Shown here piece after piece: positions 1 to 63,171 of a stretch of 63,171 nucleotides of DNA. The position numbers and the translations under genes were made by a program. How positions within the stretch are numbered: position 1 is the stretch's first letter; each line of letters begins with the position of its first letter. The DNA comes from Bacteroidaceae bacterium (lineage in GTDB: Bacteria; Bacteroidota; Bacteroidia; Bacteroidales; Bacteroidaceae), in the NCBI GenBank assembly GCA_017534815.1, contig JAFXVS010000026.1, positions 1 through 63,171 of the forward strand. Direction: 5' to 3'. The notes beneath the pieces were generated by a model. That model had not been told where the DNA came from and made no database searches. It saw only the letters and a list, made by a program, of their open reading frames with translations.

Positions 1-51
1 ACCAACGACATTTGGGAAGTGAAATAAAGTTACTTGTTCATAATTGTTCAT

Positions 52-98
52 AAAGAGAAAGGGGGTGTGCCACAATCGGCATACCCTCTTTCTCTTTT
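52..98. terminator. Strong bidirectional terminator hairpin
   Basis: Two 20-nt arms at 52-71 and 78-97 pair with only two G-T wobbles around a 6-nt loop. A run of T follows on the plus strand and A residues precede it, so it can stop transcription from both sides. It most likely ends the leftward MG2-protein transcript that finishes at 144. Confidence 0.85.
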
Positions 99-143
99 TC
101 CAGTTCCTTCGTCAAGGGGCTTTAAACCCGTAGAGCAGGTCTT

Positions 144-2753
144 TCATTCGTTCACCAATATCTTTCCGTCCGCCGTCATTCCCTCTACGCTGATATACAT
201 CTCCTTACAGGTGGAATTGTTGAAGAACTCCACCTTGGCATTGCCCTGTGCATCGGTCTTGACATCGGGCTGCCACCAAATGGTGCGACGGAAGTCCGCC
301 ATAGGAGGAATCACATTGTAGTCCTCCGTCTTGAATGTGGATGCCTCATTGAAGCCTTGGAAGAAGGTACGACGGATGCCCTTATTGCTCTCAGTAGTAT
401 ATTTCGTGTGCAGATACACATAGATGCGAGTGCTATTGTCCATGACCCGTGGGTCATTGGGGACAATATAGACGGCTTTCACCTCATCCAGATAGAGTTC
501 CCCTACTTTAACATCTAAAAGGGGGCGCTCATTATTGTCAATAATCCATTCGACCCTTGCCCCATCATAGTAATAGGTATAGGCATTTGTAGTACTATTA
601 TTATTTATTAAAAGGTTTGAAGTTGAAGAACTTGCAGAACTTGCACTGGGTATATGATTTTGTCCGTAGTATGGATAGCTTGCCTCCCGCTGATAGGAAA
701 AAAGTGTATTCTTCTGTGCCAGAAATTCCAGAAAATAGGGTACGGGCTCTCCCCTGTCAAGGGCATCGTTACATGCTTTGTCGATGTCGTAATACAGCGT
801 TGCATATTGGCGTCCCCAAGCCTCGTTCTTGAACTTCCAGTCGTCATTCGTGAAGTACCGCCTCCCCTTTACCGTCACGTTCTCCAGCACATGCTCCTTT
901 TGGGTGATTGGGACAAACTCATAGTCTTCTTCCTCAGATTCGAAGAGTTTCCTCACAAAGGCATTAGGTGCCAGCGGATGCAGGATTTCCGTTTCCATGG
1001 GTGTGATGAACCTTGGTTGGGGTGAGAATTGGCGGTCGATGCCCACATAGTAGGTCTTCCGCTTTTCCGCTTTCTTCAAATGCCTCGTCGTGTAGATACA
1101 CAAGTTCCATTCTCCATCTACAAACGGCATCTCGAAGGCGTAGTTGCCCAAAGAATCCGTCCTTGTCTGACCAATCAGGCTTTGCCCCTGCTTGTTATAG
1201 AGGCTGACATACAGGTGGACATTCCCCACGGGGTTATGCTTGCGGTATGCTTTCAGCGTCCCATTCAGATACATCTTGTCCTCGATAGGCTGTGGTTTGC
1301 GGAAAGTGTAGCGCTCCGTCATCAATCGCCAGTCATAGCGTCTCCATCCTTGTGTCAGCATCAGAAGATCGGCATTTTTGCGATGCTCCTCATCGTCTGC
1401 CTCAAAGTAGTAATTAATATTAGGGATATATCCCCTCACTTCTGATGAGAGCAGCATCCACGTCTTCATGTTGCCTTGCTTGCCGTTAGTCATGGAGTGT
1501 GCATCCATCGCAGTGAAGGACAGGTTGGCGTTGGGCTTTGTGTGCATCTCCATCTCCACCTTGCCGCAAGGTTTCAGTTTTGTCGTTTTAGCCACCACAC
1601 GGACAGTGTCCGTTGGGTCGGGGGTGGGACTTTTGAAGAAGAGCCGCTCTGCCATGATTCTCCCCAAGCAGTCAAATACCGTCATCTGGTTCACTCCTTC
1701 AGGGAGTGCTTGTCTGCTCATCTCTATCTCCACGAGGGGAACGGCTGTGAGCGTGTCGCAACGAATGATGTTGCCATTGTTCATGAGGACATAGCCCAGC
1801 AGGTTGCCGCATACGCTGTCCGTGCATTGGAGGGTGGCAAGCATCTTTTCGCTGACGGCATCCACGGACAGCGTGCATCCTTGACGCAGTGCCTGAGGCA
1901 AAGTGAAGAATTGCACCTGCCTTTTCTCGTCTTTCTTCATGTTCCGCATCTGATAGGTGAGGGTTCCAGCATCGGGCACCACCTCGAAGAGTCCCCTGCC
2001 CAACGAGTCGGTCTCCACAGCGGCCAGCACGTCACCCTGCTTGTTCATCACAAACCCCTCTCCTTGATATGGACGCCCATTGTCATCCACGGCTAACATA
2101 GCTACGCGACATCGTTTGCCCACGACGAGGTGTCCCCCCTCTGGGTAGAACTGCACGCTGATGGTCTTCATCAATTCATGGGAATAGATGCCTTCATCGA
2201 TGGCCTTTTGGTAGATGGGGTCATCGGTCGTTCTGTTGTTGGGGTCACGGTCGGCATAGAGTTTCGTCATGATTGTCAAGTCAGAAAAGTTTCCCTCTTC
2301 TTTAGGTGTTTTGAAGATGGGGAACACCCGTGAGAACACTGCATTCGTCCCCCAGTTGGTCATATATCGTGTATAAGCTCTCACCTCATAGAAGCCAGAA
2401 CCCAGCAGCGTGTCCAGCTTCATGTCGCCATGCGCCATACCCAACGAGTCGATGGAGTACTTGCGGGTCTTGATGACATCGCCGCTCGGATTGAGCAGTT
2501 CCACATACAGCACCTTGCTCAGGTCGGTGGCACGTCCATTGTCCGTCCTAATGACATATGCCTTAAACCACAGCGTTTCATTCTCAAAGTAACCCACGTT
2601 GTCGAAATGCAGATAAACCTTCTCCTGTGGCACCACCTTGTTGAAGTTCATCGCCTTCTGGAGGTAAGTCAGGAGATTCCCCTTTGTTGTTCCTTGAGCA
2701 TGGAGCATCACTACGGAGAATGCCATAATAACGATGTAGAGCACCCTTTTCAT
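144..2753 (-). CDS. Large secreted MG2-type surface protein
   Basis: The 869-residue product begins with a signal peptide (hydrophobic to about residue 19, ending LHAQ). Its N-terminal part (about 40-150: KVYLHFDN, ENETLWFKAYV, GSGFYEVRAYT) resembles the macroglobulin MG2 fold found in large Bacteroidetes envelope proteins, some of which carry a TonB plug-like region. The middle has carboxypeptidase-regulatory-like beta segments (VGNVHLYVSLYN) and a short plug-like stretch (LENVTVKGRRYF, about residue 640). The C-terminus looks like another beta-sandwich. No protease or glycosidase motif is visible. It is the last gene after the sigma and anti-sigma-like genes, 12 bp away, so it is probably their target or partner. 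The precise role is unknown. Confidence 0.75.
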   Translation of the reverse strand: MKRVLYIVIMAFSVVMLHAQGTTKGNLLTYLQKAMNFNKVVPQEKVYLHFDNVGYFENETLWFKAYVIRTDNGRATDLSKVLYVELLNPSGDVIKTRKYSIDSLGMAHGDMKLDTLLGSGFYEVRAYTRYMTNWGTNAVFSRVFPIFKTPKEEGNFSDLTIMTKLYADRDPNNRTTDDPIYQKAIDEGIYSHELMKTISVQFYPEGGHLVVGKRCRVAMLAVDDNGRPYQGEGFVMNKQGDVLAAVETDSLGRGLFEVVPDAGTLTYQMRNMKKDEKRQVQFFTLPQALRQGCTLSVDAVSEKMLATLQCTDSVCGNLLGYVLMNNGNIIRCDTLTAVPLVEIEMSRQALPEGVNQMTVFDCLGRIMAERLFFKSPTPDPTDTVRVVAKTTKLKPCGKVEMEMHTKPNANLSFTAMDAHSMTNGKQGNMKTWMLLSSEVRGYIPNINYYFEADDEEHRKNADLLMLTQGWRRYDWRLMTERYTFRKPQPIEDKMYLNGTLKAYRKHNPVGNVHLYVSLYNKQGQSLIGQTRTDSLGNYAFEMPFVDGEWNLCIYTTRHLKKAEKRKTYYVGIDRQFSPQPRFITPMETEILHPLAPNAFVRKLFESEEEDYEFVPITQKEHVLENVTVKGRRYFTNDDWKFKNEAWGRQYATLYYDIDKACNDALDRGEPVPYFLEFLAQKNTLFSYQREASYPYYGQNHIPSASSASSSTSNLLINNNSTTNAYTYYYDGARVEWIIDNNERPLLDVKVGELYLDEVKAVYIVPNDPRVMDNSTRIYVYLHTKYTTESNKGIRRTFFQGFNEASTFKTEDYNVIPPMADFRRTIWWQPDVKTDAQGNAKVEFFNNSTCKEMYISVEGMTADGKILVNE

Positions 2754-2765
2754 AAAACTGTCATG

Positions 2766-3596
2766 TTAATCGTTCATACATAAACTGCAAGTAGGATAGT
2801 CCAACAATGCCAAAGCATCCACGTAGGAATACGTTTGTCCATCCGCATTCAAGAATGCCTTCTTATAGTAGATGCGGACATCAGCCGTGAGCAGACGTCC
2901 ATCTCGTACATAGACGAAATCGTTCTCTTTCTTCTCCCCTTCATACACAAACATCGAGCCTCTGCTGATTTCGCCAGACGGACTCTTGATGAGCACTGTG
3001 TCATTCTCCTCAATGGTCACACATTCTACCGCCGACACGTTTGCTTTTGACGCCCCTTCATCTTCTGATTCCCAAGTCAAAGAATATCTCAATGCAAAGG
3101 GCGTGTTGGGTATCAATATCCAACATACATCTTGGTCATCCTCTTCTGGTAGTGAAGGCAGACTGTCTGACGCCTCATTCTTCTCCATGATTTCCTCTTC
3201 CACCACCTTGCTGACTGGGGCAGAAGCGTATGTCAAGAGCCTTTTCTCCGTCCTCGTTGGATCAATATCTTTCGTCTCCTCCACTTCCTTTTGTGGCATC
3301 TCCACCTTCTCCACCTTGTTGGACTCTTTCTTTGCCACCTGTTGTGACACATGGTTGTCTCCTTGCATTACATGAAGAGCAATCCCCACCAGGAGAGCCA
3401 AGGCAGCAGCGATGCCAACAGCGAATCCTATGTGACGGCGGAGCAAGGTCATCTTGCTCGCCCTCTGTTCCTGTCTGATACGTTCCATCAGTTGGTCGGT
3501 GAAGTCTTCAGAGAGTTTCACTTGTTCGGCACGCTCATCCAACTGTTTCATGACGATGCGCAATGCCTTATCTTTGTCATGTATGTCTGCTTCCAT
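2766..3596 (-). CDS. Anti-sigma-like single-pass membrane protein
   Basis: The frame is open further upstream, but the chosen ATG (MEADIHDK) overlaps the sigma gene by only 20 bp and avoids a long overlap, giving 276 residues. A charged cytoplasmic segment of about 50 residues (LSEDFTDQLMERIRQ) is followed by one membrane span (about 55-77, rich in A, L, I and G). An acidic, low-complexity region follows and then a C-terminal domain. This layout fits anti-sigma factors or anti-sigma-controlled envelope proteins encoded with ECF sigma genes. No zinc-binding anti-sigma motif (HxxxCxxC) is visible, so the role rests on topology and on translational overlap with the sigma gene. Confidence 0.65.
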   Translation of the reverse strand: MEADIHDKDKALRIVMKQLDERAEQVKLSEDFTDQLMERIRQEQRASKMTLLRRHIGFAVGIAAALALLVGIALHVMQGDNHVSQQVAKKESNKVEKVEMPQKEVEETKDIDPTRTEKRLLTYASAPVSKVVEEEIMEKNEASDSLPSLPEEDDQDVCWILIPNTPFALRYSLTWESEDEGASKANVSAVECVTIEENDTVLIKSPSGEISRGSMFVYEGEKKENDFVYVRDGRLLTADVRIYYKKAFLNADGQTYSYVDALALLDYPTCSLCMND

Positions 3597-4179
3597 TGTT
3601 TTCAAGGTTGATGATGGTTTGATGAATTTTCTTTCTGAGCCACTGAAGCCGTGAGCGTAGGTAAGAATCTGTGCGGTCAACGATGTAGGCAATCTCTCGG
3701 AGAGGAAGCCCATTGTGATAGTAAAGGCTGAGGAGCAGTTGGTCGTCTGGGGCAAGTTGGTCCACAGCCTGTCGGAGCAGTGCGAGACGTTCATTGGTGG
3801 TGTCGTTCAGCAACTCGTCTGTTGTGATGTCGGGTAAGTCCTCCATTCCGACCTCCATCTTGAGCCGTCGCTTTTGCGACTCTTTTCGAAGACGTTTTAG
3901 TGCCGTATGGTAAGCGATGCGCAGCAACCAAGTTCTGAAATTTGCTTTCTCTCCGTCGAATCGGTGCAAGTTTTGAAAGGCGCTCATCAGCGTGTCCTGT
4001 GTCACCTCCTCTGCATCTTCAGCTGACGAAATCATGTGAGCCACAAACTTCTGTACACATTGGCCATGCCGGTCGGCAAGTGGTCTAAACTGCTCTGTCT
4101 TTCCGTCAAGCACATCCTTGATGAGAACCTCATCGGAGTTGGTGATATGTCTATGGTCTGCGGTCTGCTCCATTTTCAT
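3577..4179 (-). CDS. ECF-type RNA polymerase sigma factor
   Basis: The 200-residue protein has the two-domain ECF layout. Region 2 (about 30-105) includes EDAEEVTQDTLMSAFQNL and FRTWLLRIAYHTALKRLRK. Region 4 (about 130-190) includes LAPDDQLLLSLYYHNGLPLREIA and a basic helix ending WLRKKIHQTI. Region 3 is absent. It would direct RNA polymerase to a small regulon, probably under control of the membrane protein that overlaps its 3' end by 20 bp. ATG codons at residues 1 and 3 are both possible starts. A good promoter sits about 200 bp upstream, so the mRNA leader would be unusually long and would contain the 22-bp repeat array at 4306-4371. Confidence 0.9.
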   Translation of the reverse strand: MKMEQTADHRHITNSDEVLIKDVLDGKTEQFRPLADRHGQCVQKFVAHMISSAEDAEEVTQDTLMSAFQNLHRFDGEKANFRTWLLRIAYHTALKRLRKESQKRRLKMEVGMEDLPDITTDELLNDTTNERLALLRQAVDQLAPDDQLLLSLYYHNGLPLREIAYIVDRTDSYLRSRLQWLRKKIHQTIINLENNGSRHT

Positions 4180-4305
4180 TGTCTTCTACCCATCTATTCC
4201 CTCTTTTTTTAAAAATGTATAATGAGAAGGTAAACTTTTTTAGGGACAAGGCTATTTTTTAACATTTCGCGCTACGTACCAAAGGTGCTCGAGGGAGTTT
4301 TTACG

Positions 4306-4371
4306 GGAACGCGTTCCAAATATTTTTTGAACGCGTCGGAAAAAGATTTAGGACGCGTTCCAGAAAAAGCC
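4306..4371. repeat. 22-bp-period repeat array (ACGCGT cores)
   Basis: Three units start at 4306, 4328 and 4350, each with an ACGCGT core followed by an A/T-rich half. The cores lie at 4309, 4331 and 4353, exactly 22 bp apart. The first unit contains the 12-bp palindrome GGAACGCGTTCC. It is nearly identical (21 of 22 bases) to the unit at 51564-51585. Confidence 0.85.
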
Positions 4372-4382
4372 CATGCACCCTG

Positions 4383-4413
4383 CAAAGATAGTACAGTTCG
4401 AAGACAATACAAA
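4383..4413 (-). promoter_or_regulatory. Promoter for the ECF sigma operon
   Basis: On the minus strand TTTG (4410-4413), a 19-bp spacer and TATCTTTG (4383-4390) match the Bacteroidetes promoter form. It points to the sigma gene at 4179, leaving a leader of about 200 nt. It partly overlaps the GH31 terminator. Confidence 0.6.
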
Positions 4414-4450
4414 AAATAGAAGGAGGGTACACTTCGCCATGTGCCCCTCC
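4411..4450 (-). terminator. Terminator after the GH31 gene
   Basis: GGAGGGTACAC (4422-4432) pairs imperfectly with GTGCCCCTCC (4441-4450). On the minus strand the stem is followed by TATTTTTTG. It lies just downstream of the GH31 stop codon. Confidence 0.6.
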
Positions 4451-4470
4451 CTCATTGTCAGTTTGAGCGA

Positions 4471-6972
4471 TTACAATTTTACACTCACTTTCTTACCCTT
4501 ATAGACGACATCCACTTCCTTGCCATCCTTGATGACGGTGAAGATTCTGGTGACGGGCATACCGTCGAAGGCACCTTTGCGCTTGTCGATGGTCAGGCTC
4601 TGGGCAGCATCGTTCCAAGTGAAAGCGATGCGGCTGCACTTGCCCTGTTCGTACTCGTTGGTGTGGCCATCATCCTCATAGAGGGTAAAGGTGGCGTTGG
4701 CACCTGGGTAGATGTGCAGTTTGATGGGGGCATCAGCCTTGTCTGCCGCATATTGCTTGTCGGGACCGATGGGCAGGATGCTGCCGCCCTTGACATACAC
4801 AGGAATATGGGTCTTATTGACCGTTGCTTCGATGGTCTGACCGCCTGTGTAGTGCTTGCCTGAGCGGAAGTCATACCAACCAGCTTTGTTGACGGGGAGG
4901 TAGGTGCGCCAGGTGGTCACACCTGATTCTGTGATGGGGCTGACGAGCAGTGACTTGCCAAACATGTACTCATGCTTCTGTGCCAGTGCCTCTGTGTCAT
5001 TGGCGAAGTCGAAGATGAGAGGACGCATGAGTGTGCTTCCCTCGAAGGCGACAGCCGCAGCGTTACTATATATATAAGGTAAGAGACGGTAGCGGTCTTT
5101 GAGTGCGTCGGCAATGATGCCCTGTGCCTCGCTGCCATAGTTCCAAGGCTCTGTGTTGCTCATGTAGCCATGGACACGCATCAGCGGCAGATAGACGGAA
5201 ATCTCAATCCAGCGCAGCATCCGCTCGATGTAAGCCTGATCCTGATATTGGTTGCCAGGACGGAAGAAACCACCTGCATCATACGTCCACCAAGGGATGC
5301 CTGCTGCCTGCATACCCAATCCTGCTGCAATCTGACGACGGAGGGTCTCCCAATCGTTGCCCACATCACCTGACCACATAGCTGAACCATATCGTTGGAT
5401 GCCTGGGAATCCACAGCGGGTGAGAATCATTGGACGCTTCTCCGCATCATCCTGACGCAGACCCTCATAGACGGTCTTGTTTACCAGCAGTGGATAAACA
5501 TTGCGGAAGAGTTCGCCTGGGTACTTGCCGTCCACGACACGGCGACCTGTCAGGTCATCGTTCTCTGGCTCTGTGGCATCCTGCCACCAAGCATCGATGC
5601 CCAGCGGAACGAGGCGCTTGCTGAAGTTGCTCCAATATGATTTGGCAGCAGCGGGGTTGAAGAAGTCAATCCAGTCTGTGCCAGGGATGTAGTAACCCTC
5701 GCGAAGCATCTGCTTGCCCACCTCAGAGTTCTTGTCGATCTTCGACCATACAGACACCATCAGACGCATGTTCATGGCATGAAGGTCATCGGTCAACTGC
5801 TTAGGGTTAGGGTAGTTTGCCTCATCGAAGCGCATGGCGTTCCAACCATACTTTCCCCAATACTGCCAGTCCTGCACAATCACGTCGGCAGGGAGGTTCT
5901 CATTCCGGAAGCGCTGGGCGGTCTTCAGAATTTCGTCCTGTGAGTGGAAGCGTTCGCGGCAATGGATATAGCCCAGTGCCCATTGAGGCATCAAAGGGGA
6001 GTCGCCAGTCAGTTGGCGATAGGAAGCGATGATTTCGTCTGCACTGCCTGTGAACACAGTGTAATCGACAGCCTGAGCCACAGGTGAACGGAATACGGTC
6101 TCGTTCTTCACCTTGCCGTAATACACCACAGGCTTGTCGCCATTCGAGAGTTCTGCTGTCAAGGTGTGAGTGCCTTTGCTGAGACGCACGATGGTCGAAG
6201 CCGTAGGAGGCAACCAGGTGTTCTGCATCTCAATGATGGGCTGACCGTCAATGACGAGGTTGTGACGGCGTGCCATCTTCTGGCCTACATCGAGCAGAAG
6301 GGAGTAGTTGCCGTCTTCAGCCACCTCGATGGTGCCCTCGAACTGATTGCTTCGTCTCACTTCCTGCTTGCCGCCTTCAGTGGAAGTCACATTCACCACT
6401 TCTGTGTTGCCGACACCTCCACCCTTCGTCAAGACCACCTGCTTGTCCATCGGATTGAAGTCGGTGAGTCCGTAGTTGTTCCACAGGATGCCGTAACCGC
6501 GATTGGACAGCATCATGGGGATGGAGATTTGGGTGTTCACCTGAGTGAGGCGGCGAGAAAGGCCACGAACATTGGTGTAGCCATCCTGAAACTGTCCCAG
6601 ACCGTAGAGGAACTCGCCCTCTGGGGAGGCAAACGCCAAACGTGCCTCGTAGGTCTGTAAGCCAGCAACCGTGCTGCTCTTCAACTGGTGCTCCGTGGCT
6701 GTGAAGACCACCTTCCCGTTCTTGTCCAACACTTCCACCTGCTGCTTGGCAGCATCTACGCGGACAGCGATTTCATTGCTCTTCACCTCCTGGTCTTTCA
6801 CATAGAGCCACTCAGGAAGCGTCTCTGCCGGTGCCTGCTCCACATATTGGATACGCACGGCATTAGCAGCCAATTTCTTTACAATCAATTTTCCGTTGCC
6901 AAACTGGAAATCTTCAGCCAACAACGACTGGCAGCATAAAACTGCACACAACATAATCAATAGTTTCTTCAT
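4471..6972 (-). CDS. GH31 alpha-xylosidase / alpha-glucosidase
   Basis: The 833-residue secreted enzyme has a signal peptide (1-19). An N-terminal beta domain is interrupted by a PA14-like insert (about 190-290), followed by the GH31 (beta/alpha)8 barrel. The nucleophile is probably Asp465 in WWQDATEPE and the acid/base Asp536 in WSGDVGND. The WWxDATEPE form and the PA14 insert resemble bacterial alpha-xylosidases that remove xylose from xyloglucan oligosaccharides, so that substrate is preferred, but an alpha-glucosidase is possible. It has no surface-sorting tail, which suggests the periplasm. It lies 58 bp after the GH97 gene on the same strand and is probably cotranscribed with it. Confidence 0.88.
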   Translation of the reverse strand: MKKLLIMLCAVLCCQSLLAEDFQFGNGKLIVKKLAANAVRIQYVEQAPAETLPEWLYVKDQEVKSNEIAVRVDAAKQQVEVLDKNGKVVFTATEHQLKSSTVAGLQTYEARLAFASPEGEFLYGLGQFQDGYTNVRGLSRRLTQVNTQISIPMMLSNRGYGILWNNYGLTDFNPMDKQVVLTKGGGVGNTEVVNVTSTEGGKQEVRRSNQFEGTIEVAEDGNYSLLLDVGQKMARRHNLVIDGQPIIEMQNTWLPPTASTIVRLSKGTHTLTAELSNGDKPVVYYGKVKNETVFRSPVAQAVDYTVFTGSADEIIASYRQLTGDSPLMPQWALGYIHCRERFHSQDEILKTAQRFRNENLPADVIVQDWQYWGKYGWNAMRFDEANYPNPKQLTDDLHAMNMRLMVSVWSKIDKNSEVGKQMLREGYYIPGTDWIDFFNPAAAKSYWSNFSKRLVPLGIDAWWQDATEPENDDLTGRRVVDGKYPGELFRNVYPLLVNKTVYEGLRQDDAEKRPMILTRCGFPGIQRYGSAMWSGDVGNDWETLRRQIAAGLGMQAAGIPWWTYDAGGFFRPGNQYQDQAYIERMLRWIEISVYLPLMRVHGYMSNTEPWNYGSEAQGIIADALKDRYRLLPYIYSNAAAVAFEGSTLMRPLIFDFANDTEALAQKHEYMFGKSLLVSPITESGVTTWRTYLPVNKAGWYDFRSGKHYTGGQTIEATVNKTHIPVYVKGGSILPIGPDKQYAADKADAPIKLHIYPGANATFTLYEDDGHTNEYEQGKCSRIAFTWNDAAQSLTIDKRKGAFDGMPVTRIFTVIKDGKEVDVVYKGKKVSVKL

Positions 6973-7030
6973 GTCTTCTTAAATAATTAGTGTTCTATCA
7001 TTAGTGTCTATATTGATCACGCATCAGTGT

Positions 7031-8872
7031 CTATTTCTTCTTAATCACGTAAAGGAAGCCGCCTCGAGGTTGGCATGATACATTGTGAGGCAGGTTGCCT
7101 ACATTGCTGATGTTCCAAGGAGCCGCACTTTCGCCGCTATCTGCAAAGGACAAGATGTCGCACTTGGCAGTCTTGATAAAGTCTACCTTGATGGCGATAG
7201 TGCGCGGTTCGTCTGACCCATTGATACCAGCCACATACCAAGTGTTACCCTTGCGGCGTGCGATGACGGCATATTCGCCAGGTTCACCAGCCACCAAACG
7301 GGTGTCATCCCATGCAGCAGGAAGTTCGCTGAGGAAATCCTGTACCTCCTGAGGCTGTGCCAAGAAGCTCTGAGGACGGTCTGCTAAGTGTTGCAAACCA
7401 GACTCGAAAAGGACGGTCAGCGCCAATTCATGGGCATGAGTGGTGATGTGGGGATGCTGCGAATCGCTGAAGGCACAAGGCGTGTAGTCCATCGGGCCAA
7501 TCACGTTGCGAGTGAAAGGAAGCGTAGCATTGTGGGCAGCAGCACGGTTGGTGAAGGTCGGCACGTTGTTGTACCATTCAGCCCCATACACACCCTCTGT
7601 CGCCAGCAAGTTAGGATAAGTACGTTGCCAACCACGTGGAATAGGCGCCCCGTGGAAGTTGACCAGCAGATGATGACGGGCAGCACATTCCATCAGGTCG
7701 ATACAATAGTCCATATTCATCTGGTTGTCGCCTGAGAAGAAATCAATCTTCACGCCAGCCACACCAATCTCTTCACACCAAGCAAATTCCTTCTCACGGT
7801 CTTCTGGTTTGTTGAGACGATACTTGGGACCTGGGGCACCATTCACCCAACCCACAGAAGAGTTGTACCAGATGAGGGGCTTGATACCCTGCGACTTAGC
7901 ATAGTTGACAGCATCGACCACACTTTTTCCATCCTTCATTTCATCCCATTCAGCATCTATCAGCACATAGGGAAGCTTCAGCTGGGCAGCGAAATCCACA
8001 TACATCTTGATGATGTTATAGTCGTTGGAACCATGGTTGTAAGCCCAATAGACCCACGACACCACACCTGAATGGATCCAGCTGGTGTCCTTCAATTTAC
8101 AAGGCTCTGACACATCCGTCACCAAAGTCGATTCGACCACATCAGCCAACGAACCGATGATGGCGATGCGCCAAGGGGTGTGCCAATTGCCATCCAGTGA
8201 AACCTCATTCTGGTCTGGACAGACACGATAGTCCTCTGGTTTGCCGTCGTTGTAGAGCGAAGCAGCACTCTGGTTACGTTCGATGTTCGCTTCAGTCAGC
8301 AACACATACGTGCCCTCTTGAGGCTCCAAAAGGGAGGGGAAGCCCAAACGCTTGTCCCTACCGCCACCTGAAGTGGTCAGGGGGAAGAACTCCTCATAGC
8401 CGTCGCTCCACTTCTGCATCCAGCGACGTGTGCCCTCTGGAATGGTATAGACGGTTTGCTCGCTCTTCAGTTGTTCGCCTTCCAAGCCAGACAACTCATA
8501 ACGGAACGCCACACCGTCATTATAGAGACGGAAAACCAACTGAACGGGTTTCCCGTTCTGGTCAGTGTATTCACACACATATTCGTTTGCCACATTGGTG
8601 GGGTGCAGGCGTTTGCCCTCCTTCATCAGGTAGTCAGCCTTCACCTTGCCACGTTTCGCGATGCGTTGGAAGGTGAGACCCTCGCCCACGGTCGAAGTGG
8701 TGATGCCCACCTGCGAGATGTTCAACACTTGCTGCCCATTGCAACTGATTACATAACCGTTGCCCTGCTGTTCCAGAGCCAATTTTCCATTAGGCGACAC
8801 AGCATCTACGGGCTTGGCCATTGCCACAGCCGCACACACCAGCATTCCTGCCGCCAACACTAATTTCTTCAT
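7031..8872 (-). CDS. GH97 family alpha-glycosidase
   Basis: The frame is open further upstream, but the ATG at 8872 starts directly at a signal peptide (MKKLVLAAG...VAMA). A second ATG three codons earlier is also possible. The protein has 613 residues. GH97 features are the N-terminal beta-sandwich, VSWVYWAYNHG (about 271-281), LIDAEWDE (about 304-311), VKIDFF with Asp377, and ATEGVYGAEW with Glu426. A carboxylate at the VKIDFF position is the nucleophile in retaining alpha-galactosidase-type GH97 enzymes, whereas inverting SusB-type alpha-glucosidases lack it. Alpha-galactosidase is therefore the better guess. A -7 box lies 28 bp upstream. The GH31 gene follows in the same operon. Confidence 0.9.
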   Translation of the reverse strand: MKKLVLAAGMLVCAAVAMAKPVDAVSPNGKLALEQQGNGYVISCNGQQVLNISQVGITTSTVGEGLTFQRIAKRGKVKADYLMKEGKRLHPTNVANEYVCEYTDQNGKPVQLVFRLYNDGVAFRYELSGLEGEQLKSEQTVYTIPEGTRRWMQKWSDGYEEFFPLTTSGGGRDKRLGFPSLLEPQEGTYVLLTEANIERNQSAASLYNDGKPEDYRVCPDQNEVSLDGNWHTPWRIAIIGSLADVVESTLVTDVSEPCKLKDTSWIHSGVVSWVYWAYNHGSNDYNIIKMYVDFAAQLKLPYVLIDAEWDEMKDGKSVVDAVNYAKSQGIKPLIWYNSSVGWVNGAPGPKYRLNKPEDREKEFAWCEEIGVAGVKIDFFSGDNQMNMDYCIDLMECAARHHLLVNFHGAPIPRGWQRTYPNLLATEGVYGAEWYNNVPTFTNRAAAHNATLPFTRNVIGPMDYTPCAFSDSQHPHITTHAHELALTVLFESGLQHLADRPQSFLAQPQEVQDFLSELPAAWDDTRLVAGEPGEYAVIARRKGNTWYVAGINGSDEPRTIAIKVDFIKTAKCDILSFADSGESAAPWNISNVGNLPHNVSCQPRGGFLYVIKKK

Positions 8873-8900
8873 TTGATGCATATTATATAGGTTTGTTTTG

Positions 8901-8908
8901 CAAATGTA
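8901..8908 (-). promoter_or_regulatory. -7 box for the GH97-GH31 operon
   Basis: The minus strand reads TACATTTG here, followed by CA, a good match to TAnnTTTG, 28 bp before the GH97 start. No clear -33 TTG was found at the usual spacing, which may mean the promoter needs an activator. Confidence 0.55.
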
Positions 8909-9014
8909 CGGATAATAAATGAGAATGGAAAAGAATTGCTCCAAAAGTCTTCGTTTTGCCCTTCTTTTGAGGTCGCTACACTCATAAATTCCTACTCAAA
9001 GCAACAAGCGGGTA

Positions 9015-9080
9015 GTTTCATTACGAGAAACGATGGGTTTCATTACGACTAACTGGTAGTTTCATTACGACTAACTAAAC
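9015..9080. repeat. Three 22-bp direct repeats upstream of GH97
   Basis: The 12-mer GTTTCATTACGA occurs at 9015, 9037 and 9059, exactly 22 bp apart. Units two and three also share CTAACT. The array is about 140 bp upstream of the GH97 start and just before the hairpin that follows the 1196-residue protein gene. Confidence 0.9.
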
Positions 9081-9085
9081 AGACA

Positions 9086-9113
9086 AGGGGACGTGTCTCT
9101 CGACATGTCCCCT
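9086..9113 (-). terminator. Hairpin after the three-module protein gene
   Basis: AGGGGACGTGTC (9086-9097) pairs with GACATGTCCCCT (9102-9113) with one G-T pair and a 4-nt loop. The T-run on the minus strand is weak (TGTCTGTTTAG). It probably ends the 1196-residue protein mRNA. Confidence 0.5.
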
Positions 9114-9177
9114 CGTCCTTGTTAAAGAATTTTACTTTACCAAATTTATTTAACCAAAAACTTATAATATGTTTCGA

Positions 9178-12100
9178 TTACTGAATGAATACCTTCTTGG
9201 TTTCAGCACCCTTCTTGATGATGTTGATGCCCTTCTGAGGAGCGCTCAACTTCACACCGTCAATGCTGTAGTACTCAACCTCTGCATCCTCTACACCTTC
9301 GCCAGCCTCTGTGATAGCGTCGATAGCTGTTGGAATTGCAGTACCGCAGTAGTAGAGCTCGAAGTCATCCAAAGTGAGAGAGCAACCACCACCAGATTCT
9401 CCCTTCTCTGCACCAAAAGTCATAGAACCACCTTCTGGCAAGTTGATGTACAACTTGGCCAAGTAGTTGTTGTAGTCATTCTCAACGGCCTTCACAACAC
9501 CAATTGTTCTCTGTGGGAAGTAGAAGGTCTTTGAAACGAAATCGCCTTCATTCTCATCAAAAACATCAACGGTAAGATTCCTATCGAATGGGACTACCTG
9601 GTAACCATATTCATCATATCCCTTGCCATTGCCGTCCCATGCATCTGAACTCACCTCATCGCTGCTTGGGAGACGATCCTCGAATTCTTTAAGGTATTCC
9701 AACTTATCAATATAAGACTTCTTGTCTCCTTCATCATACGTATACCAACCATACTCTGCATAATAAGTGAAAGTTGGTTCAGTTGTGCGGAGTGAATAGA
9801 TAGATGGTACAGGAGTTGTCTGTCTGTACTGACCGTTCTTACCTTCAGCAAAGATAGTAGCTTCCTTATCCATCCATTTTTCTGCATCAGCAATACCCTC
9901 TTCAACATCAAGATATTTCTTGAAATTATTCAGGTCAGGGAACCATCCTTCACGATACATACCATGGACACGAAGTTCATAAGTACCTGCTGGCAGACCA
10001 TTCAATGTCTGAGAGATAGAGAAGTCCTTTGAAGAACCCCAGATTTCAGCAATCGTCTTATACACTTTACCATCTTCCAGCATCTCGATACCAAGATTAT
10101 CGTTGGTGTATGTACCATCATTCTGCACCACAGTCCAGCCCTTTTCAATACCTTCAAGGAAGTCTGGGTTGATAATCACGAAGGAAACATCAACAGGATC
10201 TTCCAAAGTAGCAGTCTCGGCACCGCCAGCCTTAAACTTAGCAATGTTGTATGGAACACCAAGTGCAGTCTTGAACTCATCCAACTTTTCTACAGTTGCT
10301 ACGTTCTCTTTCAAGTAAGCATTCTGATCAGCGACAACTAATGCTACAGCCTCATCCTCAAGGAATTCACCCAAAGATTCACGATAAGTCAGATAAATTG
10401 CGTATGCTGCATAGCGGTTATCGAAGTCAATAGCATCAAGATAAGTGGCATCGTCTGCATCTTCCAAATCGCCTGTTGCCCACCATGCCGTTAACAAGAA
10501 TTCACCTGCATCATCGTTCTCGTGAGCTGAAGCCAAGTTAAAGAAGTTATCTGGAGCCTTCCAGTTCTGACCTGAAGCAGCCTTAGCCTTCGAAATATAA
10601 TCAAGAGCCTCTGTCAAGGTTTCTGAAGCAGCCTCAAACGTTTCCTTGTCTTCAACTGAAGCTGGAATCGTGTTAAGGAGATCCTGCACCTTCTTGATAT
10701 CACCCTTGAAAGTCAAATCTTCAAGACCAGTCTTTGCCTTTGTAAGATTTTCCTCCAACATAGCGTTATAGTCAGGTGTTTCTCCGTAGTAGTAAAGTTG
10801 GAAACCTGTGGCACCATAGAAAGTATCAGATGAAGCACCGATTGTAAGCTTTCCATCTTCTACATAAACAGTACCTGTAGTCAAAATCGTCCAAGTCTTT
10901 TCACGCCATGTAGAAGGTGACGCACCTCCCCAAGTAGTAGTACTTGCAGGGTACAGAGCGGTCTGCTTAGGAATATTAGCATGATCTGTGCTCTCCTTCT
11001 CACCACTGCCTGCATGGATAAAGACATACTGCAACTCTGAAATTGCCTGTGGGTTGCAAATCATACCAGACACACTATAGAATCCGTTTGGAAGACCCGT
11101 AACAGTCTGATAAATCAATTCAGGATTCCCGTCTGGATTTGCTTTCCAACCACCAATAGCAGGAAAACCATGCTGCATCGTAACAGCTGCAGGCTTGCCA
11201 TCATGCCATGTGGTAGATTTAATCACCCACTGAGCTTCTTTATATACCTCATGAGACAACTTTACGTTATCAGCAATAGGAACCCAGTCAGAGTGCTCTC
11301 CCAATGTAGCCTTATAATCCTTTTCTTGAATGGTAGCCCATGTTTTTTCTGGCTGAAGGTCAGCTTCCACACCCTCAATATCTGGGAACTTATATTCATA
11401 GGTCTTTGGAGTGTCTTCAGATGCGTCAGGATTTGTACATACCAATACAGGAGTGTACTCATTATCACAGAAGAATGGATTGTTGATGAAAGCGGAGAAG
11501 TTATAAACGCCCTTCTCTGGTGCCTGAGTCATTATATAAGCTACACGTGCTTCGTACAAAGCGGCTGTTTTCTTCTCATAAGCATCCCAATCATCTGTAC
11601 CATCATAATTATAACTATCAGAAAGAAGAGCCTCTGCCTCGTTAATAGCTGTTTCCAAATCTTCCTTTCCTGGATAATCAGTCGTTGTAACCAATGCTGT
11701 AACCGCATCAATAGCCGTTTCCAGAGCTTCCACATCATTCAATGCTTGGTTAACACCTGCCAAAAGCTTTTGGGCTTCTTCCATGACTTTAGTAACGGTT
11801 TCCATATCCATGGATTCAGGATCATCTCCATACTCTTCCACGAGCATCCCATAATCATCATACAACTTAGCCGCAATAAGTCCTGTATTATTTTCTATAA
11901 TATCTTCCAACTGCTCAAAAATATCCGCACAGTCTTCTTGTGCAGCCATCAAATCTAAACCTTCATCAGCTGGACCCTCATAGAACATCTTAAAGTTAGT
12001 TACAAAAAACGTATCAGAAGCTCTAACAGCTTTTTTAACAACACCCACTTTTACATACCCATCCGTAGTCAAAAAGAAAGTAACAGAATTATACTTTACT

Positions 12101-12768
12101 TTACCTTCCTTGTTTGGCATATATTTACCTGCATTAAACCAATCCATAGAGCCTGGGAAAGATGTAGGACCATATACACCTAATTCTGGATAGTAATAGT
12201 CATACCTATCCCAACCAGGATAACCGTCATCACCGTTGTGCAAATCATCATGAATGAGTTCTTCCTGTTCTTCGAAAAGACGTGGCATCAGAGGTTTCTT
12301 GAACTGGTGATTAGGAATGAATTCTTCGGCATCTTCATCGTACACACCATTGTAAACAGAAAGCAAAGCATTGTCTTCCCATTTGTTATTCAACCAATAC
12401 CATGCGCACTCACCTTCTTTTGACTCAGCACCAGTTTTGAAAGTGGAGTTACCAGAACTACCACAACGGTAATAGCCCTGACACTCTAATCTGTACATAC
12501 CAGCAGGAAGCCATACATACTGATAGAGATCCACGTTACTGTTGTCATAAGCCTCAAAAGCACCTCCTGTTGTCGTAGGAGAATCCATTTTGGTGGCTTT
12601 TAACGTCCAATCAGACATTGGATTTGCTGTAAAATCGAGATTACCCCAATTTAATTCGTTGGTAATCTCATCGCCCTTCGACCAGTTCGATGCGTCTGGC
12701 TTGTCCTGAGCGAACGTTGCGACAATACCCACAAGGAGCATTGAAGCGGCAAGTAGAAATTTCTTCAT
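9178..12768 (-). CDS. Secreted three-module glycan-binding-like protein
   Basis: The 1196-residue acidic protein has a signal peptide (1-20). Three beta-sandwich-like segments each open with a similar line: LPAGMYRLECQGYYR (about 90), LPNGFYSVSGMICNP (about 560) and LPAGTYELRVHGMYR (about 950). Each closes with a similar strand: FKMFYEG, FQLYYYGE and FELYYCG. They are separated by helical stretches (about 270-410 and 685-860) that resemble FIVAR-type spacers. The C-terminus carries the tail YSIDGVKL...GINIIKKG...KKVFIQ, related to the tails of the GH5, GH43 and esterase proteins. No catalytic motif is seen, so surface glycan binding or adhesion is inferred. It lies between GH97 and the divergent hybrid regulator. 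Confidence 0.75.
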   Translation of the reverse strand: MKKFLLAASMLLVGIVATFAQDKPDASNWSKGDEITNELNWGNLDFTANPMSDWTLKATKMDSPTTTGGAFEAYDNSNVDLYQYVWLPAGMYRLECQGYYRCGSSGNSTFKTGAESKEGECAWYWLNNKWEDNALLSVYNGVYDEDAEEFIPNHQFKKPLMPRLFEEQEELIHDDLHNGDDGYPGWDRYDYYYPELGVYGPTSFPGSMDWFNAGKYMPNKEGKVKYNSVTFFLTTDGYVKVGVVKKAVRASDTFFVTNFKMFYEGPADEGLDLMAAQEDCADIFEQLEDIIENNTGLIAAKLYDDYGMLVEEYGDDPESMDMETVTKVMEEAQKLLAGVNQALNDVEALETAIDAVTALVTTTDYPGKEDLETAINEAEALLSDSYNYDGTDDWDAYEKKTAALYEARVAYIMTQAPEKGVYNFSAFINNPFFCDNEYTPVLVCTNPDASEDTPKTYEYKFPDIEGVEADLQPEKTWATIQEKDYKATLGEHSDWVPIADNVKLSHEVYKEAQWVIKSTTWHDGKPAAVTMQHGFPAIGGWKANPDGNPELIYQTVTGLPNGFYSVSGMICNPQAISELQYVFIHAGSGEKESTDHANIPKQTALYPASTTTWGGASPSTWREKTWTILTTGTVYVEDGKLTIGASSDTFYGATGFQLYYYGETPDYNAMLEENLTKAKTGLEDLTFKGDIKKVQDLLNTIPASVEDKETFEAASETLTEALDYISKAKAASGQNWKAPDNFFNLASAHENDDAGEFLLTAWWATGDLEDADDATYLDAIDFDNRYAAYAIYLTYRESLGEFLEDEAVALVVADQNAYLKENVATVEKLDEFKTALGVPYNIAKFKAGGAETATLEDPVDVSFVIINPDFLEGIEKGWTVVQNDGTYTNDNLGIEMLEDGKVYKTIAEIWGSSKDFSISQTLNGLPAGTYELRVHGMYREGWFPDLNNFKKYLDVEEGIADAEKWMDKEATIFAEGKNGQYRQTTPVPSIYSLRTTEPTFTYYAEYGWYTYDEGDKKSYIDKLEYLKEFEDRLPSSDEVSSDAWDGNGKGYDEYGYQVVPFDRNLTVDVFDENEGDFVSKTFYFPQRTIGVVKAVENDYNNYLAKLYINLPEGGSMTFGAEKGESGGGCSLTLDDFELYYCGTAIPTAIDAITEAGEGVEDAEVEYYSIDGVKLSAPQKGINIIKKGAETKKVFIQ

Positions 12769-12842
12769 AATGGAAAAAATTTTGAAGTGAATAAAAGATT
12801 TAGTTTATAAAGTTTTTTGTTGCTTTTCTGTGAAAAGTGCTG

Positions 12843-12873
12843 CAAAAGTAGAAACTTTTCAAAAAAGATACAA
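12843..12873 (-). promoter_or_regulatory. Promoter of the three-module protein gene
   Basis: On the minus strand TTG (12871-12873), a 20-bp spacer and TACTTTTG (12843-12850) form a complete Bacteroidetes promoter about 75 bp before the start codon. Confidence 0.7.
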
Positions 12874-12987
12874 GTATACTTTACATTTGCTATAATGTTG
12901 GTTACATATCTTATAATAATAAAACATGCGTGTTTCATAACCTAAAAAGGATGTTTCGGCATGTAACGTACAAAAAAATCCTCCAAA

Positions 12988-13021
12988 TTTGTGCTCATGT
13001 TACAAAAATATCGTATCTTTG
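12988..13021 (+). promoter_or_regulatory. Promoter of the hybrid sensor-regulator gene
   Basis: TTTG (12988-12991) and TATCTTTG (13014-13021) are separated by 22 bp, slightly longer than usual, 45 bp before the ATG at 13067. It is divergent from the promoter at 12843-12873. Confidence 0.6.
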
Positions 13022-13066
13022 CCACGAAAAAAGTAGTTGAGTAACTAACTAACAACATAAAAAGCC

Positions 13067-16000
13067 ATGAAGTATAGATTCATCGGTTGCATATTATTAG
13101 CCTGTTTATGTGTTTTACCACAAAGGCTAACAGCACAGGTCATTCGACTGTACACGACACAACACGGATTGAAGACGAACAACTGCTATAGTGTGGATCT
13201 CGACTCCCGCGGATTTGTATGGGTGTCGGGCACCAACGCTTTGGGATTATTCGACGGCACAAAGTTTCAGTATTTGCCCACCACTACTGAAGATGGCAGG
13301 TCTCTTTTCCAGATGTCACACGGCGTCAGCGAGGCGGGTGACAACAAGTTCTGGGTATATACCACCCATGGTCTCTTCCTGCTCGATGCTCGCACAATGC
13401 ACTTTGAACACATCTTCCTAAGTGTGGAAGAGGACAGCATCTATGGATTCTCCGCCAACAACGTCATCGATTATCCCAAGCAGGACTACAAATTGGTGAC
13501 GACGGACGGGTTCGATTCCTACCTACTGAACACGAAAACGCTGAAGGTGGACAAAGAGATGTCAGAAAAACTGAACAAGGCACTCTTGGAGTCTTTCATT
13601 GACCATCCTGTCATCGATAAGCAGCAGAGACTTTGGGCAGTGGGACGCAACATCAAATTGGTGTGCATCAATCTGAAGAACTTCAAACCTTGTCCCATCA
13701 ACTACACCCCACAGGCGGCTGCCATCATGGAGAACAGCAGCATCACCCGTCTGTTGGAAACGGAGGATGGAATGCTCATCGGCACCAATCACGGAATGCT
13801 CATCTACGACGAGAAAGAAAACCTGATCCATGAGTCGGATGCCTACACTGGTGACTTGTTTGTACGCTCCATTCTGCGAACCCACGACAATCGCATCTTG
13901 GTGGGTACAGACGGACGAGGCATCTGGGAATACAAGAAAACGGGCGAGGTCTATTCCATTGACGCCCTCTATGACAAGACTTCTGACTTCAACATCGCCT
14001 ACGGCAAGGTGGTAGATATGAAAGAAGACAAGAAGGGTAACATCATCGCCGCCTTCCTGCAAAAGGGATTGGTGGTCATCCCTCCACAGAACGACTACTT
14101 CCACTATCATGCCATTTCGCCTCAAAACAATCTGACCAACGCCACCTGCATCACCTCCATGACCATCGACGCACAAGAGAACTATTGGGTGGCAACAGAC
14201 GGCTGTGGCGTGTTCACGACTGACGGCATGAAACTGGCTACAGCACACCCTATCAACAACGGCCTGAACTCCATGTTGGTGCAGGACATCAAGATTGACC
14301 AGCATGGAACGGTGTGGGTAGGTACCTACGGAGGAGGTGTACAATGGTGGGAGAATGGCAAATGGACAAATCGAGGACTGGAGGAAATCAGCCAGGAACT
14401 GGTGATGACCATGTGTTACAATGCTGAAGAGGACAAACTCCTGATCGGCACCAACGGACACGGCATCATCTGCATCAACGTACAGGACAAGACCTTTAAC
14501 CGGTTGACCTTCCCCTTCTCCTACAACCAATGGGTGAGTAGCCTGCTGCAAGACACGCAGGGCACATTGTGGGTGGGTTCCAGCACGGGTGTCTTCTCCT
14601 ACAACGCACAAAGCGGCAAACACGAGGACATCACCCTCAATGGCAACCGTATCAGCAACTCGCATGCCATCCAGCAAGATGGTGACAATATCCTCATCGC
14701 CAGCGAAGACGGACTCATTATATATAATATAAAGACTAAGGAGCAGGAACTGATTGCCAAAGAACAGGGACTCTCGTGTCCTTCCATCAACACCATCACC
14801 ACAACGGACGCACACATCTGGGTTGCTACACGCACCAATATTGCATCAGTCGATAAGCGAACTCGTGAGGTGCGCAACTACTCGTCCTTTAGCGGCTATG
14901 AGGTAGGTGAGTTCCATCGCAACTCCTTCGTGAAACCAGGACACGGCTACATCCTCTTTGGTGGCGATAACGGCATCATCTGCTTCACCCCCAAACTCAT
15001 TGCCAACCGTCCCACCAAATTGGAACCCGTCTATTTCACCAACTTTACCACCCCGCTGAACACAGAAAAGATGGATGCCAGCATCTTCTATGCCAAGGAC
15101 ATATGGTTAGAGCACGACAACGGCACGTTCAGCATCGAGTTCTCCTCTGTAGAACTGGGTGATCCTGAACGCATCCACTACGAATATATCTTGGAAGGAT
15201 TGGAAAGCCAATGGCACACGGATGTGACCACTCCCAATGCCCGTTTCTCGTCCTTGCCTCCTGGCAACTACACCTTCAGAGTACGTGCCTATTTAGAGGA
15301 TTTGCCTACAGAATGCACAGAGAATGCCATCAACATCCACGTGGCTGCTCCTTGGTATGCCACCTTCTGGGCGTTCCTCATCTATACTCTCATCGCACTC
15401 GCCATCGCCTACTTCATCTATCACCAAATCAAGATGCGCAAGCAGCAGAAGGAACAACTGCGCCAGACGGATGAGCAGAACCGCATGAAGGAGGAGAAAC
15501 TGAACCTCTTCACTTCCATCGCCCACGAATTGCGTTCACCGCTGACCATGATTGAATCGCCGCTGAAGCAATTAATGATGGAGGATGACAATATGGAGCA
15601 TCAGGAACTGTATGAAGTGATGCAGCACAACTGCGACCGTCTGTTGGGCATCGTCAAGCAAATCACGGATATCCGCAAGATTGACTCAGGACAGATGGTG
15701 CTGCACTTGGAGGAGCACGACTATGTGGAGTATGCCAACGAGGTGTTTGAGCAGTTCCAAGGTATCGCCAAAGTGAAGGAGATTACCTTCGACATTGAGC
15801 ACAGCGAAGAGGAATTGCCCATGATGATGGATGTCACTCATTTCGAGAAGATCATCACTAACCTACTGAGCAATGCCTTCAAGTTCACGCCTCAGGGTGG
15901 CAAGGTGATTGCCAAGAGCGGCCTGGAAGACAATAAGGTGGTGCTGCGCTTCTACAATAGTGGGTCACAATTCTCAGAAGAAGACCTGAAGCATCTGTGG

Positions 16001-16984
16001 GAACGCTTCTATCAGGGTAGTGCCGGCGTTGATGCCAATGGTTCAGGCATTGGACTGAATCTGGTACACGAACTGGTGAACCTCCATCATGGCTCCATCG
16101 AAGCGCAGAACGTGGATCCTGTGGGTGTAGAATTTGTGGTGCGCTTCCCTTACTTCAACGGTCTGCAACCCAACACCAACCATACTCGTTCTACTTTATT
16201 GCTGGTGGATGATGACTTGGAACTCTCGAACTTCATGAGTGACCAGTTAGGAAAGGATTATAACATTTTGACGGCTTATTCAGGCAACAGTGCCTGGAAA
16301 AAGGTGCTGAGCCAACGTCCTGACGTAGTCATCACCGACTATCGAATGCCTGACGGCAACGGCATGGAACTATGTATGCAAATCAAGTCGAATCCTGAAA
16401 CGGAGAATATCCCTGTTATTCTGCTGACAGGCGAAGGCGACGAATCCTTGCAGCTGCAAAGCCTCAAGGTGCAGGTGGATCATTATTTAGAGAAACCTGT
16501 CAATATGGTCATCCTCCGTTCAGCCATCAGTCAAGTGCTGCGCGTCAGACAAGCTGTGCGCAATAAGGTAAATCGCGACAAGACGGTGAGCGACATCCCC
16601 AAGCCTATTTTGGAGAACGCACAGGAGAAATTCTTCGACCGTGTGAACGACATCATCAAGAAGCACTTGGACGAATCAGACTTCTCTGTGCAGCAACTCA
16701 GCGAAGAAGTGGGCATCAGCCGTGTACACCTGAACCGCAAGATGAAGACCCGCTATGGCGTATCGCCCAATATCTTCATCCGCTCTTTCCGTCTGAAACA
16801 GGCAGCTTACCTGTTGGCATACAACAAGGCGAACGTGAGCGAAGTGGCATACGCCGTCGGCTTCTCCAGCCACTCCTACTTCACGACCGCCTTCCGTGAG
16901 CAATTCGGCATGTCTCCCAAAGAGTTTATTGCCTTCTACTCAGAAGAAGAACACAAGGAGGCATTGCAGAAGTTATTAGAATAA
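13067..16984 (+). CDS. Hybrid two-component system sensor/regulator (HTCS)
   Basis: The 1305-residue one-protein signalling system begins with a signal peptide (1-24). A periplasmic two-propeller sensor of Reg_prop repeats follows (VWVGTYGGGVQWW, LWVGSSTG), then a YYY domain (about 670-755) and one membrane span (about 764-785). Next come a HisKA domain with phospho-His820 in HELRSP, a HATPase domain, and a receiver with LLLVDDD, phospho-Asp1091 in TDYRMPDGNG and Lys in LEKP. A C-terminal AraC-type double helix-turn-helix (about 1200-1290) completes it. Such proteins bind a breakdown oligosaccharide in the periplasm and activate nearby polysaccharide genes. It faces the esterase-GH5-GH43-GH3 series and is divergent from the three-module protein gene, so it probably controls one or both flanks. 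Confidence 0.95.
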   Translation: MKYRFIGCILLACLCVLPQRLTAQVIRLYTTQHGLKTNNCYSVDLDSRGFVWVSGTNALGLFDGTKFQYLPTTTEDGRSLFQMSHGVSEAGDNKFWVYTTHGLFLLDARTMHFEHIFLSVEEDSIYGFSANNVIDYPKQDYKLVTTDGFDSYLLNTKTLKVDKEMSEKLNKALLESFIDHPVIDKQQRLWAVGRNIKLVCINLKNFKPCPINYTPQAAAIMENSSITRLLETEDGMLIGTNHGMLIYDEKENLIHESDAYTGDLFVRSILRTHDNRILVGTDGRGIWEYKKTGEVYSIDALYDKTSDFNIAYGKVVDMKEDKKGNIIAAFLQKGLVVIPPQNDYFHYHAISPQNNLTNATCITSMTIDAQENYWVATDGCGVFTTDGMKLATAHPINNGLNSMLVQDIKIDQHGTVWVGTYGGGVQWWENGKWTNRGLEEISQELVMTMCYNAEEDKLLIGTNGHGIICINVQDKTFNRLTFPFSYNQWVSSLLQDTQGTLWVGSSTGVFSYNAQSGKHEDITLNGNRISNSHAIQQDGDNILIASEDGLIIYNIKTKEQELIAKEQGLSCPSINTITTTDAHIWVATRTNIASVDKRTREVRNYSSFSGYEVGEFHRNSFVKPGHGYILFGGDNGIICFTPKLIANRPTKLEPVYFTNFTTPLNTEKMDASIFYAKDIWLEHDNGTFSIEFSSVELGDPERIHYEYILEGLESQWHTDVTTPNARFSSLPPGNYTFRVRAYLEDLPTECTENAINIHVAAPWYATFWAFLIYTLIALAIAYFIYHQIKMRKQQKEQLRQTDEQNRMKEEKLNLFTSIAHELRSPLTMIESPLKQLMMEDDNMEHQELYEVMQHNCDRLLGIVKQITDIRKIDSGQMVLHLEEHDYVEYANEVFEQFQGIAKVKEITFDIEHSEEELPMMMDVTHFEKIITNLLSNAFKFTPQGGKVIAKSGLEDNKVVLRFYNSGSQFSEEDLKHLWERFYQGSAGVDANGSGIGLNLVHELVNLHHGSIEAQNVDPVGVEFVVRFPYFNGLQPNTNHTRSTLLLVDDDLELSNFMSDQLGKDYNILTAYSGNSAWKKVLSQRPDVVITDYRMPDGNGMELCMQIKSNPETENIPVILLTGEGDESLQLQSLKVQVDHYLEKPVNMVILRSAISQVLRVRQAVRNKVNRDKTVSDIPKPILENAQEKFFDRVNDIIKKHLDESDFSVQQLSEEVGISRVHLNRKMKTRYGVSPNIFIRSFRLKQAAYLLAYNKANVSEVAYAVGFSSHSYFTTAFREQFGMSPKEFIAFYSEEEHKEALQKLLE

Positions 16985-16985
16985 A

Positions 16986-17027
16986 TTGAAGCGATGTTGC
17001 GCCAAGCAACATCGCTTCAATTATTTT
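16986..17027. terminator. Terminator between HTCS and esterase genes
   Basis: A perfect 15-bp stem (16986-17000 with 17006-17020) with a GCCAA loop is followed by TTATTTT. It is preceded by ATAAA, so it can serve both convergent transcripts. Confidence 0.85.
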
Positions 17028-17061
17028 CGTAATAACGTGATTACGTGATATCGTTATAACG
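17028..17061. repeat. Short intergenic repeat rich in ACGTGATT
   Basis: The stretch contains overlapping copies of ACGTGAT and TAACG words, including CGTAATAACGTGATTACG, an imperfect inverted repeat. A related stretch with the shared word GACGTGATTACG or its near form occurs at 38224-38257. Confidence 0.5.
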
Positions 17062-17064
17062 AAT

Positions 17065-19500
17065 TTATTGAATCAAGACCTTCTTGCGATCTGACTTTCT
17101 GATGTAGATGCCCCTAGTTGGGTTCTCAACCGGTCTGCCTTGCAAGTCGAGGTAGATTTCTTCAGCATCTTCTGTGACTGGAAGAACTGACTCGATGTCT
17201 GTAGGATTCAGTTCTTCATCATCACTCAGATAAAGCTCTTTGATGTAAAGTAGTTCGTTCTGATTAGCCTCAAAGCCTACCATATAGATGTGTGAGGGGT
17301 CAACCTGCTTGCCTTCCTTTGTGGTCATCTCAGCCAATGGAATCTTGATCTTGTCTGTCGTTTTGGGCATGTCCTGAATATAACAAGGATTGAGGTAGTC
17401 ATCAGTGTCGTAAATTCTAAGTGTTGGATTGCTGGATGATGGCCTACGTCTAAACTGCACCACCAAGTACTTGTGAGCAGAGAAGTCAACACCCTTGCTG
17501 TAACGCCAACCACCAAAGCCTCTTGTTCCATCCCATGTGTCCGTTGTCTTAAATGAAGAAGCAATAGAATTTACCGTGAATTGTCCTGTCAGATAGAGCG
17601 ATGGATTGAAAGCTTCCGTACTCAAAGGGAAGTATGTTTCAGAGGTGTCGAAGTCAATCTCTTTCTTCTGATCCAAAATCTCCAGCATCTTCTGGGCATA
17701 ACGCTTACCGATTATACGATACCCTTCGGCGGTGAAGTGAAGGTGGTCAGCAGCACCTGGGCAGCCTTCAGAAGAAATCACGTATGAGTTAGGAATGACA
17801 GAAGCTGTCTTGGCAATCACTTCATTGTGTCCTGAACAATATCCATCACGCAATGTTTCACCAATGAGCAATGGCACTTCCTCTTCGTTCAAACCAAGCT
17901 CGTTGAGCAGACGAATATAAACGCGCTTCACCTTGACAGGCCAGTCATGCTGACCGTTGTTGGAACATCCCTGATGGAGCAAGATACCCTTGATCACACC
18001 CTTCTGTTGTGCCTTCTTCGCCATGTTAACCAACACCCTGAAAGGATTGTTGTTGTATGCTGCACAGTAACTCTTGAACCATGACTCGGCATTTTTGATT
18101 TGATCGGCACACTTATCCTCGTCAAAAAGTTCGATGGCACATCCACCGACAGCCACATTGAGAACACCCACCTTGATGCTCTCAGGCAGGTTCGCCACCA
18201 TCTCACGACCAAAATAGTCTGCAGGGGTCAGATTGACACCAATAGACGGCATCTCACGACAAAGTGGAGGATAAGCTGTGTACCAAGTACCCTTCGTTCT
18301 ATTGGCATTCGGCTGATCCACACATGCCAGCATCCTAAAGCGTGAATCAACATTCACCTTATCCTTGGACTCAGCCGCAGCATTGCCCTCCATATTGGAC
18401 TGACCAAAACAGAGGTAGATGTGGAAGTTGGGGTCAAAGTCCCGAGGCTGCTCCATCGTTCCTGTGTTCACAACCTCGACTCTCGTCTTATCCTTTACAG
18501 CATTTTCAAAAAGGGATATCAGCTTATTCATCCTACTCAACGCATTTGTCTTTTTGGTGTCAGTATCCATTTTTTCAGGCGCATAATCCTCCACATACTT
18601 CTTCAACGTAGTATAGGTACTCTTACTTGTAACCTCTGGTGTGTCCTTCCAATCAATCATCAAAGACTCAGCCTTATCATAGACTTGCTGATACTCTTCA
18701 TCCAACGTCAGCAGACTGTATTGCTTACAGAAATTCCAAATCTCTTGAGAATTGCCATCCATTGGCCAGTGACCACCATTATTATAGGAGAATAACTCTA
18801 CACAACCACCATTCGGACCACCACTCCATACTTCCTTGTCACCAGAATACCAGCTGTTTGTATAGGTCTTGTAGTTGGGGGTTATCGTATATTCAGTGTT
18901 GCCGTTCAAAACTGTCGCCATCTTCTCCACATATCCATGGATATCATATGGCTTATATTTAAATGTACTGTCAGCATAAGCATGACAGTGAATGAGGTTG
19001 ACGGGCTTTTTGCACTCGTTCCAGGGCTGCCCACCCTGTTGTATGCCGCTGGTGGGTGCGAAAGCGGCAATCTTGTCCTGAACGTTGGCCATACAGTGGT
19101 ACATGAGCATGGAACCCATGGAGAACCCAGACCAATAAACACGAGATTTGTTAATACCATATTTATCATGCATCTCATCAATGGTCTGAAGCACAAAGTC
19201 CTGGTCTTTCGTACCCCATATATCCCAAGTGTTGCCATCGCTACGCAGATAAGTAACGATGAATTTCTCGTTGTCAATCAAATTATAGAATTTGTCTGAA
19301 TCGTACTGATATTCTGGGTCTTGGTTCATACCATGAGTGACAATCATCAAAGGCATGTTCTGTTGTGTCGTATTAGGGGTAAATACCACCATGTTACGCT
19401 TTTGACCGTTAACTGTGATGTCAATACTTACCTTCTTATAGGCATGCATGGACAACACACATACCACAGCACAAACCAAGATAGTAAATAGACGTTTCAT
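17065..19500 (-). CDS. Two-domain esterase: CE1-like plus CE6/SASA-like
   Basis: The 811-residue secreted protein has a signal peptide (1-20). Domain 1 (about 21-265) is an alpha/beta-hydrolase of the feruloyl esterase / PHB-depolymerase type, with apparent triad Ser127 (GFSMGS), Asp177 and His244 (NGGHWP). A helical linker follows. Domain 2 (about 356-610) is a SGNH hydrolase of the SASA / acetyl-xylan esterase (CE6-like) type, with Ser368 in FGQSNM, LLHQG (507-511), Asp585 and His588 in DHLH. A beta-rich module (about 626-761) and a sorting-like tail (782-811) end it. It probably removes ferulic acid and acetyl groups from xylan at the cell surface. It follows GH5 by 81 bp on the same strand. 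Confidence 0.88.
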   Translation of the reverse strand: MKRLFTILVCAVVCVLSMHAYKKVSIDITVNGQKRNMVVFTPNTTQQNMPLMIVTHGMNQDPEYQYDSDKFYNLIDNEKFIVTYLRSDGNTWDIWGTKDQDFVLQTIDEMHDKYGINKSRVYWSGFSMGSMLMYHCMANVQDKIAAFAPTSGIQQGGQPWNECKKPVNLIHCHAYADSTFKYKPYDIHGYVEKMATVLNGNTEYTITPNYKTYTNSWYSGDKEVWSGGPNGGCVELFSYNNGGHWPMDGNSQEIWNFCKQYSLLTLDEEYQQVYDKAESLMIDWKDTPEVTSKSTYTTLKKYVEDYAPEKMDTDTKKTNALSRMNKLISLFENAVKDKTRVEVVNTGTMEQPRDFDPNFHIYLCFGQSNMEGNAAAESKDKVNVDSRFRMLACVDQPNANRTKGTWYTAYPPLCREMPSIGVNLTPADYFGREMVANLPESIKVGVLNVAVGGCAIELFDEDKCADQIKNAESWFKSYCAAYNNNPFRVLVNMAKKAQQKGVIKGILLHQGCSNNGQHDWPVKVKRVYIRLLNELGLNEEEVPLLIGETLRDGYCSGHNEVIAKTASVIPNSYVISSEGCPGAADHLHFTAEGYRIIGKRYAQKMLEILDQKKEIDFDTSETYFPLSTEAFNPSLYLTGQFTVNSIASSFKTTDTWDGTRGFGGWRYSKGVDFSAHKYLVVQFRRRPSSSNPTLRIYDTDDYLNPCYIQDMPKTTDKIKIPLAEMTTKEGKQVDPSHIYMVGFEANQNELLYIKELYLSDDEELNPTDIESVLPVTEDAEEIYLDLQGRPVENPTRGIYIRKSDRKKVLIQ

Positions 19501-19521
19501 ATTATAAGAATTTTGTTTTAA

Positions 19522-19587
19522 TATAGTAAAAAATATTTTTTAGTATAGTAAAAGAAAATTTTTAGTATAGTAAAAAATAATTTATGG
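19522..19587. repeat. Three 22-bp A/T-rich repeats between GH5 and esterase
   Basis: TATAGTAAAA starts at 19522, 19544 and 19566, exactly 22 bp apart. Unit one contains the 14-bp palindrome AAAAAATATTTTTT. The last unit runs into the GH5 stop codon at 19582, and the array ends close to the esterase start. Confidence 0.9.
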
Positions 19588-21513
19588 AATAAATACTTTC
19601 TTGCGGTCACTGCGACGAATGAAGATGCCATTGGTTGGGTTGGACACAGGTCTGCCCATGAGGTCAAGATAGCTCTCTGCATCTGTAGCATCTGATTCAA
19701 GGGTATCAATGCCTGTATCTTCCTTCACCAAATACACTTCCGACACATAGAGTTTCGCATCACTGTTTTTTGTCGAAAAGCCTGCAAAGCGAATGTGAGC
19801 GGGATTCAATGCATCACCAGATGCCTTCACCAATTCGTGAAGGTCAAACTCATGCGTGGTGCTATTACTTGTCAATTCCTTCTCATAATAATCGCCAAAA
19901 AGACTGCCTGAATCGTAAAAACGGAAGTAATTGCCCTTACCTGGCGTTCGCCTCATCTTCACCACTAACTTCTGATAGTCAGAAAGGTCAATGCCATCTT
20001 CGAAAGACCAGCCCGCCAAACCATTCTGCAATAAAGAGACTGTATTAAACGTGTTGCCACCTAAAGTAGTTTGTTTAGAAGTACCCTTCTTGATAATCGA
20101 TGGAATAAACCAGTTATCGCTCAAATCAAAAGGATCATCTGGAATTTCCTGCAAAGGCTGGTAACGAGTGGCAGAAGCATAATTCACTTGAGCATACTCA
20201 GCATACCACTGGAAACAAGCTACACCACAACCCTCAGAAGGATCATCACCATTGGCTTCCATGGCCCTCTTATAGGCAGGGGTTACACGACCTGTCAGAT
20301 CGAAATTCTTTTTGTCAGATGATGTAATGCAATCGCCATAGTCAATGTAGCAATGAGTGCCCGAAAGGGTCATGGAAATATTGCCATAGTAATCATATAC
20401 ACCTTTGGTAATGGTACCCCATACCGATGTGCGACCTGTGGCCCAAGTACCGTAATTAGGTTCTACCCAAGTACCATGCTCATTATAGTGTCCACCTCCT
20501 GTTCTTTTAGGACTCCAGTCAATCTCAGTAATCACGATAGGATTCGTATCCACAACAGGTACTTGATTATGGAATTGCTGTATTTTGCGCTGCGTGGCAG
20601 CAGGAACATCGTTAGGAGTCAAATCCTTATCTGCACATCCATACCAACCATCATAGTCATGCACAGCATAACCAATGTTTTCGCCTGTGATGGGATAATC
20701 CGCATAATCTGCATAACTTGCCTGCCATCCAGCACCTGGCACCCAGATGATACCCTTGAAGCCATTGGCACGAATCTTATCCACGATGGGCTGGAAGAAG
20801 TCGTGCAATGCCTTTTTCGAATTCTGTCCATTGGCAAGCTTCACACTGACAGGCTCATTGGCCAACTCAATACTGATTTGTCCGCTATATAATTTAATAG
20901 CAGTTGAGCTCGTGACACGATCCCAAACATCTAAGAGAAACTTCTGATAACTGCCATCTACAAAAATGTAATGAGAACATACGCCTGGGGGACGCATGAT
21001 CACATACATACCATGTTTAATTGCATCCAGAGCAATAGGAAAATATACTTTACTCAAATACTTCGTTAAACGTTTGCCGTCATAGTGACCAATATAAGCC
21101 TCACTTCCCTTGTCTATCAATTCACCTTTGTCATTGTACCTTTCTCTTTCATCTACAGGCCAAGAACCATCACTTCCGTTCGTCCAGCATGGATCGAGAT
21201 GCAAACGGAATAATTTGCAATTCGCTCCCTTTTCTTTGTCGGTGATTACATCGAAAATGGCATTAAAGTAGTTCTTACAATTATCGACAGTGGCATCTGA
21301 AGTATAATCTCCCCAACGATGTTCATTGAAGAAAGGACTTGGAGTATCCATCAAACCATGAAGTACGACCTTGTTACCTTGGTCATCTTTCAAAAATTTG
21401 CCATCCACATGCAAAGGAGGCAGACCCTGCATTGTCGATTGTGCCTCAGCAGGAACAACTATTGAGCCTATCGCACAAACAAGACAGCACTGAATCAGTT
21501 TTCTTAATTTCAT
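19582..21513 (-). CDS. GH5 endo-glycanase, probably xylan-active
   Basis: The 643-residue enzyme has a signal peptide (about 1-25). The GH5 barrel (about 30-455) has RLHLD near residue 104, the acid/base Glu220 in IELANEP and the nucleophile Glu330 in VITEIDW. The subfamily cannot be fixed by eye; endo-xylanase is favoured by the neighbours, with glucanase or mannanase as alternatives. After the barrel come a beta-rich module (about 463-598) shared with GH43 and the esterase, and a tail (614-643: YLDLMGRPV...KKVFIP) that suggests export to the cell surface. It has its own -7 box upstream, so it may be expressed separately from GH3-GH43. Confidence 0.88.
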   Translation of the reverse strand: MKLRKLIQCCLVCAIGSIVVPAEAQSTMQGLPPLHVDGKFLKDDQGNKVVLHGLMDTPSPFFNEHRWGDYTSDATVDNCKNYFNAIFDVITDKEKGANCKLFRLHLDPCWTNGSDGSWPVDERERYNDKGELIDKGSEAYIGHYDGKRLTKYLSKVYFPIALDAIKHGMYVIMRPPGVCSHYIFVDGSYQKFLLDVWDRVTSSTAIKLYSGQISIELANEPVSVKLANGQNSKKALHDFFQPIVDKIRANGFKGIIWVPGAGWQASYADYADYPITGENIGYAVHDYDGWYGCADKDLTPNDVPAATQRKIQQFHNQVPVVDTNPIVITEIDWSPKRTGGGHYNEHGTWVEPNYGTWATGRTSVWGTITKGVYDYYGNISMTLSGTHCYIDYGDCITSSDKKNFDLTGRVTPAYKRAMEANGDDPSEGCGVACFQWYAEYAQVNYASATRYQPLQEIPDDPFDLSDNWFIPSIIKKGTSKQTTLGGNTFNTVSLLQNGLAGWSFEDGIDLSDYQKLVVKMRRTPGKGNYFRFYDSGSLFGDYYEKELTSNSTTHEFDLHELVKASGDALNPAHIRFAGFSTKNSDAKLYVSEVYLVKEDTGIDTLESDATDAESYLDLMGRPVSNPTNGIFIRRSDRKKVFIP

Positions 21514-21549
21514 ATCTGGAAAAGATTTTATAGATTAATAATATCGCTG

Positions 21550-21557
21550 CAAAGGTA
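21550..21557 (-). promoter_or_regulatory. -7 box upstream of GH5
   Basis: The minus strand reads TACCTTTG, followed by CAGCG, 36 bp before the GH5 start. No TTG is seen at the usual -33 distance. It indicates an internal promoter within the hydrolase series. Confidence 0.6.
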
Positions 21558-21646
21558 CGACTTATTTCACACTCCCTCTTTATGATATGGAACATCTTTT
21601 TTCAATATTGTAACTAATATCATAACGTTGTCCCTTTATAACGATT

Positions 21647-24142
21647 TTATTGAATAATCACCTTCTTCTTGTCTGATTGACGAATAAAGACACCATGAGT
21701 CGGATTCTCTACGAATCTGCCCTGCAAATCGAAGTAAGACTCATCTGTGTCAGCCGTAGTGATTGGCAGCGATTGGATGTCTGTGGGGTATTCACCATCA
21801 TCACTCAAAAATACATCTGTGACGTACATGGTCACACCCTCAGGAATTTGGAAACCTATGATATTGATGTGGGAAAGATCGAGTGCTTGCCCATTTTCCT
21901 TTTGCAAGTCTTGCAGGTTAATGATCCACTTATTATCCTTCAATTGTTTGGTGTCCAAAGGATAAGAACAAGGAGTGCCCTGTGTATTGTATTCATCGTA
22001 GAAAAGCAAGACAGGTGAAGAGGAAGGTTTACGACGCATCTGAATAACCAAATAGTTGTTTGACGACAGGTCGATACCAGAGGCGTATTGCCATCCTGCC
22101 AAACCATTCTTCCCTGTGCTCATACCACCAAATCGTTCTGTAAATGTGCCTTTGGAAACGATGGAAGGATTGAACAATTCTGCCACCAAGGGGAAGGTGG
22201 AGGCTGTTACATGGAAGGTGACATTTTGGATGTTTCCCTGCTCATCAGTATAAGTAGCTGTAACATCGGTCTCTCCTTCTTTTAATGCTTGAATACGGCT
22301 ACCCAACATCTTCACCATATCAGGTTGGCTGAAGGTATAGGTACAAGCAGAAGTCACATCACGCTGCACACCTGACTGAGCAGTCATCATCACCTTCAAT
22401 GGCTGCAAACCTCCTGCCAAAAGAGCAATATTCTCTTTGTCAACAGTCAAGGATGACACAATCTTATCTTCTTCAGGAATGGTAGCCATCGGATCTTCTA
22501 CGCCAAACATCTCTTCATTGTAAATCTTCTCTGTAGTGAACCAGTCAAAGTCTACATAACCACCCAACTGCTTGGTAGCATAATTGAAGAGACAGAAACG
22601 CTGACCTACAAAATAATCGAGGGTATAACGCATCGTCATTGTCACACCTGCTGATGTCCACGTTGAGTTGTTCGTACTATAATAATACTTGCACTCATTC
22701 GTGCCAAAGTTCACCATTGCCCGCAAATAGATGACATCGGAAGTCACTTCCCTACCCTTTAGTGACTGTTCCTTCTTTAAGTTTTGGTTATCGAAAGTAC
22801 AACGTTCACTATACAAATATTTTTTACCATTCTGCATTTTCACACCCAAGAAAGAATAGGGGTTCTGCCATACAGCTATACCAGCCACATCTCCTTCTTG
22901 CATTCCTGACAGATCAATCTTCACCGTTCCATAAGAAGGCTTATAGTTCTGAGAAGAAGTACCATTAGGTGATAAACCCAAAATACGCTGAGTCAATGTG
23001 TTGCGAGCATAATGCAAGTCGCTGTTTACTGTAGCAGTATAGAGTCTCAGATGACCTGGACGTTCCGTCAATGACCAAGCAGCATTGTCTGGATTGTGAT
23101 TCCACTCCCATTGCATGCCCAAATTGGTATCGATGAAAGCGTCATTGGTGGGCAAATAGGTCTTTTCATAAGTTTGTCCCACATTCGGTTTATTATACGC
23201 TGCACCATTCTCTGAAACATCCTTACCATTCTTACCAATAACAGGCCAGCCATCCTCCCATTTTACTGGTTCAAGATAAGGAATACGTCCGATGGCACCT
23301 GCATCTCTAAAGATAAGTGTCCACCATTCACCCGTTTGGGTTTCTATCAATGCACCTTGATGGATACGACCATAATTAAATACACGATGGCTGCACTCTT
23401 CGTAAGGACCCATTGGATTCTTGGAACGGAAAATGGTTTGCGAAGCCTCTGTATTATAAGTAGCATATATATAATAGTAGTCACCGATATGGTACATGTG
23501 ACTGCCTTCACAACCTCCTTGTACGCTGATGGCTTTGGTGTTGGAAATTTTTTGCAAAGTCTTTGGGTTGAACTTATTCACCCAAATGTCATTGATACCA
23601 CAAGCCACATAGAGATAACCATCACCATTCTCGCCATCATCAAAGAGCCAACCTGGGTCATGATATGCTTCTGACAATCGGGTGTCTGTCCATTCACCCT
23701 CTGGAGCTGTTGCTGTCAGCAGAATGCTCTGGGAATCAGATGACCAAGTAGAACAAGGGAAGTAGAGGTAGAACTTACCATTATGATAGGCAAGTGACGA
23801 AGCCCACATACCTTGTGCATAGTGATGTTGTCCGTTCAGCAAGTTGTAGGCATCATTGTCGAGAATCTTTTTCAACGGATTGGCACAATATTCCCAATTC
23901 ACCAAATCTTTCGATTTCATGATGGTGGCGCCAGGAAAAAGATACATCGTTGTGCTCACCATATAGTAAGTGTCATCAACCCTCACCACATCAATGTCAG
24001 GAAAATCACCATTGATGACAGGATTGACATACGTACCGTTTCCCTTGTCAGCACTCCAAATCTGTTTGTACTCGGCAGTCTGTGCCAACAAGGGAGTTAA
24101 AAAAGAAATACTACAATATATAGATAATAATACCTTTTTCAT
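21647..24142 (-). CDS. GH43 beta-xylosidase / arabinofuranosidase
   Basis: The 831-residue secreted enzyme has a signal peptide (1-20). The GH43 five-bladed propeller (about 36-330) has the base Asp49 in DFPDIDVVR, Asp162 in HDPGW and the acid Glu212 in CEGSHMY. A C-terminal GH43_C2-like beta-sandwich (about 335-540: MQWEWNHNP) is followed by an Ig-like segment (about 563-648: TVDKENIALLAGG). The shared beta-rich module (about 653-781) and sorting-like tail (802-831) end the protein. The first two domains resemble the GH43 enzymes that act on arabinoxylan, so release of xylose or arabinose is likely. It begins 3 bp after the GH3 stop codon and is clearly cotranscribed with GH3. Confidence 0.9.
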   Translation of the reverse strand: MKKVLLSIYCSISFLTPLLAQTAEYKQIWSADKGNGTYVNPVINGDFPDIDVVRVDDTYYMVSTTMYLFPGATIMKSKDLVNWEYCANPLKKILDNDAYNLLNGQHHYAQGMWASSLAYHNGKFYLYFPCSTWSSDSQSILLTATAPEGEWTDTRLSEAYHDPGWLFDDGENGDGYLYVACGINDIWVNKFNPKTLQKISNTKAISVQGGCEGSHMYHIGDYYYIYATYNTEASQTIFRSKNPMGPYEECSHRVFNYGRIHQGALIETQTGEWWTLIFRDAGAIGRIPYLEPVKWEDGWPVIGKNGKDVSENGAAYNKPNVGQTYEKTYLPTNDAFIDTNLGMQWEWNHNPDNAAWSLTERPGHLRLYTATVNSDLHYARNTLTQRILGLSPNGTSSQNYKPSYGTVKIDLSGMQEGDVAGIAVWQNPYSFLGVKMQNGKKYLYSERCTFDNQNLKKEQSLKGREVTSDVIYLRAMVNFGTNECKYYYSTNNSTWTSAGVTMTMRYTLDYFVGQRFCLFNYATKQLGGYVDFDWFTTEKIYNEEMFGVEDPMATIPEEDKIVSSLTVDKENIALLAGGLQPLKVMMTAQSGVQRDVTSACTYTFSQPDMVKMLGSRIQALKEGETDVTATYTDEQGNIQNVTFHVTASTFPLVAELFNPSIVSKGTFTERFGGMSTGKNGLAGWQYASGIDLSSNNYLVIQMRRKPSSSPVLLFYDEYNTQGTPCSYPLDTKQLKDNKWIINLQDLQKENGQALDLSHINIIGFQIPEGVTMYVTDVFLSDDGEYPTDIQSLPITTADTDESYFDLQGRFVENPTHGVFIRQSDKKKVIIQ

Positions 24143-24145
24143 TTT

Positions 24146-26728
24146 TTATTTGATAGAAAGTGTCAATTTCTTTAAGTCTTTATCCTGTGAACTGTTGCCA
24201 TAAAGTATTTCAAAGTCACCCGTCTTCTGATGAACAGTATTGATATTAGGATCAAAGAACTCGAATGCCTTTGGGGTCAGTTCCAACGTTGCTTTAGCGG
24301 TTTTTCCTGCCTTCACATTCACACGTTGGAAAGCACGAAGTGATTTCAGTGGACCATCAGGATCAGAAAGGTCACGGATATATACTTGCACCACCTCTGT
24401 GCCATCACGCTTACCTGTATTGGCTACATCAACAGAAAGTTCATAGTTTTTACCCTTCTTGTCAATCTTACCGTTCTTTATTTCAAAAGTAGTATAACTC
24501 AAACCATAACCAAAAGCAAAGAGTGGATCGTTGAAATAACGATAGGTACGACCCTTCATCGAGTAGTCTTCATAATCTGGCAACTGTGCTGAAGTCTTAT
24601 AAAAAGTAACAGGCAATTTACCACAAGGGTTAAAGTCACCAAACAAGGCGTCAGCCACAGCAAAACCACCTTCTTGACCAGGATACCAAACTTGTAGGAT
24701 GGCATCACAAGACTCTGTTTCAGGTTGGAAAGCAATGGCTGAACCAGAACAGTTGACAAAGATGACGGTCTTGCCTGCATCCTTCAATGCCTTGAGGAAA
24801 TCACGCTGTACCTTTGGTAATTCTATATGAGTACGGTCACCTCCCTTGAACCCATCAATATCCACAGGCATTTCTTCACCTTCAAGTGCAGCGGCAATAC
24901 CACCCACAAAGACAACCTTATTAATACCCTTCAACTGTTCAATCACCTTTACATAGTCAATAGGCAATTCCTTAGCTATATTTATTTTCATATTAGCTCC
25001 CCAAGTCTTCACATGCTTAAAGCGTACTTCAATCTTATAAGACTTACCTGCTTCAGCTTGAATGGCTGTACGGGTAGGAGTTGTACGCCAAGTATGTTGT
25101 CTCACCTTACGTTCTCCATTAATATAAAGTTCAAAGTCACTGACAGATTCCATATTCACCACATATTCACCTGATTCTTTAGGCGTGAAGACTGTTTCAT
25201 ATTTAGCAGAAAAGTCTTCCAAATTCACGCCTGGAGCAAAATTGTGCATACCGGCAGTGGTGACAGCCAATGGTGTCGTATAATACTCAGTTGTCACGGG
25301 CTTTCCTTCCATATTTGTATTGTTCCAGAAAGTACCTTTCATACCTTTCTTGCCATCCATTTGGCAATTCGTAGCCATCAAACAATCCATCACTTTATCG
25401 TAAGTTCTATCACAACCTGCCAAATAAAGAATATTCTTCTGCTTGGTCTTGATACCATCGAGAATAGTAACTGTACGATTAGGTGTACCATTGTAATTAC
25501 CCCACATCAATGGCTCATCGTCAGCATTAGGACCTATCACAGCTATCTTTTCCTTATTCTTTTGCAATGGAAGCACATTACCTTTGTTCTGCAAAAGTAC
25601 CAAAGTCTGACGTGCCATATCAAGAGAAATCTGACGATGCTCCTTGGAATCCATAGCAGAATAAGGAATCTTAGACCATTCAACCAATGCTGGATCATCC
25701 ATCTCACCTAAGTCAAAACGACCTTCCAACAAACGAATCACATGCTTATCCACTTCTGCCTCCGTAATGAAACCACGCTTCACAGCTTCTGGGATGCTTC
25801 TATAAGCATAACCATAACCACACTCCACATCAGTACCTGCCACTGTTGCCTTAGCAGAAGCATGGGTGGCATCAGATGAAGACTTATGAGAATCATAGAA
25901 GTCACTGATAGCACCGCAGTCACTCACCACCAAGTATTGAAATCCCCATTCATCACGAAGAATCTGCTGTAACAAACGAGTGCTACCACAACATGGATCA
26001 TCATCCAAACGCTGATAAGCGCACATCACTTCTCTTACCTTTGCATCCTGTACCAAGGTTTTGAATGCTGGCATATAAGTTTCCCACATATCACGTGGTG
26101 ATACATCTGTCAGGTTGGCTGTATGACGAGTATATTCAGGACCACTATGTACAGCATAGTGCTTGGCACAAGCCCACAACTTTCTGTACTTAGCTGACTC
26201 TGGACCTTGCAAACCTTTCACCACCTGTGTTCCCATCACACTGGTCAAATAAGGATCTTCACCATAAGTCTCCTGACCACGTCCCCAACGAGGATCACGG
26301 AATATATTTACATTGGGTGTCCAAACGGAAAGGCTATGAAATTTCTCATCTTCACCACCTTCCTGAATCATACGCTTGTTATATTGTGCTCGAAATTCTG
26401 TGCTAGTAGCATCGAACACTTTAAAGAGTAAATCAGGGTTCCAAGATGCCGCCATTGCAATAGGTTCTGGAAATACAGTTACATTACCCATATTGGCTGC
26501 ACCATGCAAAGCCTCACTCCACCAGAAGAACTTCTTGATACCCAAGCGAGGGATGGCTGGACTTTCATCCAACATTAATTTGGCTTTCTCTTCCAATGTC
26601 AATCGACTGCAAAGGTCTTTTGCTCGTTCGTTTGCACTTAAATTAGGATTTTGATACGGCAGTGTTTGTGCACTGGCTCCTAACGCCAGCATACAGCACA
26701 GCAGGAGACTTGATAAAGGCTTTCTCAT
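24146..26728 (-). CDS. GH3 beta-xylosidase / beta-glucosidase with PA14
   Basis: The 860-residue enzyme has a signal peptide (1-20). The N-terminal GH3 barrel has WWSEALHG (69-76), KH (189-190) and the nucleophile Asp270 in LVVSDCG. A PA14-like insert (about 460-595, with GTFWNN and FELYINGE) splits the second alpha/beta domain. A fibronectin-III-like C-terminal domain follows. GH3 enzymes with PA14 remove terminal sugars; WWSEALHG and the neighbours favour beta-xylosidase. It lacks the sorting-like tail of its neighbours and ends in KLTLSIK, so a periplasmic place is likely. It is the first gene of the leftward hydrolase operon. Confidence 0.92.
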   Translation of the reverse strand: MRKPLSSLLLCCMLALGASAQTLPYQNPNLSANERAKDLCSRLTLEEKAKLMLDESPAIPRLGIKKFFWWSEALHGAANMGNVTVFPEPIAMAASWNPDLLFKVFDATSTEFRAQYNKRMIQEGGEDEKFHSLSVWTPNVNIFRDPRWGRGQETYGEDPYLTSVMGTQVVKGLQGPESAKYRKLWACAKHYAVHSGPEYTRHTANLTDVSPRDMWETYMPAFKTLVQDAKVREVMCAYQRLDDDPCCGSTRLLQQILRDEWGFQYLVVSDCGAISDFYDSHKSSSDATHASAKATVAGTDVECGYGYAYRSIPEAVKRGFITEAEVDKHVIRLLEGRFDLGEMDDPALVEWSKIPYSAMDSKEHRQISLDMARQTLVLLQNKGNVLPLQKNKEKIAVIGPNADDEPLMWGNYNGTPNRTVTILDGIKTKQKNILYLAGCDRTYDKVMDCLMATNCQMDGKKGMKGTFWNNTNMEGKPVTTEYYTTPLAVTTAGMHNFAPGVNLEDFSAKYETVFTPKESGEYVVNMESVSDFELYINGERKVRQHTWRTTPTRTAIQAEAGKSYKIEVRFKHVKTWGANMKINIAKELPIDYVKVIEQLKGINKVVFVGGIAAALEGEEMPVDIDGFKGGDRTHIELPKVQRDFLKALKDAGKTVIFVNCSGSAIAFQPETESCDAILQVWYPGQEGGFAVADALFGDFNPCGKLPVTFYKTSAQLPDYEDYSMKGRTYRYFNDPLFAFGYGLSYTTFEIKNGKIDKKGKNYELSVDVANTGKRDGTEVVQVYIRDLSDPDGPLKSLRAFQRVNVKAGKTAKATLELTPKAFEFFDPNINTVHQKTGDFEILYGNSSQDKDLKKLTLSIK

Positions 26729-26775
26729 ATTTTTTCTTCTATTAAATAAATTGCTTTTAGAAATCTTTTTCGCTG

Positions 26776-26783
26776 CAAAGGTA
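26776..26783 (-). promoter_or_regulatory. -7 box of the GH3-GH43 operon
   Basis: TACCTTTG, followed by CAGCG, lies on the minus strand 48 bp before the GH3 start. A -33 TTG at the normal distance is not visible, which fits a regulator-dependent promoter. Confidence 0.6.
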
Positions 26784-27117
26784 CGAATATCTTACACATT
26801 ATTATATATATATTCTTTTTTTATTTTATTTTTTAAAGAACTATATGGTGGTATTTATAGGATGTTGATAGTGTTGATAAGTATGGATGATGGTTGTGTA
26901 TCAATCAGTTAGGATGTTGAAAAGTGAGGGGTAGGGTATTGATAAAAAAATGAAAAAAAATAACAACTTTTTTTGGTGGTTTGGATGTGAAGTGGGTATA
27001 TAAATTTTATTGAAAAAAGCAAAAAAAGTTATTAGAAATTATTAAAAAGTTATCAATAGGGTTATGAACAGGGTTATCAACATTTGCTCATAATCCTATT
27101 GATGTGTAAAGCAGGAT

Positions 27118-27312
27118 TTATGGATTTCTTAGCAGTTCCATGAACCTTTTTTTCATGGCTTCCTTGAGTTCGTTTTCGTTCAGTATGAAGTCATTAACTA
27201 CCTCCTCAAAGGCTTTTTCTGCCTTGACACGCATCTGAGCTTTGCCAGCACGAAGACCAGAGGATAGTTCTGTCTTTGGAAGCAGTTGTCTATTGAAATT
27301 GCCGTCGCTCAT
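27118..27312 (-). CDS. Small conserved-looking protein of unknown function
   Basis: The 64-residue, highly charged, mostly helical protein (LRAGKAQMRVKAEKAFEE) has no signal peptide, no membrane span and no cysteines. I do not recognise the family. It has its own promoter-like sequence upstream, and its codon use looks normal, so I treat it as real. It is enclosed on both sides by the TGTTGATAA-like box cluster, which makes a DNA-linked role worth considering, but nothing in the sequence proves DNA binding. Confidence 0.65.
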   Translation of the reverse strand: MSDGNFNRQLLPKTELSSGLRAGKAQMRVKAEKAFEEVVNDFILNENELKEAMKKRFMELLRNP

Positions 27313-27377
27313 ATTACTGTTGATAATGATGTTAATAATGTTGTTGATAACCCTGTTGATAAGATGTTAATAGACGG

Positions 27378-27407
27378 CAAATATACGGGTTTCTTTCAAC
27401 ATGGCAA
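27378..27407 (-). promoter_or_regulatory. Promoter of the 64-codon gene
   Basis: On the minus strand TTG (27405-27407), a 19-bp spacer and TATATTTG (27378-27385). The leader of about 60 nt contains five TGTTGATAA-like boxes. Confidence 0.5.
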
Positions 27408-27437
27408 GCGTTTGAGAATGAAAATGATTGGAAATTT

Positions 27438-27467
27438 TTTGTTTTTGGAAAAGATTCGCTAATTTTG
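27438..27467 (+). promoter_or_regulatory. Promoter of ribD
   Basis: TTTG (27438-27441), an 18-bp spacer and TAATTTTG (27460-27467) lie 26 bp before the ribD ATG. TGTTGATAA-like boxes cover the space between the -7 box and the start codon. Confidence 0.5.
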
Positions 27468-27493
27468 CATGTTGATAAGTAAGTTGATAAGTT

Positions 27494-28447
27494 ATGAACA
27501 GGGTGTTAACAACTGACGAGAAATATATGAGAAGGTGCATTCAGTTGGCTAAAAATGGCATGATGAATGCACAACCTAATCCGATGGTGGGTGCTGTGAT
27601 TGTTTATAAGGACAGCATCATCGGAGAAGGATATCATGTGCGTTGTGGTGAAGGTCATGCTGAGGTGAATGCCTGTGCATCGGTCAAGAAGGAGAATGAG
27701 CATTTGTTGAAGAAGAGTACCATCTATGTGAGTTTGGAACCTTGCAGTCATTATGGCAAGACTCCTCCTTGTGCTGATCTGTTGATTAGTAAGGGTTTCA
27801 AGAGATGTGTTATTGGTTGTAAGGATCCATTTGCCAAGGTGCAGGGAAGAGGTATTAAGAAGTTGAAGGATGCTGGTATGGAAGTGACAGTGGGTGTATT
27901 GGAAGAAGAATGTAAGGCCTTGAACAAGCGTTTCATGACGTATCATGGTAAGCACAGACCTTTTGTCACGCTAAAGTGGGCAGAATCGGCTGATGGCTTT
28001 ATTGATGGACATATTTCCAATCCATATACACAGATGATCTGTCATCAGCGCAGGGCAGAACATCAGGCCATCTTAGTGGGAAGAAAGACGTTTGAAGTGG
28101 ATAACCCTTCATTGACCACTCGTGAATGGTATGGTCCGTCTCCCAAACGGTATGTGGCATCTTCCCAGCCTTTGACCTTGTCTGAAGGTTATCATCTGAT
28201 TCAGGCAACAAGTGTTGATAACATCCTTGATAAGTTATACGAGGAGGGCATCCAGACTGTCTTGGTGGAAGGTGGAGCAGACCTTCTTCAGTCGTTTATA
28301 GATAGCGGTCAGTGGGATGAATGTTACATAGAGAAAGGGGCTATGACCCTCAATGGAAAGGTCAAAGCCCCTGTACTTGTTCACGCTGTCCTGAAAGATG
28401 TCAACACTGACTTTGGACAACGGATTGAGCAGTATGTATCTCTTTAG
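27494..28447 (+). CDS. ribD: Riboflavin biosynthesis deaminase/reductase RibD
   Basis: The 317-residue bifunctional enzyme carries out the second and third steps of riboflavin synthesis: deamination of the pyrimidine from GTP, then reduction of the ribosyl side chain. The N-terminal cytidine-deaminase-like domain (about 8-150) has the zinc motif GHAEVNAC and EPCSHYGKTPPC. The C-terminal dihydrofolate-reductase-like domain (about 155-310) has FVTLKWAESADGFI and LVEGGADLLQSF. It is cytoplasmic. Its stop codon overlaps that of the convergent LRR gene by two bases. Other riboflavin genes are not in the window. Confidence 0.95.
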   Translation: MNRVLTTDEKYMRRCIQLAKNGMMNAQPNPMVGAVIVYKDSIIGEGYHVRCGEGHAEVNACASVKKENEHLLKKSTIYVSLEPCSHYGKTPPCADLLISKGFKRCVIGCKDPFAKVQGRGIKKLKDAGMEVTVGVLEEECKALNKRFMTYHGKHRPFVTLKWAESADGFIDGHISNPYTQMICHQRRAEHQAILVGRKTFEVDNPSLTTREWYGPSPKRYVASSQPLTLSEGYHLIQATSVDNILDKLYEEGIQTVLVEGGADLLQSFIDSGQWDECYIEKGAMTLNGKVKAPVLVHAVLKDVNTDFGQRIEQYVSL

Positions 28448-29607
28448 AACATATCTTTAACGAGATCCTCATACTTAGCAAGACTCTTCATAGCAGCAGG
28501 AATGTTCTGGTCAATACCAGTGCCGCTGAAGTCAATGTCGTACAGATCCTTCAAGTTGCCAATGCTTGCAGGAATAGAACCCTTCAAGTCTGGATTGTCG
28601 CTGAAGTCAATGTCCTGCAGTTTTGTATTGTTACCGATGCTTGCAGGAATGGAACCGCTGATGGCATTCTTAGAAAGATCCAAATACTTGATGGTAGGAA
28701 TATCAAACAGACCATCAGGAATGTTGGTGATGCCATCCTTGTTCAAGTGCAGACCTTCGATGTTGGAAAGCTTAGCAATCTTCTCTGCATCCAGTTCACC
28801 TTGGTTGCTGGCCACGCCCTTCAAGGTGAGTGACTTCAAGCTGGTGATGTCCCAAATGAAGTCTGGCAGTTTCTCGTCGTAAGCCTCATCGCTGTATAAT
28901 TGCAGAGTTTTCAGTGCCGTCAACTTGGTGAGGGCAGAAGTGAGTGGCTTGGTAGGAGCACCTTGACCCTCCCAGAAGATGCTGGTCAGCTTCGTGCAGT
29001 TGCCAATCTCTTCAGGAATGTCAGGCGTGCAGTTCTTGATGACGATATCCTCAAGATTAGTGCAAGTGCCCAGCTGATGGAAGTCACCCTTCACACGGTT
29101 GATGGTCAACTTCGTGAGGTTAGGCAGATTGAATGACTCTGGAAGCTGGATGTACTCTTCCTCGTGGCTGGTAGGACAACCCAAACGGAGGCTCTCCAAA
29201 GAAGTCATCTGGAAAACATTGGCAGGAACAGGATTCTGGATGCCGGAACCATTATTATCAAAATCGATATTCAACAGTTTCAGTGATTCGAGGTTCTGAA
29301 TCTCAGCAGGGAGAGTTCCCTTCACACCACGGTGAAACAAACTCAGTTCAACCACCTTGCCTGCTTCATCCACCTCTACACCTTCCCACTCGCCGAGTGG
29401 AGCGTCAGTACACCAGCCTGCCTTGTTATCCTCTGGCCATTCTTTGCCATTGAGGGCTTCAAAGATTTTGATCAAAGTGGCACGTTCGTCCAGCTTTTCA
29501 AACTCAGGTGCATCAGCAGTTCCTTCACCAGAAGTGGAACCGCCCTTACATGAATACATGCCCAGCATAGCAACAACGGCTAGGAGCAACATTACGTTCT
29601 TTTTCAT
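28444..29607 (-). CDS. Leucine-rich-repeat surface lipoprotein
   Basis: The frame is open further upstream, but the ATG at 29607 starts the signal sequence MKKNVMLLLAVVAMLGMYSC, giving 387 residues with a likely lipidated Cys20. After a short linker, a segment (about 38-90) like the cap of bacterial and plant LRR proteins (ALNGKEWPEDNKAGWC) leads into about nine leucine-rich repeats (LKTLQLYS, IKYLDLSKNAISGSIP, LQDIDFSDNPDLKGSIP). The later repeats are of the plant-like GSIPxxIG type. It probably mediates binding at the cell surface; the ligand is unknown. It has its own promoter and stands alone. Confidence 0.85.
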   Translation of the reverse strand: MKKNVMLLLAVVAMLGMYSCKGGSTSGEGTADAPEFEKLDERATLIKIFEALNGKEWPEDNKAGWCTDAPLGEWEGVEVDEAGKVVELSLFHRGVKGTLPAEIQNLESLKLLNIDFDNNGSGIQNPVPANVFQMTSLESLRLGCPTSHEEEYIQLPESFNLPNLTKLTINRVKGDFHQLGTCTNLEDIVIKNCTPDIPEEIGNCTKLTSIFWEGQGAPTKPLTSALTKLTALKTLQLYSDEAYDEKLPDFIWDITSLKSLTLKGVASNQGELDAEKIAKLSNIEGLHLNKDGITNIPDGLFDIPTIKYLDLSKNAISGSIPASIGNNTKLQDIDFSDNPDLKGSIPASIGNLKDLYDIDFSGTGIDQNIPAAMKSLAKYEDLVKDMF

Positions 29608-29663
29608 GATTGTTGGTTTTTTAATTGGTTGTAAAAAAATAAGTAGTAATGAAAATTCGGTTG

Positions 29664-29695
29664 CAAAGATAATGTCTTTTCCCCGAATCAGCAAA
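29664..29695 (-). promoter_or_regulatory. Promoter of the LRR lipoprotein gene
   Basis: TTTG (29692-29695), a 20-bp spacer and TATCTTTG (29664-29671) on the minus strand match the full Bacteroidetes promoter form, 57 bp before the start codon. Confidence 0.75.
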
Positions 29696-29747
29696 GAAAT
29701 ATCCGTAAAAATCACCTATCTCCCACAGAAAGAGGGGACTGACACCC

Positions 29748-30500
29748 TTATTCCATCAGTGGAAGACCAAAGGAAGAGGGATCGAGCGTATCATCTTGAG
29801 AGGCTGGCATGGGAGTGCGGGAAGCTACAGCAAGGGTGAGGATGGAAACTTTCACTTGAGGGGCTTTGACCAACTCTTTGGCACAAGAAGCAAGGGTGGC
29901 ACCCGTGGTAGTCACATCATCCACCAGCAGGACATGCAGGCCAGCAATCTTCTCTGGATAGGTCAGGCGGAAGACGTCCCTCACGTTTTCCTGACGCTCA
30001 TGAGCATTGAGATGGGTCTGGGAGGGATTGTTCTCTTCTCTCTTGACGACGTGATAGTAGATGGGGAGTCCAGTCACTTGTCGAATCCCTTGGGCAATGT
30101 AGTGGCTTTGGTTGTAACCGCGTTTCAGTTGTTTCCGCCAATGCAGCGGCAGGGGAATGATGCAGTCGATGTCATCGAAGAAATGTTCGTCCTTCAACTC
30201 TTGGGCATACATCGACGCCAGATGAGTGGCCAATTTCGGACGTCCCCAATATTTGATGTTGTAGATGATGCGACGAGTTCTTGCGCCATCATGATGAAAC
30301 AGCGCCACTGCCTTCTCGATGGGAAAGACGCCCCAAAACTGCTTCTCCAACAGATTGTGCTCGACGGTGTGGTAGTAGGTGTAGGGCAAGTGCATCAGGC
30401 AGGGGTTACAGATGTACCGTTCATTCGCTCCCAACCTGTGACCACACATGCAGCAGATGCGTGGCAAGAACAAATCACTCAGGTCATTCCAGATCGCCAT
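29748..30500 (-). CDS. comF: ComF family phosphoribosyltransferase-like protein
   Basis: The 250-residue protein has an N-terminal zinc-ribbon-like segment (CCMCGHRL...CNPC) and a type I phosphoribosyltransferase fold with the PRPP loop VLLVDDVTTTGATL (about 210-223) and KRGYNQS (about 142-148). ComF proteins are linked to DNA uptake in naturally competent bacteria, although the biochemical role is uncertain. The start overlaps the recX 3' end by 17 bp, so FKBP-recX-comF form one leftward operon. Confidence 0.9.
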   Translation of the reverse strand: MAIWNDLSDLFLPRICCMCGHRLGANERYICNPCLMHLPYTYYHTVEHNLLEKQFWGVFPIEKAVALFHHDGARTRRIIYNIKYWGRPKLATHLASMYAQELKDEHFFDDIDCIIPLPLHWRKQLKRGYNQSHYIAQGIRQVTGLPIYYHVVKREENNPSQTHLNAHERQENVRDVFRLTYPEKIAGLHVLLVDDVTTTGATLASCAKELVKAPQVKVSILTLAVASRTPMPASQDDTLDPSSFGLPLME

Positions 30501-30981
30501 ACACCCTCATGATATCGTCCATCTCGAAGCCTCTGCCCAAGGCGAAGCGGATGAGTTTCACCTTGATCTCATACTCGTTCTTTCCCTTCACCGACGGACG
30601 TTTCTTCTCGATGAGCTGACGCAGGGTTTCCAGATTGTCCTCCTCCTTCAGCTCTTCCAGTCCCTGTTCGATGTGTCGGCTGGCAATCCTCTTCAGCTTC
30701 AGTTCGTGCTCAATCTTCACCCTGCCCCAATGGTTGTAGCGGAACTTGTCCCTGACGAAGGCTCTGGCATAACGCTCCTCATCGATGAACTTCTCCTTCA
30801 CCAGCTTGGCGACAATCCTTTCGGCCATGTCCTCCGCCACCTCCCACCGTTTCAATTTCTGCTGCACATCGTGACAGCACTGTTCGCTCATAGCGCACAG
30901 AGCAGAAAGCTTCTGATAAGCCTCCTGCTCTGTATAGATATGTTTCCTCTTTTCCATCTTTCTGCTGATGATGAGGTTCAT
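30484..30981 (-). CDS. recX: RecX family regulator of RecA
   Basis: The 165-residue, mainly helical protein has the RecX pattern: repeated three-helix units with FIDEERYARAFVRDKFRYNHWG (quoted in part: RYARAFVRDKF) and RVKIEHELKLKRI. RecX binds RecA filaments and limits recombination. ATG codons at residue 1 (30981) and residue 9 (30957, MEKRKH) are both possible; the later one lacks the odd MNLIISRK extension. It lies 28 bp after the FKBP gene and overlaps comF. Confidence 0.9.
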   Translation of the reverse strand: MNLIISRKMEKRKHIYTEQEAYQKLSALCAMSEQCCHDVQQKLKRWEVAEDMAERIVAKLVKEKFIDEERYARAFVRDKFRYNHWGRVKIEHELKLKRIASRHIEQGLEELKEEDNLETLRQLIEKKRPSVKGKNEYEIKVKLIRFALGRGFEMDDIMRVYGDLE

Positions 30982-31009
30982 CTTTCCCTTCTGATGATGA
31001 GGTCAACGC

Positions 31010-31618
31010 CTACAGCACCTTGATGAGTTCCACGTCGAAGATGAGCGTGGCGAACGGTGGAATGGAGGCACCAGCCCCACCCTCTCCGTAGGCAAGCATG
31101 TAGGGGATGTAGAAGCGGAACTTCGAGCCCTCCGACATGAGCTGCACACCTTCTGTCCAACCGGCAATCACCTGCTGCAGACCGAAGTCGGCGGGAGCGT
31201 TGCGCTTGTAGCTGCTGTCGAAGATGGTGCCGTCGAGGAGTCTTCCCTCGTAGTGGCAACGCACCGTGTCGCTGGCCTTAGGCTTCTTGCCCGTTCCCTC
31301 GGTGAGGACTTCGTACTGGAGACCGCTCTTGGTCATGGTGACGCCCTCCTTCTTGGCATTCTCGGCCAGGAACTTTGCGCCCTCCTCCTTCGCAGCCTTG
31401 CCGGCGGCAGCCTTGGCAGCGTTCTGCTTCTGTTCGAGTTCGCGGAAGAAAGTGTTGACGATTTGCTGACCCTCCTGATGGCTCACCTTGAGCGTGTTGT
31501 CGTTGAGCACATCGGTGATGGATGCTGCGAAATCTTCAATCACCAGATTGTCTTTGAGTCCCATTTGTTTGAGTTGCTGGCCAATGCCGAGGCCAAGGGC
31601 GTAACTGAGTTTGTCCAT
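31010..31618 (-). CDS. FKBP-type peptidyl-prolyl isomerase
   Basis: The 202-residue protein catalyses cis-trans isomerisation of X-Pro bonds. An N-terminal helical dimerisation domain (about 1-90, with LSYALGLGIGQQL) is followed by an Ala/Lys-rich helix and the FKBP domain (about 108-202: VRCHYEGRLLDGTIFDSS, VIAGWTEGVQLM, FYIPYMLAYGE). No signal peptide is present, so this copy is cytoplasmic, unlike many Bacteroidetes FkpA-type paralogs. It is the first gene of the operon with recX and comF and has a divergent promoter shared with ychF. Confidence 0.92.
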   Translation of the reverse strand: MDKLSYALGLGIGQQLKQMGLKDNLVIEDFAASITDVLNDNTLKVSHQEGQQIVNTFFRELEQKQNAAKAAAGKAAKEEGAKFLAENAKKEGVTMTKSGLQYEVLTEGTGKKPKASDTVRCHYEGRLLDGTIFDSSYKRNAPADFGLQQVIAGWTEGVQLMSEGSKFRFYIPYMLAYGEGGAGASIPPFATLIFDVELIKVL

Positions 31619-31673
31619 GAATGTTTACTTGTTTTTGAGTTTGTAAGTTTCTGAGATTTTTAGTTTTCGACTG

Positions 31674-31681
31674 CAAAGTTA
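31674..31681 (-). promoter_or_regulatory. -7 box of the FKBP-recX-comF operon
   Basis: The minus strand reads TAACTTTG, followed by CAG, 56 bp before the FKBP start. It lies only 22 bp from the opposite-facing -7 box of ychF, forming a compact divergent pair. Confidence 0.6.
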
Positions 31682-31703
31682 GGCATTTTCCACTGAAAAT
31701 CCG

Positions 31704-31711
31704 TACCTTTG
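31704..31711 (+). promoter_or_regulatory. -7 box of ychF
   Basis: TACCTTTG, followed by CATC, lies 75 bp before the ychF ATG. No clear -33 TTG is present at the usual spacing. Confidence 0.6.
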
Positions 31712-31785
31712 CATCAGAAATTCAGAAACCAGCCCATGCGCTGGACGATTTATAACACAAAAACTATACGTAAGAATTCAAAGAT

Positions 31786-32889
31786 ATGGCATTGAAAGCA
31801 GGTATTGTAGGTTTGCCAAACGTAGGCAAATCGACCCTTTTTAATTGTTTGTCGAGTGCCAAGGCGCAGGCGGCAAACTTTCCTTTTTGTACGATTGATG
31901 CACAGCTCGGACAGGTGAGCGTGCCCGACGACCGGCTGACAAAGTTGGCGGAGTTGGTGCACCCTGGTCGCATCGTTCCTGCGGTGTGCGACATCGTCGA
32001 TATTGCAGGTCTGGTGAAGGGCGCCAGCCAGGGAGAAGGACTCGGCAACCAGTTCCTCGGCAACATCCGCGAGTGCGACGCCATCATCCACGTCCTCCGA
32101 TGCTTCGACAACGGCAACATCGTCCATGTCGATGGCTCCGTCGATCCTGTGCGCGACAAGGAAATCATCGACACTGAGCTGCAGCTCAAGGACCTCGAGA
32201 CCGTCGAGGCACGCATCAAGAAGACCGAGAAGCTCGCCAACGTCGGCCACGACAAGAACGCCAAGGTCGAGTACGGACTCCTGCTCCGCTACAAGGAAGC
32301 CCTCGAGAAGGGACTCTCCGCCCGCACCGTCCAGCCCGAGAACGACGAAGAGGTGCTGGCAGCCAAGAACATGTTCCTCCTGACCACCAAGCCTGTGCTC
32401 TATGTGTGCAATGTCGATGATGCCAGCGCCAAGTCCGGCAATGCCTACGTCGATCGCGTCCGTGAGGCCATCAAAGGCGAAGAAGCCGAACTCCTCATCA
32501 TCAGTGCCCAGACCGAAGCCGACATCGCCGAACTCGAGAGCTACGAAGAGAAGCAGATGTTCCTCGAAGACCTCGGCCTCGAAGAGAGCGGATGCAACCG
32601 ACTCATCAAAGCCATCTACTCCCTCCTCAACCTCCAGACCTTCATCACCGCCGGCGAGATGGAAGTCAAGGCATGGACCGTCCGCAAAGGCTGGAAAGCC
32701 CCCCAGTGTGCAGGTGTCATCCACACCGACTTCGAGAAAGGCTTCATCCGCGCCGAAGTCATCAAGTACGACGACTACATCAAATACGGTTCCGAAGCCG
32801 CAGTCCGCGAAGCCGGCAAACTCGCCGTCGAAGGCAAAGACTACATCGTCCAGGACGGCGACATCATGCACTTCAGGTTTAATGTTTAA
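31786..32889 (+). CDS. ychF: OBG-family ATPase/GTPase YchF
   Basis: The 367-residue protein has G1 GLPNVGKST (9-17), G3 DIAGL, and NVDD in place of the classical NKxD specificity motif, the change linked to ATP preference in YchF. A coiled-coil arm follows and then a C-terminal TGS domain (EMEVKAWTVRKG, GDIMHFRFNV). It acts in the cytoplasm near ribosomes and in oxidative-stress responses. From about codon 40 onward the third codon positions become almost entirely C or G, unlike its first codons and most neighbours. The lgt gene follows after 42 bp. Confidence 0.95.
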   Translation: MALKAGIVGLPNVGKSTLFNCLSSAKAQAANFPFCTIDAQLGQVSVPDDRLTKLAELVHPGRIVPAVCDIVDIAGLVKGASQGEGLGNQFLGNIRECDAIIHVLRCFDNGNIVHVDGSVDPVRDKEIIDTELQLKDLETVEARIKKTEKLANVGHDKNAKVEYGLLLRYKEALEKGLSARTVQPENDEEVLAAKNMFLLTTKPVLYVCNVDDASAKSGNAYVDRVREAIKGEEAELLIISAQTEADIAELESYEEKQMFLEDLGLEESGCNRLIKAIYSLLNLQTFITAGEMEVKAWTVRKGWKAPQCAGVIHTDFEKGFIRAEVIKYDDYIKYGSEAAVREAGKLAVEGKDYIVQDGDIMHFRFNV

Positions 32890-32931
32890 CTTCCTATAGT
32901 CCCTATAGTTCCTATAAAAACTTCCTCCCCC

Positions 32932-33843
32932 ATGACCCTTTTCATCGACTGGCAGCCCTCCCCCGAGGCCTTCGCCCTCGGCTCCTACAGCGTCCGCTGG
33001 TACTCCCTCCTCTGGTGCATCGGCCTCCTGCTCGCCTACCTCATCGTCCAGCGCCTCTACAAGCACCAGAAGATCGCCGACGACAAGTTCGAGCCCCTCT
33101 TCTTCTACTGCTTCCTCGGCGTGCTCATCGGAGCCCGACTCGGCCACTGCATCTTCTACGAGCCCGACTACTACCTCACCAGCTGGAAAGGCTTCATCGA
33201 GATGCTCATCCCCTTCCACCAGATGCCCGACGGCACCTGGAAATTCACCGGCTACGAAGGACTCGCCTCCCACGGCGGCACCATCGGACTCATCGTCGCC
33301 ATGTTCCTCTACTGGCGCCGCATGAAGCTCCGCCCCTGGGTCGTCATGGACAACATCGCCATCGCTGTCCCCATGACCGCCTGCTGCATCCGTCTGGGCA
33401 ACCTCATGAACTCCGAAATCATCGGCAACCCCACCGACCTCCCCTGGGGCTTCATCTTCCACACCCGCGACGCCCTCGTCTCCGGAGCCCTCGCTCCACG
33501 GCATCCCGCCCAGCTCTACGAAGCCCTCGCCTACCTCCTCATCTTCATCGTCGGAGCCATCATCTACTGCCGATGGTACAAGACCCAAAAGAAGTCCTCC
33601 CCCACCCCCTCCTCCTCATCTCCCTCCTCACCCTCATCTCCCTTCACCCCCGGCACCGGCTTCTATTTCGGCTACTGCCTTGCCACCATCTTCACCTTCC
33701 GCTTCTTCATCGAGTTCCTCAAGAAAGAGCAAGTCGATTTCGAGCGCGGCATGATCCTCGACATGGGACAGCTCCTCAGCCTCCCCTTCATCCTCCTCGG
33801 CTGCTGGTGCATGTGGCGAGCCATCAAGCAATCCCACGAATAA
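32932..33843 (+). CDS. lgt: Prolipoprotein diacylglyceryl transferase Lgt
   Basis: The 303-residue inner-membrane enzyme adds diacylglycerol to the lipobox cysteine of prolipoproteins. About seven membrane spans are visible. Family motifs are LGVLIGARLGH, LASHGGTIG, RLGNLMNSEIIG, HPAQLYEAL and FRFFIEFLKKEQ. A low-complexity loop of Ser and Pro (about 222-240) interrupts the usual sequence between two spans and is absent from typical Lgt. Codon use is extremely biased to C-ending codons, as in ychF just upstream. It probably shares the ychF transcript and ends at the terminator at 33863-33896. Confidence 0.95.
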   Translation: MTLFIDWQPSPEAFALGSYSVRWYSLLWCIGLLLAYLIVQRLYKHQKIADDKFEPLFFYCFLGVLIGARLGHCIFYEPDYYLTSWKGFIEMLIPFHQMPDGTWKFTGYEGLASHGGTIGLIVAMFLYWRRMKLRPWVVMDNIAIAVPMTACCIRLGNLMNSEIIGNPTDLPWGFIFHTRDALVSGALAPRHPAQLYEALAYLLIFIVGAIIYCRWYKTQKKSSPTPSSSSPSSPSSPFTPGTGFYFGYCLATIFTFRFFIEFLKKEQVDFERGMILDMGQLLSLPFILLGCWCMWRAIKQSHE

Positions 33844-33862
33844 ATACAAATAGAATAAATAC

Positions 33863-33896
33863 AAAAGGAGCACCCGACCCTCGGATGCCCCTTTTT
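33863..33896 (+). terminator. Terminator after lgt
   Basis: AAAAGG-GCA-CCGA pairs with TCGG-TGC-CCTTTT with two mismatched positions, followed by five T residues. It lies 20 bp after the lgt stop codon. Confidence 0.7.
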
Positions 33897-33922
33897 CTTG
33901 TGAATAGATGGTATGAAATAAA

Positions 33923-34005
33923 TATGGATAATATGAATAATTCTGCTCACTAATATGAATAATTATTATTTTGATTAGTGGATGAAATTATTCACATTAT
34001 CCACA
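33923..34005. repeat. Inverted repeat with DnaA-box-like arms
   Basis: The right arm is two abutting boxes, TTATTCACA (33988-33996) and TTATCCACA (33997-34005), both matching the E. coli DnaA consensus TTWTNCACA. The left arm, TATGGATAA (33923-33931) and TATGAATAA (33932-33940), is their complement with two changes. The word TAATATGAATAATT also occurs directly at 33929 and 33951, 22 bp apart. The whole gap is A/T-rich. Confidence 0.7.
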
Positions 34006-34025
34006 TTCGTTTCGAATAAAAACCC

Positions 34026-34388
34026 TTACGGCCTACCCTTCTCCCCCGCTTCCCGGCAGACCGCCGCCTTCTTCTCCGTGTCGAAATCCATCCTGCGGTA
34101 GGCATCCACCACGCCCTTCACGCCATACACCAGCTGGTCGCCCTCCTTGTCGAGGTTCGCGATCGCCTCGGTCTCCTCGGCCTTCAGCTGCTGGGCATAG
34201 ACATCGTCCAGCACGCCGTAGCGGCCGCGGCAACTCAAGAGCTGGCGCGCCAGCTTGGCAGGTGCGGGGTTCTCCTGCGTGAAAAACTCGTCGAACTGGT
34301 CGATGGTGTACTTCACCACACTGATGCAGACGGCATTCGTGGCACGTTGCAGCGCCAATTCTTGTACTAAAGTTGGGATATTTTCCAT
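34026..34388 (-). CDS. Hypothetical cytoplasmic protein, 120 residues
   Basis: The product is a helical, charged protein (LVQELALQRATNAVCISVVKYTIDQFDEFF...) without signal peptide, membrane span or known motif. I do not recognise the family. The frame has no internal gaps and the amino-acid composition is normal, so it is probably real. It stands alone between the DnaA-box-like inverted repeat and the 42-bp minisatellite, with no obvious operon partner. Confidence 0.55.
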   Translation of the reverse strand: MENIPTLVQELALQRATNAVCISVVKYTIDQFDEFFTQENPAPAKLARQLLSCRGRYGVLDDVYAQQLKAEETEAIANLDKEGDQLVYGVKGVVDAYRRMDFDTEKKAAVCREAGEKGRP

Positions 34389-34470
34389 ATTGATATAATT
34401 TAGGTTGTAAAAAAATAAAAGTGCCTGTTTTCGGGCGTTTCAGCCCTGAAATGTTAAAATCCGAATGGCC

Positions 34471-34655
34471 TTGTAGGGGGTACAAGACCCTCTCGACGGC
34501 GTCGGGAACCCTTTGTAGGGGGTACAAGACCCTCTCGACAGTGTCGGGAAGCTTTTGTGGGGGCTACAAGGGCTTCTTTTCATCGTCGGGAAGACTTTGT
34601 AGGGGGTACAAAACCTTCCCGACGACGTCTAGAGCCTTTTGTAGGGGGCGGCACC
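34471..34655. repeat. 42-bp minisatellite, about 4.4 copies
   Basis: Units begin TTGTAGGGGGTACAA (or close variants) at 34471, 34513, 34555, 34597 and 34639, always exactly 42 bp apart. Each full unit has two inverted repeats: TTGTA-GGGGG-TACAA and a CGACG-G-CGTCG type stem. It fills most of the 327-bp gap between the 120-residue gene and the fimbrillin-like gene. The remainder holds nothing recognisable. Confidence 0.9.
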
Positions 34656-34715
34656 GTCCGCCCTCCTTTGGATTTTCTGACGGCTCACGCAGGGTGAGCC
34701 GCGATGCGTCCTCAA

Positions 34716-36389
34716 TTATATATCATCCGCCAATGTGAATACTATCGATTCTATCCCTGGGATGTAAAGATATCCATTATATGGCTTGATGGTGACTTCC
34801 GTTGTAAAGGGATTGGACGGATTGTAAGTCCACGTATTACCACTTCGTATCCATCCACCGGAATCAAAACGAGCATGGGAAGCATCGATTTCTTTCTTGA
34901 AAATCATTTTTATTTCCACGAACTTCTTGTCTGACGGGGTTTCAAAGGTGAAGGACGTATTACTTGCATCAGAACTATTAGGCCCCAGATTTACAAGGCC
35001 ATCATCAGGATTAACATCCATACTGGCATTTTTGCCGAAGAGCATCACGCCTCCATTGGGGGAGTAAGAAATATCACCATAGGAATTGGAAGGCCAATTC
35101 TCTCTTGACTTCCATTTCCACACCTCATAATATCCATTTACGCCGATAGTGCAAGTTGGCATGGCTCCGCTTGTGTTCACATTTGTCACTACGAGTCCGT
35201 CGGAGTTTGTCCCCACGGGCATCGACTTGTCGTCGAAGAAGTAGAAGTTGTAGTCGTTGTCATGATTGAGATCATTCGGGTCGTGATAAATCACCTTGAT
35301 GACATAATAGGCTCCGTTCGCTGCCTCGGTGACTTTTCTACTGTCACCGATATTGGCACGCACCAATGTGCCCGTCTTGGCGCGTGGGAAATATCCCCAT
35401 TGGGTATCGCCTACATAGACTTTCCATTCTTGTGTGAGGCGAATGGGGTCGCCCACCTTGATGACATCGCCCAACGAGAACGTGGTGAAGCCCTTCTTCA
35501 TCTTCACGGTGCGGGTGTAGTACATGCCGTGAGTGAAATAGATGGAAGCCTCCGGGGCGTATTCCCTCGTGTAGATGTATTCGTTGCCGTCCGCACCGGT
35601 GGCGGTCAGGACGAGGTGTGAATGCTTATCCGCCTTGTTAAGTCCGCTGATGGCGACATAGAGCTCGTTGGTGGCATCGTCAGGAGTGACGGTGATTGGC
35701 GCCCCGCTGATGAACGAGGGGGTCTCATTGCTCTGGCTGGCGAGATTCAGCGCCTCGTCAGTGACGGTCAGCGACGTGACCTTGAGGGGATTGACCTGGG
35801 CATTCAGCAGCGTGAACTTCACGATGGCCTGCTTTGAATCCAAGGTGAGTGCGCCATTGGGAACGATGACCTGAGTGCCACTGATGGTGAAGCCGTTTGG
35901 AGCGCTATTTTCGTCGTAAGGATAGACACTTCCCCATGCGTAGTCTTGGTTCTCCGCGATGGAAGCCAGCGTACCGTTCTGGGTGCTGTAGTCCACATCC
36001 TTGCTGTGCAGGTAGAAATACAAAGGCTTGTCAGCCACGGGCGCATCGAGCGTACCGGTGAGCGTGGTCGTGACGTCATCGTTTGCTGCGGCTGTGAGCG
36101 TGCCGAGGAGCACATCCTCATAGTCCTCGCCCACCTTCTTTTCCTGATAGACCAGGACTTCCTCGCCCTCGGCCCAATAGGCATCAACGGACTTTTTGTC
36201 TTCACCCAACTTCAGTGCGCGGGTGTCAGCGTCGCCCTTGGTGACCTGCACCGTCATGGTGTACTTGCCTGTCGGCTTCACGCTCTGCTGCTCAGCCACA
36301 GCGTCGTTGTCGCTGGAGCATGACGCAAATCCGAACGAGAGGGCTGCGGCTATGACCAGCCAGCCCGATGACTTCAATAATCCTTTCAT
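34716..36389 (-). CDS. Fimbrillin-like surface lipoprotein
   Basis: The ATG at 36389 (MKGLLKSS) begins a lipoprotein signal with lipobox SFGFASC, giving 557 residues. The N-terminal half follows the Bacteroidales fimbrillin pattern (TRALKLGEDKKSVDAYWAEGEEV, quoted in part: VDAYWAEGEEVLVY), with YFYLHSKD and a later VKFTLLN strand. Such proteins form pilus shafts or tips, or act as surface adhesins. The C-terminal part (about 340-557) is a separate beta-rich region of unknown kind. No partner Mfa/FimB-type genes are present, so it could be a lone adhesin. A short peptide gene precedes it by 38 bp. Confidence 0.75.
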   Translation of the reverse strand: MKGLLKSSGWLVIAAALSFGFASCSSDNDAVAEQQSVKPTGKYTMTVQVTKGDADTRALKLGEDKKSVDAYWAEGEEVLVYQEKKVGEDYEDVLLGTLTAAANDDVTTTLTGTLDAPVADKPLYFYLHSKDVDYSTQNGTLASIAENQDYAWGSVYPYDENSAPNGFTISGTQVIVPNGALTLDSKQAIVKFTLLNAQVNPLKVTSLTVTDEALNLASQSNETPSFISGAPITVTPDDATNELYVAISGLNKADKHSHLVLTATGADGNEYIYTREYAPEASIYFTHGMYYTRTVKMKKGFTTFSLGDVIKVGDPIRLTQEWKVYVGDTQWGYFPRAKTGTLVRANIGDSRKVTEAANGAYYVIKVIYHDPNDLNHDNDYNFYFFDDKSMPVGTNSDGLVVTNVNTSGAMPTCTIGVNGYYEVWKWKSRENWPSNSYGDISYSPNGGVMLFGKNASMDVNPDDGLVNLGPNSSDASNTSFTFETPSDKKFVEIKMIFKKEIDASHARFDSGGWIRSGNTWTYNPSNPFTTEVTIKPYNGYLYIPGIESIVFTLADDI

Positions 36390-36427
36390 GATGGTCTGCA
36401 TTGTCGTGTTGCATTGTCGTGTTGAAC

Positions 36428-36577
36428 TTATTGCCACGTGTCATCATCTCCAAAGCTATAGCTCTGGCGTGAAGATTGTACACTTGATTTCTGGCCGGGA
36501 CTTGCGTTCAGCATCTGCAGGCGATGCTGAATCCTGGCGACACGTGTCTCCGGCTTCTGATAAGCTTTCTTGTTCAT
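36428..36577 (-). CDS. Short conserved-type peptide, 49 residues
   Basis: An ATG at 36577 gives a 49-residue product, MNKKAYQKPETRVARIQ..., ending SYSFGDDDTWQ. Short Bacteroidales proteins of the pattern M-K-K-x-Y-x-K-P-E-x-x-V with a weakly hydrophobic middle and acidic end are often found just ahead of surface-protein genes; that resemblance is from memory. It has no classical signal peptide. It lies between a promoter (36639-36668) and the fimbrillin-like gene and is probably cotranscribed with it. A start further upstream (79 residues) is less likely because it would cover the promoter. Confidence 0.6.
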   Translation of the reverse strand: MNKKAYQKPETRVARIQHRLQMLNASPGQKSSVQSSRQSYSFGDDDTWQ

Positions 36578-36638
36578 GATGAATAGTGAACTGATGATAA
36601 AAAATATTGTATATGATTTGTTCTTTAATTTACGGCGA

Positions 36639-36668
36639 CAAAGATACACAATCTTTTTCATATACAAA
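36639..36668 (-). promoter_or_regulatory. Promoter of the peptide-fimbrillin operon
   Basis: TTTG (36665-36668), an 18-bp spacer and TATCTTTG (36639-36646) on the minus strand, 62 bp before the 49-codon gene. Confidence 0.6.
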
Positions 36669-36731
36669 ACATTCGGGAGGATTTTTTCGTGTCCTTCCGA
36701 ATGTTCTATACATTATATAATATATATTACA

Positions 36732-37760
36732 TCACAGACTTTCCAGCATCCGCTTGAGCACGACGGTGGCGGAGATTTCGCGGTTGGCGGCTTCGGGGAT
36801 GACGATGGAGGTGGGAGCCTCGATGACGGAGTCGGTGACGATCATGTTGCGGCGCACGGGGAGGCAGTGCATGAAGAAGGCCTGGTTGGTGACGGCCATC
36901 TGACGGTCGCTGACGGTCCAGTCGGCATAGTCGTGGTAGTCGCCGAGCACCTTGCCGTAGTCGGCAGGACGGGTGACGCCGGGGCAGCTCCAGTTCTTGG
37001 CATAGATGAAGTCGGCTCCCTCGAAGGCGCGCATCTGGTCGTACTCCACTTTGGCATCGCCCACGAACTCAGGGTCGAGCTCGTAGCCCTCGGGATGGGT
37101 CACGACGAAATCGACGTCGGCAGCACGCATCCACTCGGCAAAGGAGTTGGGTACGGCCTGGGGAAGCGCCTTGGGATGAGGTGCCCAGGAGAGGACCACC
37201 TTGGGGCGGCGGTTGGGCGTGCGCTGGATGGCCTCGCCTCCGAAGAGGGGGTTGGGCTGGATGAGGGTCTTGTCCTTGTACTCCTCGATGGTGATGAGGT
37301 CGGCGAAGGCCTGGAGGGGGTGTACGGTGGCACTCTCCATGAAGAAGACGGGGCGGCCGCTGTACTTGATGAACTGCTGGAGGATCTTCTCCTCGTAGTT
37401 GTCCTGACGGGATTCGAAGCGTGCGAAGGAGCGGACGCCGATGACGTCGCAGTAACAGCCCATGACGGGGATGGCCTCGAGGAGGTGTTCGCTCTTGTCG
37501 CCCTCCATGATGACGCCGCGCTCGGTCTCGAGCTTCCAGGCTCCCTGATTGACGTCGAGCACGATGACGTTCATGCCGAGGTTGAGCGCCGCCTTCTGGG
37601 TGGAGAGGCGGGTGCGCAGGGAGTTGTTGAAGAAGATGAGCATGGCGGTCTTGTTCTTGCCGAGATGCTGATATTTGTAACGGTCGGCCTTGATGTCGAA
37701 GGCTTCGTCGAGGGCGGCACGCAGGTCGCCGATGTCAGATACGTGTTGGAAAATGTTCAT
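36732..37760 (-). CDS. argF': N-succinylornithine carbamoyltransferase-type enzyme
   Basis: The 342-residue enzyme transfers carbamoyl phosphate to an N-acylated ornithine, the Bacteroidetes variant of the arginine pathway. Family signatures are NSLRTRLST (46-54), GAWKLETERG (73-82), HPLQ, WAPHP and HCLPVRRN near the C-terminus. Position 90, proline in the B. fragilis succinyl-specific enzyme as I recall it, is Ser here (EGDKSEH). A stretch of about 20 residues (DKTLIQPNPLFGGEAIQRT) follows ITIEEYK and is absent from the recalled B. fragilis protein. The start overlaps the ybeY stop codon (ATGA). No other arginine genes are in the window. Confidence 0.9.
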   Translation of the reverse strand: MNIFQHVSDIGDLRAALDEAFDIKADRYKYQHLGKNKTAMLIFFNNSLRTRLSTQKAALNLGMNVIVLDVNQGAWKLETERGVIMEGDKSEHLLEAIPVMGCYCDVIGVRSFARFESRQDNYEEKILQQFIKYSGRPVFFMESATVHPLQAFADLITIEEYKDKTLIQPNPLFGGEAIQRTPNRRPKVVLSWAPHPKALPQAVPNSFAEWMRAADVDFVVTHPEGYELDPEFVGDAKVEYDQMRAFEGADFIYAKNWSCPGVTRPADYGKVLGDYHDYADWTVSDRQMAVTNQAFFMHCLPVRRNMIVTDSVIEAPTSIVIPEAANREISATVVLKRMLESL

Positions 37761-38206
37761 TGTCTTATGAGTTTATTCAATAGTTTCAGTGCCTTGTTCT
37801 CTTCCGCCTCCATCACTTCCCGTTCCCCCGGGCCTTTGTCGTTGATGCCGCAGAGGTGGAGGATGCCGTGGATGATGACGCGGTGGAGCTCCTCGTCGTA
37901 GGTGGTGCCTTGCTGCTCGGCATTGGTGCGGACGGTGTCGAGGCTGATGAAGAGGTCGCCGGCAATGGTGTCCTGTCTGCCAGTCAGGAGGGCGTCGTCA
38001 GAGTAGTCGAAGGTGATGATGTCGGTGTAGTAGTCGTGCTGGAGGTACTGGCGATTCACTTCGAGTATCTTATCATCGTTGCAGAAGATGTAGCCAATGT
38101 CCCCCACCCTCTTTCCGTAGGTGGCGGCCACGGCCTTGATCCATGCGCTGATGTCGCGGCGACGAATGGCCGGCATCTTGACTCCGTCTGTTTGATATGA
38201 AATCAT
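37757..38206 (-). CDS. ybeY: Endoribonuclease / rRNA maturation factor YbeY
   Basis: The frame is open further upstream but the ATG at 38206 (MISYQTDG) starts the conserved protein, 149 residues. The zinc-site motif is HGILHLCGINDKG (about 114-126), in which the usual third His ligand position is replaced by Asp, as in other Bacteroidetes homologs. DIITFDYSD and GDLFISLDTV are also typical. YbeY helps mature 16S rRNA and control ribosome quality. It is translationally coupled to argF' by a 4-bp overlap and lies 59 bp after the S41 protease gene. Confidence 0.93.
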   Translation of the reverse strand: MISYQTDGVKMPAIRRRDISAWIKAVAATYGKRVGDIGYIFCNDDKILEVNRQYLQHDYYTDIITFDYSDDALLTGRQDTIAGDLFISLDTVRTNAEQQGTTYDEELHRVIIHGILHLCGINDKGPGEREVMEAEENKALKLLNKLIRQ

Positions 38207-38223
38207 GGTTGTTATTTTTTCTT

Positions 38224-38257
38224 CGTGATAACGTAATGACGTAATGACGTGATTACG
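38224..38257. repeat. Tandem ACGTAATG octamers
   Basis: The stretch reads as successive 8-bp words ACGTAATG, ACGTAATG and ACGTGATT followed by ACG, between the S41 protease gene and ybeY. It resembles the stretch at 17028-17061. Confidence 0.6.
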
Positions 38258-38265
38258 ATGTTCTC

Positions 38266-39951
38266 TTATTCCGTCTTGATTCCCTGGAAGCGTTCCTCGT
38301 CCTTGATGGCTTCGAGGCCGTGGTGGTAGATTTCGTTGATGGGGTTGAGGATTTCGTAGTACTCCGAGCTGCTGAAGAGGTCGCGAGCCACCAACGCCTT
38401 CATCTGGCGGCGCAGGAAGGGGAGCGTGGCCTGAAGCATGGAGTCGGTGTATTCGATATTCTCTTCCTTGGCCTTGGCGAGGAGGATGTCCATCATCGTC
38501 TGGGGCACTTCGAACTCTTTGTTGAAGCGTAGGAAGCCGTCGCGGTAGCGCTCGTTGTTGACGCTCTTGTCCTCTATGAGTCGGGCACGTTCCTTGCGGA
38601 AGGCGCTGGTGTCGTACTCCTTGTGGAGCCGCTTCTGGTTGGTGTTTAGCCACTTGAGGATGGAGCTGTTGATGCATCCCTTGGCGGCCAGTTCGCGGTG
38701 GAGACGGGTGTAGTAGGTGGTGTCGAGCGGCACATAAACGTCGGGCATGATGCCGCCGCCGCCATAGACGGTTCGCCCGCCCTTGGTGGTGTACTTGAGC
38801 GAGTCGGGGAAGTGGATGCTGTCGGCACTCATCAGTTCTCCGCTGTTAAGGCGGTCGAGCATGTCATTGTCGTATTTCTGGCGGTCGCCCTTCTCGTAAG
38901 GCTTCTGGAAACAGCGTCCCACGGGGCTGTAGTAGTGGGCGATGGTCAGACGAATCTCAGAACCGTCGGGCAATGGAACGGCACGCTGCACGAGTCCCTT
39001 GGCAAAAGTGCGGCGACCCACGATGATGCCTCGGTCGTGATCTTGCAAAGCGCCTGACACGATTTCGGCAGCCGAGGCAGTGTAGCCATCGACGAGCACG
39101 ACAATCTTCTTGAGGTCGATCTTGTCCTTCCCGGCATGATATTCCTGCCGACCCGTGGTTCGTCCCTCGGTATAGACAATCATCTCATTATTGTGCAGGA
39201 ACTGGTCGGACAGGCTGACTGCTGCCTGCAGATAGCCTCCCGGATTGCCTTGGAGGTCGAGGACGAGGTCGGTCATGCCGCATTTCGTCAAGTAGTTGGT
39301 GGCTGTGACGAACTCGTTGGTGGTGGTGGAACCGAAGTTGCTGATGCGGACGTAGCCCGTATGGTCGTCAATCATGTAGAAGGCATCGACGGTATATACG
39401 GGAATCTTATCGCGGGTGACCTTGAACTTCTGGATACCATTGACGCCGGGACGTATGACTCCGAGGTTGACGGTCGTGCCCTTGGGACCACGCAACCGCT
39501 TCATGATTTGCTCACGCGACATCTTCACGCCAGCGATGGCCGTGTCATTGACCGTCACAATCATGTCACCCGCCATGATGCCCACCTTCTCGGAGGGGCC
39601 TCCCGTGATGGTCTGGATGACGACGAGCGTGTCCTCGTTCATATTGAACTGCACGCCGATGCCGTCGAACGACCCTGCCAACGGCTCGTTCAGCGCCTCC
39701 ACATCCTTGGCGGGTGTGTAGGTGGAATGCGGGTCAAGTTCGCTGAGCATACTGCGGATGGCCGTCTCCGTCAGTTGATTCATGTTGACGGTGTCCACAT
39801 AAAGTTGTACGATAGCGCCTTCCGCAAAGACCAGTTTGCGGAGCTGCGCATCAAGTCCTGGGACATTGGCCTGCTGTGCCATGAGGGGCATGGTCATCAT
39901 CAGGAAGCCTGCCACCACAATGGATCTTATTGTCTTGAAAATGGATTTCAT
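38266..39951 (-). CDS. S41 C-terminal processing peptidase with PDZ
   Basis: The 561-residue exported serine protease has a signal peptide (1-25, ending LMAQ). A PDZ domain (about 90-175: GSFDGIGVQFNM, KVGIMAGDMIVTVND) precedes the S41 catalytic domain with LVLDLQGNPGG, the Ser-containing VDGYTASAAEI and the Lys in RTFAKGLVQ, which form the Ser-Lys dyad. A C-terminal helical part (about 420-561) follows. Such proteases trim or degrade envelope proteins from the C-terminus. It is separated from coaD by 3 bp. Confidence 0.93.
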   Translation of the reverse strand: MKSIFKTIRSIVVAGFLMMTMPLMAQQANVPGLDAQLRKLVFAEGAIVQLYVDTVNMNQLTETAIRSMLSELDPHSTYTPAKDVEALNEPLAGSFDGIGVQFNMNEDTLVVIQTITGGPSEKVGIMAGDMIVTVNDTAIAGVKMSREQIMKRLRGPKGTTVNLGVIRPGVNGIQKFKVTRDKIPVYTVDAFYMIDDHTGYVRISNFGSTTTNEFVTATNYLTKCGMTDLVLDLQGNPGGYLQAAVSLSDQFLHNNEMIVYTEGRTTGRQEYHAGKDKIDLKKIVVLVDGYTASAAEIVSGALQDHDRGIIVGRRTFAKGLVQRAVPLPDGSEIRLTIAHYYSPVGRCFQKPYEKGDRQKYDNDMLDRLNSGELMSADSIHFPDSLKYTTKGGRTVYGGGGIMPDVYVPLDTTYYTRLHRELAAKGCINSSILKWLNTNQKRLHKEYDTSAFRKERARLIEDKSVNNERYRDGFLRFNKEFEVPQTMMDILLAKAKEENIEYTDSMLQATLPFLRRQMKALVARDLFSSSEYYEILNPINEIYHHGLEAIKDEERFQGIKTE

Positions 39952-39954
39952 GTT

Positions 39955-40398
39955 TTATGGTAGAAAATCTTTAACGTCTTTATGATAGGAAATCAGTTCG
40001 CGGACGATGCTGGAACTGACGCATGAATACTTGGCATCGGTGAAGAGGAGCACGGTCTCGATGCCGGTGAGGCGATGATTCACCTCGGCCATGTCGCGCT
40101 CAAACTCGTAGTCCTTCACGCTCCTTACGCCTCTCAGGAGGAAGCTCCCCCCTACCCTCTTGGCGAAGTCGGTGGTGAGTCCTTCGTAGGTCTCCACCCG
40201 CACTCGTGGCTCGTTCTCGAATGCCTTGCGGATGGCTTGCAAGCGTTCGTCGAGCGTGAACATATACTTCTTCTCGTAGTTGATGCCGATGGCGATGATG
40301 ACTTCGTCGGCCACACTCTCCAAAGCGCGGTCAACGATGTTCTTATGTCCGATGGTGAAGGGGTCGAAACTCCCTGCAAAGATGGCAATCTTGTTCAT
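39955..40398 (-). CDS. coaD: Phosphopantetheine adenylyltransferase CoaD
   Basis: The 147-residue nucleotidyltransferase makes dephospho-CoA from 4'-phosphopantetheine and ATP. The family motifs GSFDPFTIGH (9-18), LLRGVRSVKDYEFE and the late YSCVSSSIVRE are all present. It is cytoplasmic and forms hexamers in known cases. It lies between parE (51 bp upstream) and the S41 protease gene (3 bp downstream) in the leftward housekeeping run. Confidence 0.96.
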   Translation of the reverse strand: MNKIAIFAGSFDPFTIGHKNIVDRALESVADEVIIAIGINYEKKYMFTLDERLQAIRKAFENEPRVRVETYEGLTTDFAKRVGGSFLLRGVRSVKDYEFERDMAEVNHRLTGIETVLLFTDAKYSCVSSSIVRELISYHKDVKDFLP

Positions 40399-40411
40399 TA
40401 TTATTTTTTCA

Positions 40412-40465
40412 GATTATTCAGAATACTCGGATTACTTGGAGCATTCAGATTACTCTTCTTCGTCC
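40412..40465. repeat. 18-bp-period GATTA repeats after parE
   Basis: GATTA starts at 40412, 40430 and 40448, exactly 18 bp apart, with partial similarity between the units. The last one overlaps the end of parE (stop at 40450). Confidence 0.5.
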
Positions 40466-42417
40466 GCCAACTCTGTGTCCTCTTCTGGCTTGTCTTCCTC
40501 GATGACCAGATTGTTGATGATGAAGTTCTGACGTTGCATGGTGTTCTTGCCCATGTAGTATTCGAGCAGTTCCTTCACCTGATCGTGTTTGCGCAGGGTG
40601 ACAGACTCCAGTCGCATGTCGGCACCGATGAAGTTCTTGAACTCGTCGGGGGAGATTTCGCCCAGACCTTTGAATCGTGTGATTTCAGGTTCGGGACCCA
40701 GCAGCTCGATGGCCTTTTGACGCTCCTCGTCGCTGTAGCAATAGATGGTAATGAAGTCGCCCTTGCTGTCGGGATGCTCCTCCATATATTTCTCCAGCGA
40801 AGCCTTCTTGATGCGCTTCTTACGGTTCCTCACACGGAACAGCGGTGTCTGAAGGATATAGACGTGACCTGTCCTGACGAGTTCGGGGAAGAACTGCAGG
40901 AAGAAGGTGATCATCAGCAGACGGATATGCATGCCATCGACATCGGCATCAGTCGCCACGATGACCTTGTTGTAGCGCAGACCGTCGATGCCGTCCTCGA
41001 TGTTGAGCGCGGCTTGCAACAGGTTGAACTCCTCGTTCTCATACACCACCTTCTTCGTCAGACCATACGAGTTCAGGGGTTTTCCTCTGAGCGAGAACAC
41101 GGCCTGGGTCATCACGTCGCGACTCTTCGTGATGCTTCCGCTGGCGGAGTCACCCTCCGTGATGAAGATGGAGCTTTCCTCTTTCAGTTCGCCCTTGGGG
41201 TCGTTGAGGTGTATCTTGCAGTCGCGCAGTTTACGGTTGTGCAGATTGGCTTTCTTGGCACGTTCGCGAGCCAGTTTCGTCACGCCGGCAATCGCTTTCC
41301 TGTCGCGCTCGTTATCTTTAATCTTTTCTTCAATGATTTCAGCTACGTCGAGGTTCTTGTGCAGATAGTTATCAACCTCTGTCTTGATGAAGTCGCCCAC
41401 AAACTTGTTCACGCTGATGCCGCCGTTGGGCTCCATCGTGAGCGAACCGAGTTTGATCTTCGTCTGCGATTCGAACTGGGGTTCCTGCACATTGATGGCG
41501 ATGGCGGCGATGATGCCTGAGCGGATGTCGCTGTACTCGTAGTTCTTGCCGTAGAACTCCTTGATGGTTCTGGCGATGTGCTCCTTGAACGCGCTCTGAT
41601 GCGTACCGCCCTGAATGGTGTGCTGACCATTGACAAACGAATGGTATTCCTCGCCGTACTGCTGATTGGTATGCGTGAAGGCAATCTCGATGTCATCGCC
41701 CTTCAAGTGGATGATCTCATAGAGCGGCGTGGCATCCATCGTGTCCTTCAGGAGATCCTTCAGACCGTTGCGGCTCACGATGCGGCTGCCGTTGTAATAT
41801 ATCTCCAGACCTGTGTTCAGGTAGGTGTAGTTGCGGAGCATGTTGCTGACGAACTCGTCCTGGAACGTATAGTTGAGGAACAATGTATCGTCGGGCTCGA
41901 AAGAGATGTAGGTGCCGTTCTCCTCGTTTGTCTTCTCCGTCTTGTCATCGACGAGCTTTCCTTTCTCAAACACCGCCGTACGCACTACTCCATCGCGGTA
42001 GCTTCTCACCTCGAAACGGTTGGACAAGGCATTCACCGCCTTCGTACCCACACCATTCAGACCGATGGATTTCTGGAAGGCCTTCGAGTCGTACTTTCCA
42101 CCCGTGTTGAGGATGCTCACCGCCTCAATCATCTTGCCCTGCGGAATGCCTCGACCGTAGTCGCGCACTGTCACAGCTTTGTTCTCCATCACATCTACCT
42201 CAATGCGCTTGCCTGCCTGCATTTTGAACTCATCGATGCTGTTATCGACAATCTCTTTCAGCAGCACATAAATGCCGTCTTCCGCATGGCTTCCATCGCC
42301 CAATCGACCGATGTACATGCCAGGACGAAGACGGATGTGTTCCACCCCCGTCAGGGTGATGATGTTCGCATCATCGTAATTAGTTTCTGGGGTATTATTT
42401 AGGTTTAATTCTTCCAT
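40450..42417 (-). CDS. parE: Type IIA topoisomerase subunit B (ParE)
   Basis: The 655-residue ATPase subunit has the GHKL ATP-binding domain ([35 protein letters not shown]), a transducer domain, and a TOPRIM domain with [10 protein letters not shown] (about 438-447) and DADVDGMHI. The C-terminal region has [12 protein letters not shown]. In Bacteroidetes this type is annotated as topoisomerase IV subunit B. The partner parC is not adjacent. The start codon shares one base with the stop of the upstream acetyltransferase gene, showing translational coupling. Confidence 0.93.
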
Positions 42418-43550
42418 TATTGTATTTTCTTCTTATAACATCTTCTTCTTTTATGCTGTCTCCGTTCGAAGTAAATCCACTGCTGCTGCACTTTGCTGTT
42501 CGACTCCAATTCGGGGTTCGTCTCCACATAATCATATCCTTCAGAGATGTAGATGGGCAACAGGTCGTAGAACAGAACTGCATTCACGCCCTTGCTCTGA
42601 TACTCAGGCAGCACGCCCACCAGCATCAAGTCCAAAGTCTTTGGCTTCTTGAACTTCAACGCCTTCAGCAGATGCCACCATCCGAAAGGCATCAGTTTTC
42701 CCTTCGCCTTCTGCAAGGCTTTCGACATCGACGGCATCGAGATGCCCACTGCCACCAGTCGTCCGTTTGCCTCTGTCACCAAGCTCACTAACTTCAGGTC
42801 GAGTACAGGCAGATACATCTTCACATATTGGTCAATCTGCTTCTGACTCAGTTCGCTGTAGCCAAACAACGGTTTGAATGCCTCGTTGATGACAGAGAAA
42901 ATCTCCTGTCCATATTCCTTGGCTATCCTTTTTGCTGACGTGTATTTCTTGATCCGGAGGTCATACTTCTTCATCACAATCTCCGCAATTTTCTTCAATC
43001 GCTCAGGCAGACCCGTCTCCTTCGGTACCGTCATCAGCATTTCAATCCAGTCGGCATCCTGCTCGAAGCCCAACCTTTCGATGTGCCTTTGATAATAAGG
43101 ATAATTGTAGATAGTCGCCATTGTCGAGAGTTCCTCAAAACCCTCAATCAGCATACCCTCCGCATCCATATCGGTGAAGCCCAGAGGACCCTGCATCGTG
43201 TCCATGCCACGCTCCCTACCCCACTCTTCCACCGCCTTCAGCAGCGCCTCGCTCACCTCCTCGTCATCCACAAAATCAATCCATCCGAACCGCACATTGT
43301 TCAGATTCCAAGTCTTGTTCGCCTTCTTGTTGATGATAGCCGCCACACGTCCCACCAATTTTTCATCCTTGTAGGCCAAGAAATAGGCAGCCTCGCAAAA
43401 CTCCATTGCTGCATTTTTCTCCGAGAACGTGTTCAGCATATCCTCGTAAAGATCGGGCACTGAATAGGGGTTGTTTTTGTACAACTCGTAATTAAACCGA
43501 ATAAACTGTTTTAGCTCTTTTTTCGACTCAACTTGCTTAATTGTCACCAT
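42417..43550 (-). CDS. GNAT-like N-acetyltransferase family protein
   Basis: The 377-residue protein resembles the conserved Bacteroidetes family annotated as N-acetyltransferase. It has a GNAT-like strand pattern ([18 protein letters not shown] at about 57-74, and [23 protein letters not shown] at about 310-330, quoted in part) and [18 protein letters not shown]. The substrate is unknown. It has no signal peptide or membrane span. The C-terminus is very basic ([15 protein letters not shown]). It heads the leftward run with parE, sharing one base with it. Confidence 0.8.
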
Positions 43551-43569
43551 TATTCACACAAATTTTCGG

Positions 43570-43577
43570 CAAAGATA
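43570..43577 (-). promoter_or_regulatory. -7 box for the acetyltransferase-parE run
   Basis: The minus strand reads TATCTTTG, followed by CCG, 20 bp before the acetyltransferase start. No clear -33 TTG is present. Confidence 0.5.
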
Positions 43578-43670
43578 CAAATTTTTTCACTTTTATTTTG
43601 CTCGTATCCTTAATATTAACTAATTTTACCGCCAGAAATCCGTACAAACCAATAAAAAAACTAAATCTTT

Positions 43671-44849
43671 ATGTGTAATCTAAAAGCTTTTATCATCGCA
43701 AGTGCAACGATGTTGTGCAGCATGGGTGCTGTCGCTCAGGAAGAGAGCAGCATAGAAGGCGGATACCTGGCTGAAGCGCAAGAACTGGGTTATTTGCCGT
43801 ATTCCTACAATTTCATTCAAGTGCAAGGCGGATTCGGAACTACATTCACCGATGTCAGCTGCTGGAAACTTCTCACCCCCACCTACAGCTTTGCCGTCGG
43901 ACGCATGTTCACCCCTATCATCGGAGCACGCATCCACGTGAACGGATGGAAAGCCAAAGGCGGATTCGACGATTACCTCTACAAAGGTGAACGCGGTGAA
44001 GGTTCCAACGCATCTGTGTTGAAGTACAAATACAGCTACATTAACACAGACCTCGACCTCATGGTCAACGTCTTCAACATCTTCTCACAGAAAGTTCACC
44101 GTCCCTTCGACCTTTACATGATTGGCGGTATCGGCGTCAACTACGCTTGGCACAACAAGCAGTTCGAAGGCATCATCAACAACTATGAGGTGGGCAGCGA
44201 CATCACCAACGCATGGGGACCTACCCAGAGCCGTAAGAACCTCCTCAGCCGCAATCTCCGTCTTGGTCTCCTTGCTGATGTCAACATCGCCAAGCACTGG
44301 AGTGTCGGAGCAGAAATCGACTTCAATGCTCTCGATGACCGCTTCAACAGCAAATTCAAGGACGCTGACGATTGGATGATGACTGGTCAGCTCTCTGTCA
44401 CTTATAAGTTCGGCTTCAAGCCAGCCCCCGCTCCCAAGGCTCCGGCAGTAACCGCTACCCCAGTCTATCAGGATACCAAGCAGGCAGAAACCGTTCCAAC
44501 ACCCGCTCCAAAGCCCGTTGTAGTCGAGACTCCAGTCAAGGAGACCATCTTCTACGCCCTGCGTGAGAGCGACCTCACTTCCGACCGCGAGAATATCTGC
44601 AATAAAGTTGTGGAATGGTGCAAGAAATACCCCAACAAGACTATCAACATCAGTGGTTATGCTGACAAGGGCACAGGCAATCCTAAGCTCAATGAAGGTT
44701 ATGCTCGTCAGCGTGCCCAGAAGGTTGCTGACATGCTCCAGAAGAAGGGTGTTCCTGCCAGCCAGATGAACGTCCAGTCCTTTGGTGACACCGTTCAGCC
44801 CTTCCCAGACAACGACAAGAACCGTTGCGTGATTATCGAAGGTAAATAA
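43671..44849 (+). CDS. OmpA-family outer-membrane protein
   Basis: The 392-residue protein has a signal peptide (1-22, ending AVAQ), an N-terminal beta-barrel (about 35-250; ends YKFGFKP), a Pro/Ala/Val-rich linker (about 252-285) and a C-terminal OmpA peptidoglycan-binding domain (about 290-392: INISGYADKGTGNPKLN, YARQRAQKVADML). It links the outer membrane to the cell wall and is probably abundant, as its C-ending, regular codon use suggests. It is a single gene ended by a strong terminator. Confidence 0.92.
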   Translation: MCNLKAFIIASATMLCSMGAVAQEESSIEGGYLAEAQELGYLPYSYNFIQVQGGFGTTFTDVSCWKLLTPTYSFAVGRMFTPIIGARIHVNGWKAKGGFDDYLYKGERGEGSNASVLKYKYSYINTDLDLMVNVFNIFSQKVHRPFDLYMIGGIGVNYAWHNKQFEGIINNYEVGSDITNAWGPTQSRKNLLSRNLRLGLLADVNIAKHWSVGAEIDFNALDDRFNSKFKDADDWMMTGQLSVTYKFGFKPAPAPKAPAVTATPVYQDTKQAETVPTPAPKPVVVETPVKETIFYALRESDLTSDRENICNKVVEWCKKYPNKTINISGYADKGTGNPKLNEGYARQRAQKVADMLQKKGVPASQMNVQSFGDTVQPFPDNDKNRCVIIEGK

Positions 44850-44871
44850 ATCGCGAACGACAATAAAATAT

Positions 44872-44910
44872 AACGAATGGGCTGACGCGCGTTAGCCCAT
44901 TCGTTTTATT
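44872..44910. terminator. Bidirectional terminator between ompA-like and CHAT genes
   Basis: AACGAATGGGCT (44872-44883) pairs perfectly with AGCCCATTCGTT (44894-44905), with further pairing inside. T-rich sequence follows on both strands. It serves both convergent genes. Confidence 0.85.
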
Positions 44911-44920
44911 CTCTCCCACC

Positions 44921-47900
44921 CTACATATCATCAAGCATGATGAAGGAGGCCCAGAAGAAGGGGTCGGTGTAGCCAGCGGAGCGGACTCGGTCTTGGGCTT
45001 GCTTAAAGGCGGCGTGACGGGTGGCACCTTGCATGAGCGCTTGGTAAAAACTGGTCATCATCATTTGGGTGGCACGGTCGTTGACGCTCCAAAGACTCAT
45101 CAGGATGGTTTGGGCACCAGCCTTCTTGAAACCACGCTGGAGGCCAAAAACTCCGTCTTCCTTGATGTCACCCAGTCCCGTTTCACAGGCAGAGAGGACG
45201 ATCATGTCGAGACCTCGCAAGTCCATCATGGAGATTTCTCTGGAGGTCAGGATGCCGTTCTCCACATCGGGCGGCAGGGTTTTGCCGTTCAGGATGTTGT
45301 TGGCGCCAGAAAAGAGCAGACCAGAGTAATTGAGGTTGGCATCGCTGATGGAGACACTCCAAGAGTCGCCCAATATGGAGGAGAGCATCTTTCTGCCCTC
45401 ATGCTTTTCGTTGAAACTGAAGCCGTGGGTGGCGACGTGGACGATGGAGTTCTGTTTGCCGCTCAAGGCCTTGAAGTTCTCCTCGATTCCAGTCTCGCGG
45501 ATAAACATGTCGGTGGGGATGTTATGCTGCATGAGTTGCTCGCTGATACGTTCCACCTCGTCGAGTGTTCCCTGCAGGAAGTGAACGCTGCCACGCAAGG
45601 AAAGGCTATCGGCAACGGTGTTGTCGAGGTCAAAAATAGAACGCTGCATGGCGAGGTCTTCATCGTTGGAAGCCGTGACGAGTTCGTTGGTGTAGCTGTG
45701 GATGCCCTTGTGGAGCTCAGCCATCAGTTCGGTGGGCAGGTCGTAGTCGAATCCGCCGAAGACGGATGCGTTGGTGATGGGTCGTTTCTCAGACCATTGA
45801 GCTAACTGCTTCGTGGACGAAAGACGATAGATGTTGTATTTCTCGCCAATGCGCTGACCGTCACCGAGTAGAAGATATTCGATACCCCATTGGTAGAAAA
45901 GTCCGGAGGGTGAGAAATAGATGTTCTGCACGTCATCGCCCCAACTCTGAATGAGTGGATTCCAGACCATCTGCCCTACCTCACCTTTGGAGAAGAGGTA
46001 ATTGATTCCCTCGCGGTCGGCCAACAGCTTGTAGAAATCCTTCCCATTATACTGCAAAGCCCTCAAATCTTGATAGCTGAACAACTTCACCATACGAGGA
46101 ATCTCCCAACCCTTTTTCAGATAGAGCGCATAGTAGGCCTTACCTCCCTCCGCTTCAATATCGAAGAGTTCGACGGCGACATCCCCCTCTTGAAGCGATG
46201 CACCAATCTGTTTGGCGGAGATGGTCATATAAGCCGTATAATCGCCATATTCTTTGCTGTCACGTATCAGTTCACGCTCCAAAGTTGTCGCATTTCTTTG
46301 CAGCGTCTCAATCTCCTTTTGCTGATTGGCCTTGATGCTTTCGTCCTGTGCCAACGTGTTGTAAATGTCAGCAATCTGTCCGTAGAGATTGTTGAGTTTC
46401 ATGTATTTCTCCAGCAGCTCGGAGTTGCCGGACTTCATCAGCAAGGCCTTGAAGTCTATCTCCGAATTGAGTAGGATGCCCTTGGTGAAGAGTTGCGCAT
46501 TGTAGGCATCAAGAAGAATGGAATCCTGGTTCTCGCACAGATAGGCGTAGGTCGGCGCAACGGCATAGACGAACTTCTTGGTGTTCCAATACATCTCACG
46601 TCCTGCTGTCGTCATGTGGGAGAAATTCTTTCGGACGAGATCCGACTGTTGTTGTATCGCTTTGTGGAACCAGACATGCAAGTTGTCGTAGTCTTTCTTC
46701 GTATAATAATAATGTGCAATGTTGAAGAGGTTCGTCACATTGTCTGGGTGTCCCTCGCCCAACACATTCTTCTGCAAATCGTAGGAGTGCAGCGCCATCT
46801 CAATAGCCTTGTCAATGTCACCAACCGCATAGTAATACAAGGCGGCATTGGTCATCGCCTTGGCATAGAACGAACTCGTGCTGTCGTTTTCTTCATGATA
46901 TAATTGCAGGGCATCGTTCACATACTGCAGGGCGTCATCGTAGCTGTTGGCATAATATTGGTAGATGGACATGCTGTTGTATGCCTGTGCGATGTCGCTT
47001 TTGGGCGCATTGTTCCGTGAATAAATGTCGATGGATAGCTGGCAATGCTGAATCGCCTGATTGATGTCACCATCATGATAGTTGTAATTGGAAAGCCGGT
47101 TGTAGGCATTGGCCATACCGATGGAATCTCCGTACAATGCATAGATGGAGAGCACAGCGTTCTGCAAACTAATGGCCATCTTGTAGTTTCCGTTGGTAGC
47201 AAAGACTTCCGCCTGCTTCTTGAGCGACTGCGCCCGGATGATGGTCGTGGATTCGTTATCATCCACCGTGATGCCACTCTGTACGGCATTGGCGAGGTCA
47301 TCAGCCTTCTGCAGGTCTCCGATGTGATTGTAAGCGGAAGCTAAGTCGCCCGTACATTGTATATAATTAAGACCATTCTCCCCTTCTATGGCAAGGAGAA
47401 TCTTGCGCGCCCGCTCCAACTTCAGGACACAGGTCTGGTAATCCTCTCTGCCTGCATAATAATTGGCGGTGTTGAGCAGCAATCGGGCAAAAGAAAGGTT
47501 CATCGTGTCGCCTACTTCCTCCCAAATGGCTGCGCTCTCTTCGGCGTAGTTGATGGCATCTGTGATATTACCCAGATTGGCAAGTTTGATGGATTGGTTG
47601 CTGATGATTTCCGCATACTTCACCGTGTTCAGACCATAGACCTTCTTGCCCTGCTTGAAGAGACGCTTGCTTAAATCATTTGCCTTGATGGCATGTCCAG
47701 CTGCCGTGTAATAGACCACCAGCAGATTCAATGTATTGACATAGTCCTCACTCCCCTTCTCTTCATATTCAAGGGCTTCTTCTGCCAACGATTCAGCTTT
47801 GGCATAATCATTGATCAGTCCGCGTGAGAAATAATAGGCAGCCATATTGTTGAGGCATACTCCAAGATATTTCTTTTTCTTGTCAACCTTGCGGAAGATG

Positions 47901-48205
47901 CCCAGCGCCTCCTCCTCCAACATGATGGCTTTGTCCCAATCATTGAGGTCGGAGTAGTTGATGGCCTGCGTGTGGATGCTGTTCGCCAAAAAGAGTTGGG
48001 AATTGTATGGATCAGTTCGGCGTATTTCTATCTCAAGCGCATTCAATCTGATAGCCTCTTCTATATTCCCACTTGCACGGGCTTGTTGCACTTGCTGCGC
48101 AACAAGGTCTGCCCTATTGTCTTGTGCAAAAGTATAAATGGGCAGGAAGATGAAAAGGCAGAAAAGACTGCGTATGAGATAATATGTCTTACTGGATGAT
48201 GTCAT
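44921..48205 (-). CDS. Secreted TPR-CHAT caspase-like protease
   Basis: The 1094-residue protein begins with a signal peptide (about 1-26, ending YTFAQ). A long array of TPR-type helical repeats (about 30-560: DKAIEMALHSYDLQ, DINQAIQHCQLSIDIY) is followed by a helical linker and a C-terminal CHAT domain (about 760-1094). The catalytic dyad of this caspase-related fold is visible: His927 in HVATHGFSF and Cys1007 in VLSACETG. GLQRGFKKAGAQTILMSLW is also typical (quoted in part: KAGAQTILMSLW). TPR-CHAT proteins are proteases that cut partner proteins, some in defence or stress systems. The export signal places this one in the periplasm. It overlaps the FecR-like gene by 17 bp and is the last gene of a three-gene operon. 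Confidence 0.92.
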   Translation of the reverse strand: MTSSSKTYYLIRSLFCLFIFLPIYTFAQDNRADLVAQQVQQARASGNIEEAIRLNALEIEIRRTDPYNSQLFLANSIHTQAINYSDLNDWDKAIMLEEEALGIFRKVDKKKKYLGVCLNNMAAYYFSRGLINDYAKAESLAEEALEYEEKGSEDYVNTLNLLVVYYTAAGHAIKANDLSKRLFKQGKKVYGLNTVKYAEIISNQSIKLANLGNITDAINYAEESAAIWEEVGDTMNLSFARLLLNTANYYAGREDYQTCVLKLERARKILLAIEGENGLNYIQCTGDLASAYNHIGDLQKADDLANAVQSGITVDDNESTTIIRAQSLKKQAEVFATNGNYKMAISLQNAVLSIYALYGDSIGMANAYNRLSNYNYHDGDINQAIQHCQLSIDIYSRNNAPKSDIAQAYNSMSIYQYYANSYDDALQYVNDALQLYHEENDSTSSFYAKAMTNAALYYYAVGDIDKAIEMALHSYDLQKNVLGEGHPDNVTNLFNIAHYYYTKKDYDNLHVWFHKAIQQQSDLVRKNFSHMTTAGREMYWNTKKFVYAVAPTYAYLCENQDSILLDAYNAQLFTKGILLNSEIDFKALLMKSGNSELLEKYMKLNNLYGQIADIYNTLAQDESIKANQQKEIETLQRNATTLERELIRDSKEYGDYTAYMTISAKQIGASLQEGDVAVELFDIEAEGGKAYYALYLKKGWEIPRMVKLFSYQDLRALQYNGKDFYKLLADREGINYLFSKGEVGQMVWNPLIQSWGDDVQNIYFSPSGLFYQWGIEYLLLGDGQRIGEKYNIYRLSSTKQLAQWSEKRPITNASVFGGFDYDLPTELMAELHKGIHSYTNELVTASNDEDLAMQRSIFDLDNTVADSLSLRGSVHFLQGTLDEVERISEQLMQHNIPTDMFIRETGIEENFKALSGKQNSIVHVATHGFSFNEKHEGRKMLSSILGDSWSVSISDANLNYSGLLFSGANNILNGKTLPPDVENGILTSREISMMDLRGLDMIVLSACETGLGDIKEDGVFGLQRGFKKAGAQTILMSLWSVNDRATQMMMTSFYQALMQGATRHAAFKQAQDRVRSAGYTDPFFWASFIMLDDM

Positions 48206-48677
48206 CTGAGATAATGGTGTATCGCAGGGTATCCAAGCTGGAGCTAATGCTGTCAGCCATGATGGAGTCGTTGGCTTTGCGCTCTATGGAGGCGAAAGTG
48301 TCATCAATAGCTGTCTTTGATGTCAAGACGCCCTTGCCATTGATTTGCTTCATCAGATATGAAAGATACATATCAGAGAGATCCTTGATGGATTTCTGTG
48401 ACTTCGCAATCAGCTTATCGATGGAATAAGTGCCAGTTGCAGACAACGTGTATTGCTTCTTGGCTTCTTGGTCAATCAAGATGAGTCTTGCGCCAGTGCC
48501 GAGGTTGACGATTGTTTCTTTTGTCAGTTTCTGTCGGGGCAGAATGACTGATGATGATTTGCCTTTGACAACTTTAGCTGTTCCTGTCACAGAATAGACC
48601 AGCAGTTCTTGTGCCTGAAGCGTGGAAAACAAGATTCCTGCCATCCACATCATTAGGAAAAAATAGTAGCGTTTCAT
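48189..48677 (-). CDS. Secreted FecR-like small protein
   Basis: The 162-residue protein has a signal peptide (1-22, ending LQAQ). The first half of the mature part (about 25-95) follows the FecR-domain pattern: VYSVTGTAKVVKG, LTKETIVNLGTGARLILID and YTLSATGTYSIDKL. This small beta-fold usually acts as a periplasmic sensing module. The second half is helical and Ser/Asp-rich (about 95-162). It lies 18 bp after the CHASE2 gene and overlaps the CHAT gene by 17 bp. I infer that it passes a signal to, or restrains, the CHAT protease; the sequence alone does not show this. Confidence 0.75.
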   Translation of the reverse strand: MKRYYFFLMMWMAGILFSTLQAQELLVYSVTGTAKVVKGKSSSVILPRQKLTKETIVNLGTGARLILIDQEAKKQYTLSATGTYSIDKLIAKSQKSIKDLSDMYLSYLMKQINGKGVLTSKTAIDDTFASIERKANDSIMADSISSSLDTLRYTIISDDIIQ

Positions 48678-48695
48678 AGTTTTTAAGTCTTTAAG

Positions 48696-49892
48696 TTATT
48701 GTTTTTTGAGTTTTGATATATCTTTTTTTTGAGTTCTTGAGTTTTTAAGTTTCTTGGCTTTGACTTCTCGATAGGTGTTGACAGCAGTTAGATAGAAGAG
48801 CCTTCCCTCCACTTGCAAGACAATGCCCATCAGCATGATAGTAGGATTGAAAAGGACGTTCAACTTCACGAAGATGAGGAAATTGATCCAGATGAGGAAT
48901 GCCATGCAGATGAAGTTGATGACGTTTTTGATGAAGGAGGATTCAAACATGTTTCGTATCACAATGCTCTTGCTCTTCTTGGTGCGACGAGCGATTTCGC
49001 ATTGCAGAACGTCAATTAACACGATGACCAAGAAGGAGATGAGGATTGTCCAGAACATGTTTAGTTCCTTCATGTCCTGATGCTCCAGCAAGGTTTGTAT
49101 GGCATAGGCTTGAATGCAGGTGCCAGCAGTACGTCCAAAAGGTGAGTAGTGCATGTCGGCATCATCATTTGTTGCACCAAGCAATACAATGTGATTCTCT
49201 ATCAGGTCACGATGTTGCAGGATTGAGTCGTAGGGCACAACAGAGAACTTAGTGGGAGTGTAGTCAATGAGTTGGCGCTGAGGAGTGTGACTTTCGAGAA
49301 TGCTTGGGTCGAAAGTGCTGGCTACATGATAAGACAGCGAATGAACGGTGTCTTGGTTGAGCAAATGCGATGTACTCATGTGGCGAATGACACCACCAAG
49401 GTCAATATGCTGCACATTTGTGTACCCCTCTTGTAGCCCATCCAATGGGGCGAAGAAAGAATGGCGAGCCGATATGAATTCGCCAGTTTCTGGGTTCGCT
49501 TCTTTCAATTTGAAGGCTACGACGGGATTCTCAATTTGGCAGATGGCTTCGACCAATAGTTCACTCCCAAGCGTGTCGCCTCTTAATCCCTCGAACATGA
49601 CATCTAAACCCACCACACAAGGATGACAGTCGTTGACCTCGTTGATGACTTGTGCCATTCTCCCTCGATCGTAGAGAGTCGTCATATCTACAATCGTAAT
49701 CAGATTGTTTTCTTTTTCCCCTTCCGACTCTCTCATCACTTGATAGTAAACATCAGATAAAGAGAAATTCTTTAAGGCTCGTTTGATAGGGTCAAAGAAA
49801 GAAATGTTGATTGCGATCAGCGAGCATATCCATAAGATAATGAGCGATAACAATGCAACAACAAAGTGATTTATGATGTATAATTTTTTCAT
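48696..49892 (-). CDS. CHASE2-domain membrane sensor
   Basis: The 398-residue protein has one N-terminal membrane span (about 10-32), an extracytoplasmic CHASE2 sensor domain (about 35-270, with VVGLDVMFEG, HSFFAPLDG, IVLLGATNDDADMHYSPFGRTAG quoted in part as VLLGATNDDADMH), and two or three C-terminal spans (about 280-300, 325-350). CHASE2 usually senses outside signals for kinases, cyclases or proteases. Here no signalling domain follows; only a short basic cytoplasmic tail does. In cyanobacteria CHASE2 is fused to CHAT domains, so a partnership with the CHAT gene two positions on is likely. A full promoter lies upstream. Confidence 0.88.
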   Translation of the reverse strand: MKKLYIINHFVVALLSLIILWICSLIAINISFFDPIKRALKNFSLSDVYYQVMRESEGEKENNLITIVDMTTLYDRGRMAQVINEVNDCHPCVVGLDVMFEGLRGDTLGSELLVEAICQIENPVVAFKLKEANPETGEFISARHSFFAPLDGLQEGYTNVQHIDLGGVIRHMSTSHLLNQDTVHSLSYHVASTFDPSILESHTPQRQLIDYTPTKFSVVPYDSILQHRDLIENHIVLLGATNDDADMHYSPFGRTAGTCIQAYAIQTLLEHQDMKELNMFWTILISFLVIVLIDVLQCEIARRTKKSKSIVIRNMFESSFIKNVINFICMAFLIWINFLIFVKLNVLFNPTIMLMGIVLQVEGRLFYLTAVNTYREVKAKKLKNSRTQKKDISKLKKQ

Positions 49893-49923
49893 TGTGGAAT
49901 AGAAAAAAGGTCTTGAAACGGCA

Positions 49924-49955
49924 CAAAATTAATTCTTTTTAAAGAAAGGAACAAA
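49924..49955 (-). promoter_or_regulatory. Promoter of the CHASE2/FecR-like/CHAT operon
   Basis: TTTG (49952-49955), a 20-bp spacer and TAATTTTG (49924-49931) on the minus strand, 31 bp before the CHASE2 start. Confidence 0.65.
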
Positions 49956-50033
49956 AAATAAAGGACTTTTTTTCCTTTTTTTGTATCATTTGGGCTGTTT
50001 TGGGGAGATTAAAACGTTTTGAAGTTCCAAAAT

Positions 50034-50984
50034 CTACTTCTTTACATGAAAAACAGCCATAATGGGTAGATGGTCGCTGACACCTCCTTGATAGACTGGA
50101 CCTAAGTAGGTGCGATGGGGTTTTTCGCCTCCGTTGGTGGGGTCTGATTCGAGCAGGAAGGGGAGGGTCAGGATGCGGGTTCGCTGATGGGATAGGGTAG
50201 TCGTGTGGGTGAGCAAATGGTCGATGGTGGACCACTCGCCTTGATACTTGTAGGTGCCGGGTTGAAGTTTGGCTGTACGGTCGATGAAGTGATGGCTGCG
50301 GGTGAGGAATTTGAGCTGTGGAGAGTTGGTTTCAGCATTGAAGTCGCCCATCACAAGGATGTTGGGGCGTTGGCGGGTGATTTGTACAGAATCGAGATGA
50401 GCCTTGAGTTGCTGACAGATGTTCATGCTCAGGCTTTGTGCCTCTCCACCTCCTCGTTTGGAAGGCAGATGAATCACATATACATCGACCGTATCGCCCC
50501 CTGTGATTGTACCTGCCACATGCAGGATGTCGCGCGTCTTGTCCTTCTTCTTCATCTTGGGTCGAATAGGTTCAGTTTCAACAGGATGGAACGTGAAAGG
50601 AGAGTAGAGTAGGGCAACGTCAATCCCACGCTCATCCAACGAGTTGGTCATGATGTAGCGATAGCCAAGTTTGGAGAGGGGAGTGCGCTGTGTGAGATAC
50701 TGCATCACAGTGTCATTCTCCACCTCACAAAGTCCTATCAGGTCAACGGGTCGCTTTTCATCGGCAGCTGCTATCACCTTGCTGATGCCCTTCAGCTTCT
50801 GAAAAAGCCTGTATTGATTCCATTTCCGTTCCCCTCCAGCACAATATTCATAGTCATCCTTCCCAGCATCATGAATCGTATCGAATGCATTCTCGATGTT
50901 GTACGACAAGACCGTGAAGGTCTGTTGCGCTCTCATCTGACAGCACATCAGCACCACAAAGATCAGCAATACGTCTCTTTTCAT
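50034..50984 (-). CDS. Secreted endonuclease/exonuclease/phosphatase-family protein
   Basis: The 316-residue protein has a signal peptide (1-19, ending MRAQ) and the EEP (DNase I-like) fold: VLSYNIENAFD with the metal-binding Asn and Glu, LIGLCEVEND, LDERGIDVALLY, VIHLPSKRGG, ILVMGDFNAET and SDHLPIMAVF with the catalytic His. Secreted members may act as nucleases for DNA scavenging or as phosphodiesterases. The substrate is unknown. It has its own promoter and is upstream of the CHASE2 operon on the same strand, separated by 141 bp. Confidence 0.92.
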   Translation of the reverse strand: MKRDVLLIFVVLMCCQMRAQQTFTVLSYNIENAFDTIHDAGKDDYEYCAGGERKWNQYRLFQKLKGISKVIAAADEKRPVDLIGLCEVENDTVMQYLTQRTPLSKLGYRYIMTNSLDERGIDVALLYSPFTFHPVETEPIRPKMKKKDKTRDILHVAGTITGGDTVDVYVIHLPSKRGGGEAQSLSMNICQQLKAHLDSVQITRQRPNILVMGDFNAETNSPQLKFLTRSHHFIDRTAKLQPGTYKYQGEWSTIDHLLTHTTTLSHQRTRILTLPFLLESDPTNGGEKPHRTYLGPVYQGGVSDHLPIMAVFHVKK

Positions 50985-51012
50985 TGATCTGCTCTTGTTT
51001 TTGACTGCATTG

Positions 51013-51044
51013 CAAAGGTATATCTTTTCTTTTATTCCTCCAAA
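51013..51044 (-). promoter_or_regulatory. Promoter of the EEP-family gene
   Basis: TTTG (51041-51044), a 20-bp spacer and TACCTTTG (51013-51020) on the minus strand, 28 bp before the start codon. This is one of the best matches in the window. Confidence 0.8.
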
Positions 51045-51156
51045 CTTTTCTTAAAAGGGAGGCAAAAAGCTACTGTTTCATATGTAAATAAAGTGTATTT
51101 TGACTAAAACAAGGCTGTAGTATAACAAGATTAAACATTTTATGCTGAAAAATAAC

Positions 51157-51164
51157 TACCTTTG
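51157..51164 (+). promoter_or_regulatory. -7 box ahead of the Crp-type remnant
   Basis: TACCTTTG, followed by TATCC, lies 29 bp before an ATG at 51193. It suggests the original promoter of the degraded regulator is still present. Confidence 0.5.
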
Positions 51165-51192
51165 TATCCGATAATCAAAAGACGATACGAAT

Positions 51193-51346
51193 ATGACACA
51201 CCAACCGAACAAACAAATTGCTCGGCCGCTGTCCACAAGTGGTTCAGATGCTCTCGCTGAAGGACATCGCTTCTTTTCTCAACGTCACGCCCACTTACCT
51301 TAGCAAAATACGCAAAGAGATTACATTTGAGAAGAAAAACGGCTGA
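51193..51346 (+). pseudogene. Remnant of a Crp/Fnr-type regulator
   Basis: In the frame read from 51197, the last 34 codons spell VVQMLSLKDIASFLNV...TYLSKIRKEIT and end at TGA 51344-51346. This matches the C-terminal helix-turn-helix of Bacteroidetes Crp/Fnr regulators (S-L-K-D-I-A-S-x-L-x-x-T-P-x-x-L-S-x-I-R-K). A stop lies just upstream in this frame, and the only nearby ATG (51193) is in another frame. The cyclic-nucleotide-type domain is missing, so most of the gene has been deleted. A promoter box and a terminator still frame it. Confidence 0.65.
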
Positions 51347-51373
51347 CATTTATCAAACTAGTTTGAGAGTAGC

Positions 51374-51414
51374 ACCCTTGGCACCCGATTTCTGGGATTT
51401 GCCGAGGGTTTTTT
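51374..51414 (+). terminator. Terminator after the Crp-type remnant
   Basis: ACCCTTGGCA (51374-51383) pairs with TGCCGAGGGT (51400-51409) with one G-T pair, with a smaller CCC/GGG stem inside. Six T residues follow. Confidence 0.75.
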
Positions 51415-51428
51415 CGTGCCTTTTTGTG

Positions 51429-51436
51429 TAACTTTG
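51429..51436 (+). promoter_or_regulatory. Isolated -7 box in gene-free region
   Basis: TAACTTTG fits the -7 form. No TTG is at the usual distance. Downstream lie about 70 nt of A/T-rich DNA, then GCCCCG...CGGGGT, which can form a hairpin (51507-51537). No coding frame follows. Confidence 0.35.
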
Positions 51437-51563
51437 TGGCAAAAATAGAACGATAACACGTTAGTAATTAATAATATTAGTTAAACAAAAGACCTATAGG
51501 CATTAAGCCCCGCTACGTCGTGATGATGTGACGGGGTTGTTCGTATAATGAATTATTTTTTCT

Positions 51564-51629
51564 GGAACGCGTTCTAAATATTTTTCCTTCCCGGTGTAAA
51601 AAGTTCTGGAACGCGTCGTAGAAAATGCC
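51564..51629. repeat. 22-bp-period array, second copy of the ACGCGT element
   Basis: Units start at 51564, 51586 and 51608. The first and third have ACGCGT cores 44 bp apart (51567 and 51611), and the middle unit has lost its core. The first unit matches 4306-4327 at 21 of 22 positions. Confidence 0.8.
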
Positions 51630-51669
51630 CCTTATTTTAACAAAACAACAGTAGGCTTTGCGATACCCG

Positions 51670-51782
51670 ATTAGTGGGCTTTTGTTAAGCGTATTAGTGA
51701 GCCTTTGTTATGCGTATGAGTGGGGCATTGTCAGCGATATGCCGTTTCGTGTTCAACGATACGCCGTATCAAGGGGCACGAA
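51670..51782. repeat. Chain of 23- then 22-bp drifting repeats
   Basis: Units start at 51670, 51693 and 51716 (23 bp, ATTAGTG or ATGAGTG start and GCGT or GCGAT end). Further units start at 51739 and 51761 (22 bp, with GCCGT at 51741 and 51763), and another GCCGT is at 51785. Each unit resembles its neighbour more than distant units. No gene is visible in this stretch. Confidence 0.75.
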
Positions 51783-51799
51783 ACGCCGTTGTTTAAATT

Positions 51800-51865
51800 G
51801 CCGTCGGCAAAAGGCAAGAGAAACGTCGGCAAAAAGGTGCTTTGCCGTCGGCTCTTTTGTGGTGG
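51800..51865. repeat. 22-bp-period array with GTCGGC cores
   Basis: GTCGGC occurs at 51803, 51825 and 51847, exactly 22 bp apart. Units one and two share CGTCGGCAAAA. It directly continues the chain at 51670-51782. Confidence 0.85.
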
Positions 51866-51978
51866 GCTAATCGACAATCCTTGATGACATCTTTACTGAT
51901 ACTCATATAAATTATATTTAATAAGAATTACATGATTTTATTAAGTTCGGTTTGCAAATTTAGGTGTTTTCTATAAAT

Positions 51979-52003
51979 CAGAGTTAACAAACTCTGTTTT
52001 TTT
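51979..52003 (+). terminator. Rho-independent terminator without an obvious gene
   Basis: CAGAGTT-AACA-AACTCTG (51979-51996) is a perfect 7-bp stem with a 4-nt loop, followed by seven T residues on the plus strand. No rightward gene precedes it, so it may end an unknown RNA, or insulate polA. Confidence 0.7.
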
Positions 52004-52100
52004 GCAATATTTCCACACTTTTTTATCGCAATTATCATAATTATCAAAAAATGATAAAATTTCCTCAGAGTCGCCTGCAACCTGTTGTAAAGCCTCCTTC

Positions 52101-54995
52101 TTAGTGCGCTTCTAACCAGTTTTCACCCCATCCGCAGTCGGCATAGAGGGGGACAGAGAGTTTGATGGCGTTCTGCATCTCGTTGATGACCAGCGTCTGG
52201 AGTTGTTCCTTTTCTTCTGGCACAACGGAGAAGTTGAGTTCGTCGTGTACCTGCAGGATCATCTTGGAACGAAGACCCTCTTCACGGATGCGCTTGTCGA
52301 TGCGAATCATCGCCACCTTGATGATGTCGGCAGCCGTTCCCTGAATGGGGGCATTGATGGCATTTCTCTCTGCATAACCTCGCACCACAGCGTTGCGTGA
52401 GTTGATGTCGGGTAACTGACAACGGCGACCTAAAAGTGTCTCTGTATAGCCTAATTGACGGGCTTTTTCGATGCTCTTGTCCATGTATTCCTTCACGCCT
52501 GGATAGGTGGCAAAATAGTCGTCGATAAGCTGTCTGGCTTCTCCTCGACTCACTTCCATCCGCTCAGCCAATCCAAAGGCTGAGATGCCGTAGATGATGC
52601 CGAAATTGGCTGTTTTGGCTTTGCGACGCATCGTGCTGGTCACCTCTTCGAGGGGCACTTTGAAGATCTTGGCGGCTGTCGCCTGATGAATATCGTGTCC
52701 GCTGTTGAAGTCCTCGACCATATTCTTGTCCTGACTCAGGTGTGCCATCAGTCGCAGTTCTATCTGGCTGTAGTCGGCAGAGAAGAAGAGCTCGCCTTCG
52801 TCTGGAATGAAGGCCTTGCGCACCTCTTTCCCGTTCTCGTCACGGATAGGGATGTTCTGCAGATTAGGGTTGCTGGAAGAGAGTCGTCCTGTAGCCGTAA
52901 CCGCTTGATTGTAAGACGTGTGGATGTGTCCTGTACGAGGATTGACGAGCTGAGGTAGGGCATCAATGTAGGTGCTGAGGAGCTTCTTATAACCTCTGTA
53001 GTCGAGTATCTTCTCCACCACAGGATGCTTGCTCTTCAGGGTGAGCAGGGTGGCTTCGTCTGTGACGTATTGTCCCGTCTTCGTCTTCTTGGGTTTCGAG
53101 TCGATTTTGAGCCTGTCGAAGAGGAGTTCGCCAATCTGTTTGGGTGAGCTGATGTTCAGCTCTTGTCCAGCCACTTCGCGTATTTCCTGCTCGATGGCTT
53201 CCATCCGTTCTGTGAACACTTTTGAGGTCTCTGCCAACGATGCTTCATCGATTCTTGCTCCATTCATCTCCATTCTCGCCAACACAGGTACGAGCGGCAT
53301 TTCCACCTCGTCGAAGAGTTGCCAGAGTCCTTTCTCGTACAGTTCCTTCTCCAAGATGTTTTTCAGCTTGAGGGTCACGTCAGCATCCTCAGCCGCATAC
53401 TCATACACGTCCTTGGGATCAAGGTCGTGCATTGAGCGTTGTTTCTTTCCTGCACCAATGAGGCTATCGATATGGATGGTCTGATACTTCAGATAGACTT
53501 CTGCCAAGTAATCCATGTTGTGACGCAACTCTGGGGCAATAATATAATGTGCGATCATCGTGTCGAACATCTTCCCTCGAAGCTCGATGCCATAGTTCGC
53601 CAACACCATCATGTCGTACTTGATATTCTGTCCCACCTTGATGATTTTCTCCGACTCGTACACCTCCTTGAAGATATTAACAACTCTTAACGAATCCTCG
53701 AAGTCTTCGCCCGACCATTCTTCATGATAGGGGATGGGCACATAAAATCCTTCGCCTTCGTTCACAGAAAAGCTCAATCCGACCAATTTTGCCGACATCG
53801 CATCGACTGAAGTCGTTTCTGTATCTAAACTGACAAAATCGAAAGTCAAGATTTTTGCAGCCAAATTCTTCGCTTCTTCCTCCGAATCAACAAGTTGGTA
53901 ATTGTGAGGTGTGTTGCTCAAGTCGCTGAGATTCGAAAAAAACAAGTCACCTTGCCCCGTGGTCGGATTTACAGGCTTCTCAGAGGCTTGAGAAGAGGCA
54001 TTTTGAGTCGTTTGAGTACTCCCTCCAAAGAGGTCGCCGCTGAAGAGGTCATTCATCTGAGCTTTTCCCTTCTTCCCATTGGTTGGTGTCGAAGGGGTGG
54101 GGGAGACGGTTCCATCATTCTGATCAGCTGAAGCAAATTTGCGTTTGCTCAATGTGCGAAACTCCAATCGCTCAAAAATCTCTTTGAGGGCGATTTCATC
54201 GATGGGTTCGCGTTTGAGGCTGTTGAGGTCGAGCGTAATCGGCACATCGGTTTTGATGGCTGCCAGGAACTTCGACATCTTGATGTCCTCCACATGTTCC
54301 TCCACCTTCTTCTTCATCGCACCCTTCAGTTGGTCGATGTTGGCAAGAAGTCCTTCGATGCTGCCAAACTCATTGATGAGCTTGACTGCCGTCTTCTCAC
54401 CCACACCTGGACAACCTGGGTAGTTGTCAGACGAGTCACCCATCAATCCCAACAGGTCAATCACCTGCTTCACGTCGCTGATACCATACTTCGCCTTCAC
54501 TTCTTGCTCGCCCAAGACGTCAAAACCCCCATCAAATCGAGGTTTATACATCTTTACGTTCTTCGCCACCAACTGCCCGTAATCCTTGTCTGGGGTCATC
54601 ATATAAGTGTCGATTCCCTCGATGGATTCGCTTTGTTTGGCCAAAGTGCCGATGACATCATCAGCCTCAAAGCCTGATACCTCCAACACAGGAATGCGAT
54701 AGGCTTTCAACACATCTTTAATAATAGGGACGGCAAAACGGATGCCCTCAGGGGTTTCCTCACGCTGTGCTTTATAGTCAGGGAACGCCTCATGACGGAA
54801 TGTGGGTCCATGAGGGTCGAAAGCGACACCAATATAGTCCGGATTCTCCTTCGTGAGGATCTCTTCGAGGGTGTTGACGAAGCCCAACACCGCCGATGTA
54901 TTTTCACCTTTGCTGTTGATGCGTGGGTTTTTGATAAAGCCATAGTAGGCTCTATAAATCAATGCATAAGCATCGAGAAGGAACAATTTTGCCAT
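52101..54995 (-). CDS. polA: DNA polymerase I
   Basis: The ATG at 54995 (MAKLFLLDAYALIYRAYYGF) gives 964 residues and avoids an unusual upstream extension. The 5' nuclease domain (about 1-290) has GLMGDSSDNYPGCPGVGEKTA (quoted in part: GDSSDNYPGCPG). A low-complexity Ser/Thr/Asn linker (about 305-375) follows. The 3'-5' exonuclease domain begins FVSLDTET with an intact DxE motif. The polymerase domain has motif A SADYSQIELR, motif B RRKAKTANFGIIYG and motif C VHDEL. It joins Okazaki fragments and fills repair gaps. It is divergent from the polyprenyl synthase gene. Confidence 0.96.
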   Translation of the reverse strand: MAKLFLLDAYALIYRAYYGFIKNPRINSKGENTSAVLGFVNTLEEILTKENPDYIGVAFDPHGPTFRHEAFPDYKAQREETPEGIRFAVPIIKDVLKAYRIPVLEVSGFEADDVIGTLAKQSESIEGIDTYMMTPDKDYGQLVAKNVKMYKPRFDGGFDVLGEQEVKAKYGISDVKQVIDLLGLMGDSSDNYPGCPGVGEKTAVKLINEFGSIEGLLANIDQLKGAMKKKVEEHVEDIKMSKFLAAIKTDVPITLDLNSLKREPIDEIALKEIFERLEFRTLSKRKFASADQNDGTVSPTPSTPTNGKKGKAQMNDLFSGDLFGGSTQTTQNASSQASEKPVNPTTGQGDLFFSNLSDLSNTPHNYQLVDSEEEAKNLAAKILTFDFVSLDTETTSVDAMSAKLVGLSFSVNEGEGFYVPIPYHEEWSGEDFEDSLRVVNIFKEVYESEKIIKVGQNIKYDMMVLANYGIELRGKMFDTMIAHYIIAPELRHNMDYLAEVYLKYQTIHIDSLIGAGKKQRSMHDLDPKDVYEYAAEDADVTLKLKNILEKELYEKGLWQLFDEVEMPLVPVLARMEMNGARIDEASLAETSKVFTERMEAIEQEIREVAGQELNISSPKQIGELLFDRLKIDSKPKKTKTGQYVTDEATLLTLKSKHPVVEKILDYRGYKKLLSTYIDALPQLVNPRTGHIHTSYNQAVTATGRLSSSNPNLQNIPIRDENGKEVRKAFIPDEGELFFSADYSQIELRLMAHLSQDKNMVEDFNSGHDIHQATAAKIFKVPLEEVTSTMRRKAKTANFGIIYGISAFGLAERMEVSRGEARQLIDDYFATYPGVKEYMDKSIEKARQLGYTETLLGRRCQLPDINSRNAVVRGYAERNAINAPIQGTAADIIKVAMIRIDKRIREEGLRSKMILQVHDELNFSVVPEEKEQLQTLVINEMQNAIKLSVPLYADCGWGENWLEAH

Positions 54996-55046
54996 TTCTT
55001 TTTGGATTTTGTGTGTAAACTTACGAATTATATTTGAAAAAAGCAC

Positions 55047-55054
55047 TAACTTTG
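55047..55054 (+). promoter_or_regulatory. -7 box deciding the polyprenyl synthase start
   Basis: TAACTTTG, followed by CAG, lies 19 bp before the ATG at 55073 and inside the longer open frame that begins at 55034. The upstream ATG therefore could not be on this transcript, which favours 55073. Confidence 0.6.
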
Positions 55055-55072
55055 CAGATGTTTTTCAAAAAG

Positions 55073-56050
55073 ATGGATGCATTACAGCAAATAAGAAAGC
55101 CAATTGAGGCCGAAATGGACAAATACAAGCAGGTATTTGATTCCTATCTCGTACATTCTAACCCCATTCTGCAAGAGGTGCTTGCCACCATTGCCAGCAG
55201 GAGGGGAAAGATGATGCGTCCTATGCTCACGCTTTTGGCCGCCAAGTTGATTGCAGGCGAAGTGAATGAGCATTCTATCTATACGGCTGCCACTTTCGAG
55301 TTTTTCCATACTGCCAGTCTTGTACATGATGATGTGGTCGATGAAAGCGGCGAACGTCGTGGACAGAAATCCGTCAATAATGCTTATGGCAACCAAGTGG
55401 CTGTGCTGGTGGGCGATTTCATCCTGGCAAATGCCCTTCGTTGTGCTGCTAAGACGGGCAGTTCAGCGCTGATTGAGACGGTGTCTGTTGCTGCGCAGAA
55501 TCTGGCTTGTGGCGAGCTTCTGCAATTCAACAACGTGAAGAATCAGGCCGTTGATGAGGCTGTCTATTTTGACATCATCCGCAATAAGACGGCTGCGCTC
55601 TTCTCTGCTTGTGCTGAAGCTGGCGCAATGTCGGTTTCCTCTGATGAAATGGCGCAAAAGACCCTGCATGACTTTGGTGAATACGTGGGTATCTGCTTCC
55701 AGATCCGTGATGACATCTTCGATTATCACCACGATTCTGCTATTGGCAAACCTACAGCCAATGATATGAAGGAGGGTAAATTGACCCTTCCTGTCATTCA
55801 CGCCCTGCTCGCTACTGACAACCAAGAGATGTTCGCTCTTGCCCAGAAGGTGAAGAATCTGGAGGCTTCACAGGATGAAATCGATGTTTTGGTCGATTTC
55901 ACCAAAGAAAATGGGGGTATAGAGTATGCTGTACAGGTGATGAACGACTACGCTCAGAAAGCAAAAGACCTGCTTGCATCCTTCCCAGCTTCGGATGTCA
56001 AGCAAGCTCTTTTCACTTATGTGGATTACGTCGTAGGACGCTCCATCTAA
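55073..56050 (+). CDS. Long-chain polyprenyl diphosphate synthase
   Basis: The chosen start (MDALQQIRKPIEAEM) gives 325 residues. The two Asp-rich motifs of trans-prenyltransferases are present: LVHDDVVDESGERRG (first) and FQIRDDIFDYHHD (second), with KTAALF between them. It condenses isopentenyl diphosphate with an allylic primer, probably to make the menaquinone side chain (octaprenyl-type), although chain length cannot be read by eye. It is cytoplasmic or loosely membrane-bound. It is a single rightward gene convergent with deoC. Confidence 0.93.
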   Translation: MDALQQIRKPIEAEMDKYKQVFDSYLVHSNPILQEVLATIASRRGKMMRPMLTLLAAKLIAGEVNEHSIYTAATFEFFHTASLVHDDVVDESGERRGQKSVNNAYGNQVAVLVGDFILANALRCAAKTGSSALIETVSVAAQNLACGELLQFNNVKNQAVDEAVYFDIIRNKTAALFSACAEAGAMSVSSDEMAQKTLHDFGEYVGICFQIRDDIFDYHHDSAIGKPTANDMKEGKLTLPVIHALLATDNQEMFALAQKVKNLEASQDEIDVLVDFTKENGGIEYAVQVMNDYAQKAKDLLASFPASDVKQALFTYVDYVVGRSI

Positions 56051-56079
56051 GGTTTCTTCCTATCGATTTGATTGATTTT

Positions 56080-56967
56080 TCAGAAGAATTTCACGTCCTT
56101 TCCTTCTATCTCTGACAACAGTTTGTTGGCCAACGAACTGGTGCCTAATCGCAACCATTGGTTGGTCAGCCATTTCTCGCCCAACACTTCCTTTACGATT
56201 GTGTAGTAGGTGAGGGCATCTTCCACCGTCTTCATGCCACCAGCAGGCTTGAAACCTATTTGAATGCCCGTCTTGTCGTAATATTCCTTGATGGCTTGAC
56301 ACATGACGAAGGCTGCCTCAGGCGTAGCGGCTGGTTCCAGTTTGCCTGTAGAGGTCTTGATGTAGTCGGCTCCTGCATACATCGCAAGGATGCTGGCAGT
56401 CTTGATGTTCTTGGCCGTCTTGAGGCATCCAGTTTCGAGGATAGTCTTGAGTTTCTTCTCCCCACAGACGGCTTTCATTTCAGCGATTTCATCGCACATT
56501 CCCTCATAATCGCCTGTCAGGAACTTGCCCACAGGAATGACCATATCAATCTCTGTGGCGCCGTCCTTGAGCGCTAATGCTGTCTCAGCAATCTTTACCT
56601 CGATGAAGGTCTGTGCTGATGGGAAACTGCCTGATACACAAGCGATTTCAACTTCTTCGTTCTCTAAGGTGTCGTGACAGATCTTCGCAAAACAGGGATA
56701 GACGCATACCGTCGCCACGTGTCCCAGTTCTGGATAGACATCGTCAAACTTGTTCACCTTCTCCACAAACTTCAGCACGCTGTCCTCGCTGTCTGTGGTC
56801 TTGAGGGTAGTGAGTTCCACGCTGTTCAGCAGGAACTGCTTGATTTCTTTGGTGTTGTTCTCTGCCAAGTGCTCCTTCAACAAGGTTTCCACCTGACGTT
56901 TCACCTTCTCATCATCGAGGTCTAAATCATACTGCTTCAGCACCTCAAAATACTTGTTTTCTTCCAT
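56080..56967 (-). CDS. deoC: Deoxyribose-phosphate aldolase DeoC
   Basis: The 295-residue class I aldolase splits 2-deoxyribose 5-phosphate into glyceraldehyde 3-phosphate and acetaldehyde in deoxynucleoside breakdown. Motifs are VCVYPCF, EIDMVIPVG, YIKTSTGK with the Schiff-base Lys, and GFKPAGG with the second active-site Lys. It is longer than the compact E. coli enzyme because of an N-terminal extension of about 45 residues. It is the last gene of the leftward uvrC-dtd-deoC run, 15 bp after dtd. Confidence 0.95.
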   Translation of the reverse strand: MEENKYFEVLKQYDLDLDDEKVKRQVETLLKEHLAENNTKEIKQFLLNSVELTTLKTTDSEDSVLKFVEKVNKFDDVYPELGHVATVCVYPCFAKICHDTLENEEVEIACVSGSFPSAQTFIEVKIAETALALKDGATEIDMVIPVGKFLTGDYEGMCDEIAEMKAVCGEKKLKTILETGCLKTAKNIKTASILAMYAGADYIKTSTGKLEPAATPEAAFVMCQAIKEYYDKTGIQIGFKPAGGMKTVEDALTYYTIVKEVLGEKWLTNQWLRLGTSSLANKLLSEIEGKDVKFF

Positions 56968-56982
56968 TTTGTTCGTATCTAT

Positions 56983-57435
56983 TTATTCTTTATTCTTCGT
57001 ATCCATACAGATGGTCACAGGACCATCATTCAGCAGTTCCACCTTCATGTCAGCGCCAAACTCTCCTGTACTGACAGGTTTGCCCAAGTTCTCCGATAAA
57101 ACCGCACAGAATCGCTCGTAGAGGGGGATGGTGACCTCATGACTGCCTGCCCTCAGATAGGAGGGTCGGTTTCCTTTCTTGTAACTTGCCCACAAAGTGA
57201 ACTGGCTGACCACCAAGATCTCGCCGCCTACATCCAGGATGGATTTGTTCATCACGCCGTTCTCGTCATCAAACACACGCAAGTTGCAGATTTTCTTTGC
57301 CAACCAATCTATATCTTCTTCATTATCAGCATTTTCACAACCAACCAGAACCAAATAGCCCTTACCGATTGCTACAGTTCTCTCTCCGTTGATGGTGACA
57401 GAAGCGTGTGTGACTCGTTGTATGACTGCTCTCAT
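56983..57435 (-). CDS. dtd: D-aminoacyl-tRNA deacylase
   Basis: The 150-residue enzyme hydrolyses D-amino acids from mischarged tRNA. Motifs are the N-terminal MRAVIQRVTHASVTI, VVSQFTLWASYKKGNRPS (equivalent to the SQFTLYA signature) and NDGPVTICMDT, the Gly-Pro loop used for chiral selection. The length is normal. It lies 15 bp after uvrC and 15 bp before deoC, clearly in one operon. Confidence 0.96.
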   Translation of the reverse strand: MRAVIQRVTHASVTINGERTVAIGKGYLVLVGCENADNEEDIDWLAKKICNLRVFDDENGVMNKSILDVGGEILVVSQFTLWASYKKGNRPSYLRAGSHEVTIPLYERFCAVLSENLGKPVSTGEFGADMKVELLNDGPVTICMDTKNKE

Positions 57436-57450
57436 CTTCTTTCTTATATT

Positions 57451-59268
57451 TTATTCGTTGAAATAATCTTTAATCAATTGTGCCTTCGATGCGCCAATCG
57501 CATCCTTAAGTTCTTCGTAATCAGCCTCTTTGATACGTTTGACGCTCTTGAACTTCTTGAGCAACAGCGTCTTGGTGGCTGTGCCGATACCCTTGATGTG
57601 GTCGAGTTCAGACTCCGTATTGTGCTTGGCGCGCTTCTCCTTGTGGAATGTGATTGCAAAGCGGTGTACCTCGTCCTGAATCTGCGTGAGCAGTTTGAAG
57701 AGGGGACTGTCCATCTCGATACCCACCACTTGGGCAGGGAAACCAAAGAGGAGTTCGTTGGTGCGATGGTGACTGTCTTTGGCCAATCCTGCGATGGGAA
57801 TGTCCAAGTGCAGCTGGTCTTCGATAACCTTTCTCACCACTTCCATCTGCCCCTTGCCGCCGTCTGTGATGATGAGGTCGGGTAGGGGAGTCTCTTCCTC
57901 GATGGCTCGGCTGTATTTGCGATACACCACCTCACTCATAGATGCGTAATCGTCTGGACCTATCACCGTTTTGATATTGTATTTCCGATAGTCGTTCTTC
58001 GACTTCTTTCCTCCGATGAAAACGACACATCCAGCTACAGCGTCTTGTCCCATGATGTTGGAGTTGTCGAAACACTCGATGCGCATAGGAATCTTGGGCA
58101 GTTTCAGTTTGCGTTGCAGTTCCTTTAGGATATTCACATTCCGTTGGTCAGGATTCAGCCGTTCTGCCTGTTTGAGGGCATCAATGCGGTATTGGCGTAC
58201 ATTCGACTCCGACAGGAACAGCAATTTCTTCTTGTCACCCGCTTTGGGTACGATGAATTGGGCATCTTTCAGGGTGAAGTCCAGTTCAAACGGCACCACA
58301 ATCTCCTTCGATTCATCGCCATATTGTTCACGCATATCGATAATGGCCAACGAAAGAATCTCTTCAGCGCTTTCATCCAGACGTTTCTTGTATTCATTGG
58401 TGAAGACGCGTGTGATGCAGCCGTTCACCACGTGCATATAATTGACGTAAGCCTTGTTTTCATCGTCCTCAATGCTGAATACATCGATGTTTTGGTTCGT
58501 GCTGGTGATTACGCGGCTCTTGCTGTCAAATTCTTTTGCAAGCAAATACTTCTGCTTCACCGTTTCTGCCTCCAAAAAATGCTCCTGCTCCGCTAAGGTC
58601 TGCATCTCTTCGAGCAGTTTCTGGCATAGGTTCCTTGTGTTGCCACTCAGAATTTCTTTGATTTCATCAATCTGCTCAAGGTATTCTTCCCTCGTTTGAA
58701 GTCCGATGCAGGGTGCTTTACACTTGCCAATATCGTAGTAAAGGCACTTTCTCAATTTCCCCTCTTCCAACTTTTCTGGTGTGATGACGGTGTGGCAAAG
58801 GCGCACTTGATAGATTTTCCCAATCAGTTCCATCATCGCGTTCAACGTGCCAATATGACTGAAGGGACCATAATAACTGCCCGTTTTCTTGTCGATGGTT
58901 CGGGTCTTGATGACTCGTGGAAAGTATTCGTTGGTGATACACACAGAAGGGTAGGTCTTGTCATCTTTCAGCAGAATGTTGTAGAACGGCTGGTGTGCCT
59001 TGATGAGGTTGTTTTCCTGAATCAGCGCATCCTCTTCTGTTGGCACCACCACATACTTGATGTCCTCGATCTTGCTGACAAGAATTTGTGTCTTGCGATT
59101 CTTGAACGAATTGTTGAAGTAGGAACTCACCCTGCGTTTCAGGTTCTTTGCCTTACCCACATAAATTACCTTGCCATCCTTATCCAAGTATTGATAGCAT
59201 CCAGGTTCTTCTGTGAGACTGCTGACAATCACCTTCAGCCGTTGGAGTCTTTCTTCGTCTTTCGTCAT
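57451..59268 (-). CDS. uvrC: UvrABC excinuclease subunit C
   Basis: The ATG at 59268 (MTKDEERLQRLK) gives 605 residues; the open frame extends 71 codons further through a parS site and is not needed. The GIY-YIG nuclease domain (about 15-95) has GCYQYLDKDG and VIYVGKAKNLKRRV. A Cys-containing segment (CLYYDIGKCKAPC), a UVR motif (about 195-230), the RNase H-like endonuclease (IECFDNSNIMGQDAVAG) and a C-terminal helix-hairpin-helix (IKGIGTATKTLLLKKF) follow. It makes the two incisions in nucleotide excision repair. It is followed closely by dtd and deoC. Confidence 0.96.
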   Translation of the reverse strand: MTKDEERLQRLKVIVSSLTEEPGCYQYLDKDGKVIYVGKAKNLKRRVSSYFNNSFKNRKTQILVSKIEDIKYVVVPTEEDALIQENNLIKAHQPFYNILLKDDKTYPSVCITNEYFPRVIKTRTIDKKTGSYYGPFSHIGTLNAMMELIGKIYQVRLCHTVITPEKLEEGKLRKCLYYDIGKCKAPCIGLQTREEYLEQIDEIKEILSGNTRNLCQKLLEEMQTLAEQEHFLEAETVKQKYLLAKEFDSKSRVITSTNQNIDVFSIEDDENKAYVNYMHVVNGCITRVFTNEYKKRLDESAEEILSLAIIDMREQYGDESKEIVVPFELDFTLKDAQFIVPKAGDKKKLLFLSESNVRQYRIDALKQAERLNPDQRNVNILKELQRKLKLPKIPMRIECFDNSNIMGQDAVAGCVVFIGGKKSKNDYRKYNIKTVIGPDDYASMSEVVYRKYSRAIEEETPLPDLIITDGGKGQMEVVRKVIEDQLHLDIPIAGLAKDSHHRTNELLFGFPAQVVGIEMDSPLFKLLTQIQDEVHRFAITFHKEKRAKHNTESELDHIKGIGTATKTLLLKKFKSVKRIKEADYEELKDAIGASKAQLIKDYFNE

Positions 59269-59312
59269 GTTGTTCGCAATGTTCCGTTGTTTCCCACTTG
59301 AAGTAATACTTT

Positions 59313-59328
59313 TGTTCCACGTGAAACA
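59313..59328. promoter_or_regulatory. parS site 1 (ParB-binding)
   Basis: The 16-mer TGTTCCACGTGAAACA is identical to the B. subtilis parS consensus. It lies between uvrC and apt. A further half-site, GTGAAACA, lies at 59358-59365. Confidence 0.85.
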
Positions 59329-59410
59329 ATTTGTCGCTAACTGCCCAATTATCAGCGTGAAACAAAGATGTGCTTTAGTGGGAAGTGAGTCCGTTTTGGT
59401 GTGGCACCTT

Positions 59411-59947
59411 TTAGATGCGGAGGAGGGTGGTGATCTCGATTCCGTCGCCGATGGCCTCTCTGCCTTGCAGACCCTCATCACGAATCTCTATCACGAAGTT
59501 CATGTAGCAGGCTTTGGGGTTGAACTTCTTGACGAGGTTCCAGGCTGCCTTGATGGTGCCGCCAGTTGCCAACAGATCGTCATGAAGGAGCACCACATCG
59601 TTCTCATCGATGGCATCCACATGAATCTCGATGGTGTCTTCACCATATTCTTTGGTGTACGATTCCTTCAGGGTCTTGTAGGGCAGTTTGCCGGGTTTGC
59701 GAGCCATCACAAATCCAGCATGGAGGCGACGTGCCAGGATGGCGCCCATCACATAGCCGCGAGTCTCCAGTCCCACCACCTTCGTGATGCCCTTGTCCTT
59801 GTAGAGTTCGTACAGTTCCTCTTCCATAATCTCCAAAGCTTTGGCGTCCTTGAAGAGCGTAGTCACATCACGAAAGTTGATACCCTTCTTGGGGAAGTCA
59901 GGGATACTACGCAAATGGTCTAATAGATATGGGTTGTTAAGTTCCAT
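59411..59947 (-). CDS. apt: Adenine phosphoribosyltransferase
   Basis: The 178-residue enzyme converts adenine and PRPP to AMP for purine salvage. It has IPDFPKKGINFRDVTTLF near the N-terminus, GLETRGYVMG, MARKPGKLPY and the PRPP loop VVLLHDDLLATGGTIKA. The length is normal. It lies between mnmG (133 bp upstream) and uvrC (142 bp downstream), and each gap holds one parS site. Confidence 0.95.
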   Translation of the reverse strand: MELNNPYLLDHLRSIPDFPKKGINFRDVTTLFKDAKALEIMEEELYELYKDKGITKVVGLETRGYVMGAILARRLHAGFVMARKPGKLPYKTLKESYTKEYGEDTIEIHVDAIDENDVVLLHDDLLATGGTIKAAWNLVKKFNPKACYMNFVIEIRDEGLQGREAIGDGIEITTLLRI

Positions 59948-60015
59948 TGTTTTGTTATATGGTTGGTTATGTTGTTGCTTCTAAATCGCTGATTTTGCAT
60001 ATCATACATTTAAAT

Positions 60016-60031
60016 TGTTTCACGTGAAACA
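60016..60031. promoter_or_regulatory. parS site 2 (ParB-binding)
   Basis: TGTTTCACGTGAAACA, a perfect 16-bp palindrome and the general bacterial parS consensus, lies between apt and mnmG, 703 bp from the first site. Confidence 0.9.
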
Positions 60032-60080
60032 ACGCTTTGCACTCTATACTCTCAACTCTATACCCTAACTCTAAACACCT

Positions 60081-62018
60081 TCACCTTCCCATCAGCACCA
60101 GCATGATGTTGATGTCAGAGGGTGAGACCCCTGGGATGCGTGAGGCCTGAGCCAGCGTGACGGGTTGGATGGCTTGCAGTTTCTGGCGTGCTTCGATGGA
60201 GATTTGGGTCATGTTGGGGTAGTCGAACTTGCCCAAAATTTTGATGTTCTCCAAGCGTATCATCTTGTCCGCCATCTGCTGCTCGCGATAGATGTAGCCC
60301 TTGTATTTGATTTGTATTTCAGCCGCCTCGATTATTTCCTCTCTGCGTGGGTCATTGCCCAAGATACGCTCCAATTCCTTGCGGAAACTGTCAATGTGTG
60401 GGGCGATGTTGTTGATGTTGATCTGGGGGCGTCCCAAGAGTTCTTCCAGCTTGCATCCTTGACGGAGTGGGGTAGTGCCGAGGGTTTCCAACGATGGATT
60501 GATGAGCGAAGGTTTGAGTGAGAAATTCGCCACAAAAGTCGTGATAGCCTCTATCTTCTCCTTCTTCGTCTGCATCAGCTGATAACGTTCTTTTGACGCC
60601 AATCCCAGCTTATAACTGCGCTCAGTCAGACGCATGTCAGCATCGTCCTGACGCAGCAAAATGCGGTACTCAGCACGTGAGGTGAACATACGGTAAGGCT
60701 CATCCACACCCTTTGTCACAAGGTCATCAATCAGCACACCGATATAGGCCTCGTTTCTGCCTAACGTGAAAGGCTCGCCGTTGTTGAGCATAGCGCCTGA
60801 TTCATCATTCTCAGAACACTTCATGATGCTGCAGTTGATGGCAGCGTTGATGCCAGCCACCACCCCTTGTCCAGCAGCTTCCTCATAGCCTGTCGTGCCG
60901 TTCACCTGTCCTGCCATAAAGAGGTTCTTCACCACTTTCGACTCCAAAGAATGGGTCAGTTGGGTGGGGTCGAAGAAATCATATTCGATGGCATAGCCTG
61001 GTCGATACACCTCCAGATTTTTGAAAGCTGGAATCTTGCGAAGGGCATTGATTTGGATGTCCATCGGCAGCGAAGACGAGAAGCCGTTCAGGTACATTTC
61101 GTTGGTCGTTTCCCCCTCAGGTTCGAGGAAGAGCATGTGCTCATCTCTGTCTGGGAACGTATGCAGTTTGGTTTCGATGCTGGGACAATAACGGGGACCG
61201 ATACTCTGGATTTGTCCGTTATATAGGGGCGAATCAGGCAGTCCTGAACGCAGCACCTCATGCACCTCTGTGTTCGTATAGCAGATCCAGCAGGGCAGGT
61301 TGTTGCGCTCACTCACAGACGTCCGCTCTGTGGGCAGATAAGAGAACTTGTGGAAGTCGTGGTCACCATCCTGCATCTCCATCAGCGAGAAATCCACACT
61401 CCTCTTGTCGATGCGTACAGGTGTGCCGGTCTTCATTCGTCCAGCACGGATGCCGTGTTTCGTGATGCTCTCCGTCAGTTCCAACGAAGCCGCCTCGGCA
61501 CATCTGCCGCCTGGAATCTTCACCCTGCCGATATGCATCAGTCCGTTCAGGAAGGTGCCTGCCGTGATGATGACACATCGTGCACGAAACTCAGCTCCGT
61601 AGTACGTCTTAACACCTTGAACTATCTGATTTTCAACAACTAACTCTCTCACTTGGTCTTGCCATATTTGCAGATTGGGGATATTCTCCAGCACCTCTCG
61701 CCAAGTCCAGATAAACTTTGCACGGTCGCATTGAGAACGGGGACTCCATACAGCGGGACCCTTCGAGAGGTTCAGCATCCTGAATTGCAAACTGCAACGG
61801 TCAGTCACGATGCCCGTATAGCCTCCCAAAGCATCTATCTCTCTCACAATCTGTCCCTTAGCGATGCCACCAATAGCAGGATTGCACGACATCTGTGCAA
61901 TCTTGTTCATATCCATCGTGATGAGACACGTCTTGGCACCCAAATTCGCAGCAGCAGCAGCAGCCTCACACCCAGCGTGACCTGCCCCCACCACTACCAC
62001 ATCGTAGTTGAAAATCAT
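60081..62018 (-). CDS. mnmG: tRNA uridine-34 carboxymethylaminomethyl enzyme MnmG
   Basis: The 645-residue FAD protein, with MnmE, modifies the wobble uridine of several tRNAs. The N-terminal FAD-binding motif is VVVVGAGHAGCEAA (about 6-19). Other signatures are SCNPAIGGIAKG, GPAVWSPRSQCDR, GTFLNGLMHIG, PGGRCAEAAS, LFMAGQVNGTTGYEEAAGQG and the C-terminal helical domain ending ARIPGVSPSDI... The length is typical (about 620-650). The gene is often close to the replication origin in bacteria, which fits the parS sites nearby. A full promoter lies upstream. Confidence 0.97.
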   Translation of the reverse strand: MIFNYDVVVVGAGHAGCEAAAAAANLGAKTCLITMDMNKIAQMSCNPAIGGIAKGQIVREIDALGGYTGIVTDRCSLQFRMLNLSKGPAVWSPRSQCDRAKFIWTWREVLENIPNLQIWQDQVRELVVENQIVQGVKTYYGAEFRARCVIITAGTFLNGLMHIGRVKIPGGRCAEAASLELTESITKHGIRAGRMKTGTPVRIDKRSVDFSLMEMQDGDHDFHKFSYLPTERTSVSERNNLPCWICYTNTEVHEVLRSGLPDSPLYNGQIQSIGPRYCPSIETKLHTFPDRDEHMLFLEPEGETTNEMYLNGFSSSLPMDIQINALRKIPAFKNLEVYRPGYAIEYDFFDPTQLTHSLESKVVKNLFMAGQVNGTTGYEEAAGQGVVAGINAAINCSIMKCSENDESGAMLNNGEPFTLGRNEAYIGVLIDDLVTKGVDEPYRMFTSRAEYRILLRQDDADMRLTERSYKLGLASKERYQLMQTKKEKIEAITTFVANFSLKPSLINPSLETLGTTPLRQGCKLEELLGRPQININNIAPHIDSFRKELERILGNDPRREEIIEAAEIQIKYKGYIYREQQMADKMIRLENIKILGKFDYPNMTQISIEARQKLQAIQPVTLAQASRIPGVSPSDINIMLVLMGR

Positions 62019-62040
62019 CTTATTACGCGTAATTGAAGTG

Positions 62041-62072
62041 CAAAGGTACGATTAAGTGAGAGAAATACCAAA
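62041..62072 (-). promoter_or_regulatory. Promoter of mnmG
   Basis: TTTG (62069-62072), a 20-bp spacer and TACCTTTG (62041-62048) on the minus strand, 23 bp before the start codon. Confidence 0.8.
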
Positions 62073-62226
62073 TTTATTTGAGTATTTCCGAACGAAAGTA
62101 CCTTCGACGTAGTCAACGGTAGTGCAAATCGAACACAATACAAAATAAATAAAGATTTTTTTTATTTTTATTGTTGAGATGCAGCCTACCTTCGACGTAG
62201 CCAACGGTACGATTAAGTGAGAGAAA
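62045..62226. repeat. Two interleaved direct repeats upstream of mnmG
   Basis: A 21-bp word starting GGTACGATTAAGTGAG occurs identically at 62045-62065 and 62206-62226. A 23-bp word starting TACCTTCGACGTAG occurs at 62099-62121 and 62187-62209 with one change. The first copy of the 21-bp word overlaps the mnmG -7 box. The rest of the 220-bp gap is A/T-rich. Confidence 0.85.
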
Positions 62227-62238
62227 CAACAATACCTT

Positions 62239-63171
62239 TTATTTCCCCACCAGATAAGTATGGAAGGAATGGGGTTGTGCCTTGATGTTGAGGTGCTTGC
62301 CTCCCACCTTCACGCTGATTTGCGCTTCAGCGTCCGTGAAGTTGCCGGCAGTGATGATGAGACGTTGACCTTGACGGAAGACAACGAGAGGGGTTTGGCT
62401 GTATTCACGTCCAGCGTAGGCAATCATCTCTGTGCCTGGTGCGATGAAATGGCTGAAATGCTTGTAGGCATAGTACTCAGGGGTGTAGCGCATGTGGCGC
62501 GTCTTGCTGTCCACCTGAATCAGCGCGTTCTGTGTCCAGCCCCAAGTGGATTGCCCCTTGTCGGTCAGGATGAAGTTCCAGTTGTAGTACTCATCACATC
62601 CATTGCCCAGATTGTCTGAGAGCAGGAAGAAAGTGTGCTCGCCAGCAGCCCAATCCATCGAGCCATTGCCACATTCGCTCTCGCTCATCATGAAACGGAG
62701 GTTGGGGTAGCGTTGACGCAGCTGGGGCAGGTTTTCACGACATTCCCACTGAGTGCCCATACCCTTGATGTTCTTCTGCAGGGTGGGGTCATCCAGAATC
62801 TTCTCCACATAATCCAGACGGTTGGTGTTGAAGGTGCCGATCCACAGTTCCACCTCTGGATGCTGTTTGGCAAGAGTCGGAGCCAGATACTCGTTGTTGA
62901 AGCGTAGTGTACCTTCAGCCGTCCAGGCGCAACCCGGATAAGGCGTATAGGAATAGGCCTCGTTCTGATACATGACCTTGGTGATGGGAAGTCCCTGTTC
63001 TGCATACAGTTCGATAAATCGGCAGAACATATTCGCATAGCTCTGCAAATAGCGAGGTTCCTGAATGAAGTAGTCCTGAGCCGCCAGCCGACGTGGGAAG
63101 ACACCGTTCCTTTCCCCCAGCAGTTTCATCTCATCGGCGTCATAATGGGTATCCTGCTCCATGTAGAGCAA
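62239..63171 (-). CDS. GH30 glycosidase, C-terminal part
   Basis: The visible 310 residues are the end of a gene whose start lies beyond the right edge of the window. The GH30 barrel has the acid/base Glu in MYQNEAYSY and the nucleophile Glu in MMSESECGNG. The C-terminal beta domain (about 235-310: MIAYAGREYSQTPLVVFRQG) is the side-domain common in GH30. Possible activities are beta-1,6-glucanase, beta-glucosylceramidase-like or xylanase; the subfamily cannot be fixed here. It has no sorting-like tail. It is leftward and ends 220 bp before mnmG. Confidence 0.88.
   Translation of the reverse strand: MLYMEQDTHYDADEMKLLGERNGVFPRRLAAQDYFIQEPRYLQSYANMFCRFIELYAEQGLPITKVMYQNEAYSYTPYPGCAWTAEGTLRFNNEYLAPTLAKQHPEVELWIGTFNTNRLDYVEKILDDPTLQKNIKGMGTQWECRENLPQLRQRYPNLRFMMSESECGNGSMDWAAGEHTFFLLSDNLGNGCDEYYNWNFILTDKGQSTWGWTQNALIQVDSKTRHMRYTPEYYAYKHFSHFIAPGTEMIAYAGREYSQTPLVVFRQGQRLIITAGNFTDAEAQISVKVGGKHLNIKAQPHSFHTYLVGK

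Follow-up and report, generated by a model that had tools for sequence, protein, structure and literature searches.

The array at positions 51564–51865 of the window (the whole 63,171-nucleotide stretch of DNA analysed here) is a mosaic of short intergenic modules, which are scattered through the genome, occur in new combinations and take up different positions from species to species. Their units stay at about two helical turns in length although the words that fill them change, and one copy may have one or two whole units more than another. The periodicity described in a first-pass annotation of this DNA is confirmed, and is wider than first noted. The account which best fits these observations, albeit one that we hold only tentatively, is that the arrays are mosaic, dispersed elements made up of putative binding sites of dimer size, which would lie on the same face of the helix.

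The array and its setting

The window is contig 52 of a 94-contig, 2.31-Mb genome (G000) that is rated 75% complete, in which genes were called as longest open reading frames with no gene finder. The array lies in the gap between two genes assigned by Pfam:

50034–50984, minus strand, endonuclease/exonuclease/phosphatase-family gene
52101–55046, minus strand, DNA polymerase I gene (polA)

Every motif position given in the first-pass annotation proved correct on re-examination: ACGCGT stands at 51567 and 51611, TTAGTG at 51671 and 51694 with TGAGTG at 51717, GCCGT at 51741, 51763 and 51785 (and also at 51800 and 51844), and GTCGGC at 51803, 51825 and 51847. The identity of 51564–51865 with itself at a lag of 22 bp is 0.411 (z 6.1 against 2000 dinucleotide shuffles), a value that 0/2000 shuffles matched at any lag from 8 to 69, with lag 23 (z 4.1) second and lag 44 (z 3.1) third. 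Indeed, the top 302-bp stretch of the 63-kb window at lags 21–23 begins at 51552. A coding role for the array was considered and rejected, the 70-residue open reading frame at 51658–51870 having no Pfam match and 22 being no multiple of three. Adjoining the array is a minus-strand open reading frame of 69 residues (51140–51349), also with no Pfam match; the plus strand of 51200–51345 resembles a fragment of a regulator gene.

Modules and their mosaic arrangement

The array is made up of the following four modules:

51556–51625, plus strand, module A, three units, the outer two GAACGCGT at 51565 and 51609, 44 bp apart (recognised from dispersed copies)
51668–51737, plus strand, module F2, three non-palindromic 23-bp units ATTAGTGGGCYTTTGTTAWGCGT (TRF period 23, 82% matches)
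51735–51790, plus strand, module F3, three 22-bp units CGATAYGCCGTWTCG, quasi-palindromes (repeat search, spacing 22 and 22)
51795–51851, minus strand, module F4, three 22-bp units around GCCGWCGGC, the middle one AACGTCGGC (profile search)

Module A is an imperfect hairpin of about 70 bp, with an inverted repeat at 51558–51585/51598–51625, and its middle unit is decayed in the window array, for which reason the ACGCGT array seems to have a period of 44. The step from F3 to F4 is about 18 bp. Arrays of like build lie elsewhere in the window:

4297–4367, plus strand, further copy of module A, its three ACGCGT spaced by exactly 22 bp (genome search, sequence inspection)
9000–9068, plus strand, module F9, TAGTTTCATTACGACAAACTGA, period 22 (TRF row 9013–9076, module match)
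19516–19583, no strand assigned, A/T-rich 22-bp array, 3.1 copies of TTTTAGTATAGTAAAAAATAAT in a short intergenic gap (TRF; dyad test p 0.048)

When a 341-bp query covering the array was compared with its own whole genome, 28 matches were returned, a number that counts the query itself and takes some places twice, once per strand. Every match other than the self-match spans one part of the query only, these parts being 16–100 (A), 129–196 or 158–211 (F2, running slightly into F3), 196–251 (F3) and 261–293 (F4). The earlier claim that neighbouring units share words and distant ones do not is thus borne out, the array consisting of four separately dispersed modules. As to the accompanying idea of gradual drift, F2 seems, by eye, to grade into F3; in large part the array is a mosaic of separate modules, and a single drifting repeat was rejected as the main account since all four are found separately elsewhere.

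Across all the loci examined, 26 copies of module A, 16 of F3 and 57 of F4 are left after removal of overlaps, and F2 has three copies in the G000 sample. Further modules of like build occur in the copies, namely F5 (GAGTTAACTC), F6 (GACTCGAGTC), F7, F8, F9, F11 and a tail, and profile searches of the loci examined gave 215 non-overlapping module copies altogether. In the 698-kb G000 sample (made up of the window and 36 other stretches, together 30% of the genome) there are 31 module chains, 17 of which contain more than one module, in varying order.

The 21–23-bp period across intergenic DNA

The first-pass annotation had named the absence of any wider excess of 22-bp periodicity as the finding that would count against it. 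The excess is strong in the 698-kb sample and in three relatives. In 53 kb of strictly masked intergenic DNA of G000, identity is in excess at lag 21 (z 12.3) and lag 22 (z 13.5), with z of 2.5 at lag 20 and 3.9 at lag 23; lags 7 (z 12.6) and 12 (z 10.8) are raised too. Under a looser mask, which admits the coding period of three and leaves lag 22 unaffected, the lag-22 z is 9.3 in G000, 7.2 in G015, 7.5 in G006 and 6.4 in G009. G009 has no DNA match to the window array and yet has the lag-22 excess, such that the spacing is shared without the sequence.

Rows reported by TRF, which may overlap and in which 9 of 76 tested units have a shorter inner period, concur. At periods 21/22/23 there are 16/16/3 in G000, 5/12/5 in G015, 5/5/4 in G006 and 8/5/11 in G009, that is 35, 22, 14 and 24 rows in 80, 48, 44 and 62 kb of intergenic DNA respectively; at the neighbouring periods there are 0, 1, 0 and 0 rows (period 20) and 2, 1, 0 and 2 (period 24). 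Four genomes of other Bacteroidales families gave 2, 3, 0 and 0 rows of period 21–23 in 33, 20, 22 and 19 kb. In other words, three further genomes of the genus show the period and four genomes of other families barely do.

Intergenic tandem arrays of 7 bp are also common (32, 22, 17 and 43 TRF rows in G000, G015, G006 and G009). As these feed lags 7, 14 and 21, it is lag 22 and the palindrome tests described below that bear the argument. The 7-bp arrays, one of which is at 27049–27082 of the window, are a separate class from the 22-bp arrays, and some have CCCTAAA-like words. A 41-bp array with 5.4 copies (TTGTCACGCTGACAAACTC...) was seen at L042:2256–2476, 41–42 bp being about twice 21; the PgRS element of Porphyromonas gingivalis likewise has 41-nt repeats (PMC4596501).

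Spacing independent of the repeated word

The preference for two turns extends to words of quite different sequence. Among identical 8-bp palindromes lying 12–60 bp apart, the share at 21–23 bp is 14/22 in G000, 9/18 in G015, 1/4 in G006 and 3/6 in G009, with 0 such pairs in shuffles of the same four genomes; the same scan gave 1/9 pairs at 21–23 bp in four other Bacteroidales families together, and no pairs in 50 kb of E. coli. Within the family, pairs of AGTTAACT at 14–38 bp occur in 25 of 399 genomes, and among the 75 sites listed 53 are at 22 bp, 19 at 23, 2 at 21 and 1 at 16 (74/75 at 21–23). Pairs of ACTCGAGT in the same range occur in 15 of the 399, with 37 of the 41 sites listed at 22 bp, 2 at 21, 1 at 23 and 1 at 24 (40/41 at 21–23). 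Sites within one array are non-independent, making nominal p values for these spacings only indicative, and the fixed cores used in the pattern searches make the linker diversity found there partly a matter of ascertainment. One site, G000:C21:3012–3041, is identical in sequence and coordinates to G270:C18:3012–3041 in another genus, and is probably one contig binned in both assemblies. In G015, three CGAACATATGTTC, a word equal to the SOS box of Bacillus, stand at 22-bp spacing at L208:1706–1765 and at L216:3200–3260.

In this regard, the consensus unit is dyad-symmetric at p<0.05 in 18/67 arrays of period 21–23, as against 3/129 at periods 9–20. Dyad symmetry is therefore common and not general, most units being not clearly palindromic. 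Of the two causes proposed in the first-pass annotation, a copying process with a fixed 22-bp step and proteins binding at two-turn spacing, the second has support from dimer-like, palindromic sites two turns apart in part of the families; many families are not palindromic. The register can be long: at L061 in G006, about 18 consecutive 22-bp rows run, by eye, with no indel through five word families. In a phase test on eight regions, strictly defined dyad centres share a common register in five or six (0/300 shuffles); with relaxed centres there is support in L092 only, at period 22, and the window is not significant. At the window locus itself, an unbroken 22-bp register through all four modules is not supported, its three dyad centres giving an R of 0.65 that 5% of shuffles attain under one definition and 27% under another.

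The same observations bear on an improbable alternative, in which the lattice would be produced by copying that is blind to sequence, either fold-back (hairpin) synthesis or template switching, whose geometry would place two dyad axes some 11 bp from each other and so build palindromes of any sequence into a 22-bp lattice. Palindrome centres in G000 are indeed in excess at lag 11 (8 against 1.1) and lag 22 (12 against 1.2), and modules A, F5 and F6 are predicted to form long, imperfect hairpins (fold z −4.5 to −7.5). Moreover, a control palindrome, TCAATTGA, which is a reversed word and not one picked from the arrays, also prefers 22–24 bp: it occurs in 26 of the 399 genomes, and among the 40 sites listed 13 are at 22 bp, 5 at 23 and 4 at 24, with the other 18 scattered (18/40 at 21–23). 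For this preference of the control, a sequence-blind mechanism is as good an explanation as many proteins would be. Such copying does not, however, predict the excess of palindrome centres in G000 at 35 bp (9 against 0.7), which is as strong as that at 22, and many arrays are not palindromic at all. We also know of no enzyme that makes such a two-turn step, which counts against it.

Switched cores and predicted folding

Modules F5 and F6, the repeated words of which are AGTTAACT and ACTCGAGT, align over 60 columns. Their linkers are 0.63 identical, against a column-permuted mean of 0.28 and maximum of 0.48 (0/2000 permutations reach the observed value), while their cores are 0.49 identical and differ in all three units, with 0 hybrids of mixed cores among 12 copies. 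Within each of the two families, cores are 0.95–0.98 and linkers 0.74–0.79 identical. The simplest account would be a changed recognition word at the same putative sites; this is favoured over the copying of cores between units, since such copying would have had to end precisely on the core boundaries on three occasions.

That the arrays might act as transcribed RNA, multi-hairpin elements serving as terminators, stability elements or small RNAs, is a reading to which we give little probability. It draws on the strong predicted folds of A, F5 and F6, and on seven pairs of the F5/F6 alignment in which both partners have changed. The folds, however, score about alike on both strands (−4.6 and −4.5 for A); F3 and F4 are moderate (z about −3), and F7, F8 and F2 are weak and the tail has none, these four folding little better than shuffles. 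Wobble pairs in module A are not clearly one-sided (UG 12 against CA 7 in three variable pairs), although F4 (31/11) and F7 (50/29) lean to one strand. The wobble evidence is thus mixed, and an RNA role is neither favoured nor dismissed by it. A known RNA family was rejected, Rfam giving 0 matches at gathering score in the window, and the arrays have no bias to gene ends.

Turnover and position

Comparison of relatives, which the first-pass annotation had put forward as a check for the gain and loss of units, does reveal such changes. Between G006 and G058, which are close relatives, the difference at an orthologous locus amounts to one 22-bp unit of the array; a second copy in G058 has 44 bp missing. 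Gap lengths peak at 21–22 bp: among 390 gaps of at least 6 bp in pairwise alignments of 22 copies, 61 are of 22 bp and 26 of 21 bp, and 101/390 fall within 1 bp of a multiple of 22, compared with 13.6% expected if lengths were uniform, the pairs being non-independent. One larger difference, at the left end of the same array (L229 against L329), was put by eye at about 71 bp, which no whole number of 22-bp units makes up.

Array positions are lineage-specific. For the arrays at L027 and L050, the flanking genes match in the six relatives tested (at one or other flank, and for the L050 flank in G011 with weak matches only), and 0/6 show an array match at the orthologous flank; G015, G051, G011 and G022 have their module matches on other contigs, and G016 and G057 have none. 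At the polA locus, compared also by eye in 14 loci, an open reading frame begins within 100 bp of the polA stop in 23/30 relatives' loci, which led us to reject the array as a conserved regulatory feature of polA. In G057, G015 and G022 another gene lies at 122 bp, and in G000 about 1.1 kb, with the array in it, separates the polA stop from the start of the endonuclease gene. By eye, two relatives have different arrays at the same intergenic place 3′ of the endonuclease gene (L308 and L310), one with CGGTGTGACTCAGACCG at 24 bp inside an inverted repeat and the other with ACGTGGGGCACGTCGGT at 23 bp.

With respect to neighbouring genes, 37 of 56 placed loci are co-directional, 11 divergent and 8 convergent, as against 112, 42 and 34 kb of intergenic DNA of each kind. 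The arrays track intergenic length and not gene orientation, and a terminator or promoter role was rejected on position, there being no bias to promoters or gene ends.

These features are also those of selfish or neutral mosaic minisatellites with no bound protein, which would arise by slippage and template switching, be homogenised in register and be copied in the manner of MITEs or BIMEs. This possibility, somewhat unlikely in our estimation, accommodates the dependence of location on intergenic length, the species-specific positions together with the species-specific 1.1-kb insert at the polA locus, and indels of unit size. Alone, however, it leaves unexplained why unrelated words share a 21–23-bp spacing, and why cores are kept or switched in concert while linkers drift.

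Beyond the family

A search for TTTGCCGNCGGCAAA-N7-TTTGCCG in 84,980 species genomes returned 99 stretches. Among the 80 listed, 56 are in one Treponema metagenome-assembled genome (MAG), 21 belong to rumen Bacteroidales of the same kind as G000, and 3 are single, chance-like hits in other phyla. In the Treponema MAG, the F4 core and spacing recur in arrays of about 22-bp units with overall dyad symmetry, including one of 291 bp with at least 86 matches (both strands counted, in the best 40 of 189 candidates); the one other genome of that genus examined has no such array. Transfer, convergence or mis-binning could each account for this.

A phage or plasmid origin of the window array was rejected, since comparison with 50,697 phage records and 72,556 plasmid records gave no match to it. 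The broader idea that the arrays are dispersed remnants of phage or plasmid operators or iterons has in our view a very slight probability. The F4 pattern was found in none of the viral contigs scanned, and dispersed mosaics are no plasmid or phage feature. In its favour, the same geometry occurs at a viral contig (L371), where AGTTAACT at 23-bp spacing has a Cro/C1-type helix–turn–helix gene on one side and, on the other, a gene for a phage transcriptional regulator; this region is 66% identical to the immunity repressor region of Geobacillus phage GBSV1. Two further viral contigs (L435 and L436) have three AGTTAACT at 22-bp spacing next to genes for a DnaG-type primase. Only L371, one of the six viral loci with neighbours scanned, is at a regulator gene. 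The spacing preference in viral contigs is the weaker, with 37/136 pairs of AGTTAACT and 15/47 of ACTCGAGT at 21–23 bp among the matches listed, some of these counts being small samples.

A working model and its implications

On the reading that we tentatively prefer, namely that of same-face binding sites, short modules, usually of three units at 21–23 bp, would be combined side by side in differing orders, each unit being a site of dimer size. The two-turn spacing would set adjacent sites on the same face of the helix, and the arrays would be bound cooperatively by sequence-specific DNA-binding proteins, each family having its own putative binders. Units would be gained or lost in register through slippage or through recombination with one another, and the modules may have spread as passive passengers of a putative mobile process. 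The phage regulator genes flanking L371 provide a precedent for this array geometry as an operator. Against this account stand the finding that only 18 of 67 consensus units pass the dyad test, most being not clearly palindromic, the spacing preference of the control palindrome, the weak preference in viral contigs, the single regulator gene among the six viral loci, the difference of about 71 bp, the lack of bias to promoters or gene ends and a phase coherence that, with relaxed centres, is weak or absent in most of the eight regions.

A more general statement, to which we attach rather less confidence than to that account, is that two-turn arrays extend across at least one family, and perhaps beyond it if the Treponema MAG is a guide, in which any word may be set at 21–23 bp and cores are replaced concertedly in all units while spacing and linkers persist. 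Such a system would reflect either a large, fast-diversifying family of binders with one docking geometry or copying in two-turn steps. If proteins set the spacing, the arrays would list the site words used by DNA-binding proteins that diversify rapidly in abundant bacteria of the gut and rumen, and a change in specificity could be tested directly on the core-switched pair F5/F6; if copying sets it, a two-turn mutational step would be something new. In either case, the arrays would account for some of the repetitive DNA between genes at which assemblies break, and might be used as strain markers. Failing both, they would still be a wide, uncatalogued class of mosaic minisatellite.

Comparison with known elements

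The first-pass annotation knew of no described element of this type, which is too strong, since a similar kind is on record in the same bacterial order. The BrickBuilt elements (with PgRS/MITE464) are minisatellite-containing MITEs of P. gingivalis (Klein et al. 2015, PMC4596501), described as always intergenic, with 23-nt tandem repeats, at 19 loci in one genome; repeats of 22, 23 and 41 nt are also noted there in strain W83. In the literature covered, largely outside subscription journals, no such arrays are described in this group besides BrickBuilt and its citations. The likeness includes intergenic location, dispersal and a unit number that varies between copies, and dispersed, intergenic tandem repeats of about 23 nt are what is found here (periods 21–23). 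BrickBuilt elements, however, are described there as having one repeat word per family, a leader, a tail and IS5-like terminal inverted repeats, whereas the present arrays have many unrelated words at one spacing, combined as mosaics. The terminal repeat GAGACCTTTGCA, allowing up to two mismatches, gives four matches in the window, compared with 6.66 expected by chance; none flanks the array, the nearest being at 51011–51022, and no inverted repeat brackets the array at this locus. From the sequence of this one locus, where the terminal repeats fail, membership of BrickBuilt is not supported. By eye, a short inverted repeat TGTGAGTTCGATATAAGGA...ATCGAACTCACA lies at L311, about 1,050 bp past the polA stop, and is close to the terminal repeat of P. 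gingivalis MITE239 as given in Table 2 of the same source (PMC4596501).

A second parallel is with BIMEs, built of REP palindromes associated with RAYT transposases (Nunvar et al. 2010, PMC2817692). BIMEs are intergenic mosaics of palindromic units, in many copies and species-specific, to which several proteins are reported to bind. Mosaics of this kind are present between genes here too, the units being palindromic in part of the families only. BIMEs alternate single REPs, unlike the arrays here with their three 22-bp units. Moreover, the RAYT domain Y1_Tnp (PF01797) has 0 matches in the array-rich genomes G000 (75% complete), G011 (73%) and G015 (98%), so that a REP/RAYT origin is not supported; it is matched in 24/41 genomes, including the array-bearing G024 and G003. 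On this test REP/BIME membership is likewise not supported.

Tandem phage operators and plasmid iterons consist of two or three dimer sites that share one face of the helix, at a distance of about two turns; identical palindromic sites at same-face spacing are found in the arrays as well. Such operators and iterons are at one regulatory place, whereas the present arrays lie between many genes with no bias to promoters. By analogy, the arrays may best be likened to a BIME or a minisatellite-MITE that is built of putative same-face dimer sites.
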